Positions 1-40,376 of a stretch of 40,376 bases of DNA are shown here, piece by piece (position 1 is the stretch's first letter; each line of letters opens with the position of its first letter). The translations under genes were made by a program, and so were the position numbers. Under the pieces are notes generated by a model that was given only the letters and a program-made list of their open reading frames with translations, was not told where the DNA came from and did no database searches. Origin of the DNA: a virus; the IMG/VR virus record IMGVR_UViG_3300036791_000665, positions 1 through 40,376 of that record. One strand, 5' to 3'.

Positions 1-51
1 TTCGAGCGTATCGAGGAAATATTTGGCGGCCCGATGCCGCCGAAGAAATGA
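1..51 (+). CDS. 3' end of small zinc-binding protein (partial copy)
   Basis: The frame reads the last 16 residues of the gene that is complete at 40082-40300, then TGA at 49-51. It is cut only because the circle was opened here. It should not be counted as a second gene. Confidence 0.9.
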   Translation, partial: FERIEEIFGGPMPPKK

Positions 52-127
52 AAGGAGATATTGTGCAGATTTCCATTTTTTACATAGCCCTGGTGCTGAT
101 TCTCATTGGTGTGGGCCTATGGGCAGC
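1..127. repeat. Terminal direct repeat (left copy), circular assembly overlap
   Basis: These 127 bases are identical to 40250-40376. The repeat begins inside one gene and ends inside the next, and both reading frames stay open across the junction. This is what a circular or circularly permuted genome gives when an assembler leaves a k-mer overlap. A true physical terminal repeat cannot be excluded from sequence alone. Confidence 0.95.
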
Positions 128-260
128 TAATACCTATCTGCCGATGGCGCAGCCGATCAAGACCATACTGAATATCGTGATTGTGCTGCTAACCGTGGTG
201 TGGTTGCTGAACATCTTCGGGCTGTTAAGCGCTACCGTTACCGTGCCCGCGCGGCGTTAG
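63..260 (+). CDS. Small two-helix membrane protein, Thivi_2564-like
   Basis: The protein is 65 aa with two hydrophobic helices, about residues 3-22 and 33-54, joined by a short polar loop. The order (aliphatic helix, NTYLPM, then a helix ending WLLNIFGL) matches the Thivi_2564 family of small inner-membrane proteins, common in phages and proteobacteria and of unproven function. An in-frame ATG at 48 exists. AAAGGAG at 51-57 sits 5 nt before GTG 63, so GTG is the better start. It is the last gene of the rightward late transcript, before the terminator at 343-375. By position and topology a role in lysis (holin or accessory) is possible, but this is inference only. Confidence 0.75.
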   Translation: MQISIFYIALVLILIGVGLWAANTYLPMAQPIKTILNIVIVLLTVVWLLNIFGLLSATVTVPARR

Positions 261-555
261 AATCGCGCCCGGCGCGCCCGCGGCTACCGAGCGGCGCTAA
301 CGCGATAAACTGAAAGCGTACAAGTACGGAAAAGGTAAAGAGGCGGTTTCGCGCGATGCGGGGCCGCTTTTTTTTGCGCCGCGAGAAGCGCGCGAGCGCG
401 GCGCGCTCGATCAGGTCATCGAAAGCCGCTTGCGCCGCGCGGCAATTCGCGCAGTGCTCTACCGCGAAGGCGAGCGCGCCCCAATCCGCGCCGCACATTA
501 CGCAGGCCGTTTTTACCAGGGGTCTATTGCCAGATTGAGCGCGCGCAAGGTCCAT
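238..555 (-). CDS. Hypothetical CxxC zinc-finger-like protein
   Basis: The N-terminal half has paired cysteines, CVMC at about 18-21 and CANC at about 34-37, and an Ala/Leu-rich helix after them, which fits a small treble-clef or ribbon zinc site. The C-terminal half, beyond about residue 60, is basic and reads back through the late terminator and 23 bases into the membrane-protein gene; it looks less like normal coding. The ATG at 555 is the only in-frame ATG that keeps the first CxxC, and it forces a 43-base overlap with the upstream gene. It is the last gene of a leftward five-gene operon. The start, and whether the whole C-terminus is made, are uncertain. Function unknown. Confidence 0.55.
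   Translation of the reverse strand: MDLARAQSGNRPLVKTACVMCGADWGALAFAVEHCANCRAAQAAFDDLIERAALARFSRRKKKRPRIARNRLFTFSVLVRFQFIALAPLGSRGRAGRDSNAARAR
343..375 (+). terminator. Intrinsic terminator of the late transcript
   Basis: Arms 343-352 (GCGGTTTCGC) and 358-367 (GCGGGGCCGC) pair over ten base pairs, three of them G-U, with loop GCGAT. Eight T residues follow at 368-375. It lies 80 bases after the last rightward gene. It also lies inside the leftward frame 238-555, where the T-run codes for lysines. Confidence 0.85.
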
Positions 556-794
556 TTGTCAACGTCACTTTTCGAGTCAATCAGATGCGCCAGCCGCCGC
601 AGCGTTTCCAGCTCCGCGCCGCCGGGTGCCCACACCGGAGCCTCTATCCATTGAATCAGATATTGCCGAAGGACGCGCACGTCGCGCCGGCTGACCGCGC
701 GGCTTTCGAGGTAGCGCATAACGGCGGGCGCAAGGATACCGGAAGTTTCATTGCGCCAGAAACCCGGCGCGAGGGGAGAGGAGGCGGGAAGCAC
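513..794 (-). CDS. Conserved small phage protein (YLxQWI..P.W type)
   Basis: 93 aa from a GTG start. The core runs LRQYLIQWIEAPVW, a glutamate-rich spacer, and a helix ending in LNLAIDPW. From memory, this QWI...P-W...IDP arrangement recurs in small hypothetical proteins of environmental tailed phages; no function is known to me. It is mostly helical and soluble, with no cysteines. It follows the membrane protein at 822-1253 after 27 bases in the same leftward operon. The GTG is chosen because no ATG precedes the conserved core, except one just before RYLESR that would cut the N-terminus. Confidence 0.7.
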   Translation of the reverse strand: MLPASSPLAPGFWRNETSGILAPAVMRYLESRAVSRRDVRVLRQYLIQWIEAPVWAPGGAELETLRRLAHLIDSKSDVDKWTLRALNLAIDPW

Positions 795-821
795 AAGGAA
801 ATAATAACCCTTGCGCGGCGC

Positions 822-1253
822 TTAGCGGTACGGGTTTTTAAGCGGAGGTGTTGCCGCAGCCGGTTGCGCGGCGCTCTGCGCATCAGGCCGCGCGACGCCG
901 CACCATGTCTGCTGGTTCGCTTTCCATAGCCTGTATTTTTCTGCGTCGCCTTCGAGCAGGTATGCGCCAGCCGCCGCGCCAGCCTCCGCGCACGCGTCGG
1001 ACGGCTGGTTGTTATCGACCGCGATAGTAAAGGCGCGGTCGTGAACAGGCATGGTCCATTTTTTGTAAAGCGCCGGTCCTTGTTTGATCAGGCTCACAGG
1101 GATCAGGCTTGCGGCGTAAAGAAGTGCATAGCCGACGGCAAATATCGCAAACCCCTGAAGCTGAGATTTCCACGTCTGCCATTCGAGCAGGGATTTCCAC
1201 CTCCACTCTTTGATGATGATTTTCCAGGCGCTCCAGAACGTGATTTCATTCAT
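822..1253 (-). CDS. Single-pass membrane protein of unknown function
   Basis: 143 aa. An aromatic and basic N-terminus with repeated tryptophans is followed by one clear transmembrane stretch at about residues 35-57 (GFAIFAVGYALLYAASLI...). A hydrophilic C-terminal domain with two cysteines follows, likely outside the membrane. The tail is Ala/Pro-rich. The start ATG at 1253 overlaps the stop of the upstream zinc-ribbon gene as ATGA, which argues for translational coupling and against the longer upstream reading frame. An inner-membrane role such as superinfection exclusion or lysis control is possible, but nothing identifies it. Confidence 0.7.
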   Translation of the reverse strand: MNEITFWSAWKIIIKEWRWKSLLEWQTWKSQLQGFAIFAVGYALLYAASLIPVSLIKQGPALYKKWTMPVHDRAFTIAVDNNQPSDACAEAGAAAGAYLLEGDAEKYRLWKANQQTWCGVARPDAQSAAQPAAATPPLKNPYR

Positions 1254-1405
1254 TGCGCGACCTTTCGCGTCTTCCGCGCGGGCGTGGGTGCCGCGAAGCG
1301 TGAGGGCGTATCCCATTTGGTCTGATGACAATTCGGGCACTGTTTTGGACGATGTTGCACGCGAGCCAGCCACACGTTACCGCATCTGAGGCATTTGCAT
1401 TCCAT
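1250..1405 (-). CDS. Zinc-ribbon microprotein
   Basis: This gene is only 51 aa. The protein has two CxxC knuckles, CLRC at residues 5-8 and CPNC at 23-26, separated by a tryptophan-containing beta hairpin, followed by a WDTP motif and a very basic tail (ARKTRKVAQ). That is a textbook short zinc ribbon of the kind that binds nucleic acid or acts as an adaptor. Its stop overlaps the next start (ATGA at 1253-1250), and its own start lies 4 bases after the stop of the coiled-coil gene. Gene identity is good; target unknown. Confidence 0.8.
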   Translation of the reverse strand: MECKCLRCGNVWLARVQHRPKQCPNCHQTKWDTPSRFAAPTPARKTRKVAQ

Positions 1406-1409
1406 CGGG

Positions 1410-1715
1410 TTAGTGCGCCTTTCCGTTAGAGTGTTCGCGCGTGATGGCGCGAATCAGGGCATCAAGGTTTTCTTCGAGGCGCTTCGTGCGCGCGTCGCAG
1501 GATTCGATGTAACGCGCGACGCTAGAGGCCAGATCCGCAATGGAAGCCTCGGTGCGCAGGTGCGCCGCTTCCAGCCGTTCCCGGCCAGCTTCGAAGCGTT
1601 CGTGCGATTTCTCTATTAAAACCGTAAGCGCGTTAATTGATACTTCCGTACGCATCTGCGCTTCGATCAGGCCGGAAAACATTGTCTTTACTTCAGGGTC
1701 CATAATAATCATCAT
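1410..1715 (-). CDS. Coiled-coil protein, first gene of leftward operon
   Basis: 101 aa, almost entirely charged helix with heptad-like spacing of Leu/Ile/Ala from residue 20 to 92 (for example LIEKSHERFEAGRERLEAAHLRTEASIADL). No domain is recognised. It starts with MMIIMDP, so the initiator could be residue 1, 2 or 5, and no strong Shine-Dalgarno is visible. It heads the leftward operon that continues with the zinc ribbon, membrane protein and two small genes. The divergent region 1716-1823 must hold its promoter. Confidence 0.7.
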   Translation of the reverse strand: MMIIMDPEVKTMFSGLIEAQMRTEVSINALTVLIEKSHERFEAGRERLEAAHLRTEASIADLASSVARYIESCDARTKRLEENLDALIRAITREHSNGKAH

Positions 1716-1823
1716 AACGCGATGTCAGCGCGTATCTGATTCATTTAAGTACTAGAACTCCATTCCTTGCAACTAATCATCATCATCAACTAAGATGGTC
1801 ATGTAAGGAGCAACCACACACAC
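1716..1823. promoter_or_regulatory. Divergent promoter region
   Basis: This AT-richer gap separates a leftward and a rightward operon. For the rightward operon, TTGCAA at 1767-1772 and TAAGAT at 1791-1796 (18-bp spacer) resemble -35/-10 boxes. AAGGAG at 1805-1810 is a ribosome site 13 bases before ATG 1824. TTGCAA is self-complementary and could also serve the leftward side, with TACTTA about 15 bases on. The leftward assignment is weak. Confidence 0.45.
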
Positions 1824-1955
1824 ATGACCTACCAGAAATTAGAACGCCTCGAACGCGCGGCCGCTTACGAGCGCGAGATTGACCGCGAGGAGCGCAAGCT
1901 CGCCGAAGAAGCTGCGGAGCGCGCATACTGCGAAGCCGCATGGGAGAACGCATAA
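1824..1955 (+). CDS. Charged helical microprotein, first early rightward gene
   Basis: 43 aa (MTYQKLERLERAAAYE...). It is one long Arg/Glu/Ala helix, hydrophilic throughout, with a single cysteine near the C-terminus. AAGGAG at 1805-1810 lies 13 bases before the ATG, a little far but the only candidate. The next gene starts 2 bases after its stop, so it is probably the operon leader gene. No family is recognised. Very short charged proteins at this position in phages are often host-takeover or regulatory peptides, but nothing here proves it. Confidence 0.6.
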   Translation: MTYQKLERLERAAAYEREIDREERKLAEEAAERAYCEAAWENA

Positions 1956-1957
1956 TC

Positions 1958-2164
1958 ATGGCCGACAAAACAATCGCCCAGGAACTGATGGACGCGGTAC
2001 GGCGCGCCGATGCGGCTTTCGCCGCGGCGCAGGCGCAGGCTGGCAGCGATTTTCAGCGCACATATGAATTCGCGCGCATCATTGGCACATTGCAGGGCGC
2101 AATGAAGATTGCCGTTATCCACGGCGGCTACGATCCGGCCGCCCTCACAGGAGGTACAAACTAA
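1958..2164 (+). CDS. Small conserved-looking hypothetical protein
   Basis: 68 aa, MADKTIAQELMDAVRR..., with a helical N-terminal half and a C-terminus GAMKIAVIHGGYDPAAL. The start at 1958 is preferred over 1940 because it does not overlap the previous gene, and GGGAGA lies about 11 bases upstream. The stop shares bases with the next ATG (TAATG). No domain is recognised. It lies between the leader peptide and the OB-like DNA-binding candidate, so it may serve in the same replication/recombination step. Confidence 0.65.
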   Translation: MADKTIAQELMDAVRRADAAFAAAQAQAGSDFQRTYEFARIIGTLQGAMKIAVIHGGYDPAALTGGTN

Positions 2165-2829
2165 TGGCGACCGCGATTAACACCCCACGCGCCCATGCCG
2201 GCGAGCTTAAGCTCGAAGCGGGCATCCCGCAGGTTTTCGCGCTGAAGTTTTTGGAACCCAAAGGTTTTGAAGGCTCTTTCGGTATGCGCGGCATGTATAC
2301 CGTTGCCGACGAGGGCTATGGTGAAAGGAAAATCTGGATGGATTGGGAAGCCGCCTCAAACCTCGCGATCGAGTTGCGCCGCCTGAAGATCCAGAAAGGC
2401 GAACCGATTCAGGTCATGAAGGTAAAGCATGAGCGCGGAGGCGGTACCGGTTATCTGGTTTCGCGCCCCACGCAGACCGCGCCAGCGCAGGACGTGCCCG
2501 AATGGGTCACGCGCACCGAAGCGCCGACGCCCACGGAGGCGATGCTCGCGCAGTCCGTCGCTATGGTGCGCCAGCACGGGCCGCAGGTGTTTCGCGCGAC
2601 GCCCGAAACGCGCGAAGTTCGGGCAATAATGCCCGATGCGGGCATTTCGCATGAGGCGCTCGCACCCGGCGCTGAAGGTATCGCGGCAGCGCTGAAAGCG
2701 GCGATCGATGCATCACTCGAAGCCACGGTATACGCGGCGCGCAAAGGGCTGGAACTCGCTTTCAGCGAAGAATCTATCCGGGCGCTTGCCGCGACGGTCT
2801 ACATACAAAACGCGAAAGGTGGCCGCTAA
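2164..2829 (+). CDS. Conserved phage protein, candidate ssDNA-binding (OB-like N-terminus)
   Basis: 221 aa. Residues 20-105 alternate beta-strand patterns (VFALKFLEP, MYTVADEG, KIWMDWEAA) and end in GEPIQVMKVKHERGGGTGYLV. This resembles phage proteins I would group as OB-fold, single-strand-binding-like. A Pro/Thr-rich linker follows. The C-terminal helix pair (about 170-221) contains ATVYAARKGLELAFSEESIRALAATVYIQ, a conserved end in this group. AGGAGG at 2149-2154 is the strongest ribosome site of the region, suggesting high expression. The DNA at 2599-2640, coding for the linker end, is nearly identical to the operator area at 13993-14034. The binding role is inferred, not shown. Confidence 0.6.
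   Translation: MATAINTPRAHAGELKLEAGIPQVFALKFLEPKGFEGSFGMRGMYTVADEGYGERKIWMDWEAASNLAIELRRLKIQKGEPIQVMKVKHERGGGTGYLVSRPTQTAPAQDVPEWVTRTEAPTPTEAMLAQSVAMVRQHGPQVFRATPETREVRAIMPDAGISHEALAPGAEGIAAALKAAIDASLEATVYAARKGLELAFSEESIRALAATVYIQNAKGGR
2599..2640 (+). repeat. 42-bp repeat copy A (inside gene 2164-2829)
   Basis: Read on the plus strand this stretch matches 13993-14034 read on the minus strand at 40 of 42 positions; the differences are AAG here against CAC there. It contains the inverted repeat GGGCAATAATGCCC. Copy B covers the start of the leftward regulator gene. Confidence 0.9.
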
Positions 2830-3035
2830 TGGCGGCCGCCTGCGTTATGCCAGCCTGCGCGCATCCCGGCTGCGAAGAATCGGCCATCGCCTTCTGCGAA
2901 CGCTGCAAGGGCGACACGCCGTTTTGCGCTGACCACGGCGTGGAAGCCTACGACCGCTACGACCGCGGCGGCCCGTATCGCGTATGGCCGGATGCGTGTT
3001 GGAAGTGCCGGCCGCAGGAAGGGGGCCGCGATTGA
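2829..3035 (+). CDS. Cysteine-rich zinc-binding microprotein
   Basis: 68 aa with eight cysteines and paired motifs: CMPAC-type spacing at the N-terminus, CERCKGDTPFC in the middle, CWKC near the C-terminus, and one histidine after the third pair. This suggests two zinc sites, B-box or ribbon-like. It starts with a TAATG overlap with the upstream gene and ends in a TTGA overlap with the next, so it is tightly coupled in the early operon. No named family is recognised. A nucleic-acid or protein adaptor role is the usual guess. Confidence 0.7.
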   Translation: MAAACVMPACAHPGCEESAIAFCERCKGDTPFCADHGVEAYDRYDRGGPYRVWPDACWKCRPQEGGRD

Positions 3036-3340
3036 GCGCGGTTTCTATCATGCTCGACGGCATGCCGTCCGACGAGCTGGACCAGACGCCGGCGGAAGTT
3101 TTCAACGACTTCGGACGCTTCGCCTGCGGCGAGTGCGCCGATAACCGCGACGCCGCCGAGCGCACCGCGCTGCAACTAGCCAAGGCGCACGCGCTTTTGA
3201 AGTTGATTTTGCGCACAGAACAGCGCCCGGCGAAGCGCGAGGGCGACGAGTCGGCGCACGAGCTGGCACTGATTGGTTTCGCGATGTGCCTGGCCGCGGT
3301 CAAGGCGCGGATCGAGGCGTATTTTCAGGCGGCGCGGTAA
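3032..3340 (+). CDS. Small helical hypothetical protein
   Basis: 102 aa if started at TTG 3032, which overlaps the upstream stop as TTGA and has GGAAGGGGG a few bases before it. ATG 3050 and 3062 are alternatives. The N-terminus is acidic with a CGEC pair (residues about 33-36). The C-terminal 60 residues are amphipathic helix ending IGFAMCLAAVKARIEAYFQAAR. The coupling pattern of the operon favours the TTG. No family recognised. Confidence 0.6.
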   Translation: MSAVSIMLDGMPSDELDQTPAEVFNDFGRFACGECADNRDAAERTALQLAKAHALLKLILRTEQRPAKREGDESAHELALIGFAMCLAAVKARIEAYFQAAR

Positions 3341-3359
3341 ACTGGGCGCGAATGGGACG

Positions 3360-3896
3360 ATGCTGAAAGAACAATATCGCCGCTATTGCGGGGATCACCT
3401 CCGCCGCCGGGCCGCCATACCCGCACGAATCTCGGAAGACGCGGCGGCGCAATTGTGCAAACCTTTCATGGATCGCGCTTCGGTAAAGAATCCCGATGCG
3501 TTTCTGGCCGAATATAGGGCACGCAAACGTGAATTGGACTTGCTGACGCGCGCCGGGGGGGTAGCCGATATTGAAGGAGTTCGAATCGTGCGGCCTTCAT
3601 TGACCACCACAAAGTTTGGCTGGGTGATCGATGTGATGTCCGATTGGAAGGTGCCCGCTGTCGTGATTCCCTGGAGTGGGGCGAACCATGGGGCCTGCAT
3701 GCGTGTGAGGAGCGCGCTCGAAGCCAATCCAACCACGCGCTGCTTTGACTGGAGCGTTAGGCTGCGGCCTTTTCTCGAAGATTGCGGGGACTCAATTTTC
3801 GTTGCACGCCTGCGCGTTGCCCGATGCCTCCCCCCAAGCGAGAGACGGGGCATTGAAAGCCGGGCTCGTTTCGTGACAAATATACCGGGCCGTTAG
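3360..3896 (+). CDS. Hypothetical protein, atypical composition
   Basis: 178 aa from ATG 3360. It begins MLKEQYRRYC and is mixed alpha/beta, with a central hydrophobic patch around VIDVMSDWKVPAVVIPW. Base use is less strict at codon third positions than in its neighbours, and there is a G7 run near 3555. No Shine-Dalgarno is obvious. A long reading frame also exists on the other strand; the plus frame is preferred because it continues the operon and ends just before the bidirectional terminator at 3958. Possibly a recent acquisition. Function unknown. Confidence 0.45.
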   Translation: MLKEQYRRYCGDHLRRRAAIPARISEDAAAQLCKPFMDRASVKNPDAFLAEYRARKRELDLLTRAGGVADIEGVRIVRPSLTTTKFGWVIDVMSDWKVPAVVIPWSGANHGACMRVRSALEANPTTRCFDWSVRLRPFLEDCGDSIFVARLRVARCLPPSERRGIESRARFVTNIPGR

Positions 3897-3957
3897 CGCG
3901 AGTCCGGGGCCGTGCGCGAACCGCGCTAAACTTGGTTCGTGTGCTGTGCGGTATGAA

Positions 3958-3986
3958 AGGGCGCTCGGGAAACCGGGCGCTCTTTT
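3958..3986. terminator. Bidirectional intrinsic terminator
   Basis: Arms 3958-3968 and 3973-3983 form an 11-bp stem with two G-U pairs and a GAAA tetraloop. TTTT follows on the plus strand and CTTTC on the minus strand. It lies between the convergent ends of the early operon (stop 3896) and the integrase operon (stop 3986), so it can stop both. Confidence 0.85.
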
Positions 3987-4237
3987 CATTGAATGAGCCC
4001 CGGAGATTCTGCGGCGGCTTGCTGCTTGTCCATTTCCACAGCTATTTCCCTGCCGCCTGTGATGTACGGCTCAAGCTCAATATCCGAATCGAAAATAATC
4101 TGGCCACCGTCCGCGATGGACGCAATCCGCGTGCATACTATCTGCGCAAAGCATTGTGCCGTTTCGTTCGTTGATTCCCTCAGTAAATCGACGAAATGCG
4201 CCAACTCGCTGATAGCCGCGCGCCGTGCTTTGGTCAT
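3986..4237 (-). CDS. Hypothetical protein downstream of integrase
   Basis: 83 aa, starting MTKARRAAISELAHFVDLLRES, with a helical N-terminal half. An acidic strand region (IIFDSDIELEPYI) and a glutamine/alanine-rich tail follow. It begins 9 bases after the integrase stop in the same leftward transcript, so it is probably co-expressed with it. No helix-turn-helix is visible, so there is no support for calling it an excisionase. Function unknown. Confidence 0.65.
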   Translation of the reverse strand: MTKARRAAISELAHFVDLLRESTNETAQCFAQIVCTRIASIADGGQIIFDSDIELEPYITGGREIAVEMDKQQAAAESPGLIQ

Positions 4238-4246
4238 TGCCCGATA

Positions 4247-4915
4247 TTATCTCCAATCGCGGTTGCGCGCGAACGTTTCCAGCCTGCGGTTTTTTGAGAA
4301 ATGCATATAGATGTTTGTGCTCGTTAGCGAGCGGTGCCCGAGCCAGTCCTGAATCGCGTCGGCGGCGTTTCCGCGCTCGGCGAGATGCGTTCCGCATGAG
4401 TGCTTAAGCGCGTGCATGTGTGCTTTCTCGGGGCGAATTCCAGCCGCGCGGCAATAGCGCTTCATTAGTTGATGGAGCCGTGAGCGGTGAATTCTGTGTT
4501 TGCCCTGGCGTGAAAGAAACAGCGGGCCGGGCGCGTCGCCGCGCTCGCGAAGCCAGAGGCGCAGCGCGTGTACTTCCGCCGGAATCAGGCTGTGCTCGCG
4601 CGAAATAGAGCCCTTGCCACGCCGCACGTAGAGCGTATCGCTGGTGCGTCGGTAGTCAATAAGATCAAGCAGTCCGATTTCATGCGCACGCAGGCCGCGA
4701 TGGTACGCGATCCGGAACATAGCGACGTCGCGTTTTGAAGTGATGACGCGGAAGAGAGCGCGGATTTCGTCGGGCTCCATATACATCGAATCGGTCAGCT
4801 CATAGGGTCTGGAAGTGCGCTTTTTCTGGCGTTTCTTCGTGTTTTTGAGTTCAACACTCTGAAAAGACTGTCGAACTGAACCCCTATTTACGGGCTTTTT
4901 GCCAGTGTTTTTCAA
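4247..4915 (-). CDS. int: Short tyrosine recombinase (phage integrase)
   Basis: 222 aa. The catalytic domain runs from about residue 45 to the end. Visible active-site residues are Arg76 (GLRAHE), Lys101 (RRGKGS), His168, His194 (WLGHRS) and nucleophile Tyr203 (NIYMHF). The usual HxLRH box reads HALKH, so the second arginine is lysine at 171. No core-binding SAM-like domain fits in the 45 preceding residues, which are Lys/Arg-rich; the size is like FimB/FimE rather than lambda Int. The start is a TTG at 4915; the first ATG would be residue 44, at the domain edge. A TTGACA at 4931-4926 on the minus strand may be its promoter. It should integrate and excise the phage. Confidence 0.9.
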   Translation of the reverse strand: MKNTGKKPVNRGSVRQSFQSVELKNTKKRQKKRTSRPYELTDSMYMEPDEIRALFRVITSKRDVAMFRIAYHRGLRAHEIGLLDLIDYRRTSDTLYVRRGKGSISREHSLIPAEVHALRLWLRERGDAPGPLFLSRQGKHRIHRSRLHQLMKRYCRAAGIRPEKAHMHALKHSCGTHLAERGNAADAIQDWLGHRSLTSTNIYMHFSKNRRLETFARNRDWR

Positions 4916-4954
4916 AAACGGCCTCTGTCAAGTAGATATCAACTGTTGAACTCA
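4846..4954. repeat. 11-bp inverted repeat flanking the integrase start
   Basis: TGAGTTCAACA at 4846-4856 recurs inverted at 4944-4954. The left arm lies within the start of the integrase gene and the right arm in the gap upstream. Integrase arm-binding sites or an autoregulatory operator would look like this. Confidence 0.5.
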
Positions 4955-5061
4955 CAGACACGCCGTTTTTGCGCCATTCGAGCGACTGGACGGCGATAGT
5001 TAGAACTACTTCGCATTTACAGCTATTCTACGCCTGAAACTACCTCGGCCTTCGGCGCGGT

Positions 5062-5070
5062 TTATCCACA
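5062..5070 (+). promoter_or_regulatory. Perfect DnaA box
   Basis: TTATCCACA matches the canonical strong DnaA-binding site exactly and lies outside any gene. Two near matches (TTATCCACG at 2115-2123 and 16600-16608) are inside genes. A single box does not make an origin. Confidence 0.5.
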
Positions 5071-5133
5071 TAACACTACACACCCGTGGGTCAAAAACCC
5101 CGGTTTTTCGCCTATTCGCGCTCGCCGCGCGGC

Positions 5134-5178
5134 AAAGTGCGCCAAACCCTATGCCCGCTTGGGTTTCGCGCACTTTTT
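5134..5178. terminator. Long hairpin with T-run; orphan terminator or attP core
   Basis: Arms 5134-5149 and 5161-5176 (AAAGTGCGC-C-AAACCC with GGGTTT-C-GCGCACTTT) pair at 15 of 16 positions around an 11-base loop. TTTTT covers 5174-5178. On the plus strand there is no gene upstream for it to terminate, since the integrase runs away from it. Either it is a host-derived terminator carried in attP or it insulates the next gene. Confidence 0.6.
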
Positions 5179-5259
5179 GCGCCTCGGCGCGGATTTCGCG
5201 CGCGAGGCAGAATCTCAAACGTATTGACTATCTCGCGAAGAGGCGCCCGCGCGCGGGTT

Positions 5260-5265
5260 TACACT
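5260..5265 (+). promoter_or_regulatory. Putative -10 box of a leaderless gene
   Basis: TACACT ends 6 bases before the GTG start at 5272, which would place the transcription start on the start codon. No ribosome site precedes the GTG. TTGACT at 5224-5229 is too far upstream (30 bp) to be a normal -35 partner. Confidence 0.45.
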
Positions 5266-5271
5266 CTTGTT

Positions 5272-5541
5272 GTGGAAGGTGTAACCCGAATTCAGGAGAC
5301 GCGGTGCCCGAGTTGCGACGCGCGTTTAAGCGCGGTTGGCGAGATCGAAGACGGGCGCGGGCCGCAGGCGGGTGACCCCGTCGCGTGCCTGCGCTGCGGC
5401 GCGGTCATGCTGTTTGAAGCGGGCGGCGTGCGCGGTTTCACCGATGCGGAAGCGGAAGAACTTTTAAGCGATCACGAGGCTATGAATGCGCTCGCGCGTC
5501 TTGTGCGCAACATTCAGCTATTCAGGGCGGTACAAAACTGA
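5272..5541 (+). CDS. Conserved phage zinc-ribbon protein
   Basis: 89 aa from GTG. The CPSC knuckle at about residues 13-16 is followed by a spacer with GDPVACLRC, the second knuckle at about 43-46, then GAVMLF and an acidic helix (TDAEAEELLSDHE). This layout (CPxCGA...PGDxxxCxxCG...F) is common among small phage proteins of unknown function and suggests one structural zinc. GTG 5272 is chosen because it is the first start giving both knuckles and because a -10 box lies 6 bases before it. It opens the long rightward run to 9873 and ends in a TGATG overlap with the next gene. Confidence 0.75.
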   Translation: MEGVTRIQETRCPSCDARLSAVGEIEDGRGPQAGDPVACLRCGAVMLFEAGGVRGFTDAEAEELLSDHEAMNALARLVRNIQLFRAVQN

Positions 5542-5903
5542 TGAGCACCGATCCGAAGTGGATACCGCGCGAACGGAAGCGCGACCCCGCAATAATTCAC
5601 ACGCACTCTATCGTTTCGCACCGCACGGCGCGCGGCATTGTCGTGATCGAGTGGGGCGATATGGGCGGGCAGTTTGACCCGGAAGACGCGCGCGTTTTTG
5701 CGCACACGCTCTTGCGCGAAGCGGACAACGCGGAAACAGACGCAACTCTCTACAGCTTCCTGAAAAACAAACTTCAGGCAGAACCGCATGTCATCGGCGG
5801 CGTTATGACAGACTTTCGCACCGAACGCGCGCGCCGCGAGCAGGCGGCAGGCCTGCGCCGCGCGGCCGACGGCGACGAGATACCGGAGGATGACCGGCGA
5901 TGA
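5541..5903 (+). CDS. Conserved hypothetical phage protein
   Basis: 120 aa. A strand-rich core (GIVVIEWGDMGGQF) is followed by a helical segment (DARVFAHTLLREADNAETDATLYSFL) and an Arg-rich C-terminus. The strand-then-DPEDAR-helix pattern resembles small conserved phage proteins that accompany the zinc ribbon before it. The start shares one base with the upstream stop, and the stop overlaps the next start (ATGA). No catalytic residues stand out. Soluble. Function unknown. Confidence 0.7.
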   Translation: MSTDPKWIPRERKRDPAIIHTHSIVSHRTARGIVVIEWGDMGGQFDPEDARVFAHTLLREADNAETDATLYSFLKNKLQAEPHVIGGVMTDFRTERARREQAAGLRRAADGDEIPEDDRR

Positions 5904-6445
5904 CGATTGAGGAGCTAAAAGAAACCGCCGCGCGAGCCCTTCAGTTTGCAATTGAGAGGCTACAGGAGAGAGGCGACCTCGCGCACATGCTCCACCTGGT
6001 GCGGCGCTCGGGCGGCATCGAGATTATCGGCAGCACGGCCGAAGTAACAAACAGCGAAAAGAGCAAGGGCGAGCTGGCAAAAATTCTGCGCGAACGTATG
6101 GCCGTGCTCGGTGACGTCGAGGCGGTCATCATGATATCGGATGTATTTTGGGCAGAGCTTACGCCAGCGCAGGAGAAGATGATGCGCGTTTTCGGGTTCA
6201 ACGTGGAGCAGGCGGCGGCCGCCGGGCTTTGCGAGAAATTCGAGGCAATCATGGTTACGCTCGAATCACCGATTCTCTACCAAATGGCGAAGCAAAAGTA
6301 TACGCACAGCGCCGACGGCCGCGCTATCATGCTCGACGGTGCGCCGGAAATAACGGACGACACCGGCAACACGCCGCGGAACTTCACGCGGTTCACCGGG
6401 CGCTTTACGCATTTGTTTGACCACGGCGCAGGGGCGCGCTCATGA
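5900..6445 (+). CDS. Conserved hypothetical phage protein
   Basis: 181 aa, coupled by ATGA at both ends. The N-terminal helix runs to about residue 35. A strand segment GGIEIIGSTAEVTNSEKSKGELAKILRERM and DVEAVIMISDVFWAEL follow, then helices. The C-terminus (FTRFTGRFTHLFDHG) is aromatic. The VEAVIMISDVFWA strand ending in an acidic residue looks like the core of an alpha/beta fold, but I recognise no active site. Its place in a strictly coupled operon supports a real gene. Function unknown. Confidence 0.7.
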   Translation: MTIEELKETAARALQFAIERLQERGDLAHMLHLVRRSGGIEIIGSTAEVTNSEKSKGELAKILRERMAVLGDVEAVIMISDVFWAELTPAQEKMMRVFGFNVEQAAAAGLCEKFEAIMVTLESPILYQMAKQKYTHSADGRAIMLDGAPEITDDTGNTPRNFTRFTGRFTHLFDHGAGARS

Positions 6446-6618
6446 CGTGGGACGGCTTCACGATGCAATGGGGCTGGTTTGCGGTGGGCTTTGCGCTGAG
6501 CTTCCCCACGCGCTGGTTATGGCGGCGCTGGCGGTTGCGCCGCTACCGCTTGCGCGTGGGCGATCGCTTCACAATGCCGGGCGTCGACGTGGTGAACAAT
6601 GAACCCGATGGACGCTGA
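6442..6618 (+). CDS. Membrane-associated microprotein
   Basis: 58 aa. Residues 8-22 are a short hydrophobic, aromatic helix (MQWGWFAVGFALSF), followed at once by an intensely basic Trp/Arg stretch (RWLWRRWRLRRYRLR). This is the signature of a small N-out, C-in membrane anchor with strong positive-inside charge. The start overlaps the upstream stop as ATGA, and the C-terminal 20 bases overlap the next gene. It could be a lysis or membrane-tethering peptide. No family known to me. Confidence 0.65.
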   Translation: MTWDGFTMQWGWFAVGFALSFPTRWLWRRWRLRRYRLRVGDRFTMPGVDVVNNEPDGR

Positions 6619-7132
6619 CGAATACAAGGTCGACAAATCCACCTGGGGCGCGGGCGCGTGGCAGGACGAACCCGACCGCGTTGACTTCGTCGCGTGGGGT
6701 TTCGCGGCGCTCGCGCTGCGGCACCCGGCGCATGGGCACTGGTGCGGGTACGTGGGCGTGCCGGCGGGGCACCCGCTGTATGAGAAAGAGGCGCAGGATA
6801 TTGAGGGACTGGCGAACTTTCACGGCGGAATCAATTACACCGCGAAGTGTAGCGGCCTGATTTGTCACACGCCGGGCCCAGGTATGCCAGACGATGTTTG
6901 GTGGATCGGCGGCGACTTCGGGCACTGGTTTGACCTATCGCCCGGCCGCGAGGCGCGCTGGCCTGGCGAAGCTGCGGCCGCGCCATTGCCAGCGCGTTAT
7001 TGCGAACTGCCTTATGTGCGCGCGCACATTGAACGGCTTGCGCTGCAACTGCGCTGCGCGGCCGGGCCACTGAGCGAGGCTGAGCGCATGGCGTTGACCG
7101 CGGACCAGGTGCGCGCGCTGGTGGGCTTATGA
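6599..7132 (+). CDS. Conserved phage protein (GYVGVP..HPLY type)
   Basis: 177 aa. It contains GAWQDEPDRVDF, RHPAHGHWCGYVGVPAGHPLY, then FHGGINYTAKC and WWIGGDFGHWFDLSPG. The W-DEPD...G-CGYVGV-HP order is familiar to me from many tailed-phage hypothetical proteins. The many conserved His, Trp and Cys hint at a metal or ligand site, but no function is established. Start ATG 6599 or 6608. The stop couples to the next gene (ATGA). The N-terminal 20 bases overlap the membrane microprotein. Confidence 0.75.
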   Translation: MNPMDADEYKVDKSTWGAGAWQDEPDRVDFVAWGFAALALRHPAHGHWCGYVGVPAGHPLYEKEAQDIEGLANFHGGINYTAKCSGLICHTPGPGMPDDVWWIGGDFGHWFDLSPGREARWPGEAAAAPLPARYCELPYVRAHIERLALQLRCAAGPLSEAERMALTADQVRALVGL

Positions 7133-7380
7133 CGTGCTCTTACTGCGGCAAGCCAATTCTCGAAATCGAGGTTAGTATTTCCGGCCATCACCGGGAATGC
7201 TTGTTTCGTTGTGTCGCCGGAAGTGCGGCTCACCTGCGCCGCCAATGCGCCTGCTATGGCGGCACTGGTGAAGATCCGCCCGGTTTAACGCTACGCGAGG
7301 CGGCGCGGCTCGCGTGGGACACCGCGCAGGCGCTGATGAAAGCGCAGGCGCTGACGAAAACCAATGCCTATCAGGCCTAA
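7129..7380 (+). CDS. Conserved Cys-containing microprotein
   Basis: 83 aa. A CSYC knuckle opens the protein (residues 3-6), then GHHRECLFRCVAGSAAHLRRQCACYGG and the end motif DPPGLTLREAARLAW. The tail DPPGLTxREAA is shared by many small phage proteins I have seen. The N-terminal cysteines could form a zinc site with the central His/Cys cluster. Start overlaps the previous stop (ATGA). Probably the same functional group as its neighbours, which often travel together. Function unknown. Confidence 0.75.
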   Translation: MTCSYCGKPILEIEVSISGHHRECLFRCVAGSAAHLRRQCACYGGTGEDPPGLTLREAARLAWDTAQALMKAQALTKTNAYQA

Positions 7381-7390
7381 AGGAGTAACG

Positions 7391-7666
7391 ATGCCAGGTG
7401 AAACAGTTGCGCGCGCCATCATGGAAACGCTCGAAACAGGCGCACAGTCAAACGGAAATGTGGAAGCGGCGAATGTGGTTGACGGTTTGTTTGCCATCGC
7501 GCGCGGCCTTGACAGAATTGCCGACGCGATCAACGAAGTTGATAAGTCGCTTAATTCGGCGAGGGTATATAGTGCGCTTGACGGGTTCGCCGCGCTGAAC
7601 CACTTGCCGGGCGTGCTCGAAGTGGGTTTAGAGCGGTTGATTCCTCCCGATGCCGATACGGAGTGA
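7391..7666 (+). CDS. Small helical hypothetical protein
   Basis: 91 aa. ATG 7391 has AAAGGAG at 7379-7385 just before it, a clear ribosome site, so it is chosen over the upstream in-frame ATG at 7364. The protein is almost all helix (VVDGLFAIARGLDRIADAINEVDKSLNSARV), with hydrophobic spacing of a coiled coil, and an acidic C-terminus. It is the first gene after 5272 with a strong Shine-Dalgarno, perhaps a re-initiation point within the operon. Function unknown. Confidence 0.65.
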   Translation: MPGETVARAIMETLETGAQSNGNVEAANVVDGLFAIARGLDRIADAINEVDKSLNSARVYSALDGFAALNHLPGVLEVGLERLIPPDADTE

Positions 7667-7967
7667 ATACCGCGAATTCTACGGCAAAGAGTGGCGCGCG
7701 TATCGCCTGCGGTTGCTTGAGCTGCGCGGCGCGTGGTGCCGCGACTGCGGCCGCGCGATCGCGCGCTATGCGAACCTGAGCCATGACACGCATAACCCTC
7801 TGACAAGCAGCGTAATTATCAGGTGTCCAGGTTGCCACACGCGCGCGGACACCGGGCACCGCGTTGCAGTGATTCGCCGGCGGCGCGCGATCGCGGCCGG
7901 GCAAATGTGGCTATGGAACGAAGGCGAGCCCGAAGCGCGCGCCGTGCAAGGGGATCTATTCGCATGA
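7650..7967 (+). CDS. HNH endonuclease-like protein
   Basis: 105 aa. The N-terminus YREFYGKEWRAYRLRLLELRGAWCRDC matches the lead-in of small HNH proteins: a helix, then the first CxxC at about 29-32. The core follows with LSHDTHNP (the His-Asp/Thr-His part) and CPGCHTRADTGH (second CxxC plus His). The family uses a beta-beta-alpha metal site to nick or cut DNA. The middle asparagine is not obvious, so activity is uncertain. Early-region HNH proteins may act in packaging or homing; this one is not next to the terminase. It overlaps the previous gene by 17 bases and ends in ATGA. Confidence 0.75.
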   Translation: MPIRSEYREFYGKEWRAYRLRLLELRGAWCRDCGRAIARYANLSHDTHNPLTSSVIIRCPGCHTRADTGHRVAVIRRRRAIAAGQMWLWNEGEPEARAVQGDLFA

Positions 7968-8029
7968 CGATCAACGAGGCATACGAACGCGGTATCTCGC
8001 GCCTGTGCAAACCGGAGTGGACCGTATGA
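7964..8029 (+). pseudogene. Truncated N-terminal remnant (21 codons)
   Basis: The frame starts by ATGA coupling and reads MTINEAYERGISRLCKPEW before a stop. I recall N-termini of this kind (EAY..G...V.KPEW) opening longer phage proteins of 80 or more residues. Just after the stop, another frame (about 8013-8063) reads RSGPYEVKDEGFGIKL and ends in a TGA that overlaps the next start. Together they look like the two ends of one gene joined by an internal deletion with frameshift. Confidence 0.4.
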
Positions 8030-8059
8030 AGTGAAAGACGAAGGCTTCGGAATAAAACT

Positions 8060-8440
8060 ATGACGTGGTTTTATCTGTCCTTCGCATCGGAGACCGGCTT
8101 TTTGGGCGCGTGCGTTGTCGAGGCGGAAGATGCGCTGAACGCGGTACAGGTCGCGACCGCGTGCGGCATCAATCCAGGCGGCGAGGCAATGATTCTGCCG
8201 ACGCCGGGCAACGTGCCAGGACCAGACCCCACATATACGCTGCTTACGCGCGAGCAATTGGGCGACGGCGCGACATTGGGCGAATTGGCAGACGTCGGGC
8301 TCTATCCGCCGCGCGATGCGGCACTACTGTCGGAATCGAATAACGTTATGTTCGTCAGGAATATGACGAAAGAAGAATTCAGGCGGCGCTATCCTGACAC
8401 GCCTTTACCTGAAGCGCCTCCAGACGATCATCAATCATGA
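8060..8440 (+). CDS. Conserved hypothetical phage protein (W-YLSFA type)
   Basis: 126 aa. It begins MTWFYLSFASETGFLGACVVEAEDALNAVQVATACGINPGGEAM, a pattern (W-YLSFA...FLGACVVEA...G-NPGGE) seen in many small phage hypothetical proteins. The middle holds LLTREQLGD. The end is Pro-rich. Predicted compact alpha/beta fold, cytoplasmic. Its last 62 bases overlap the convergent MerR-like gene, an unusually large overlap that could let the two transcripts interfere. Function unknown. Confidence 0.75.
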   Translation: MTWFYLSFASETGFLGACVVEAEDALNAVQVATACGINPGGEAMILPTPGNVPGPDPTYTLLTREQLGDGATLGELADVGLYPPRDAALLSESNNVMFVRNMTKEEFRRRYPDTPLPEAPPDDHQS

Positions 8441-8819
8441 AGCGCAGCTCCTCAGCGTCGATAAGCAGGCAGCTACCGGCAAACTTAGTGCCAAAGGCAA
8501 TCGCCGCGCTGAGCGACGGAGTACCGGCCAGCCGGATTCGCTTGACGCGCTCGCGGCACCCGCGTTTGGCGCGCAGCGCAAGCACGTACCGGCAATGTAA
8601 GAGACCATCGGGAATGCGGCGAAGATCGCCAAAGGTGCGGTACCCGTATACGGCGCTGACACGTTTAAGAATCGCCGCCCGCAGAAGTTCATCAGGCGGC
8701 CACTCGAAGGGCCAACCGCTGCGCCGATCGGCGCGAATAAAACCATGCTCGCGCCAGTATTGTTCGCGGCGCAGCGAGATACCAACGATCGCCAGTAATT
8801 GCCTGGTTGAAACATTCAT
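8379..8819 (-). CDS. MerR-like winged-helix transcription regulator
   Basis: 146 aa from ATG 8819. Residues 3-55 read as a MerR-type DNA-binding head: STRQLLAIVGISLRREQYWREHGFI (helix-turn-helix), then a wing ending in RSGWPFEWPPDELLRAAILKRV, the usual start of the second helix pair. The C-terminal 80 residues are Arg-rich then hydrophobic and match no known effector domain. It is read against the flanking genes, overlaps the previous one tail to tail, and begins only 30 bases from the divergent ATG 8850, so it can control that promoter. Good candidate for an early or lysogeny regulator. Confidence 0.75.
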   Translation of the reverse strand: MNVSTRQLLAIVGISLRREQYWREHGFIRADRRSGWPFEWPPDELLRAAILKRVSAVYGYRTFGDLRRIPDGLLHCRYVLALRAKRGCRERVKRIRLAGTPSLSAAIAFGTKFAGSCLLIDAEELRFMIDDRLEALQVKACQDSAA

Positions 8820-8836
8820 ACAAGCGCGTTTCCCGC

Positions 8837-8842
8837 TATGAT
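8837..8842 (+). promoter_or_regulatory. Putative -10 box before a leaderless start
   Basis: TATGAT ends 7 bases before ATG 8850, in the short gap divergent from the MerR-like gene. No ribosome site precedes the ATG. Confidence 0.4.
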
Positions 8843-8849
8843 AATCCGC

Positions 8850-9122
8850 ATGATGGCCGCCGCGCATCCTCCCTGGTGGAACGACTTCGACCGCCAGGCG
8901 GTACTAGCCGCGATCGAGGAAGCCGCGGGCACGCCGCTTGCGGCAACCGATCCGCTGCCGGATATGCTCATTGCGCAGGCGCAGGCGCTCGGGATTACAC
9001 CAATAGACTTGCGCCTCTGGATCTATGACGAACCGAAGCGCGAGGACTGGAGCGCGAGCGCGCTTGCAAAGTGGGTGCGCTGGTATCGCATGGGCGCGGC
9101 GGCCGCGGAGCTACCGCAATGA
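8850..9122 (+). CDS. Small conserved-looking phage protein
   Basis: 90 aa from ATG 8850 (MMAAAHPPWWNDFDRQAV...). ATG 8838 is possible but lies inside the TATGAT box; 8850 puts the box 7 bases upstream and leaves no leader. The protein has PLPDMLIAQAQALGITPIDLRLWIYDEPKREDWSA, a helical module, and a Trp/Arg-rich end (KWVRWYRMG). Ends by ATGA with the next gene. Divergent from the MerR-like regulator. No function recognised. Confidence 0.6.
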   Translation: MMAAAHPPWWNDFDRQAVLAAIEEAAGTPLAATDPLPDMLIAQAQALGITPIDLRLWIYDEPKREDWSASALAKWVRWYRMGAAAAELPQ

Positions 9123-9397
9123 CGATAAAACAGCACATACCAAACTTTGTGGACGGCGCGGAGCCATACACCGATGCGTTTCTGAGCTGCGCGGGTTTGC
9201 TTGAGCTGCACTGGGTAGCGCAGTGGGCGAAAGACCCCGGTTTCCACCGCTACAGCCTGAACGAAAACCGGCTGATGTGCGAGCGCAACGAGGGCCGCGA
9301 GTGGTGGGTTATCGGCATCATCAAAGCGACGCCAGGCGAATTGCGCGCGCTCGCGCTGCCAGTGTGGAAACCGATCTACGAGGCCGCGCCGGCATGA
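9119..9397 (+). CDS. Hypothetical phage protein
   Basis: 92 aa, start fixed by the ATGA overlap at 9119. It has an aromatic, acidic core (AGLLELHWVAQWAKDPGFHRYSLNENRLMCE) and a strand EWWVIGIIKATPGELRALALPVW. It looks like a small globular alpha/beta protein without metal motifs. It couples at its stop to the next gene (ATGA at 9394). Function unknown. Confidence 0.65.
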   Translation: MTIKQHIPNFVDGAEPYTDAFLSCAGLLELHWVAQWAKDPGFHRYSLNENRLMCERNEGREWWVIGIIKATPGELRALALPVWKPIYEAAPA

Positions 9398-9873
9398 TCG
9401 ACCGCTACACCCTCATCGGTCAAACGCCCGTACCCTGCGAAGACCTGATCGAGTGGGCGATGTGGATGGAAACCGCTGACCGGCGCGTGTTCTATACCGA
9501 AGTGGGCGAGTATTACGTGTCTACTGTGTTCCTCGGGCTCGATCATAGCTTCGGGCGCTTCATTGGCGGCGGCGACGGCGTGCCGATCCTGTTTGAAACC
9601 ATGATCTTTTTGAGCGAAGCGAGCCACATGACCGGCGAACCGCTGGCCGACTGGACCACGCGCGCCGCAGCGCTGCGCGATGCCGCAGACCAGACGCTGG
9701 TGGACTACCAGCGACGCTATGCCACCTGGACCGAAGCGGAGCGCGGGCACGAAGACGCCGTAGCGCTCACGGAAGCGCGCACCGGTACGGCGCGCACGCC
9801 CGCCGCACTCGAAGAGTTGATCGCCACGACGAAAGAGCCGTTAGAAAAGTTTCTGCGCGACCTGCCAGACTAA
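9394..9873 (+). CDS. Conserved phage protein (VSTVFLGLDHSFG type)
   Basis: 159 aa; ATGA overlap sets the start. Blocks TPVPCEDLIEWAMWMETADRRV, VSTVFLGLDHSFG, FETMIF and YQRRYATWTEAERGHEDAVAL follow in order. This P-W-ETADR...VSTVFLGLDH...FETM(I/V)F...W.EAE.GH series is one of the most frequent hypothetical proteins of environmental phages, function unknown. The C-terminal 40 residues (Thr/Ala-rich, then a helix) seem specific to this phage. Its stop overlaps the stop of the convergent gene at 9870-9873. Confidence 0.8.
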   Translation: MIDRYTLIGQTPVPCEDLIEWAMWMETADRRVFYTEVGEYYVSTVFLGLDHSFGRFIGGGDGVPILFETMIFLSEASHMTGEPLADWTTRAAALRDAADQTLVDYQRRYATWTEAERGHEDAVALTEARTGTARTPAALEELIATTKEPLEKFLRDLPD

Positions 9874-10472
9874 GCCGCCCGCGCGCGTCGCGCCCGCGCC
9901 TGCCCGCCGAGGAGCGCCGCGCGCTGCGCAGGCAACGCGGTGACGGCTTCAGAAAAGCGCATTGCTATCTCATCGTAAAGAAAACTGAGTGCCCTTTCCC
10001 TGCCCTCATCGGCGAGCTGGTTAAGTTCGCCGTCAATGAGCGCCGCCAGACGGCCGGTTGCGGCGCGCGCCTCGGTTACATGGTCCACGGGCGGTTTGAT
10101 GATTTCCCGCTCTACGATGGGTCGAAAATATTCGTACCATTCCGGACCTTCGGAAATGACCTGCGCAACTTCTTCCCACTCGCGGCACCCAAGATTGAAC
10201 CGCCAGAGAATGTACAGGTCGCGCGCGCGATTGTGCCCGCGCGCCGGTAAGCCGCGCACGTCGCGCCCAGTCGATCCGGCATATTCGACAAGCAACGGTG
10301 TAACCGGATAGTGATCGGTGGGCCAGAGCGCGGCGTCTTCCACCGCCGCGCCGCACTTAAAAAAACGACCTTCGAAGAAACGCAGTGAGCGCGAGCGCGC
10401 CGGGCGCAGAACGAGGCGCGCGTAACAGCGCGCAGCGCCGCGCAGGGCAGTACGAGGAATTCTTACCAGCAT
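9870..10472 (-). CDS. Hypothetical protein, leftward
   Basis: 200 aa by the longest frame. The first 35 residues are Arg-rich and may be untranslated; no better ATG exists, so the start is uncertain. From about residue 40 it reads as a folded protein: LWPTDHYPVTPLLVEYAG, ARDLYILWRFNLGCREWEEVAQVISEGPEWYEYFRPIVEREI, then helices (ALIDGELNQLADEGRERALSFLYDEIAMRF) and a basic end. The LYILWRF...REWEEV segment looks like a helix-turn-helix or helical bundle, which would fit a regulator, but I cannot name it. It is convergent with the gene before it. Confidence 0.6.
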   Translation of the reverse strand: MLVRIPRTALRGAARCYARLVLRPARSRSLRFFEGRFFKCGAAVEDAALWPTDHYPVTPLLVEYAGSTGRDVRGLPARGHNRARDLYILWRFNLGCREWEEVAQVISEGPEWYEYFRPIVEREIIKPPVDHVTEARAATGRLAALIDGELNQLADEGRERALSFLYDEIAMRFSEAVTALPAQRAALLGGQARARRARAA

Positions 10473-10831
10473 CCGACTGGTTTACAGAATTCCGAATCAC
10501 AAGCGCAGCATTTCCTTTGGATATTCGCCTTATGTTCTCCATGTTATTGAAAAGAATGTTCCGGTTTGAACGCGGGCGCATCGCAGGGTACTGGTGGTTT
10601 GGTGTAGGATTATGGGCATCCTTTCCGGCGCGCATGGGTTGTTTCCATCGCGCTGCTGTGCGGGGCGGCGCGCCTCACTGGAGCTTATTCGCGCTTTGAT
10701 TTTCTGGCCTTTTGCACCGGGTTCGCCCGGAGAATGGAAGCGCGCGCGTATGCGGACTGCATTAATAGGGGCAAGGTTTTTTTCAGGATTTGATGCGCTT
10801 ACCGCCTCAAGTAAGTTACACTCCGAAGACC
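10473..10831. other. Gene-poor region, 359 bp
   Basis: Overlapping frames exist on both strands, but none has family features or a convincing start. The region is less GC-rich than the rest. It contains a CCGGG-TTCG-CCCGG hairpin (10717-10730) and a T7 run (10777-10783) with no stem in front of it. TACACT at 10817-10822 is a possible -10 box for the next gene. The promoter of the leftward gene 9870-10472 must also be here. Confidence 0.5.
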
Positions 10832-11041
10832 ATGAAGACTTCTTTCAAGACTTTGGAAGATTATCTGGAAGCGAGACGACAAAGCGTGGCGCGCTTTCGG
10901 ATGCGCAAGCGCATCGCCGAGGGCAAAGACCCAATCCCGTTGACCAAACAGGAAGCCATCAAGGTCGCGAGCGCGGCATATGCGGCGCAGCGCGAGGCGC
11001 GGGCTTCGGAGCGCGACGAGCAGAAGCCGGAATGCCGATAG
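10832..11041 (+). CDS. Small basic hypothetical protein
   Basis: 69 aa, starting MKTSFKTLEDYLEARRQSV. Highly charged and helical throughout, with PIPLTKQEAIKVASAAYAAQREARAS in the middle. ATG 10832 lies 9 bases after TACACT and has no ribosome site; an in-frame ATG at 10790 would add 14 residues. Reads as a small nucleic-acid-binding or adaptor protein, but no family is recognised. It precedes the structured region before the candidate replication gene. Confidence 0.55.
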   Translation: MKTSFKTLEDYLEARRQSVARFRMRKRIAEGKDPIPLTKQEAIKVASAAYAAQREARASERDEQKPECR

Positions 11042-11430
11042 CCTTGTCTAGGCTTGACGATAATATGTGTTATCGGCACTCGGGCACTCTGCGCCCGCGG
11101 GTTCAGGCTAAGCGCCTGAACTCATCCGAAAACCAATTAAGGCCAAGCCGAGCCCCTCCGGGACATAGTACACACTGCTGACGGTTTTAGTTTGGCGACC
11201 GATTCTATCAGCGAGTGTGAGCATTTGAGACTATCTGCCTAAGAGGGACCGGAGCGCCTGACAAAGCGCGCCTGAGTGCACCAGTTGAGAAAAATGCACC
11301 TGGGCCAATTGTAAGCCTCCCTTCCACTCGCGGGCAAGTCTCAACTAGTAGTTTTTAGCTACGTTCGAGAATTTTAGCCCTTGACTGACTCATCCAACCC
11401 GAAACCAGCCGCGAAACGTGCGGGCGCACT
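11042..11430. other. Structured gene-free leader, possible replication origin
   Basis: 389 bases without a supported gene, with local AT-rich patches, notably 11340-11380. A 10-bp hairpin pairs 11099-11108 with 11114-11123 (loop TAAGC). The octamer GCGCCTGA occurs three times (11112, 11254, 11268), the first within the hairpin arm. It lies directly before the candidate replication initiator, the usual place for iterons, but three short copies are weak evidence. A structured 5' leader or small RNA is the alternative. Confidence 0.4.
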
Positions 11431-12519
11431 ATGAGCGCGGCCGCCGCACCGGCGCAAACGAAGCGCCCGGCACCGCTGAGCGCCGAAGCGCTGGCGCGTG
11501 CGCAGGCGTTGCCACCGTCCGAGCGCTTCGCGAAGATGGGCGGCTATGCGAACGTACCTCACACCATTCTCGAAATCACTTCGAAGGTGTCGGGGCATGT
11601 GCAGCATATTTTGCTCGAAGCCGTGATCCATGGGACCTTCGGCGCGGTGGGCAACCCCGAATACGCGCCAATCCGGCTTAGCGAACTAGCGGCGAAGTCA
11701 CCCTACACACGCCAGGCCTTCAGGCTTGCGGCCGAAGACGCAGTAGAGCGCGGATTGCTCGCGCGCCAGCGGCAGGGCAAATCATGGGCATTTAAGACCG
11801 TGCCGGAGAATTGGCTAAGCGTCCCCAATTACGTCTGGAATAACAACCCACAAGGCACGCCAATGCCGCGCGACGCAGCCGGGCGTTTCTGCCTGCGCGG
11901 TCACTCGATTCACATGGCTGACCTTTGGCAAGGCGTCGAGGTTGAACCTACTGCCGCCGAATTTGTCGAACGCATCGAGACGGCGGCGTCCGTCGAAGTG
12001 CGGCTAGATGTTGCGCCGACCGGCCGGGTTTCCGTGGTGGTAGTGGATAGCGAACCGGCACCCCAAGGAACGGAAAAAAACCGGTCAGACTTGTCAACCG
12101 TTCGCCGTTCTTTCGCCTCACTTTTAGAGCCTATCTTCCTGAAAATATTCGGCAAAGTTCCAGATAAGCACTTTTTAGATGAAATTGTACGCATTGCGGA
12201 CGGCGCGCCCGCTGAAATGCTGGCCAAACGCGTCCGCGAGAAGATAGCGCGGCGAGGGATCAAAAGCGCTGGGTTGATTCTCGAATTGGCAGTTGATGTA
12301 AATCAAGCCTGGCGCGCAATGGAATTCGACAAGGCACCTGGCGCAGCGGTGACGGCCGCGCGTGTCGGCGGCCATGTAGATTGCCCGCGCTGCCAGGGCT
12401 ACGGCTACGATTACGGGTTCTACGAAGGTTGCGAATCGGGCGCGGATCTTGCCGGGCGAGGCGAAGCGCCGCCGTGCCCGGCATGCAAGGGCACAGGCAA
12501 GCTCGACGCCATCGGGTAA
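11431..12519 (+). CDS. Putative replication initiator with C-terminal zinc finger
   Basis: 362 aa. Residues 40-130 look like a winged-helix domain as in phage replication proteins (SGHVQHILLEAVIHG, IRLSELAAKSPYTRQAFRLAAEDAVERGLLARQRQGK). A linker leads to a helical DnaD-like middle (SFASLLEPIFLKIFGKVPDKHFLDEIVRI). The last 45 residues hold two DnaJ-type CxxCxGxG knuckles, CPRCQGYG and CPACKGTG. That combination suggests origin recognition and helicase loading, but no partner helicase is encoded, so host helicase would be recruited. The gene stands alone between two gene-free stretches. Function is inferred from domain layout. Confidence 0.55.
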   Translation: MSAAAAPAQTKRPAPLSAEALARAQALPPSERFAKMGGYANVPHTILEITSKVSGHVQHILLEAVIHGTFGAVGNPEYAPIRLSELAAKSPYTRQAFRLAAEDAVERGLLARQRQGKSWAFKTVPENWLSVPNYVWNNNPQGTPMPRDAAGRFCLRGHSIHMADLWQGVEVEPTAAEFVERIETAASVEVRLDVAPTGRVSVVVVDSEPAPQGTEKNRSDLSTVRRSFASLLEPIFLKIFGKVPDKHFLDEIVRIADGAPAEMLAKRVREKIARRGIKSAGLILELAVDVNQAWRAMEFDKAPGAAVTAARVGGHVDCPRCQGYGYDYGFYEGCESGADLAGRGEAPPCPACKGTGKLDAIG

Positions 12520-12603
12520 AACCCTCTCTACACTTCCCACAAATCAAAAAGCAAGCACGCTGTAATCCATCGTGTGCCCGCACAGCACTGCAATTGCACT
12601 TGC

Positions 12604-12717
12604 ATGAACTCACGTAACTACACTTCCGATTCTGACGACGGCAGGTTACCCGCTCGACAATTGCACTTTCCGCGTCCCGGCGACTATAAGGAAGAAGACC
12701 TGAAGAAAAGAATTTGA
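12604..12717 (+). CDS. Possible 37-aa acidic-basic microprotein
   Basis: ATG 12604 opens MNSRNYTSDSDDGRLPARQ and ends EEDLKKRI. The codons are plausible, and it lies alone between the initiator gene and the gap that follows. No ribosome site is visible. A 10-mer, CTACACTTCC, occurs at 12528 and again at 12618 within this frame, so the stretch may instead be regulatory. Weak call. Confidence 0.3.
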   Translation: MNSRNYTSDSDDGRLPARQLHFPRPGDYKEEDLKKRI

Positions 12718-13039
12718 GACACAAGGCGGGCGGGCGTATCAGGTTTTGAAGACAGAACCAACGAGGAAAGGGCGCAAGCGCCCGGCTGCTTGATCGTCAG
12801 TTACGAAAGCGGCGAAGCGCCGCGACATTCTCACCCACTACCGAACGCGGGCGACCGCTTCGGGGTGAAAAGCTTTCCTATGATCGCGGAGATCCCGCCG
12901 CCGATCCAGCTCGCGAACGCTTCGGGGCGCAGAGCGCGCCAGCACGCTTTTAAACCCACGGTGCGCGCCCATACCCCTAGCCAAGCCCGCAAAACGCCGC
13001 CAGCGGCGCAAAGCGCGCAAAAGGCGGGCGGTTTAAAAC
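12718..13039. other. Gene-poor region, 322 bp
   Basis: No supported gene on either strand. It carries GGGCGCAAGCGCCC at about 12770, a hairpin without a T-run, and the leftward terminator at 12991-13008. GGCGGGCGG recurs near both ends. Confidence 0.45.
12991..13008 (-). terminator. Probable terminator of the leftward regulator operon
   Basis: Read leftward, CGCCG-CTGG-CGGCG forms a 5-bp hairpin followed by TTTT, 32 bases beyond the last leftward stop (13040). Short stem, so only moderate support. Confidence 0.45.
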
Positions 13040-13471
13040 CTAAGCCGATAGCAACTTTGCGCCGGTTTCGGCAAAGAGCGCATATACCGTTTTGCCGCCC
13101 GCTGTGATCGCGTAGGGCAAAAAGACTTCAGCCGGGTCAGCCATACCGCAGTCAATCAGGGCGATTTGCGCCTCGACCCATCGCAACACCTGCCGCCAGG
13201 CGACGCGCTCAGCCTGCGCGCGATCGCGCATACCTTTTTTGCGCATTCGCTCGAATAGCGGATCAACGCGGGCCGGAAGGTCAAACGAAACCGGGGCGGC
13301 CGCGCCCGGTATCGCGAGCGCGAATTGAATACCCTTGATCGCGGAGCCTTCGTAGTGAAAGCCAATCTGAAGCGCCCGTATACCGCGCAGCGCCTGGACG
13401 ATTTCACCCACGGTTTTATCGACCGTGATACTGGTTGAGCCCATGTAGAAACCGTAAGAGCGCCCACTCAT
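13040..13471 (-). CDS. Conserved phage protein, second gene of regulator operon
   Basis: 143 aa. It contains TVGEIVQALRGIRALQIGFHYEGSAIKGIQFAL, then DLPARVDPLFERM, then RDRAQAERVAWRQVLRWVEAQIALIDCGMADPAEVFLPYAITAGGKTVY. The AERVAWR..L.WVEAQLAL...G.....EVFLPY series is a recurrent phage protein that I recall near DNA-binding genes; no function is assigned. It overlaps the upstream regulator by 4 bases (ATGA), so the two are made together. A role in DNA binding or as partner of the regulator is inferred from context. Confidence 0.75.
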   Translation of the reverse strand: MSGRSYGFYMGSTSITVDKTVGEIVQALRGIRALQIGFHYEGSAIKGIQFALAIPGAAAPVSFDLPARVDPLFERMRKKGMRDRAQAERVAWRQVLRWVEAQIALIDCGMADPAEVFLPYAITAGGKTVYALFAETGAKLLSA

Positions 13472-14004
13472 CGCCGCGCCTCCGCCAGCGCCGCGCGGTT
13501 AAACCGCCAGTGCGCTTTACTTCCCTGCCCTACGTTGACCGCGAATGCTGCGCCAGCGCGCGCCTGCGCGACCAGCCACACCTCGGGCAATCCGCTGTAC
13601 TCGACCGCTTCAGCCAAAGTTAGCCAGGGCCGCGGGTCCGCGGGCGGCGGAAACGCGCGCGCAAGCGCCGCGAGGTGCGCCGCGAGCGCGCCGAAGTCGA
13701 ACGCCGCGCCGGCGGGCGCAAGCGCGGTTACCTCGGTCTTTGGCGCGGGCGGCGCGGGCGCGCCGTGCGAATTGGGTGTACCAGCTTTGAGCGCGTCCAG
13801 GTCTTCGAGCGAGTAAAGAACCCGCGCAGAGCGTTCGTTGACCTGGCGCTCAAGCCTGTGTTTGCGGATGCGCCCCAGCGCGGCGAGGTTTTCAATCTGC
13901 CGGATACTTACGCCGATCATTTTTGCTGCCGCTTCTTTGTGGAGCCAGCCGGGCTCTACGGTTATGTGTGCCATGGAACGCACGATAACATACGCATCGG
14001 GCAT
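13468..14004 (-). CDS. HTH transcription regulator with two DNA-binding-like modules
   Basis: 178 aa from ATG 14004, or 168 aa from ATG 13974. The first module (about 18-75) reads GWLHKEAAAKMIGVSIRQIENLAALGRI...VLYSLEDLDALKAG, an excisionase/MerR-type helix-turn-helix with wing. A Pro/Ala-rich linker follows. The second module (about 125-175) starts PWLTLAEAVEYSGLPEVWLVAQ and ends in WRFNRAALAE, again excisionase-like. Two HTH heads on one chain could bind a spaced or palindromic operator. The gene starts next to the palindrome at 14032-14049 and is divergent from the leaderless genes, so it is the best candidate for the lysogeny repressor or switch protein. The first 10 residues are coded by the 42-bp repeat, which favours the later start. 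Confidence 0.75.
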   Translation of the reverse strand: MPDAYVIVRSMAHITVEPGWLHKEAAAKMIGVSIRQIENLAALGRIRKHRLERQVNERSARVLYSLEDLDALKAGTPNSHGAPAPPAPKTEVTALAPAGAAFDFGALAAHLAALARAFPPPADPRPWLTLAEAVEYSGLPEVWLVAQARAGAAFAVNVGQGSKAHWRFNRAALAEARR

Positions 14005-14034
14005 TATTGCCCGAAGTGCGCGCGTTTCGGGCGT
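13993..14034 (-). repeat. 42-bp repeat copy B (regulator start/operator area)
   Basis: Matches 2599-2640 in inverted orientation at 40 of 42 positions and covers the ATG 14004 of the regulator. It holds GGGCATTATTGCCC, an inverted repeat, and abuts the 18-bp palindrome. Confidence 0.9.
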
Positions 14035-14049
14035 TGATTATAATCAACG
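14032..14049. promoter_or_regulatory. 18-bp perfect palindrome, probable operator
   Basis: CGTTGATTATAATCAACG is a perfect palindrome with a TATAAT core on both strands, lying between the divergent regulator and the leaderless genes. A dimeric HTH protein bound here would cover promoter elements in both directions. Confidence 0.75.
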
Positions 14050-14061
14050 GCGTGCGCGCGC

Positions 14062-14067
14062 CGTATA
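14062..14067 (+). promoter_or_regulatory. Consensus -10 box of a leaderless gene
   Basis: TATAAT ends exactly 6 bases before ATG 14074, with no ribosome site between. The expected transcription start falls on or next to the A of the ATG. Confidence 0.6.
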
Positions 14068-14073
14068 ATCGCG

Positions 14074-14288
14074 CTATGCCCGCGCCAAAACCAAAACCCA
14101 GTGTATTAAGCGGAAAACGAGATCCGGTTTCGCAATTCTATCGGGCGGTGGAACGATATGTGAAGGCGCAAGGCGGTTCCGTGGTTGTCATCGGTGGCAT
14201 TCAGGTGATTAAGTGGCCGGGTGACTTTACGGGGAACTTCACGATAGCCGTGAAATGCACCGGGCAGACCCCGGAGTTAGGCGTATAA
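14074..14288 (+). CDS. Small hypothetical protein, leaderless
   Basis: 71 aa. The first residues are MPAPKPKPSVLSGKRDP, shared at DNA level with the next gene. Then comes FYRAVERYVKAQGGSVVVIGGIQVIKWPGDFTGNFTIAVKCTGQTP, an alternation of strands around a helix typical of a small nuclease- or DNA-binding-like fold, but no catalytic set is complete. It ends in GVKC-like basic/polar strands. It is the first gene on the right side of the switch. The TAA stop lies inside the -10 box of the next gene. Confidence 0.65.
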
Positions 14289-14289
14289 T
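14284..14289 (+). promoter_or_regulatory. Second consensus -10 box of a leaderless gene
   Basis: TATAAT 6 bases before ATG 14296, overlapping the stop codon of the previous gene. It is part of the duplicated unit. Confidence 0.6.
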
Positions 14290-14295
14290 CTCGCC

Positions 14296-14787
14296 ATGCC
14301 CGCGCCAAAACCAAAGCCCGCCGTTCGCGCTGTTGTGGCCTCCGAAAAGACACCAACGCGCAAAGCGCCGGGCCGGGCGGGCGGTTTAAAGCTGGTCGCG
14401 AGCGATCCGGCCGCGCAGCTCGCGCAATGGGTGGATGAACTCGGGGCGCTCGAAGCCGAATTAGTCGAAGTGCGCCCGCGCCTGCGTCGCGTCGACGTGC
14501 TGCGCGATTTGATCCGCGCGCGCTACGCGGCAGAGCCCGCCTCGACCGCGCACGAGACACGCGGCGCGGCGTTTCTCGCGACGCTTGGGCCATGCGCCTA
14601 TGAATCGACGATCGACTATGAAGCCGTCGTGAAGGCCATCGGCCTGAAGGCCTACGCCGCGATTGCGCGCCCGACGCTGAAGACGCTCGCGGAAACACTC
14701 GCGCCCGACGTGCTCGCGCGCGTGGTCAGCTATGCGTACAGCGGCGCGCGCCCGCTGAAAACCTTTCCGCTGGCGGATAAGGCGTAA
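14296..14787 (+). CDS. Conserved phage protein of unknown function
   Basis: 163 aa. After the duplicated Pro/Lys start, the conserved part begins at LAQWVDELGALEAELVEVRPRLRRVDVLRDLIRARYA, followed by GPCAYESTIDYEAVVKAIGLKAYAAIARPTLKTLAETLAPDVLARVVSYAYSGARPLKTF. Two helical halves with coiled-coil spacing in the first. I recall the GPCA.E..IDY..VVK.IGLK.YA.IARPTLK block from other phage hypothetical proteins. Its place between the switch and the antiterminator suggests a regulatory or replication role, unproven. Confidence 0.7.
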   Translation: MPAPKPKPAVRAVVASEKTPTRKAPGRAGGLKLVASDPAAQLAQWVDELGALEAELVEVRPRLRRVDVLRDLIRARYAAEPASTAHETRGAAFLATLGPCAYESTIDYEAVVKAIGLKAYAAIARPTLKTLAETLAPDVLARVVSYAYSGARPLKTFPLADKA

Positions 14788-14837
14788 CGCCCGCATTGCG
14801 CGCATTGCGCGCGAGCGGTTTCCCAAGGACTGCGGCA

Positions 14838-14975
14838 ATGCTGCAATGGCTGCGCGCGCCTGCAACCGCCCCGCCTCGGGAAAAGCACCGCCCGCGAAAA
14901 CCATGGTATGCCCTTTGGTCCCACGAAACGCCCGCATTTGCCCGCACGGGCACGCTGCGCCCGTTTGGTTTATGA
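14838..14975 (+). CDS. Possible 45-aa ORF resembling a NusG N-terminus
   Basis: The frame reads MLQWLRAPATAPPREKHRPRKPWYALWSHE and stops within the TATGAT box of the next gene. RKPWYALW resembles the PAPWYAVY that opens the antiterminator domain just downstream, so it may be a decayed duplicate of that N-terminus. There is no ribosome site. Weak call. Confidence 0.3.
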   Translation: MLQWLRAPATAPPREKHRPRKPWYALWSHETPAFARTGTLRPFGL

Positions 14976-14986
14976 TGTTCTGAGAA

Positions 14987-15634
14987 GTGCCGCCCGGTTT
15001 GTCACTGGTTTGTGCGGCTGCGGATGGGACCGCAGGGCTACCGGCGTGGGCGGAACCGGCACCCTGGTACGCGGTTTACGCGCGATCGAGTCAGGAATTC
15101 ATCGCAAGCGAGCATCTTACCGGGCTCGGTTTTCACGTCTTTTTACCCTGCTACACGCGCACGTCGCGCTGGACCGACCGGCGCAAAACCATCGTTACCC
15201 CGCTATTCACCGGTTACCTGTTCGCGCAAATTGATTCTCCCAAAGCGCTGAACAGGGCGCGCCACGCGCGCGGCGTGGCGCAAATTATCACCCCTGCGAT
15301 CGATGCCTCGGTTATCGCCGACCTGGTGCGCATTGTCGATAACCCGGCGCGCGTAAGACCAGCGGACTACCGGCCGGGCGAGCGCGTGACGATCGCCCAC
15401 GGACCATTGACCGGTATAAGCGGCGTGGTTGAGCGCACAGCGAGCGTAGCGCGGCTAATCGTCACCGTCGAGGCATTGGGGCGCGCCTGCGCCGTCGAAG
15501 TCGCGGCGCGCGACCTTGAGCGCGACTTTCGCGGCGGCTCAAACAAAGCTCACGATTTTCGCGGCGGCTCAAATCAAGCGCGCGACTTTCGCGGCGGGCT
15601 GAATCAAAGGCGGGTAAAAGGCGCGGCGGCATGA
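14987..15634 (+). CDS. NusG/RfaH-like (UpxY-type) transcription antiterminator
   Basis: 215 aa from GTG. The NGN domain spans about 25-115: PWYAVYARSSQEFIASEHL, FHVFLPCYTRTSRWTDRRKTIVTPLFTGYLFAQID, RHARGVAQIITP. The KOW domain follows (about 128-178): RPGERVTIAHGPLTGISGVVER...RLIVTVEALGRACAVEVAARDLE. Together these are diagnostic for specialised NusG paralogues, which bind RNA polymerase and make it ignore pauses and terminators. The last 35 residues repeat DFRGGSN three times and do not belong to the family. TATGAT at 14971-14976 lies 10 bases before the GTG. The gene stands at the door of the late operon, with ATGA overlap to the next gene, so late-gene read-through control is the natural reading. 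Confidence 0.85.
   Translation: MPPGLSLVCAAADGTAGLPAWAEPAPWYAVYARSSQEFIASEHLTGLGFHVFLPCYTRTSRWTDRRKTIVTPLFTGYLFAQIDSPKALNRARHARGVAQIITPAIDASVIADLVRIVDNPARVRPADYRPGERVTIAHGPLTGISGVVERTASVARLIVTVEALGRACAVEVAARDLERDFRGGSNKAHDFRGGSNQARDFRGGLNQRRVKGAAA
15521..15610 (+). repeat. Three tandem 30-bp repeats at the end of the antiterminator gene
   Basis: Units start at 15521, 15551 and 15581, each GCG-ACTTTCGCGGCGG-like. They code for three copies of a DFRGGSN-type decapeptide. In the first and third unit CGCGA-CTT-TCGCG can fold into a small hairpin. Confidence 0.9.
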
Positions 15635-15855
15635 CGATGGACCAGCAAAAGATGGTTTTCGGCTTTGTGCTGCTCATGGTTCTATCGGCGCTCGCGGCTA
15701 CGATCGCGCTCGGTAAAGTCACCGAAGACACAAGCCACGGCCTGATGCCGCTTTTGAGCGCGCTCAGCGTACTGTCGGGCAACTTCGCCAATTGGGCATT
15801 CACGCACAGGGACAAAAAAGACCTTGCCAAAGACGAAAAAGAAACCGCAGCGTAA
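15631..15855 (+). CDS. Two-helix membrane protein, candidate holin
   Basis: 74 aa. Helix one is about residues 8-28 (MVFGFVLLMVLSALAATIALG). A short polar turn with TEDTSHG follows, then helix two about 38-57 (LMPLLSALSVLSGNFANWAF), and a Lys/Asp/Glu-rich tail. Size, two helices and a charged C-terminus fit a class II-like holin. Start is coupled by ATGA to the antiterminator gene. No endolysin lies next to it, which weakens the call; other small membrane proteins look similar. Confidence 0.55.
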   Translation: MTMDQQKMVFGFVLLMVLSALAATIALGKVTEDTSHGLMPLLSALSVLSGNFANWAFTHRDKKDLAKDEKETAA

Positions 15856-16579
15856 GACCGCGAAGGCGAAAGCCACGGCGAAGCCCGCGCCCAAAAAGCG
15901 CGCCGCGAAACCGCAGCGCAAGCGCGGTGTAACAGTCGATATTCCCGCGCGAGAGTTAAAGATTTCGGTATCGCCGGGAAAGGAATTTACGCCCGCGCGT
16001 ATTCCAAAGCGCAAGCGCAGCCGGCAAACGCGCACGATCGACAAGCGCGGCCCGTTTCTCGCGGCGTACACCGCCTGCGGCTGTGTCGACCGCGCCGCGA
16101 AAGCCGTGCATATCGACCGCTCGGCGCATTATCACTGGATGAAAGAGCCCGCATACTTCGCGAAGTTTCAGGAAGCGCGCGCAATATCGACGCAGACGCT
16201 TGAAGATAAAGCCGTCGACCTGGCGCTTCGCGGCCTATTCGAACCCAACATATTTCAGGGGCGCTTCATTTACCCGCAGGAGGAGTACGTCGAGCGCGAG
16301 GCCGTCGTCGGGCCGCGCGGCGGCATCGTCGAGCCCGAAAAGCGCGCGTGGCGCGACGTACCCGGCGCTGAACCGCTCGGCGTGTGGCGTCCGGATACCT
16401 CGCTGCTCGCGCTCTTGCTGCGCGGCCGGATGCGCGAAACATATGGCACTGGCGCGCTCGAAGTGACGGGGCCGGGCGGCGGCGCTATCGAAATCGTGCA
16501 GCGTCTGCACGCGGCGCGCGAACGTGCAGCGCGGCGCATGAGGGTTATTGAGGGCGGCAAGTTACCCGATGCTGGCTGA
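15824..16579 (+). CDS. terS: Terminase small subunit
   Basis: 251 aa from a TTG that overlaps the holin-like gene by 32 bases; no ATG precedes the folded part. The first 60 residues are a Lys/Arg-rich, probably disordered DNA-binding tail. Residues 70-115 read FLAAYTACGCVDRAAKAVHIDRSAHYHWMKEPAYFAKFQEA, the helix-turn-helix of phage small terminases. DTSLLALLLRGRMRETYG near residue 200 is the typical C-terminal helix. It recognises the packaging site and loads the large subunit, whose gene overlaps its end by 11 bases. Confidence 0.85.
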   Translation: MPKTKKKPQRKTAKAKATAKPAPKKRAAKPQRKRGVTVDIPARELKISVSPGKEFTPARIPKRKRSRQTRTIDKRGPFLAAYTACGCVDRAAKAVHIDRSAHYHWMKEPAYFAKFQEARAISTQTLEDKAVDLALRGLFEPNIFQGRFIYPQEEYVEREAVVGPRGGIVEPEKRAWRDVPGAEPLGVWRPDTSLLALLLRGRMRETYGTGALEVTGPGGGAIEIVQRLHAARERAARRMRVIEGGKLPDAG

Positions 16580-18095
16580 ACTCGCAAATCCGGCACAGGT
16601 TATCCACGTGCCGCACACGCCGGAGGCGGAGCTGGCGGAATACGTCGGCCAGTATTACGACGATCCACTCGGTTTTGTTGAGAACTGTTACCCATGGCAG
16701 GAACCGAATAGCCACCTTGCGCAGGAAACCGGGCCGGATGAATGGCAGACGCAGTTTCTAACCGACCTGGGCGAACAAGTGCGCGCCCGCGGTTTCAACG
16801 GCGCGGATGCGGTCGCGGCCGTGCGCATGACGACGGCAAGCGGGCACGGCATCGGCAAAAGCACGCTGGTTGCCTGGCTTGTCGATTGGATCATGAGCAC
16901 GCGCCCGTTTTCACAGGGCACGGTAACTGCGAATACGTTCATCCAATTGCAAACCAAAACGTGGGCCGCCGTGCAGCACTGGACAAACCTTTGCATAACC
17001 GCGCACTGGTTTCGTATTACCGGCGACCGCATGTACCACCGCTTGCACCCGGCCAAGTGGTTTTGCTCGGCGCAGACATGCCGCGAGGAAAACTCAGAAG
17101 CGTTCGCCGGGCAACACGCGAGTAATTCCACTTCGTTTTACGTCTTTGACGAAGCAAGCGCCGTACCGGATCGCATCTTTGACGTTGCCGAGGGCGGATT
17201 GACCGACGGGGAACCCATGATGTTTCTGTTTGGCAACCCCACGCGCAACTCGGGCCGCTTCCACCACGTTACCTTCGGTAACGCGCGCCAGCGCTGGGAC
17301 CATCGCTCAATCGACTCGCGCACAAGCGCCCGCACCAATAAAAAGCAGATTGCCGAATGGGTTCACGACTATGGCGAGGATAGCGACTTTGTGCGCGTTC
17401 GCGTCCGCGGCATACCACCGAACGCGAGCGAACTGCAATTCATCGACTTGGGGCGCGTGCAGGCCGCGCAGTTGCGCGAGCGCGAAACGCTGCCGGATGA
17501 ACCGCTGGTAGCCGGCTGCGACATATCGGCCGGCGGCGAGGCGTGGAACGTCGTGCGCTTCCGGCGCGGTTTGAACGCGCGGCCGGGCGCGAACGTGCCC
17601 GCGCCGATTCGCCTCGCGGGCGAAATCGGCACGCGCGAGGTCATGATCGCGAAACTGGCGCAGGTTTTGAGCGAGCGCGACCCCGCCGAGCGCGTAGCAA
17701 TGCTGTTTGTCGATTCCGCTTTCGGCGCGCCGATTGTCGAGCGCCTGCACTTGCTCGGCTATGACAACGTAACAGAGGTCAATTTCGGCGAGACGCGCAC
17801 GCCCGATAACCACTTCGAGAACATGCGCGCTTACATGTATAACGAGTTAAAAGACTGGCTCGCGCGCGGCGCTATTGACCGCAACGATGAAAAGCTCGAA
17901 ATCGACCTGACCGCGCCCGGCTATCACCTGAACCGGTCAAACCAGCTTGTTATTGAAAGTAAGCGCGAGATGCAAAAGCGCAACGTCGCGCCCGTCGATG
18001 ACGCCGACGCGCTTGCGCTCACGTTTGCGCAGGTGGTGGCGCCGCCGCGCAGGCAAGCGCCCGCGCCGCCGCAGCGCGGCGGGTGGATGAGTTAA
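16569..18095 (+). CDS. terL: Terminase large subunit (packaging ATPase-nuclease)
   Basis: 508 aa from ATG 16569; ATG 16548 is a less likely alternative. Walker A is SGHGIGKST at 91-99. Walker B is FYVFDEAS at about 190-197. FGNPTRNSGRF is the coupling motif that follows in this terminase group. The RNase H-like nuclease has Asp318 in VAGCDISAGG, Asp in MLFVDSAFG and the DDADALALTFAQ end. It pumps DNA into the prohead and cuts concatemers. Complete, with all catalytic positions present. Confidence 0.95.
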   Translation: MLAELANPAQVIHVPHTPEAELAEYVGQYYDDPLGFVENCYPWQEPNSHLAQETGPDEWQTQFLTDLGEQVRARGFNGADAVAAVRMTTASGHGIGKSTLVAWLVDWIMSTRPFSQGTVTANTFIQLQTKTWAAVQHWTNLCITAHWFRITGDRMYHRLHPAKWFCSAQTCREENSEAFAGQHASNSTSFYVFDEASAVPDRIFDVAEGGLTDGEPMMFLFGNPTRNSGRFHHVTFGNARQRWDHRSIDSRTSARTNKKQIAEWVHDYGEDSDFVRVRVRGIPPNASELQFIDLGRVQAAQLRERETLPDEPLVAGCDISAGGEAWNVVRFRRGLNARPGANVPAPIRLAGEIGTREVMIAKLAQVLSERDPAERVAMLFVDSAFGAPIVERLHLLGYDNVTEVNFGETRTPDNHFENMRAYMYNELKDWLARGAIDRNDEKLEIDLTAPGYHLNRSNQLVIESKREMQKRNVAPVDDADALALTFAQVVAPPRRQAPAPPQRGGWMS

Positions 18096-18100
18096 AACCT

Positions 18101-18310
18101 ATGCCCGCATTTCTTGAAAGCAAACTACGTTCCGAGTACGGCAACAACCCGCACGCGATCTATGGCACGTTGAATAAATTGGGCGCGCTGCGCGGTAACC
18201 GCGAAACCGCGAAAGGCCGCGCGATGCAGGCGAAGCACGTGCGCGATATGGCGGCGCGGCGGGCTAAGAAGCCCGGCGGGCGGCTGGCGCTGGTTATGGG
18301 GGAAGCATGA
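18101..18310 (+). CDS. Conserved small phage head-operon protein
   Basis: 69 aa. It runs MPAFLESKLRSEYGNNPHAIYGTLNKLG, then LRGNRETAKGRAMQAKHVRD and a basic tail. The YGTLNK(L/I)G.(L/M).GN.ETxKG motif is very common as a small protein next to terminase, portal or capsid genes of tailed phages; its function is not established. ATG 18101 is the natural start and leaves 5 bases after the terminase stop. Couples to the methyltransferase by ATGA. Confidence 0.8.
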   Translation: MPAFLESKLRSEYGNNPHAIYGTLNKLGALRGNRETAKGRAMQAKHVRDMAARRAKKPGGRLALVMGEA

Positions 18311-18981
18311 GGGCGCTCGATCTATTTTGCTGCGCTGGCGGTGCGACAAAGGGCTTGCAGCGCGCCGGGTTCCATGTGACCGGCGTAGACATCAAGCCGC
18401 AGTCGCGCTATTGCGGCGACGCTTTTGTACGGGGTGATGCGCTGCGCCTGCCTTTCGACTTGCGCGAGTTTGATTTTGTTTGGGCGTCGCCGCCGTGTCA
18501 AGCCTTCACGCGGCTGCGTAATCTCCAGCGCACCCGGCATGGACTGAAGAGATATCCAGACATAATCCACGAGGTGAGGCAGATGCTGGCCGCTGCCAAT
18601 GTGCCGTATGTCATCGAGAATCTCGAAGGCGCTCCCTTGGCTGGCGACTACCTCATCATGCTGTGCGGGACCATGTTCGGACTGCAAACGCCGAATGGAT
18701 CTGCTGAATTGCGCCGCCATCGGCTGTTTGAAACCAGTTTCTCGATTCCGCTGAGGCCTCGATGCCAACATGTAAACCGCGCAATCTCAATCACCGGACA
18801 TACTCCGCAAACAAATGTCGTAACAAACCGTATCCGCAGGACATTCCCGATTGGCGACGCAAAGGTCGCTATGGGGATTGACTGGATGCCCATGAAATAT
18901 CTGTCTCAGGCAATTCCACCGGCCTATTCAGAATTCATCGGACGGCAGGCAATGGACTACCTGCAAAAGGCAGCGGCATGA
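18307..18981 (+). CDS. dcm-like: C5 cytosine DNA methyltransferase
   Basis: 224 aa. Motif I is LDLFCCAGGATKG (4-16). The catalytic ASPPCQAF has Cys64. Motif VI is VIENLEGA (103-109). IPPAYSEFIG near the C-terminus is motif X-like. These are the Dcm-type SAM-dependent enzymes that put a methyl on cytosine C5. At 224 aa it is short, with a small target-recognition segment (120-190). No restriction nuclease is nearby, so it is an orphan, most likely shielding phage DNA from host enzymes. Its codon use is less GC-extreme than that of the flanking terminase and portal, suggesting a later insertion. Confidence 0.9.
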   Translation: MRALDLFCCAGGATKGLQRAGFHVTGVDIKPQSRYCGDAFVRGDALRLPFDLREFDFVWASPPCQAFTRLRNLQRTRHGLKRYPDIIHEVRQMLAAANVPYVIENLEGAPLAGDYLIMLCGTMFGLQTPNGSAELRRHRLFETSFSIPLRPRCQHVNRAISITGHTPQTNVVTNRIRRTFPIGDAKVAMGIDWMPMKYLSQAIPPAYSEFIGRQAMDYLQKAAA

Positions 18982-18982
18982 A

Positions 18983-21502
18983 GTGCCAAAAACCGTAGCA
19001 GATCCCGACGAATTCCTACGCACCGCGCGCGAGCGCTACGACCGCGCCGAATCGGCTGAAAAGGCGATTCGCACGGCCGCGAACCGCGATTTGCGCTTTC
19101 TCGCGGGCGATCAATGGACCTCGCAGGATATCGCCGCGCGCTCAGACCCCGGCGGTAACCTGATCCGCCCGGCGCTCACCGTCAACAAGCTGCCGCCATT
19201 CGTCGATGGCATCACGAACGAGCAGCGCAAAAACCAGTCGGGCGCAAAGGTTTCACCGCAGGGCGGTGGCGCGGATCCGGCGACCGCTGAAATCTACGAA
19301 GGCTTAATCCGGCATATCGAATACATCTCGCAGGCCGATGTGGCCTACGATACCGGCTTCGATTACGCCGTGTCTTCGAGTTTTGGGTACTGGCGCTACG
19401 TGACCGAGTATGTCGATGACCGCTCGACCCATCAGGAAATCAAGGTCGCGCGGATCAAAGATCCGGCCATGGTGCGCTTCGACCCCGACGCCGAAGAAGT
19501 CGATTACTCCGATGCGAAATGGTGCTTTGTCTACCGCACGATGTCGAAGGAAGAGTTTAAGCGCCAGTATCCCGACTCGGAAACCGCGCAAACCGATTTT
19601 TCGCCTCCTGGCGGTTTTCAGGCGCAAGGCTGGATACAGGGCGACGACTGCACGGTAGCCGAGTACTGGCAGGTCGAAACCGAAACAAAGCAACTCTGGA
19701 TGTATCGCGGCACGCCCATGCCGGATGAAGATGAAGATGCAGGTCAGGCGCCGCAGGCCGCGCCGCCAGCGGTTCCCCAGGCGGGCGGCGCCGCGCAGCC
19801 GGTTTCCGGTGCGCCTGGCTTGCCCGGTGCTGCGCAGCAAGCCGCGCCTCCCGCGCAACCACCTGCGCCGCCCGCTGCACCGTACGACGCCGACGAAGAC
19901 GGCGTAGTAGTGCGCGGCTACTTCGAAGACGAGGAAGTTCCCGAGGGTTTCGAGCCCGACCTCGACGATGACGGCGAGCACGTGGGGCGCGAGGTCGATG
20001 TGCCAAACGTCTGGCGCTATGACATCAACGGGCACGAGGTTTTGGGCAAACCGAAGGCATGGGCGGGGCGCTATATCCCGATTGTGCCCGTGCTCGGCAA
20101 GGAAAAGTACGTCGAGGGCAAGCGGCACCTGTTCAGCGCGATCCGCTTTGCGCTCGACTCGCAGCAGCTTTACAACTACTACAAAACGACCGAAGCGGAA
20201 GTTATCCAGCTCACGCCGAAGAATCCGTATGTTGGCTACCTCGGGCAGTTCAAGACGATGCAAATGGAATGGTCAACGGCTAACACCATTCCGCGCCCAT
20301 ACCTCGAAGTCGATCCGGTAATGATTGGCGGCCAGGTCGCGCCGCTGCCCACGCGCCAACCCTATCAGCCTGCGACTGAGGCGCTGACGCTTGGCGCGGG
20401 CGAGGCAAACGAAGACATTAAGGCGACGACGGGACGCTTTGACCCATCGCGCGGGCAGGCAACGCCTAACGCCGATTCAGGCATCGCAATTGGGCGCTTA
20501 CAGCAGCAGGGCGACACTGCGACGTATCACTTTTTTTCGAACTTCCTGCGTTCGATGTGGCACGGCTACCGCATCCTGCTCGATCTGATCCCGAAAATCT
20601 ACGACACGCCGCGCGTGGTGCGCATTGTGCGCCCCGATGACCAGGCCGAGCTCGTCCAGATTAACCGCATGTTTACGGACAAGAACGGCAAACGCGTTAA
20701 ATACGACCTGCAGCAAGGGCTCTATGCCGTCGCGCTCAGCGTGCAGCCGGCCGCCGACACGCGCCGCCAGCAGGCGGCGAAAGACCTCGGCGCGCTCGCG
20801 CAGGCCGACCCGCAGAGCTTACCGCAGTGGGCCGACCTGTACGTGAAGCAATTAGACATCGGGCCGATTGGCGACGAAATCGCCGACCGCCTGACGCCGC
20901 CCGCGTTCCGCAAGCAGGACGGGCAGAACCCGCAGCAAATGCAGCAGGCGGCGCAGCAGCTAGTAGCGCAAAACCAGCAACTCACCGCGCAGGTTCACCA
21001 ACTCGCGCAGCAGCTTGAAACGAAGCAATACGACGCGCAGCAGAAAGACGCCGCGAACGCGCGCGACAACCAGACGAAGCTTGCGGTTTCCGCCATGCAG
21101 GAAGAAACCAGGCGCAACTCGGACGCGATCCGGCTTGCCATAGCAGAGATTACAACTAAGTACCAAACGCAAGGGCGCCTGCTGTCCGACGTCCTGGCCG
21201 CCAATACCGAACATGAGGCGATGGCGCACGAGCTCGCAACCGGCGCGCACGACCGCGCGCTCGCCGCGCATGGCGCGGATTCGGGTTTGCCGCAAGCGAA
21301 CCCGGATGGCACGCAGGGCGCGCCGCAGGCCGGGGGCGGCTCAGGCGCGCCCGGCGCAGGCGTGCCCGGCGGCGCATCTGGCGTTCCAGGCGATGAAGAT
21401 TTGATGCAAATGATGAACCCCGGGGCCTCACAGAGCGCGCCGGGGAACCCCGGCGCTACCGCCCAACCAGGCGCGGCGCAGGCGCAACCGCAGGGCGGAT
21501 AA
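18983..21502 (+). CDS. Portal protein (P22-like)
   Basis: 839 aa from GTG. The start VADPDEFLRTARERYDRAESAEKAIRTAANRDLRFLAGDQW...LTVNKLPPFVDGITNEQRKNQ is the P22-type portal N-terminus. The dodecamer forms the DNA port. Residues about 250-300 are an inserted Pro/Ala/Gln-rich disordered loop, followed by an acidic segment. The crown part (about 640-750) is Gln-rich coiled coil. The last 75 residues are collagen-like Gly/Ala/Pro. It sits where a portal should be, between terminase and scaffold. Confidence 0.9.
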   Translation: MPKTVADPDEFLRTARERYDRAESAEKAIRTAANRDLRFLAGDQWTSQDIAARSDPGGNLIRPALTVNKLPPFVDGITNEQRKNQSGAKVSPQGGGADPATAEIYEGLIRHIEYISQADVAYDTGFDYAVSSSFGYWRYVTEYVDDRSTHQEIKVARIKDPAMVRFDPDAEEVDYSDAKWCFVYRTMSKEEFKRQYPDSETAQTDFSPPGGFQAQGWIQGDDCTVAEYWQVETETKQLWMYRGTPMPDEDEDAGQAPQAAPPAVPQAGGAAQPVSGAPGLPGAAQQAAPPAQPPAPPAAPYDADEDGVVVRGYFEDEEVPEGFEPDLDDDGEHVGREVDVPNVWRYDINGHEVLGKPKAWAGRYIPIVPVLGKEKYVEGKRHLFSAIRFALDSQQLYNYYKTTEAEVIQLTPKNPYVGYLGQFKTMQMEWSTANTIPRPYLEVDPVMIGGQVAPLPTRQPYQPATEALTLGAGEANEDIKATTGRFDPSRGQATPNADSGIAIGRLQQQGDTATYHFFSNFLRSMWHGYRILLDLIPKIYDTPRVVRIVRPDDQAELVQINRMFTDKNGKRVKYDLQQGLYAVALSVQPAADTRRQQAAKDLGALAQADPQSLPQWADLYVKQLDIGPIGDEIADRLTPPAFRKQDGQNPQQMQQAAQQLVAQNQQLTAQVHQLAQQLETKQYDAQQKDAANARDNQTKLAVSAMQEETRRNSDAIRLAIAEITTKYQTQGRLLSDVLAANTEHEAMAHELATGAHDRALAAHGADSGLPQANPDGTQGAPQAGGGSGAPGAGVPGGASGVPGDEDLMQMMNPGASQSAPGNPGATAQPGAAQAQPQGG

Positions 21503-21514
21503 ACCCTCGCGCAC

Positions 21515-21534
21515 CGGGCGCGCGTAAACGCCCG
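21515..21534 (+). promoter_or_regulatory. Intergenic hairpin before the scaffold gene
   Basis: CGGGCG (21515-21520) pairs with CGCCCG (21529-21534) around an 8-base loop, with no T-run. It lies between the portal stop and CAGGAG at 21538-21543, the scaffold ribosome site. Possibly an RNA-stabilising element. Confidence 0.4.
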
Positions 21535-21548
21535 CGGCAGGAGTCACA

Positions 21549-22634
21549 ATGGCCGAAAACAAAACAACAGACCAAACCACCCAGGGCGCGGGCGCAGATA
21601 CCGGCGCGCAAACCCTCCGCGATGTCCCCGGCAACATCAGCGAGTATCAGAAATTCAAGGCCGATGGAGGACTGGAACATAACCAGCAACTCCAGGGCCG
21701 CGAAGCCGCGGTAGCAGCCGCGAAAGCGGCGGGTATTCTTCCCGAAGCCGACCAGGTGGAGGAGCACAAAAGCCGCAGCAATTTTCAGCGGCGTGTTTCG
21801 CGCCTGCAGCGCAAAATCGGCGAGCGCGATGCGCAAATCGCGGACCTCCAGAAGCGCGTATCAGCATCGGCGGCCGCCAGTGCAGCACCCGCGCAGAACG
21901 GAGCCCACGCGGCGAGCGCGGAGCGCGCAGGCGAGACGTCGCCTGCGGTGAAACCGAACGGCGAGGCGAAAACCCCGCCGCGGCCGAAGGAAGATGATTT
22001 CAAAACCTACGGCGAATTTGTCGAGGCGCTGACGGACTGGAAAACCGACCGCAAGCTTGAAGCGGCCGAGGCGAAACGCGCAGAAGATCGCGCCCGCTCA
22101 GAAGCCGAAAACAAAGGAAAGGCCGTAACCGATGCGCATAACCTGCGCGTTGACGAAGCGAAAACCCGCTATCCCGACTGGGATAAGGCCTTCAAAGGGC
22201 TCGATGACAACTCGTACACCGATCCTATGGTGGTTTTCATTTTTGAATCGGATCGCGGTCCCGATGTGACGTATTACCTCGCCACGCATCGCGAGGAACT
22301 GGAGCGCATCGCGAAGCTATCGCCCGTTCGCCAGGTGGCCGCGCTCGCGAAAATCGAGGAGCAGTTTGGAGATGCGGGCGACGAGGGCGAAGTGCCGCAG
22401 GACGATAAACCTGCGAAGAAACCCGCGACAATACCAGCCGACGACGAGGACGACGAGGAAGACGAAGAAGCGGAGCGCAAACCCAAACCGCGCGCCGCGG
22501 CTTCGAAAGCGCCGCCGCCGGCCAAGCCGTTAGGCGGGCGCGCCGCGCCGGCGGATCAAATGCCCGATCCGAAAGACTTTGCTGCGTACAGCAAATGGTC
22601 AAAACGTCAGGCCGAAAAGAATATCAAGCGATGA
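21549..22634 (+). CDS. Head scaffolding protein
   Basis: 361 aa, highly charged and nearly all helical. A helical coiled coil at about 70-105 (NFQRRVSRLQRKIGERDAQIADLQKRV) leads to a basic/acidic middle with the recurrent DDFKTYGEFVEALTDWKTDRKLE motif. The protein ends in an acidic Asp/Glu run and a Lys/Arg-rich C-terminus (SKWSKRQAEKNIKR). A basic C-terminal hook that binds coat protein is the P22-type scaffold design. It lies between portal and coat with a clear CAGGAG ribosome site. Confidence 0.85.
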   Translation: MAENKTTDQTTQGAGADTGAQTLRDVPGNISEYQKFKADGGLEHNQQLQGREAAVAAAKAAGILPEADQVEEHKSRSNFQRRVSRLQRKIGERDAQIADLQKRVSASAAASAAPAQNGAHAASAERAGETSPAVKPNGEAKTPPRPKEDDFKTYGEFVEALTDWKTDRKLEAAEAKRAEDRARSEAENKGKAVTDAHNLRVDEAKTRYPDWDKAFKGLDDNSYTDPMVVFIFESDRGPDVTYYLATHREELERIAKLSPVRQVAALAKIEEQFGDAGDEGEVPQDDKPAKKPATIPADDEDDEEDEEAERKPKPRAAASKAPPPAKPLGGRAAPADQMPDPKDFAAYSKWSKRQAEKNIKR

Positions 22635-23399
22635 CTAAGCTACGCGCTTCCGCTCGGATTCCATCCACTCGTCGGGATGGCGCGCGCGCTTTCGCCAATT
22701 GCAATCGGGGCAAAGGAACTGAAGGTTACGCAGATCGTTCGAACCGCCAAGGGCCAAGGGCATTATGTGGTCTACCTGGCACCCGTCCTTCAGTGATATC
22801 TGGCAAACCGGATTCGCGCACCGTCCTAGCTGCGAATCAAACAATGCGGCGAGCGCGACGCGCGACCCGTAGCGCTTTAGGTAGTGGTCCCGCGAAAGGT
22901 CCATCTTCTTTTGGCGGAACGCGGGTTCTGTGCGGCGGCGGACTTTATTGCGCTCATACGTCCATGCCCAATGCTTTTCCTTGTTCGCCTCGTACCACTT
23001 CTTTTCCGATATGCGGCCAAGGTGCCGGTTGGCTTTCTGCCAGGCGGATTTTTTCGGCTTTAGCACCTCGGCGTTTTTCCGTTCGTATTCAATGGCACGC
23101 TGGCGCATACAGGGCTTGCAGGTTCCTTGACGGCCATTCCGGCAGTGAATGGCTGGCCGATATTCCGTCAGCGGTTTCCATACTTCGCAGTTGTTGCACT
23201 CTCGCTCACCGGTTTCCAGGTTTGTTTTACCGCGCCTCGCTTTCTCGGGTCCGTGTTCCAGAGAGCGCTTACGGTTTAGCGCTGTCTGCTGATTGTTTCG
23301 ACACTGCCTGCATTGCCAGCGCCGCCCCCCCGAGGATGTGGGGCTTGGTTGGAAATCATCAAGCGATTTTGATATGAGGCATTGGCTGCATTCGCGCAT
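22635..23399 (-). CDS. HNH homing-type endonuclease, antisense in head operon
   Basis: 254 aa from ATG 23399, with AAGGGAG a few bases upstream. The N-terminus has two zinc-knuckle pairs (CSQC...CRQC, then CNNC...CKPC) that likely bind DNA. The middle is Lys/Arg-rich helix. The C-terminus is the HNH nuclease: GRCANPVCQISLKDGCQVDHIMPLALGGSNDLRNLQFLCPDCNWRKR, with the DH pair, the N and the zinc cysteines visible. Its stop touches the scaffold stop, and the whole gene separates scaffold from coat. It reads as a freestanding homing endonuclease that spreads into this intergenic site. Confidence 0.9.
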   Translation of the reverse strand: MRECSQCLISKSLDDFQPSPTSSGGRRWQCRQCRNNQQTALNRKRSLEHGPEKARRGKTNLETGERECNNCEVWKPLTEYRPAIHCRNGRQGTCKPCMRQRAIEYERKNAEVLKPKKSAWQKANRHLGRISEKKWYEANKEKHWAWTYERNKVRRRTEPAFRQKKMDLSRDHYLKRYGSRVALAALFDSQLGRCANPVCQISLKDGCQVDHIMPLALGGSNDLRNLQFLCPDCNWRKRARHPDEWMESERKRVA

Positions 23400-23569
23400 T
23401 GTCACTCCCTTAATTGTGGCGTGCGGCGAGGGGCTTTCCAAGTCCCGCAGTACTAGCCAGAACCCCTATATTTACAGCCTGTCCAGCACAGTTTCTATGC
23501 TGCGTTTTCTCCGTGAATCAAGCCGGTCCCGGAGGCCGGAACACTTCCAATTCACAGGAGAAACTACAA

Positions 23570-24796
23570 ATGCCGAATCAATACAATGTTTGGCAGGTCT
23601 ACACCAACGAAACGCTCATGATCCTGAAAAACAAACTTCAGCTTCTGGGCAACGTCAACCGCGACAACGAGTATCTATTCGCAAAGAAGGGCATGAAGGC
23701 GGGCAACTCCGTGAACCTGCGCTATCCGGCGCGGTTTCTCGGGCGCTCGGGCGAAACCTACACGCCTGAGTCTTACGCCGAAACGTCCTACAGCCTGGTT
23801 ATCAGGCCATTGCAGGGCGTGGACGTTGATCTTCCATCAACCGACTGGACGTTATCCCTGGATGACGTTAAAAAGCGCGTGCTTGCGCCAGCGGCCGCGC
23901 AGCTCGCAAACAACATCGAGCGCGATTGCCTGCAAATCGCACGCGCGAATATTTCGAACACCGTGGGCGCGGCGGGTTCGATTCCCAACACGCTCAAAAC
24001 GTACAACCAGGCGCGGGCAATGCTCGTTAACGAGGGCTTTCCCGACGACACAACCAACTGTCTGATGATTTCGCCCGATATGCAGGTCGAAATCGCAAAC
24101 AGCATGTCAACGCTGTTCAATCCCGCGGCGACAGTGGACACCGTGTTTAAACGCGGTTTGCTCGGTGAAGGCTACGGGTTCAAGTGGTACGAATCCGCTA
24201 ACCTCTGGATGCAGGGCGCAGGCACGCGCGTCGCGTCGGCGGGTACGCTTTCCGCTTCGCCCGCTTCGGGCTCGTCAACATTTGCGGTTACCGGTTTCGG
24301 CGCGAGCGCAACCATACTCGCGGGCGAAACATTCACACTCGCGGCCAGCAACGCGGTGAACCCGATGGTACGGCAATCGCTCGGCAAACTGCGCCACTTC
24401 ACCGTTACGCAAACGGTGACGCTCAGCGCAGGCGGCACCGGCAATTTGCAGGTTTCGCCCGCGATCCAGTACGGCGCGACTAATGCATTCGCCAACGTGG
24501 ACAGCCAGCCAGGCGCTAATGCCGCAATCGTGTTCGACCAGATTGCGAGCACGAATTCCATGCAGGGGCTCGCGTGGTCACCGGAAGCGCTTACCTGGGC
24601 GTGTATCAACCAGGAAGACCCGAGCGAAACGAACGCCGAGTGTTATTTCGCGACCGACCCGGAAACCAGCATTCAGTTGCGCTTTGCGCGCCAGTGGGAA
24701 GGCCGCACGAACAACTACATCAACCGCTATGACGTGCTCTATGCCTTCGGCGTGCCGTACCCAACGGGCGCGGTTCGCGTGTGGAGCGCAACATAG
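23570..24796 (+). CDS. Major capsid protein (P22 coat family)
   Basis: 408 aa, MPNQYNVWQVYTNETLMILKNKLQLLGNVNRDNEYLF..., with FAKKGMKAGNSVNLRYPARF and the Ig-like insertion (about 220-300, Thr/Ser/Gly-rich) typical of the P22 coat protein (430 aa in P22). The end QWEGRTNNYINRYDVLYAFGV is also characteristic. ATG 23570 follows ACAGGAG closely. It builds the T=7 icosahedral shell with the scaffold encoded just upstream, interrupted only by the HNH gene. Confidence 0.9.
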   Translation: MPNQYNVWQVYTNETLMILKNKLQLLGNVNRDNEYLFAKKGMKAGNSVNLRYPARFLGRSGETYTPESYAETSYSLVIRPLQGVDVDLPSTDWTLSLDDVKKRVLAPAAAQLANNIERDCLQIARANISNTVGAAGSIPNTLKTYNQARAMLVNEGFPDDTTNCLMISPDMQVEIANSMSTLFNPAATVDTVFKRGLLGEGYGFKWYESANLWMQGAGTRVASAGTLSASPASGSSTFAVTGFGASATILAGETFTLAASNAVNPMVRQSLGKLRHFTVTQTVTLSAGGTGNLQVSPAIQYGATNAFANVDSQPGANAAIVFDQIASTNSMQGLAWSPEALTWACINQEDPSETNAECYFATDPETSIQLRFARQWEGRTNNYINRYDVLYAFGVPYPTGAVRVWSAT

Positions 24797-24833
24797 CGCA
24801 AGGGCTTTCAGGAAAGGAAAAAAGGAAAATAAC

Positions 24834-25283
24834 ATGCCATTGAATACACCCGGCTCTACCGCCCAGATGCCCGTACCGCTGCCGCCCACGCCCGATGTGA
24901 CGCGCGGCTATCCAAAGACGCTTTACCACGTCATCACCGACGACCCCGGCTATACAGCCGTCGCCGCGCTCAACTTCGCCGCGTTCAACATGCTGTTGTC
25001 TACGGGCGAATGGGTGGAAAGCGCAGACGCCGCGCTCGCGCTCGGCAAACCCGCGAGCCAGTTCCCGCGCCTTAAATACCAGTGGAGCGACCAGCCGCCC
25101 GGTTTCACTTACGTGCGCCTCGAATCGGCGGACGATGAGGCGGCGCTAACGGGCACCTGGTATGACACGCCAACCGCGGCGATCGCGGCGCATGGCAATA
25201 CGCCCGCCCACCCGCCTGCGCATAACCCGCCCGCGGCGAAGCCGCCCGAGGACGACGAGAGCACGCGGCGCGCGCGTCGGTAA
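24834..25283 (+). CDS. Hypothetical virion-operon protein
   Basis: 149 aa from ATG 24834, with AAAGGA runs upstream. A Pro-rich start is followed by DVTRGYPKTLYHVITDDPGYTAVAALNFAAFNMLLSTGEWVESADAALAL, then a Pro-rich disordered tail ending in Arg residues. It lies between coat and the tail-adaptor gene, where P22-like phages carry a small head-decoration or completion protein. No motif proves either. Confidence 0.6.
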   Translation: MPLNTPGSTAQMPVPLPPTPDVTRGYPKTLYHVITDDPGYTAVAALNFAAFNMLLSTGEWVESADAALALGKPASQFPRLKYQWSDQPPGFTYVRLESADDEAALTGTWYDTPTAAIAAHGNTPAHPPAHNPPAAKPPEDDESTRRARR

Positions 25284-25301
25284 AACCCGCGAGGTATTGA
25301 C

Positions 25302-26096
25302 ATGACCGTTATGGACCTGATGACCGAGGCGCTTTTAACCTGCAACATCATTGGCGCGGGCAATCTTACGCCGACTGACCAGCAGGCGAGCGTAGCCATG
25401 AAGTGCCTGACGGGCCTCGTCGATACCTCAAACGCCGATCCGCTGCGCGGGCTAACCGCGCAGCGGGCGACGTTCCCGCTTATACCGCCGAAGCAGGCTT
25501 ACACGATCGGGCCGGATCCGGCGCTCGATATCAACGCGCCGCGCCCGCAAAAGATTCTGCGCGCTAACGTGATCGATCTGACGGCGCAACCTAACCCGAC
25601 ACACAACCCCATGCGCGTGCTCGAATGGCACGAATACGAAGCCTCGGGACTGCGCAACACCGGTACGCCCTTGCCAACCGCGCTCTGGTACGACCGCGGC
25701 TATGGCGCGATTCCGAACCCGACAAACCCGCCAGACAACGACTTACCGGTTCCCGGTTTCGGCACGATAATGATTCTCGGCCTGCCAACAGCGCTCAACC
25801 CGGTTGAATTCTGGGCCGCGCAGCCGCTTACGCAGGCGACGACTTACTTCGATGATCTGATTTTTCCGCCGGGCTATTACGAGTACCTGCTTTATGGTAC
25901 CTGCGTGCGCATTTACCCGCGCTTCGGGCGCGCCGTCGATCAAACCATCGCCGCGCTTTACCAGGACGCCAAGCAGACGGTAGAAAGCGCGAACAGCGTG
26001 GCCGCGCCGCCGATGTCTACAGACTCGGGGCTGCCGCGCGCGCGGCCGGGTTACTGGGACGGCCGCGCAAACGTGTGGGTAACGCGGAACCGCTGA
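25302..26096 (+). CDS. Head-to-tail adaptor, P22 gp4-like
   Basis: 264 aa. Begins MTVMDLMTEALLTCNIIGAGNLTPTDQQASVAMKCLTGLVDT, then a beta-rich middle (LIPPKQAYTIGPDPALDI) and YYEYLLYGTCVRIYPRFGRAVDQTIAALYQDAKQTVESANS. The helical start (..A....G....G...T..d...A...LN.L......) and place match the tail-accessory protein that seals the portal after packaging. P22 gp4 also carries muralytic activity; no such site is visible here. One base separates it from the next gene. Confidence 0.75.
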   Translation: MTVMDLMTEALLTCNIIGAGNLTPTDQQASVAMKCLTGLVDTSNADPLRGLTAQRATFPLIPPKQAYTIGPDPALDINAPRPQKILRANVIDLTAQPNPTHNPMRVLEWHEYEASGLRNTGTPLPTALWYDRGYGAIPNPTNPPDNDLPVPGFGTIMILGLPTALNPVEFWAAQPLTQATTYFDDLIFPPGYYEYLLYGTCVRIYPRFGRAVDQTIAALYQDAKQTVESANSVAAPPMSTDSGLPRARPGYWDGRANVWVTRNR

Positions 26097-26097
26097 T

Positions 26098-27597
26098 ATG
26101 GCCGAATATCCGGGCTTTTGCGAAGGCACCTACCCCGCCAGGAGTTTCGCGGTTTCGGTTGACCGCACTATAAATTTCTACCCCGAAATTGTCGAATCGC
26201 GCAAAGGCAAATCGCTCGTCAATTTTTACCCGACCCCCGGCTTAATCCTCGCCGCCGACTGCTCGGCGCTCGGCGCGGGGCGCGGCGCGTTTGCGCTCGA
26301 CGGGCGCCAGTGGGCGGTAATCGGCGGAACGCTCGTCGAATTCAACGAACTGGGCGTAATGGCTGAGTATCCCGGCCTCGCGGTGGACGAAAACCCGGCG
26401 GTACTCGTCGCGAACGCGAAAACGCCCACGCAAATCATGATTGCCTCGGGCGGCCAGGGCTACATTTTCGACACCGGCGCAAATACGCTTGCGCAAATCA
26501 CGGGCGGCACCGATACCGATCCAGACGGTAACCCTGGCGTGTTTTTAGGCGCGTCAGGCATCGCGTTTCTGGATAACTACCTGATTGCGCTTACGCCCGA
26601 TTCACGCGCTTTTCAGATATCGAACCTCGCCGACGGCATGAAGTGGTCACCCGAGGACGTTTCCACAAACAACGGATCAGCCGACAAAGTAAAAGCGGTG
26701 ATTTCAGACCATGAATACCTCTATTTCATGGGCTCGAAGCGCATCGCAGTATACGCCAATTCGGGCGGCAGCAGTACTAATAACTTCCCCATCGTGCCCG
26801 TGCCAGGCGCATTCATCGAAATGGGCGTGCGCGCGCCCTACAGCCTGCAACGCATCGACAACACGCTTATGTGGTATGGCGAGAATGAGCACGGCGCGGG
26901 CGTGGTTTACCGCGCCGAGGGCTTCTCGCCGCGGCGCGTTTCCACGCACGCAATAGAAGCGGTGTGGGGCGGCTACGGGCTCGATACCGACGCGATCGCG
27001 TTTACGCAGCAGCGCGACGGGCATACGTTCTACCGGCTCACGTTCCCCTCGCAGGATCAGACGTGGGTGTATGACCTCGCAACGGATATGTGGCACGAGC
27101 GCGCCGTATGGGACGCGGTAAACGCGCGCTGGCATGCGCAGACGCAGCGGTTTCACTGCTACGCGACGGGCGCGGCGAATGTGCGCTACTTCGTCGTCGG
27201 CGTCGATGGCAAGATATACCGCGAAGCGAACGACGTTTACACCGAAGACGGCCGCTTTATCCGGCGCGTGCGCATTCCGCCCGTCATCTACGACCAGAAC
27301 AAAATGCAATTCGTTTCGCGGCTCGAAATCGTCGTGCAGCCGGGTATCGGTCTCGACGGCGACCCGGCCGCGCCCGGCGCTAACCCGCAAATGACGCTGC
27401 GCTATTCGGGCGACTCGGGGCAAAACTGGTCGAGCGAGATGACGGCATCGGCCGGGCGCAGCGGGCAAACGGACAAGAAAATCGTTTTCGATCAGCTGGG
27501 AAGCGGCACGGCGTGGGTGCCTGAAATCTCAGTCACCGATCCGGTTAACTGGGTGCTTGTTTCCGCGCAGATTGAAAAGACTTCCGGTAACTGGTAA
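26098..27597 (+). CDS. Packaged-DNA stabilisation / tail hub, P22 gp10-like
   Basis: 499 aa. MAEYPGFCEGTYPARSFAVSVDRTINFYPEIVESRKGKSLVNFYPTPGL is the signature start of the gp10 stabilisation family (INFYPE...K...L..TPGL). It continues as repeated beta blades (LVANAKTPTQIMIASGGQGYIFDTG; ISNLADGMKWSPED; WVYDLATDMWHERA), as expected for a beta-propeller hub. It plugs the portal-adaptor and carries the fibres. Length agrees with P22 gp10 (472 aa). Confidence 0.85.
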   Translation: MAEYPGFCEGTYPARSFAVSVDRTINFYPEIVESRKGKSLVNFYPTPGLILAADCSALGAGRGAFALDGRQWAVIGGTLVEFNELGVMAEYPGLAVDENPAVLVANAKTPTQIMIASGGQGYIFDTGANTLAQITGGTDTDPDGNPGVFLGASGIAFLDNYLIALTPDSRAFQISNLADGMKWSPEDVSTNNGSADKVKAVISDHEYLYFMGSKRIAVYANSGGSSTNNFPIVPVPGAFIEMGVRAPYSLQRIDNTLMWYGENEHGAGVVYRAEGFSPRRVSTHAIEAVWGGYGLDTDAIAFTQQRDGHTFYRLTFPSQDQTWVYDLATDMWHERAVWDAVNARWHAQTQRFHCYATGAANVRYFVVGVDGKIYREANDVYTEDGRFIRRVRIPPVIYDQNKMQFVSRLEIVVQPGIGLDGDPAAPGANPQMTLRYSGDSGQNWSSEMTASAGRSGQTDKKIVFDQLGSGTAWVPEISVTDPVNWVLVSAQIEKTSGNW

Positions 27598-29514
27598 ATG
27601 GCTTTCCGGCAAGACGCGCAAACCATGCAACCGCTGGCGACCGCCGCGGGGCTCACGCCGAAAACCGCAATCGTGACGGGAGACGGCACGCCGACGCCGT
27701 TTTTCTTCCGCTGGATGGCGACGGTTGGCGGCCGGAAGCAGGACGCGCAAACGCCGTGGACGTCGAATATCGACGCGAGCGGGTTTAACCTCGTAAACCT
27801 CGCTGCGCCGCTGGGCGTCGGCGTGGCTTCGCCGAAATACCCGCTCGATGTCGCGGGCGATGTGAACATTACCGGCGCGTTTCGCGTCAACGGCGTGCCG
27901 ATTGGCGCGGGCGGGGCGCCGCAGACGCCGTGGACGTCGAACATCGACGCAGCAGGTTTTGCGCTGACGAACGCGGGCGCAATCAGCGCGGCGTCTGTCA
28001 CGGCGGCGGGCGCAATTGCGGGCGCATCGGCGGCGATTAGCGGGCGCGTAGGAATCGGCGCGGTAACGCCCGGTTACCCGCTCGATGTGGCGGGCGATGT
28101 CAATTGCTCGGGCGTTTTTCGCGTTAACGGCGTGCCGCTTGCGACCGGCTCGCCGCAAACGCCCTGGGCTTCGAATATTGACGCGGCCGGCTTCGCGCTT
28201 ATGAACGCGGGCGCAATCGGGGCAGCCACTCTTACGACGATCGGAACCGTAACCGCGCCTTCGGTAGGCACGCAGACGATTGCGGCGGGCAATGCGACGC
28301 TGAGTCTCAACACGAACGCCAAATCGCGGATTGCGATTGATCCGACGGGCATCGTCGGTATCAATCCGATGGACGGCCAGACGTTCAGTAATATCGTCAT
28401 GGCTGGTTCTGGCGGCGGCTATCTGCAGGCGTCAGCAGGTCCGCTAACGATCCAGACACAAGGCGCATTCGGGCTTTCCCTTAATACCAACAACGTGCCA
28501 CGTGTGACTATTTTGTCGGGCGGGAACATAGGAGTCAGGACTACATCCCCGGCATATGCTCTGGACGTCGCCGGAGATGTGAACGTCTCTGGCATGTTCC
28601 GCATTGCGGGCGTGCCGTTTCAGGCGGCGGCGCAATCACCCTGGGTAACAGCGATTAACGCGGCTGGGTTCGCACTCAGCGGAGCGGGCGCAATCGGGGC
28701 GGCGTCTCTTACCACGACCGGAACCGTAACCGCGCCTTCGGTAGGCACGCAGACGATTGCGGCGGGAAGTAACGCGCTGGGTCTGAATACCAGCGGAAAA
28801 ACGCGGATGGGCATTGATACTACCGGCATTGTTTCAGTGAATACAATAGACAGCCAGACGTTCAGTCTCATTAACATGAACGGCGGCGGCGGCGGATTTC
28901 TTCAGGCGCCTGGCGGGCCTCTCGTCTGTCAGGTTTCCGGCGCATTCTCATTTTTAGTTAATACGAACGGCAAGACCCGTTTTACCGTTGATTCCGCCGG
29001 GCACGCCACTATTGCCGCGCCCGACGACACTGCCGCCGCGCTCGCGGTGTCGGGACTGATTACCGCCGGAACTCTTACCGCAAGCGGGATCATTACCACC
29101 AGTTCAGCCGTTAACGCGTTTGCGGGAACTTCCTATTTTTGCGCGGCCAACCAGCCAACAACCATTGGGATGGCCGTACAGAACGGGCAACCGTATTGCT
29201 ATCTCGGTTCCGACACGACGGGCGCGCTTATCGTTAGCCAGCCAAGCGGCGCGCAGACTATGCGGGTCGATACAAGCGGCGGCCTGTCCCTTGTTTCAGG
29301 CGGATCAATCACGCTTAACGGTCCGCAGCCATATAAACTCTTGTCCGATTCGGGCGGCGCTTTCGCGGTTCAGCTTCCAAGCGGTTCCGCGCTTTTCAAA
29401 ATAACCAACGGCGGGGCCGTCGTAATACCCACGCTGCCGCCCGCGAGCCCCGGCGCAGGCTCAAAACAGCTTTATTACAACTCATCGACTAACCAGGTGT
29501 ATTACGCACCATAG
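27598..29514 (+). CDS. Tail fibre protein with repeated beta-strand modules
   Basis: 638 aa, starting directly after the hub stop. The N-terminal 60 residues include TPTPFFFRWMATVGG. Three near-copies of a module YPLDVAGDVN.(S/T)G.FR(V/I)NGVP lie at about 80-100, 160-180 and 320-340. Two PSVGTQTIAAG blocks follow. The rest is a Gly/Thr/Ala-rich, strand-forming shaft. The short C-terminus (GSKQLYYNSSTNQVYYAP) is a known fibre ending. It lacks an S74 chaperone, unlike the fibre at 36274. It probably binds the host surface. Confidence 0.8.
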   Translation: MAFRQDAQTMQPLATAAGLTPKTAIVTGDGTPTPFFFRWMATVGGRKQDAQTPWTSNIDASGFNLVNLAAPLGVGVASPKYPLDVAGDVNITGAFRVNGVPIGAGGAPQTPWTSNIDAAGFALTNAGAISAASVTAAGAIAGASAAISGRVGIGAVTPGYPLDVAGDVNCSGVFRVNGVPLATGSPQTPWASNIDAAGFALMNAGAIGAATLTTIGTVTAPSVGTQTIAAGNATLSLNTNAKSRIAIDPTGIVGINPMDGQTFSNIVMAGSGGGYLQASAGPLTIQTQGAFGLSLNTNNVPRVTILSGGNIGVRTTSPAYALDVAGDVNVSGMFRIAGVPFQAAAQSPWVTAINAAGFALSGAGAIGAASLTTTGTVTAPSVGTQTIAAGSNALGLNTSGKTRMGIDTTGIVSVNTIDSQTFSLINMNGGGGGFLQAPGGPLVCQVSGAFSFLVNTNGKTRFTVDSAGHATIAAPDDTAAALAVSGLITAGTLTASGIITTSSAVNAFAGTSYFCAANQPTTIGMAVQNGQPYCYLGSDTTGALIVSQPSGAQTMRVDTSGGLSLVSGGSITLNGPQPYKLLSDSGGAFAVQLPSGSALFKITNGGAVVIPTLPPASPGAGSKQLYYNSSTNQVYYAP

Positions 29515-29525
29515 AGGAGAAACGC

Positions 29526-29819
29526 ATGGCATTGACTTACGAAGAAAGCGCGGCGCTCATGAACGATTTCGCCTTTCGCGGGCGCATCAAAGTGGCGTGC
29601 CTGACTTTCGCCAACTACATTCTCAGTGAGGCGACTACCACGGTTGCGCACAATACCCGCGTGAAGTGGGCGAATCAGGCTCTTAACAATTCCGATTTCG
29701 TCGCAGGACAGGTACAGTCGCCCGTGGTCATGGATCCGCAGGTGCAGGCGGATGGCTCTGCGATCACCGACGCGGCATTACAGGAGTCCGTTGAAACGAC
29801 CGTTAACAACCTGATGTAA
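29526..29819 (+). CDS. Conserved small virion-associated protein
   Basis: 97 aa with GAGGAG just before the ATG. Begins TYEESAALMNDFAFRGRIKVACLTFANYIL, then HNTRVKWANQALNNSDFVAGQVQSPVVMDPQVQADG. The YEESAALM.D..FRGR.KVACLKFA...........H..R..WA........A...Q..VVMDP block recurs in tailed phages next to fibre genes, function unknown. All helical with a short strand end. Probably part of the tail or an assembly helper. Confidence 0.75.
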   Translation: MALTYEESAALMNDFAFRGRIKVACLTFANYILSEATTTVAHNTRVKWANQALNNSDFVAGQVQSPVVMDPQVQADGSAITDAALQESVETTVNNLM

Positions 29820-29823
29820 CCCC

Positions 29824-30063
29824 ATGATGGAAAACAACAACCTGCAGGCCACGATGGGTAAAGAGAGGGAAACCGAATCGTACCCGCTCGATGACGCCGC
29901 TATAGAGATTCTGGCGGAGCTGGACCAGCAGGCGCGCGCGCTCGACGTCTCACGCAACGCTGTGCTGAGTTACTTTGCGCGCCAGCACAAACTCGCCGGC
30001 CGCTGGCAGCTCGCGGAAAACCGGCGCGAGCTGGTGCGCTCCAGCGAGGAACCGATCGCGTGA
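29824..30063 (+). CDS. Small helical hypothetical protein
   Basis: 79 aa, ATG 29824, 4 bases after the previous stop. Acidic N-terminus, then DDAAIEILAELDQQARALDVSRNAVLSYFARQHKLAGRW, a helix pair with ribbon-helix-helix-like spacing. It may bind DNA or be a small scaffold. The stop overlaps the start of the GNAT gene. No family certain. Confidence 0.6.
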   Translation: MMENNNLQATMGKERETESYPLDDAAIEILAELDQQARALDVSRNAVLSYFARQHKLAGRWQLAENRRELVRSSEEPIA

Positions 30064-30581
30064 TGATTCGCCCCATCACGATTGACGAACTAAGCGCGGT
30101 GGAAGACGCGGCGCGCGACTTTTACGCGGCGTCGCGCTTCCTCGGCGGCTTCCGCATTGAGCGTTTCTGCGAAACGTGGGCGGCGCTGCTTGCGACGGGT
30201 GCGGGCGTAATCTTCGCGGCGCTCGATGGAGCGGAAGACGGCATCGACCCCGCCGAAGATCCCGGCGCAGTCGCCGGCGTCATCGGCGGATTACTGCATC
30301 GCGAGATTTACGGCGAAGCGCTCATTGCGGAGGAGTTTTTCTGGTTTTGCCGCCCCGAGCGCCGCGGCGCGGGCGTCGCGCTTTACCGGCGCTTCGAGCA
30401 GTGGGCGCGCGAGCGCGGCGCGGCGACGATCCAGATGGTTCATTTATTAGATGTGATGCCCGAAAAGGTCGCGCGGTTTTATTTGCGCTCGGGCTTTGAA
30501 CCAGTCGAAATGCGCTATGTGAAGGCGCTGAGCGAGGGCGCAATTAAACCGAAGGTTGAATCAGGCAAGGCCGCGGCATGA
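30060..30581 (+). CDS. GNAT-family N-acetyltransferase
   Basis: 173 aa from GTG 30060 or ATG 30063. The acetyl-CoA binding loop RRGAGVALYRRF is at 101-112 (R-R-G-x-G-V/A). It is preceded by strand AEEFFWFCRP and followed by a helix and the FYLRSGFEPVEMRYVK strand pair that closes the GNAT fold. The family transfers acetyl from acetyl-CoA to an amine. The target is unknown; virion or host proteins are both possible. It is coupled by ATGA to the oxygenase gene, so the two act as a pair. Confidence 0.85.
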   Translation: MMIRPITIDELSAVEDAARDFYAASRFLGGFRIERFCETWAALLATGAGVIFAALDGAEDGIDPAEDPGAVAGVIGGLLHREIYGEALIAEEFFWFCRPERRGAGVALYRRFEQWARERGAATIQMVHLLDVMPEKVARFYLRSGFEPVEMRYVKALSEGAIKPKVESGKAAA

Positions 30582-31186
30582 CAACGCGCGTACCAACGGA
30601 TTGGAGCAAGGTTCCGAAGGGGCTCGCGGACTGGCGCGGCGTGCGTGTTTATGATGATTTTCTACCCACGCCCGTCGCGTACCGCGCGGCTGCGCTTGCG
30701 CAGGAATTCAGGACGTATGAATTCCCCGAGGCAACGTTTCACGGCATCGCGATGCCGACGCCGCCCGACGTGCCAGAGCGCCTGCGCGCGATCTATCCCG
30801 CGGCCGAGCCCACGCTTTCGTTTTTCCGCAAGAGCCCCGAAGGCCAGCCGGAACCGCATTTCATTCACACCGACGCCGACATGGGCGACTGGACGGCGCT
30901 GCTTTATCTCAATCCGAAACCGCCGGCCGATGACGGCACGAAATTCTGGCGGCATCTGGCGACCGGCGCGATTGAAAGCGCGATTCCGCATGAGCGCTCG
31001 CGCGAGGGCCGCACAACGGAAGGATGGGAGGAGCGTTGCCTTGTGCCGGCGAAATTCAACCGGCTGGTTTTGTTCCCGGCGACGTTTTTTCACTCGCGCG
31101 CGATCGTGGGCAACTGGGGCACCGGTCGCCAGGCGCGCTTAACGCAGGTGGTTTTTGGCAAGGGCCAGATGGGGGAAACGATATGA
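30578..31186 (+). CDS. 2OG-Fe(II) oxygenase-like protein
   Basis: 202 aa. FIHTDADMGDWTALLYLNP holds His97 and Asp99, and FPATFFHSRAIVGNWGTGRQARLTQVVFG holds His172 and Arg187. That is the H-x-D...H...R set for iron and 2-oxoglutarate in the jelly-roll oxygenases. TKFWRH and the NRLVLFP strand lie between. Such enzymes hydroxylate proteins, nucleic acids or small molecules. It is located between fibre/GNAT and ejection genes, coupled at both ends by ATGA. Substrate unknown. Confidence 0.8.
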   Translation: MTTRVPTDWSKVPKGLADWRGVRVYDDFLPTPVAYRAAALAQEFRTYEFPEATFHGIAMPTPPDVPERLRAIYPAAEPTLSFFRKSPEGQPEPHFIHTDADMGDWTALLYLNPKPPADDGTKFWRHLATGAIESAIPHERSREGRTTEGWEERCLVPAKFNRLVLFPATFFHSRAIVGNWGTGRQARLTQVVFGKGQMGETI

Positions 31187-32037
31187 GCATTGGAACTGGT
31201 ATCGCCAGCGCGGTAATTGGCTCGAATGCAGCCAAGACGGCGGCGCAACAGCAGGAGCAAGGCGTCCAGGCGGGAATCGCCGAGCAAAAGCGCCAGTTTG
31301 ACGTTACGCAGGCGAACCTTCAGCCGTGGCTGACTGCGGGCACGGGCGCGCTTTCGCAGCTTACTTCAGGCACTGCGCCCGGCGGCTCGCTGGTGACGCC
31401 ATACGGCGCGACTTACCAGACGCCGGGCGCGTTCGTCGCGCCCACGCTCGACAATACAAATGATCCGGGTTACGCCTTTCGCCTCGCCTCGGGCGAGCAG
31501 GCGCTTCAGCGCGGCGCGGCGGCAGGCGGCGGCGCGTTTTCGGGCGGCACGCTCGCGGCGCTCACGCGCTACGGGCAGGACTACGCGTCGAATGAATACC
31601 AGAACGTGTACAATCGCGCGCTCGGCACGTACAACACGAACGTGACCACGGGCCTGAACGCGTACAACACGCAATTGAACGCCTATAACACCGGGCAGGC
31701 GAATCAGTTCAACCGGCTCAGTTCGCTCGCGGGAATGGGCCAGGCAGAGACGAATACGCTCGCCAACGTGGGCGCGAACACCGCGAACCAGATCAGCGGC
31801 CTGAATGTGGATCAGGGGCAAGCACAGGCGGCGGGCACGCTCGGCGCTGCGGGAGCTATCAATTCCAGCCTTAACAGCTTTGCGAGCGGCCTCCAAAACC
31901 TCTATGCGGGCGGCGGCCTGATTAAATTGCTGACAAAAGGCTCGGGAGGCGCGCCGGGCAGCGGAGGCGGCGGCGTTGATCCCGCTTTGCTCGCTTCCTA
32001 CAACTACGGCGACAACTCCGGTAATTACGGCGGCTAA
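31183..32037 (+). CDS. DNA ejection (internal virion) protein
   Basis: 284 aa, start set by ATGA. Begins with a helical Ala/Gln region (ASAVIGSNAAKTAAQQQEQGVQAGIAEQKRQF), then PWLTAGTGALSQLTSG, DPGYAFRLASGEQALQRGAAAGGGAFSGGTLAALTRYGQDYASNEY and a long Asn/Thr/Gln series, with a Gly/Ser-rich tail. The DPGYAFRL.EGE.AL...A...GG..SG..L.AL.RYGQ.YAS.EY block is found in P22 gp7-type and related injection proteins. It is stored in the head and enters the cell first. Confidence 0.8.
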   Translation: MSIGTGIASAVIGSNAAKTAAQQQEQGVQAGIAEQKRQFDVTQANLQPWLTAGTGALSQLTSGTAPGGSLVTPYGATYQTPGAFVAPTLDNTNDPGYAFRLASGEQALQRGAAAGGGAFSGGTLAALTRYGQDYASNEYQNVYNRALGTYNTNVTTGLNAYNTQLNAYNTGQANQFNRLSSLAGMGQAETNTLANVGANTANQISGLNVDQGQAQAAGTLGAAGAINSSLNSFASGLQNLYAGGGLIKLLTKGSGGAPGSGGGGVDPALLASYNYGDNSGNYGG

Positions 32038-32046
32038 GGGCACTCT

Positions 32047-33708
32047 ATGGCATTCGACCCAACCCTCATAACGAACGCGATGGCGAACTGGCAGCCGCCG
32101 CCGGTTTTCGATCCGCTGGCGCGCTTTGCGAAGCTCCAGGCGCTCCAAAGCGGCGTTTTGCAGCAGCAGGTGCAAAAAGCGCAACTGCAGAGCTACCAGG
32201 CCGAGGGACAGCAGCGGCAAATGGATCTGCGGGACGGCCAAACGGTAATGCAGGCGCTCCAGAACCCGGCCACGGCTAAAGCCGTCGCGAGCTGGACACC
32301 GGGCACCCCATTTCCGCTCGCATCCCTTGGACTCCAGTGGAAGACAGTCCAGGGCATTCAGGATAAGGTGCTCGGCGACCAGAAAACCGCGCTCGGGCTG
32401 TCGGAAGACCAGCGGAAGGCCACAGAGGCGAAACACGCGCAGATAGGCACTGCGCTCGAAGGGCTCGCATACAACGCGGACGGTACGCCGCGTTCTGATG
32501 CCGACATAGCGCAGAATGCGCCGGGCACGTTTCAGGGCCTCATTACCGCAGGGATCATACCGCAGGGCACCCCGATGCCGCAGATAAACGGCGCGGCGGA
32601 TCTTCAAAAATACGCCGTGCTGAACAACTACCAGCAAGGCCTAAATCAATGGTCGCAGGCGGCGCAGGGAAAAGCGCAGGAGATCGCGACCGCGAAGGCG
32701 GCGGCAGGGAAAGACACCGCGCAGGCAGCGCAAGCCGACGCCGAAGCGACGAAAGCAAAAGAAGACGCGCGCAAAGCCAAGATGGTTAACGATGCGATGG
32801 CGGCGGCGCAGCAAAACCCGGCGCAAGGTTTGCAGCTAATCGACAATGCACTTCCGGCGACCGTTGACCCGCGAGCGAACGCGGCGTACAAAGCGGCGTG
32901 GCAGGCTGCGACGAGCGCGGGCGATATCGACGGCGCGGCGCGGATCGTGGCGACTGCGGCGAGCCACGCGGCGAGCATTTCACCCGCCGCGCTTAAGTTT
33001 GCGGCGGATAAAGCGGCGGCGGAAGCGCGGGCGAAAGGGCCGATAGAAACCGCGAACGAATTGGCGAAGCAGGCGGCGCTCGCCAAGGGTTCTACTGAAA
33101 TGTTCGCGGGTATCCCCGATCCCGTTGCACGCCGCGCCGCGCAAAACAAGTTCGAAACGATTACCGAAGCCTATTACGATAAGGACCAGACGGCGGCGCA
33201 GTTGAAAGATTTCATCGCGGCTGCGCAATCCGGCAACAAGGCCGCGCCCGGCCTGATTCCACTTTCGGAACTACGTACCCTGGTGAACCGCGTAAACCGG
33301 CAGGAACTAGAAGCTATCGGCGGCGCGGGTTCCACCCTGGATAAGGTGCAAGGCTGGTTCCAGGGCAAAACCGAAGGCCAGCCAATTCCGCCAGACATCC
33401 TGCGCGGTATCGGCCAAATTGCCGATATCCAAGCGCGCAACAACCGCGCGGCATATAACAACAAGGTTAATTCGCTTAACGCCACATATGGCGGCAATAT
33501 TCGCGCCGCGCAACCCGGCGCGCCCGATCCCGGCGCACCCGGAGCGCAACCCGGCGCAGGCGCACCCGGCGCGGCGCAACCGGCGGGCGCGCCGGGCGGC
33601 GGTCAAACCGTGACGAAAGCGCAGGTGCAGGATTACGCCACCAAGCACAGTTTGTCTTACGCCGATGCCGAGGCGCACGTTAAGGCCAATGGATACGTAG
33701 TCAAGTAG
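32047..33708 (+). CDS. Internal virion / DNA transfer protein
   Basis: 553 aa, helical. N-terminus AFDPTLITNAMANWQPPPVFDPLARFAKLQALQSGVLQQQVQKAQLQSYQAEGQQRQ is a typical start of phage internal proteins. Long Ala/Lys coiled coils fill 200-330. The C-terminal third is a Pro/Gly/Ala linker (about 480-515), then TVTKAQVQDYATKHSLSYADAEAHVKANGYVVK, a small helical end domain. It lies between two other ejection candidates. Most likely it forms part of the trans-envelope channel. Confidence 0.75.
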   Translation: MAFDPTLITNAMANWQPPPVFDPLARFAKLQALQSGVLQQQVQKAQLQSYQAEGQQRQMDLRDGQTVMQALQNPATAKAVASWTPGTPFPLASLGLQWKTVQGIQDKVLGDQKTALGLSEDQRKATEAKHAQIGTALEGLAYNADGTPRSDADIAQNAPGTFQGLITAGIIPQGTPMPQINGAADLQKYAVLNNYQQGLNQWSQAAQGKAQEIATAKAAAGKDTAQAAQADAEATKAKEDARKAKMVNDAMAAAQQNPAQGLQLIDNALPATVDPRANAAYKAAWQAATSAGDIDGAARIVATAASHAASISPAALKFAADKAAAEARAKGPIETANELAKQAALAKGSTEMFAGIPDPVARRAAQNKFETITEAYYDKDQTAAQLKDFIAAAQSGNKAAPGLIPLSELRTLVNRVNRQELEAIGGAGSTLDKVQGWFQGKTEGQPIPPDILRGIGQIADIQARNNRAAYNNKVNSLNATYGGNIRAAQPGAPDPGAPGAQPGAGAPGAAQPAGAPGGGQTVTKAQVQDYATKHSLSYADAEAHVKANGYVVK

Positions 33709-33710
33709 AT

Positions 33711-35006
33711 ATGCCGAGTCCTCTCGACGCACTGCCGCCGCCGACCAGCGCAGCATCGGGCGCAAACCCGCTCGATGCGCTGCCGCCGCCCACCGCGCCC
33801 TCAAAGCCGGGTTTCTTCCAAACCCTCGCGGACGACATATCCTCACTTCCGCATTTCGCTAAAATCCTTTCGACCGCGATTAACCCGGCGGCAAGCAATG
33901 CAGACCGCGCGGCAGCGTGGACCGAATTGTCCGCGCCGAGCCTGCAAAATATGGGCGAGGCGATGGGCTATGCAAAATCCGGCCAGCCTGTGGCGGCGGG
34001 GATTCGCGCCGCTGAGTCAGTTCCGATTGCCGGGCCGATGGCGCGCGCAATCTCACACAGCATCGACACGGGCGATTATGGAGCCGCTGCCGCGCGCGGC
34101 CTGGAAGTGGCACTGCCTCACATAATAGAGCCCGTCGCGGGGGTCTTGGGCAAACCTGCCGCTGCCGTGAGCGAAGCCGCGCGCGCACCGTTTAAGGTCG
34201 ATCCCGAAGCAGGGATTAACACAGCGCTGAAATTTAAACCCACCGCCGATATCCGGAACCTGCGCCAGGCGGTTGCGGACGTGAAAGCGGCCGAAACCGT
34301 GCCAATTACCGGCAACGAATCGCTGCTCAACACCATACCGGCGGCGAAAGCGGCCAACCGTACAGCGTTCGAGGCGTACATCAAAAACGCGGGCAACTCC
34401 ACGGTTTCAGGTTCGCCCGTTGTAGCAGCGACGGCGGCGAGCATCCCCGATACGATGTGGATTGAAAGTCCGGAACTGGCGCAGAAAGTCCTCGACAGCG
34501 TAAAAGGCTATGCGCGCGATTTCACCGCGCCGGAGCTGGCGAATGTTCTTGAACAGAAAAACGGCGAACTCGCGAGTTTTTACAACCGCGCGCCAGGAGC
34601 GCAGGCGGCAGCCGTCCAGAGCGGTGCGCCGGAAGCCGTAGTCAAAGCGCAGCGCGACGCGGTGGCGCGCATTCTCTACGACTTTATCGACCCTGAAAAT
34701 AAAGGCGCAGGACCGGCTGCCATTCAAAGGCGCTATGGCGCGATTCAGGAACTCGAAGAAGCCGCGCAGGCGCGCGCGAACGCGATTGCGCGCGAAAAGG
34801 CGGTTAGCACGGCGGCGTCGGGCGTGAAGCTCGCGCAGGCAGCGGGCAAGCTTATAAAGCTTGACCCTGAAGCCGCCGTGCGGACCTGGCAGGGTTCGGA
34901 CTCGCTGATTCGCCGCGCGTTTGCGAACATCGACCCGGACGGCGTGCACCCGACGCCAGCAGCCGTGTCAGTTGATCCAAGCCCAGTGAATGAAACGCAC
35001 GAGTAG
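33711..35006 (+). CDS. Large ejection-module protein
   Basis: 431 aa. It opens with two copies of PLDALPPPT, then FFQTLADDISSLPHFAKILSTAINPAASNADRAAAW and a run of hydrophobic/Gly-Ala-rich helices (AGIRAAESVPIAGPMARAISHSIDTGDYGAAAARGLEVALPHI) that could insert into membranes. The rest is helical, with KVDPEAGINTALKFKP in the middle. It is the last of three tandem ejection genes, 2 bases after the previous one. Its last 39 bases overlap the antisense membrane microprotein. Confidence 0.7.
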   Translation: MPSPLDALPPPTSAASGANPLDALPPPTAPSKPGFFQTLADDISSLPHFAKILSTAINPAASNADRAAAWTELSAPSLQNMGEAMGYAKSGQPVAAGIRAAESVPIAGPMARAISHSIDTGDYGAAAARGLEVALPHIIEPVAGVLGKPAAAVSEAARAPFKVDPEAGINTALKFKPTADIRNLRQAVADVKAAETVPITGNESLLNTIPAAKAANRTAFEAYIKNAGNSTVSGSPVVAATAASIPDTMWIESPELAQKVLDSVKGYARDFTAPELANVLEQKNGELASFYNRAPGAQAAAVQSGAPEAVVKAQRDAVARILYDFIDPENKGAGPAAIQRRYGAIQELEEAAQARANAIAREKAVSTAASGVKLAQAAGKLIKLDPEAAVRTWQGSDSLIRRAFANIDPDGVHPTPAAVSVDPSPVNETHE

Positions 35007-35108
35007 CCATATGCAGCCAAGGAAAAGCGCGAGAAAAAAGATCACGCCTGCCGTGCCCGCTTTCCATCCAATCTCGCTGGGGTGTCGCGCCACGGGGGTT
35101 CGACGCAT
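34968..35108 (-). CDS. Antisense membrane microprotein
   Basis: 46 aa. A basic, polar start (MRRTPVARHPSEIGWKAG) is followed by one strong helix, GVIFFLALFLGCIWLLV, and a short RFIHWAWIN end rich in aromatics. Charge and helix length are ideal for a single-pass inner-membrane peptide. It reads against the ejection gene and overlaps its last 39 bases. AGGT precedes the ATG weakly. It may be transcribed from the GIY-YIG side. A lysis or exclusion role is possible; unproven. Confidence 0.5.
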   Translation of the reverse strand: MRRTPVARHPSEIGWKAGTAGVIFFLALFLGCIWLLVRFIHWAWIN

Positions 35109-35165
35109 TATGCTACCTGCCGATTTAATGATTTTAAAGTCATGACCGTGATGATGAGCACGCGA

Positions 35166-36188
35166 TTAAGCAGCGCGGCGGGCGCGTTTGGTTTCCCAGG
35201 ACTTTTTGCCTGCGGCGCTGCGCTGTTCGGTGGTCATTGCAGCGATGCGCTTTCTTTCGGAGGCGCTGCGCTCTTCCGGTGTCCTGCTGGTCTGCCCCTT
35301 CCGTGCAATCTCGCTGCGCTGTTCCGGCGTTGTGTTCGCCCTGATAGTGGCCAGGCGCTTCTGCGCAGCCGCGCTGCGCTGTTCGGGAGTCATGCTGAGA
35401 TGCCCCTTTCGGGATGCCGCGCTGCGCTGCTCGGGCGTCATTGCAGCGATGCGCTTTCTTGCGATTGCGCTGCGTTCTTCGGGCGTTTTCGCGGCGACAG
35501 CGCGGCCGCCCGCGCTGCGCTGCTCGGACGTCATGTTGGCGCAACGTTTCAGCGCGATGGCGCTGCGCTCATCCGGTGTCCTGCTGGCCTGCCCCTTCCG
35601 TGCAGCCGCGCTGAGCTGCTCGGGCGTCATGGTAGCCAAGCGCTTCTGCGCAGACGCGACGCGCTCATCGGGCGTCATTGCGGCATTACCATTCCATATC
35701 TTTCTCATCATTTCACTGCGCTGCTCGGGCGTCATGCTCGCTATACGCTTTCGGCTTGCAGCGCTGAGCTGCTCGGGCGTCATGGCCGCTTGAATCTTCC
35801 GCCCGTGAGCCTTGCGCTCCTCAGGCGTAGTGGCCGCCCAGCGCTTCCGGCTAATCGCGCTGCGTTCCTCAGGCGTAACCCATCCGCCGCTAATACCCTC
35901 ACCGCTTTCGGTGCTGTTAGTAAGATTCGCCCCTTGCGCTTTATAAAATGCAATCCATCGGCGCTCGGCAGCCTGCCAGTCGTCCATGCCGGTTTCGATG
36001 GCTTCTATTATCGGCTTCAGACCAATACAAATCAGCCACCGAATCCACCGTTGCTTGTGGCTTTTCGGCGCAGTCGCTCTGCATTCAGCCATATGCTCCC
36101 TGAGCCGTTTTTCCAGATTCTTCGAAGTGAATCCGACATATCTGACCTGTTGGGTGCGAGGGCACTTGAGCATATAAATGGTCTTCAT
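35166..36188 (-). CDS. GIY-YIG endonuclease with 14-unit repeat array
   Basis: 340 aa from ATG 36188; a TTG at 36218 would add 10. The nuclease domain is residues 1-95: TIYMLKC and VRYVGFT (GIY and YIG strands), Arg in KRLREH, Glu in ERRWIAFY and the LTN end. From residue 105 to 334 there are 14 tandem copies of a 16-residue unit, TPEERSAIARKRIAAM-like; copies 4, 8 and 11 differ in length. Short basic helical units of the NUMOD3 kind bind DNA in homing endonucleases, but one or a few is usual. Antisense to the virion operon, between ejection and fibre genes. Confidence 0.85.
   Translation of the reverse strand: MKTIYMLKCPRTQQVRYVGFTSKNLEKRLREHMAECRATAPKSHKQRWIRWLICIGLKPIIEAIETGMDDWQAAERRWIAFYKAQGANLTNSTESGEGISGGWVTPEERSAISRKRWAATTPEERKAHGRKIQAAMTPEQLSAASRKRIASMTPEQRSEMMRKIWNGNAAMTPDERVASAQKRLATMTPEQLSAAARKGQASRTPDERSAIALKRCANMTSEQRSAGGRAVAAKTPEERSAIARKRIAAMTPEQRSAASRKGHLSMTPEQRSAAAQKRLATIRANTTPEQRSEIARKGQTSRTPEERSASERKRIAAMTTEQRSAAGKKSWETKRARRAA
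35187..35876 (-). repeat. 48-bp period coding repeat array (14 units)
   Basis: The DNA repeats in a 48-base period with drift, coding for the 16-residue units above. Each unit contains ACGCCCGA(G/A)-GAGCGCAGCGC-type sequence. It is coding, in one open frame, and has no spacers. Confidence 0.9.
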
Positions 36189-36191
36189 CCA

Positions 36192-36207
36192 GTTACAAGT
36201 TTGTAAC
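36192..36207. promoter_or_regulatory. Inverted repeat GTTACAA-GT-TTGTAAC
   Basis: Perfect 7-bp arms with a 2-base centre, just upstream of ATG 36188 of the GIY-YIG gene and 66 bases before the fibre gene. Operator or nuclease target are both possible. Confidence 0.45.
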
Positions 36208-36273
36208 GAAACGACCAATGTTTACTAGGGCCAGAGCACAATCGGGAGTACCGGTATCCAAGGAAGGAATTAT

Positions 36274-39200
36274 ATGAAACTCTTAGTGTTGGTTAGCCTG
36301 ATTGCACCGGTTACTCTCTTTGGGCAGGCGGCTGCGATTTCACCGATGCCGATGCTCCAATTTTTTGACAATAACGGAAAACCGGCGGCAGGTTTCTGTC
36401 TCCAAACTTTCGCCTCCGGAAGCACAACGCCACAAAGCGCGTATCTCGATTCCGGAGGTACGCCAGCTACGAATCCAATAATTTTGGACTCGGCTGGGAG
36501 AGCCTCAGTCTGGCTCGATTCTAGAAGTTACAAATTTGTCCTTCGCGCGAAAACTACCGGCTGTGCAGGAGGAGGAGGTGCGGTTCTCTGGTCCGTCGAT
36601 AACGTCACGAATGCGGGTTTTGCCCTCGCTTCCGCGCTGACATCCGGCCGCCTCGCCATCGGGCTGACCGGAGCGCCCGCAACGGGCACGGGCGGCGGCA
36701 TCGGCACCGGCAACGCGCTCTTATCGGCGACGCTTGACGGCTTGTACGTCTCGGTCAACGGCGCGCCACCAGTCGCGCTCAGCGGAAGCGGCGGCGGCGG
36801 CGGCACCGGCGGGGCCGCGGGCGGCCCGACAACGTCGGTTCAGTACAACAAGGCTGGCGCGCTCGCAGGCACGGCCAATTTTGTTTATAACGATGGGGGC
36901 TCGGGCGTCGGCAGTATCCTAACCATTTGCGACCCACCCACGGCCGCATGTAACGCGAATTCCGGTTTCGTCGGGCCGGCGTTTACCAGCACGGCCACCG
37001 GCACTATAGCTAACGGCACTTCCGCGCCAGCCTTTACGACGCAAAACGGCAACGCTGAAATTCTGGCGAATGGCACCGCAGGTTTTCAGACGATGGGCCT
37101 CGGGCTGCAGACCGCGCCTGCTACGGGATTAAGCGGCGGGACGCTGATGGGCGACGCGAGGTTATCCGCGACAACTGCGGGGCTTTATCTCTCACTGAAT
37201 GGCGCGCCACCGGTTCCAATTGGAACGGGCGGCGCTCCGGGCGCACCGGCGACGAGCATACAGTTCAACAATAATGGTTCATTTGGCGGCTCGAACAACC
37301 TGGTATGGGACAACGTGAAGGCGATTCTCACACTTAGAAAAGTAGGTATAGATTCGGCCATGACTGCGCCTATTTTTGACGGCGATGTCACCTCGGGCGG
37401 GAATACGTTTCAAAATTCAGACGGCACGTTTCACGTTGACTACCAAGGCAATGGCGGCTTTCGCAGCGCAGGCCTCGGCTTGTTCGCCAATCCCGTCACC
37501 GGCAACGGCGGCGGCGTGAACGTGGGCGAGGCGAGGCTATCAGCAACGACGGGCGGCCTGTATGTGTCGATCAACGGCGCTGCGCCCGCGCTGCTTTCAA
37601 CGGGCGGCGCGCCCGGCGCACCCACTGCGAGCGTGCAGTACAACAAGTCGGGCGCGTTTACGGGCTCGGCTAACCTGGTATTTAACGATGCGGGCAGCAT
37701 CATGACGGTTTGCCCGGCTGCCAACGCGGCGTGTAATGCGAATTCCGGTTTCGTCGCAACGTCATTCACCAGCACGGCCACGGGCACAGGGTCAGCGAAC
37801 CCGGCTTTCACTACGCAGAACGGCAACGCCCATATATGGGCCGATGGCACGGCAGGTTTTCAAAGCGCTGGCGTCGGTCTTCTGGCGTCGCCTGTAACCG
37901 GCGCGGCGGGCGGCGTCAACGTGGGCGAGGCGCGATTGAGCGCAACAACGGGCGGCCTGTATGTCTCAATCAACGGCGCAACACCCGCGCTGCTTTCGAC
38001 GGGCGGCGCGCCCGGCGCACCCGCTAATTCGGTTCAGTACAACAAATCGGGCGCTTTTGCGGGCACGTCCAACCTGGTATTTAACGATGCGGGCAGCATT
38101 ATGACCATTTGCCCCGCATCGAACGTGGCATGTGGCGCGAATTCCGGTTTCGTCGCGACGTCATTCACCAGCACGGCGACCGGCACAGGGTCGGCCTTTA
38201 CAACACAGACCGGCAATGCTGAAATTTTCGGCAACGGCGCGGCGGGTTTTCAAAATGTTGGCATAGGGCTCCTGGCATCGCCCGTGACCGGCGCGGGCGG
38301 CGGTACGGGCGCGGGGAACGCCATGTTGTCAGCCACTACCACCGGGCTCTTTCTCAGTTTGAACGGGGGCGCCCCTGTCGCGATAGGCAGCGGCGTCAGT
38401 TCGCTTACATCCGCAGGCAACGGGCTGACGTTTAACGTCTCGACCGGCCCGGTAACCGCAACACTCGCGCAGAATATCGCGGCCAACGGCGCGCCGACTT
38501 TCGCCAGCCTCGCGCTTACTAACGGAATCACGGCAGGCGGCGGCGCTTACGGGCTCACCGGCGCGGGCGCGCTCACGGTCGCGAGTTGCACCGGCTGCGC
38601 GGGCGCACCTGGCGGGCCGTCCACGTCGATACAGTTCAATAATGGCGGCGTTTTCGGAGGCTCGGCCAACCTGATTTGGGATAACGGCAACGCGATTCTG
38701 ACGATTGGAAAGACTAACGGTAATTCATCGGTTGATGCTCCGCTTTTCGCCAGTTATAATACCGGGCTGAATCCCGCATTTATTGCAAATAACGGGGCCG
38801 CTCAGATTAACGCGACCGGAAACGCTTTCTTCCAGAGCATTTGTACCAACGGGAACCCCGCAACGGAGGCGTGTACTTATAAACTGACGAGCGCGGGCGC
38901 GCTTACTATCGCCTCGGCGATCGCTTCGGGCACGTTTACCTCGACCGCGACGGGAGGCACCCCGGCCTTCGCATCAAACGGCGTTAACATCACAGGCGCG
39001 GGCGACGTGGTCTTTCGCGGCGGCCTCCTCATAGGGCCAACAGAGGCATACGGCCTTACCGCTGGCGGCGCGCTTACCGTGTCCAGTTGCACCGGTTGCA
39101 GCGCTGGCGGCAGCGGCGTTACCCAAATCGCTTCAACCGGCAACGGGTTGGCGTTCAATCAGGCGACCGGATCGGTAACCGCGTCGCTCGCGCAGAATAT

Positions 39201-39759
39201 CGCGACCAATGCCGATGTGCACTTCAACACGGTTACTACGGTTTCATTCGTTTCATCCGGCTGCACGGGTACGGCGATGTGCATGGGAGACAACAGCGGC
39301 AACTGGTCGGTGAATGGGGCCGGATCGTTTCTCGGCCAGTCAATCTCGGTCGGTTCGCACAGCACCACCGCGACGCAGGGGCAGGGTGCCACTATTAGCA
39401 ATGCCGGAACGAATTACGCCGCGTCGTTTTACGATACGGGCGGTAACTGCAACGTGGGCACGGTCTATACGGGCGGCATCGGCTGCACGTCGGACGCGCG
39501 GCTGAAAAAGAACGTGCGCAACCTGCCCGACGCGCTCGAGAGCGTCAACAAACTGCGCCCGGTTACGTTTGACTGGTCGAAGAACGACGCGCACGGCGTG
39601 GGATTCATCGCGCAGGAAATCCAGAACGTTTACCCCGGCCTCGTAACCCGCGGCGACAACGGCTATCTTGTGTTCAGTGAAATGGGCCTCGTGCCCGAGC
39701 TGGTGAAATCAATCCAGCAACTTACCGCGCGCGTGGCTGCGCTCGAGGCCAAACGATGA
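36274..39759 (+). CDS. Long tail fibre with signal-like start and S74 chaperone
   Basis: 1161 aa with AAGGAAGG before the ATG. The start MKLLVLVSLIAPVTLFGQAAA reads as a Sec signal peptide. Then comes the fibre-head module PMLQFFDNNGKPAAGFCLQTFASGSTTPQSAYLDSGG...NPIILDSAGRASVWL...YKFVL, common at fibre N-termini. The shaft has repeats of about 133 residues (GGAPGAP.SVQYNKSGAF.G..NLVFNDAGSIMT... to GGLYVSINGA.PALL). The last 95 residues, from SDARLKKNVRNLPDALESVN to the terminal coiled coil, are a Peptidase_S74 intramolecular chaperone with the Ser/Lys dyad for self-release. Confidence 0.9.
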   Translation: MKLLVLVSLIAPVTLFGQAAAISPMPMLQFFDNNGKPAAGFCLQTFASGSTTPQSAYLDSGGTPATNPIILDSAGRASVWLDSRSYKFVLRAKTTGCAGGGGAVLWSVDNVTNAGFALASALTSGRLAIGLTGAPATGTGGGIGTGNALLSATLDGLYVSVNGAPPVALSGSGGGGGTGGAAGGPTTSVQYNKAGALAGTANFVYNDGGSGVGSILTICDPPTAACNANSGFVGPAFTSTATGTIANGTSAPAFTTQNGNAEILANGTAGFQTMGLGLQTAPATGLSGGTLMGDARLSATTAGLYLSLNGAPPVPIGTGGAPGAPATSIQFNNNGSFGGSNNLVWDNVKAILTLRKVGIDSAMTAPIFDGDVTSGGNTFQNSDGTFHVDYQGNGGFRSAGLGLFANPVTGNGGGVNVGEARLSATTGGLYVSINGAAPALLSTGGAPGAPTASVQYNKSGAFTGSANLVFNDAGSIMTVCPAANAACNANSGFVATSFTSTATGTGSANPAFTTQNGNAHIWADGTAGFQSAGVGLLASPVTGAAGGVNVGEARLSATTGGLYVSINGATPALLSTGGAPGAPANSVQYNKSGAFAGTSNLVFNDAGSIMTICPASNVACGANSGFVATSFTSTATGTGSAFTTQTGNAEIFGNGAAGFQNVGIGLLASPVTGAGGGTGAGNAMLSATTTGLFLSLNGGAPVAIGSGVSSLTSAGNGLTFNVSTGPVTATLAQNIAANGAPTFASLALTNGITAGGGAYGLTGAGALTVASCTGCAGAPGGPSTSIQFNNGGVFGGSANLIWDNGNAILTIGKTNGNSSVDAPLFASYNTGLNPAFIANNGAAQINATGNAFFQSICTNGNPATEACTYKLTSAGALTIASAIASGTFTSTATGGTPAFASNGVNITGAGDVVFRGGLLIGPTEAYGLTAGGALTVSSCTGCSAGGSGVTQIASTGNGLAFNQATGSVTASLAQNIATNADVHFNTVTTVSFVSSGCTGTAMCMGDNSGNWSVNGAGSFLGQSISVGSHSTTATQGQGATISNAGTNYAASFYDTGGNCNVGTVYTGGIGCTSDARLKKNVRNLPDALESVNKLRPVTFDWSKNDAHGVGFIAQEIQNVYPGLVTRGDNGYLVFSEMGLVPELVKSIQQLTARVAALEAKR

Positions 39760-40085
39760 AGCTTTTCGCCGCACTTCTCGCGCTCGCCGCGTTCGCGCAA
39801 ACAGCAGCGCCGCCACCGGCGCCGGTGCCGGGCGCGGTTATCCCGATGGCGCCCGCGGCTATTCCAATAGAGCTGCAGGCGGAATACTTCCGCAGTGATG
39901 GCGTACTTGCGCACCTGAAAGCCGAAATGGCCGACGCACAGACGGACTTTGAGGCGGCCGTTAAAGCCGTGGTGGCGGCGTGCGGCGCGGATTCTGCGCC
40001 CACGCTGACCGCCGACCGCAAGCACCTGTTCTGCGTGGCGAAGCCACCCGCGCCCGCGGCGCAGACGCCCACAACAAAGCAATGA
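39756..40085 (+). CDS. Small exported protein of unknown function
   Basis: 109 aa, ATGA-coupled to the fibre gene. The start MKLFAALLALAAFAQTAAPPP is a clear signal peptide with an AFAQ-TA cleavage-like end and no lipobox cysteine. The mature part has a Pro-rich linker, a helix EAYFRSDGVLAHLKAEMADAQTDFEAAVKAV-like, two cysteines that could bond (ACGAD...LFCV), and a Pro-rich tail. It would act in the periplasm or outside. Spanin or fibre partner are possible; neither is shown. Confidence 0.7.
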   Translation: MKLFAALLALAAFAQTAAPPPAPVPGAVIPMAPAAIPIELQAEYFRSDGVLAHLKAEMADAQTDFEAAVKAVVAACGADSAPTLTADRKHLFCVAKPPAPAAQTPTTKQ

Positions 40086-40300
40086 ACATGCCAGCGACAG
40101 AGTACACCTGCAGCCACTGCGGCGCGGAGCGCGCGGCCGGCGCGCGCTGGTTTGCGCTGCGCCTTTCGGGCGACCGGCGAGGCGTCGAAATCCGGCCATT
40201 CGAGGCGCGCGGGCCTGACGACCAGATTTTCTGCGGCGCATCCTGCGCGTTCGAGCGTATCGAGGAAATATTTGGCGGCCCGATGCCGCCGAAGAAATGA
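40082..40300 (+). CDS. Small zinc-binding protein
   Basis: 72 aa; ATGA overlap at 40082 sets the start. CSHC at about 10-13 and a second pair, CGASC, at about 50-54, each followed by basic/acidic helices, form a four-cysteine zinc site. RWFALRLSGDRRGVEIRPF is a strand pair between them. The C-terminus ERIEEIFGGPMPPKK continues across the circle point as bases 1-51. It precedes the membrane protein gene at 63. Function unknown. Confidence 0.75.
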   Translation: MNMPATEYTCSHCGAERAAGARWFALRLSGDRRGVEIRPFEARGPDDQIFCGASCAFERIEEIFGGPMPPKK

Positions 40301-40376
40301 AAGGAGATATTGTGCAGATTTCCATTTTTTACATAGCCCTGGTGCTGATTCTCATTGGTGTGGGCCTATGGGCAGC
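40250..40376. repeat. Terminal direct repeat (right copy)
   Basis: Exact copy of bases 1-127. Confidence 0.95.
40312..40376 (+). CDS. 5' end of the membrane protein gene (partial copy)
   Basis: GTG 40312 with AAAGGAG just before it repeats the start of the gene complete at 63-260. It is cut by the window end. Confidence 0.9.
   Translation, partial: MQISIFYIALVLILIGVGLWA

Follow-up and report, generated by a model that had tools for sequence, protein, structure and literature searches.

Homing endonucleases of the GIY-YIG type bind DNA in the minor groove, and 12 of the 15 homing endonucleases of phage T4 are free-standing (PMC2988022). One T4 enzyme, I-TevI, places its nuclease first, followed by a linker and an extended DNA-binding part that comprises a zinc finger, one minor-groove helix, and an HTH (PMC2988022, PMC1564403). 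NUMODs tether phage nucleases to targets of up to 30 bp (PMC3943268). A further DNA-binding domain composed of tandem short basic helices is the STPR domain of silkworm FMBP-1 (PF21107), which has a pI of 11.4 (PMC4821344). Here we describe a phage gene in which an I-TevI-like catalytic domain is followed by a row of 14 similar short units.

RESULTS

A GIY-YIG nuclease with a 14-unit array

The window, i.e., the whole stretch of DNA analyzed, is the complete IMG/VR virus record IMGVR_UViG_3300036791_000665 (40,376 bases), whose other genes include terminase, portal, scaffold, major head, head-closure, and ejection genes. On the minus strand, to which the coordinates of all parts of this gene given below also refer, a gene of 340 aa (35166 to 36188; ATG at 36188, TAA at 35166) encodes a GIY-YIG nuclease joined to a 14-unit helical array. 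This composition had been proposed in a first-pass annotation and was confirmed by the 340-aa open reading frame, the PF01541 match, and a profile of the repeat unit. The start codon agrees with the equivalent residue in relatives. The gene is intergenic, between a left neighbor at 33711 to 35006 (plus strand) and a right neighbor at 36274 to 39759 (plus strand), the latter a tail gene whose product includes an S74 chaperone domain, and it runs antisense to the late genes. Relatives of the left-neighbor gene were sought for an empty-site comparison, and none were found. An open frame of 374 aa on the plus strand (35082 to 36206) spans the whole array gene in antisense; it is probably a by-product of the array codon pattern in G+C-rich DNA and was not called a gene.

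The catalytic domain (residues 1 to 92; 35913 to 36188) was delimited by PF01541, invariant columns, and a Foldseek match. Residues 2 to 85 matched PF01541 at 32.1 bits (curated cutoff, 22.6). Y5, Y17, G19, R28, H32, E75, and N91 were present and invariant in the close clade; these include the catalytic Tyr, Tyr, Arg, Glu, and Asn (Y5, Y17, R28, E75, and N91), and Y17, G19, E75, and N91 were also invariant among 22 wider relatives. A Foldseek search matched the I-TevI catalytic domain (1ln0; E, 0.015; probability, 1.00; TM[target], 0.71) and gave no structural match for the array. The nuclease domain appears intact and active-looking, and its frame carries no signs of decay. The window enzyme is thus like I-TevI in its catalytic fold and residues and in its order of parts (nuclease, linker, and a putative extended DNA-binding part), but it differs in having 14 like helices and no zinc finger or HTH-type modules. 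The linker (residues 93 to 104; 35877 to 35912) was modeled with a pLDDT of <50 at residues 93 to 103.

The array (residues 105 to 334; 35187 to 35876) was recognized by an iterated unit profile, the structural model, and its charge. Its 14 tandem units start at residues 105, 121, 137, 153, 172, 188, 204, 220, 235, 251, 267, 287, 303, and 319 (spacings, 16, 16, 16, 19, 16, 16, 16, 15, 16, 16, 20, 16, and 16). The unit length of 16 residues given at first therefore holds for most units, while three have 15, 19, and 20 aa; the frame first written as TPEERSA..RKR is better described, on the minus strand, as T-P-E-[EQ]-R-S-[AE]-x-x-R-K-x-x-A-x-x (short form, TPEQRSxxxRKxxAxx; TPE units below). The array has 52 K+R against 24 D+E (pI, 11.6; net charge, approximately +28) and is followed by a basic C-terminal tail, RARRAA (35169 to 35186). 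A DNA pattern spanning two neighboring units had four matches in the window, compared with none in 100 shuffles. Because the units are on average 60% identical to each other at the DNA level, the array is not a recent microsatellite-like expansion. A six-unit super-repeat that is visible by eye (units 3 to 8 resembling units 9 to 14) was rejected by a permutation test (P = 0.41). Our literature search for TPEQRSE, TPEERSA, and TPEQRRE found no paper with these motifs.

AlphaFold2, run on a 22-row alignment of the window and locus proteins, gave a mean pLDDT of 90.5 (approximately 85 to 97 in the array). The array was predicted as 14 separate helices (12 to 20 residues), one per unit, each starting directly after the T of TPE and separated by two-residue breaks; with a pTM of 0.36, the helices are locally confident and their mutual arrangement is not. 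The first-pass annotation had named a plain coiled coil as an outcome that would count against its proposal; a coiled coil (i.e., a long continuous helix with heptads) was not predicted for the array. Both long units, i.e., unit 4 (19 aa, +3; 35676 to 35732) and unit 11 (20 aa, +4; 35331 to 35390), were identified by the profile and modeled with a helix one turn longer (H154-170 and H268-285, respectively). Over all arrays, 109 of 120 spacings were exactly 16, and 8 of the 11 irregular ones were +3 or +4. In a rough test on these related sequences, the P value for this excess was 0.0002 with all shifts from -5 to +5 taken as equally likely and 0.009 over +1 to +6. Extra residues were mostly added in one-helical-turn steps. 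No significant amphipathic face of charge or variability was found along the helix (P = 0.3 to 0.8).

Relatives carrying TPE units

Given that a whole-protein search of IMG/VR had yielded few relatives, we searched IMG/VR with the DNA pattern for two adjacent units. This pattern recovered 35 loci, of which 19 (15 distinct) encode a GIY-YIG protein carrying such units; in the remaining loci, the pattern either fell in HNH-type and other proteins or matched structural genes by chance. A scan of genome contigs with the GIY-YIG profile found no relatives, and a three-unit DNA pattern applied to contigs recovered the close relative L100. The contig of L100, filed under Nevskia soli, resembles the window in its terminase (57%) and portal (34%) genes; it looks like a phage related to that of the window, with the host link given by record filing alone. 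Unit numbers within the close clade were 14 (window), 13 (L023 and L052), 17 (L035), and 7 (L041 and L100).

In a tree of 44 GIY-YIG domains, these six close array proteins were grouped (support, 95/99), and five changes of array label were needed, three of which were forced by well-supported branches. TPE arrays, with 4 to 17 units, occur on at least three, and probably five, tree-separated GIY-YIG lineages. Such chains are fairly common in phage GIY-YIG enzymes and have been without a family name so far. A hypothetical protein of Synechococcus phage S-PM2 (AAP92669.1) is like the window protein in combining a GIY-YIG-like domain with TPEQR units, but it belongs to another GIY-YIG lineage and has four units and a C-terminal cap. 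The window array (E, 2.6e-15), like other TPE arrays, is matched by the repeat stretch of phrog_12127; this match does not take in the GIY-YIG domain, and phrog_12127 has no annotated function.

TPE units were also seen on proteins of other kinds. A 315-aa protein of the archaeon GW2011_AR10 (L102, 3672 to 4616, plus strand; no Pfam match) has approximately seven TPEQR units between an N terminus that is HTH-like by eye and a further C-terminal part; the repeat reaches beyond phage nucleases. Three other phage proteins (L047, 5285 to 6040; L038, 2 to 730; L018, 139 to 1365) carry the units C-terminally, one having a CxxC-rich stretch, one being HNH-like with a NUMOD3-like motif, and one containing both DUF6551 and a phage zinc-binding domain. 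Gp294 of Synechococcus phage B23 (L091, 2566 to 3651; no Pfam match) has, by eye, a GIY-YIG-like N terminus, followed by units of approximately 26 residues (MTSEERSGAGKKGAQTNKENGTGIYG) and a KWQC..-type cap.

Genomic context of the array genes

Kin phages of the window (terminase, 57 to 59% identical; portal, 32 to 38%) carry the array gene at different sites: in the terminase-portal gap (L100), at the portal 3' end (L035 and L041), or at another position among the late genes (L050). The gene was antisense to the late genes in every kin phage compared. In the window, the terminase-portal gap that is the site of the array nuclease in L100 contains a methyltransferase-like gene (18307 to 18978, plus strand; PF08241, 28.2 bits; PF00145, 22.9 bits; both above the cutoff). 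Random repeat numbers at the same site had been listed at first as an observation that would speak against a recognition array, and they were found in part: L035 (17 units) and L041 (7 units) are from related phages and both lie at the portal 3' end. The DNA targets of these two enzymes may differ, since the portal ends have diverged.

In a cyanophage subfamily, DNA homology between L107 and L111 stops at the open reading frame, and L149, L160, and L179 have flanks in common and nearly equal arrays. No group I intron was found near the array gene, and the window had no Rfam hit. Because of the varied sites, the homology limited to the open reading frame, and the absence of a nearby group I intron, the pattern fits free-standing homing endonucleases.

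A conserved motif, C[CT]T[AT]GTAAA[CT]nnnGG, lies 27 to 41 nt 5' of the start codon in the window (36215 to 36229, minus strand) and is shared with three relatives (L035, 1494, plus strand; L041, 558, minus strand; L100, 2839, plus strand). It precedes the start of all four related genes by approximately 40 nt at their different insertion sites and, among the loci covered by that search, occurred at no other place. The motif may be an operator, part of a promoter, a hairpin, or the 5' end of a mobile unit.

Comparison with NUMOD3 and other repeats

The TPE array resembles NUMOD3, which lies C-terminal to a GIY-YIG or HNH nuclease, in its position behind the nuclease and in its short helices with an S/T cap. 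Among 80 loci of a cyanophage-type subfamily, NUMOD3 units predominate (reaching approximately 10 in L133 and L121), and TPE units (3 to 13) follow a very similar nuclease in a few loci. Members of both types, i.e., L151, L152, and L154 (NUMOD3) and L043, L024, and L046 (TPE), have a KWQC..GID C-terminal cap in common, and L004 and L106 carry TPE and NUMOD3 units in one row. This cap, of approximately 35 aa (KWQCxxTGFIxNAGxLSxYQKARGIDxSxRxRL; in L043, L024, L046, L028, L019, L006, and L151), is common to TPE or NUMOD3 arrays and to different GIY-YIG types. The initial statement that homing GIY-YIG enzymes have one to a few NUMOD units proved wrong for this group, with NUMOD3 arrays of approximately 10 units and TPE arrays of 4 to 17.

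NUMOD3-array GIY-YIG enzymes (Synechococcus phage S-SRM01, 51291 to 51992; L133, L121, and L070) are like the window enzyme in nuclease subfamilies, array position, short-helix chain, and S/T-x-E cap. The NUMOD3-type relative L070 was modeled, at lower confidence, as a chain of short helices of at least approximately 12 residues each with loops of approximately 5. NUMOD3 units have approximately 17 to 19 aa, 12-residue helices, and 5-residue G-containing loops, whereas TPE units have 16 aa, with helices of 14 residues and breaks of 2, and are not recognized by PF07460. The NUMOD3 profile (PF07460) found nothing in the window or in eight records with TPE arrays (L035, L023, L041, L052, L046, L043, L028, and L100). 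It matched records L070, L072, L004, L005, and S-SRM01, and every NUMOD3 sister tested; the match in the L019 record falls on another gene. With a hand-made NUMOD3 matrix, the in-phase register of the array gave the highest score, through the cap box alone, and helix columns 6 to 15 fitted this matrix worse than permuted columns did.

The array could be a true NUMOD3 that has diverged past the reach of the profile, as suggested by the equal place, the cap box [ST]-x-E-x-[RK] in both, the mixed arrays in L004, L106, and L042, and the short-helix chains modeled for both. Given the silent profile and the poor fit of the helix columns, we consider this ancestry a real possibility at odds somewhat short of even. 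We conclude that the TPE array equals a NUMOD3 array in role, as it fills the place of NUMOD3 in sister enzymes, and not in membership; it is a distinct, unnamed repeat family.

Other families were more distant. The STPR domain has four repeats of 23 residues, unlike the TPE array, and gave only a subthreshold score in the window (15.3 versus 27 bits; unit of 16, not 23, residues). The KGG repeat (PF10685) had no match in the window and one among 18 relatives (E, 0.016). A sequence match to HeliScrew4 (PDB 9zem; E, 2.4e-9) involved repeated TPEQ/LTPE letters at another period and was dismissed as compositional.

Variation within the units

Relative to overall pS, pN was 0.05 to 0.25 at frame positions 1, 3, 5, and 7 and 0.87 to 1.20 at positions 8, 9, 12, 13, 15, and 16, with a maximum of 1.2 anywhere; because pS approached saturation in several arrays, this is a weak test. 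Helix-capping positions had low pN/pS. The variable positions appear to be under relaxed constraint, with no nonsynonymous excess of the kind expected for diversifying readers. Variation was highest at positions 13, 16, 8, 15, and 12, and position 13 was often W, Q, N, H, R, or S. Unit number ranged from 7 to 17 within one clade. Covariation was strongest between frame positions (4-7, 6-10, and 7-10) and was weak for 12-13 (z = 2.7) and 8-12 (z = 3.8).

These near-neutral positions, the high charge, and the free variation in length would suit a sequence-independent clamp or sliding tail, in which the array serves only affinity and processivity and any site choice would lie in the GIY-YIG domain. 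However, homing requires some site preference, and the frame and helix length are stricter than a simple basic tail needs; we regard such a clamp as less likely than not.

Far less probable is a TALE-like modular code in which each unit reads a short DNA stretch via residues 12, 13, 16, and 8. Its appeal lies in the constant frame, the concentration of variation at a few positions, the residues favored at position 13, and the weak covariation at 12-13 and 8-12. The earlier proposal that variable residues read successive DNA positions has against it the synonymous-like rate at these positions (pN/pS, approximately 0.9 to 1.2), the lack of a significant helix face, the stronger covariation within the frame, and the variable length. 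A DNA code is not supported, its positive reasons having been removed, and these results leave room for a base preference as such. We would be surprised if the units proved to be modular DNA-recognition helices with residues 12, 13, and 16 setting local base preference; if they were, the order and number of TPE units would specify a target tens of base pairs long. The least probable reading, that the array is a protein-protein or oligomerization module and not DNA-binding, draws on tandem helices able to pack and a pTM that allows packing, and is opposed by the highly basic array, a consensus without a hydrophobic core, and the swap with NUMOD3.

DISCUSSION

We interpret the window gene as a free-standing phage homing endonuclease with the array as an extended DNA-binding tail, and we assign this reading a probability of approximately 0.78. 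The array very likely binds DNA because it takes the place of NUMOD3 in sister enzymes; the initial description of the repeats as DNA-binding-like is upheld by a long basic array in that place. A 14-unit tail would anchor the nuclease to a long target, with contacts mainly to phosphate and the groove made by successive short basic helices that all bear a TPE cap. Cleavage by the window enzyme would allow its gene to home into phages without it through double-strand-break repair, and units may be gained and lost by tandem duplication.

Through a modular swap, an unnamed repeat family, with up to 17 units, stands in for NUMOD3 in phage homing endonucleases. The same family is present in HNH-type proteins and in an archaeal HTH-like protein. 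The role of array length and makeup has so far been hard to test in extended homing endonucleases. One nuclease with either type of array, in versions of 4 to 17 units, offers natural pairs for testing whether the array affects specificity, affinity, or reach.
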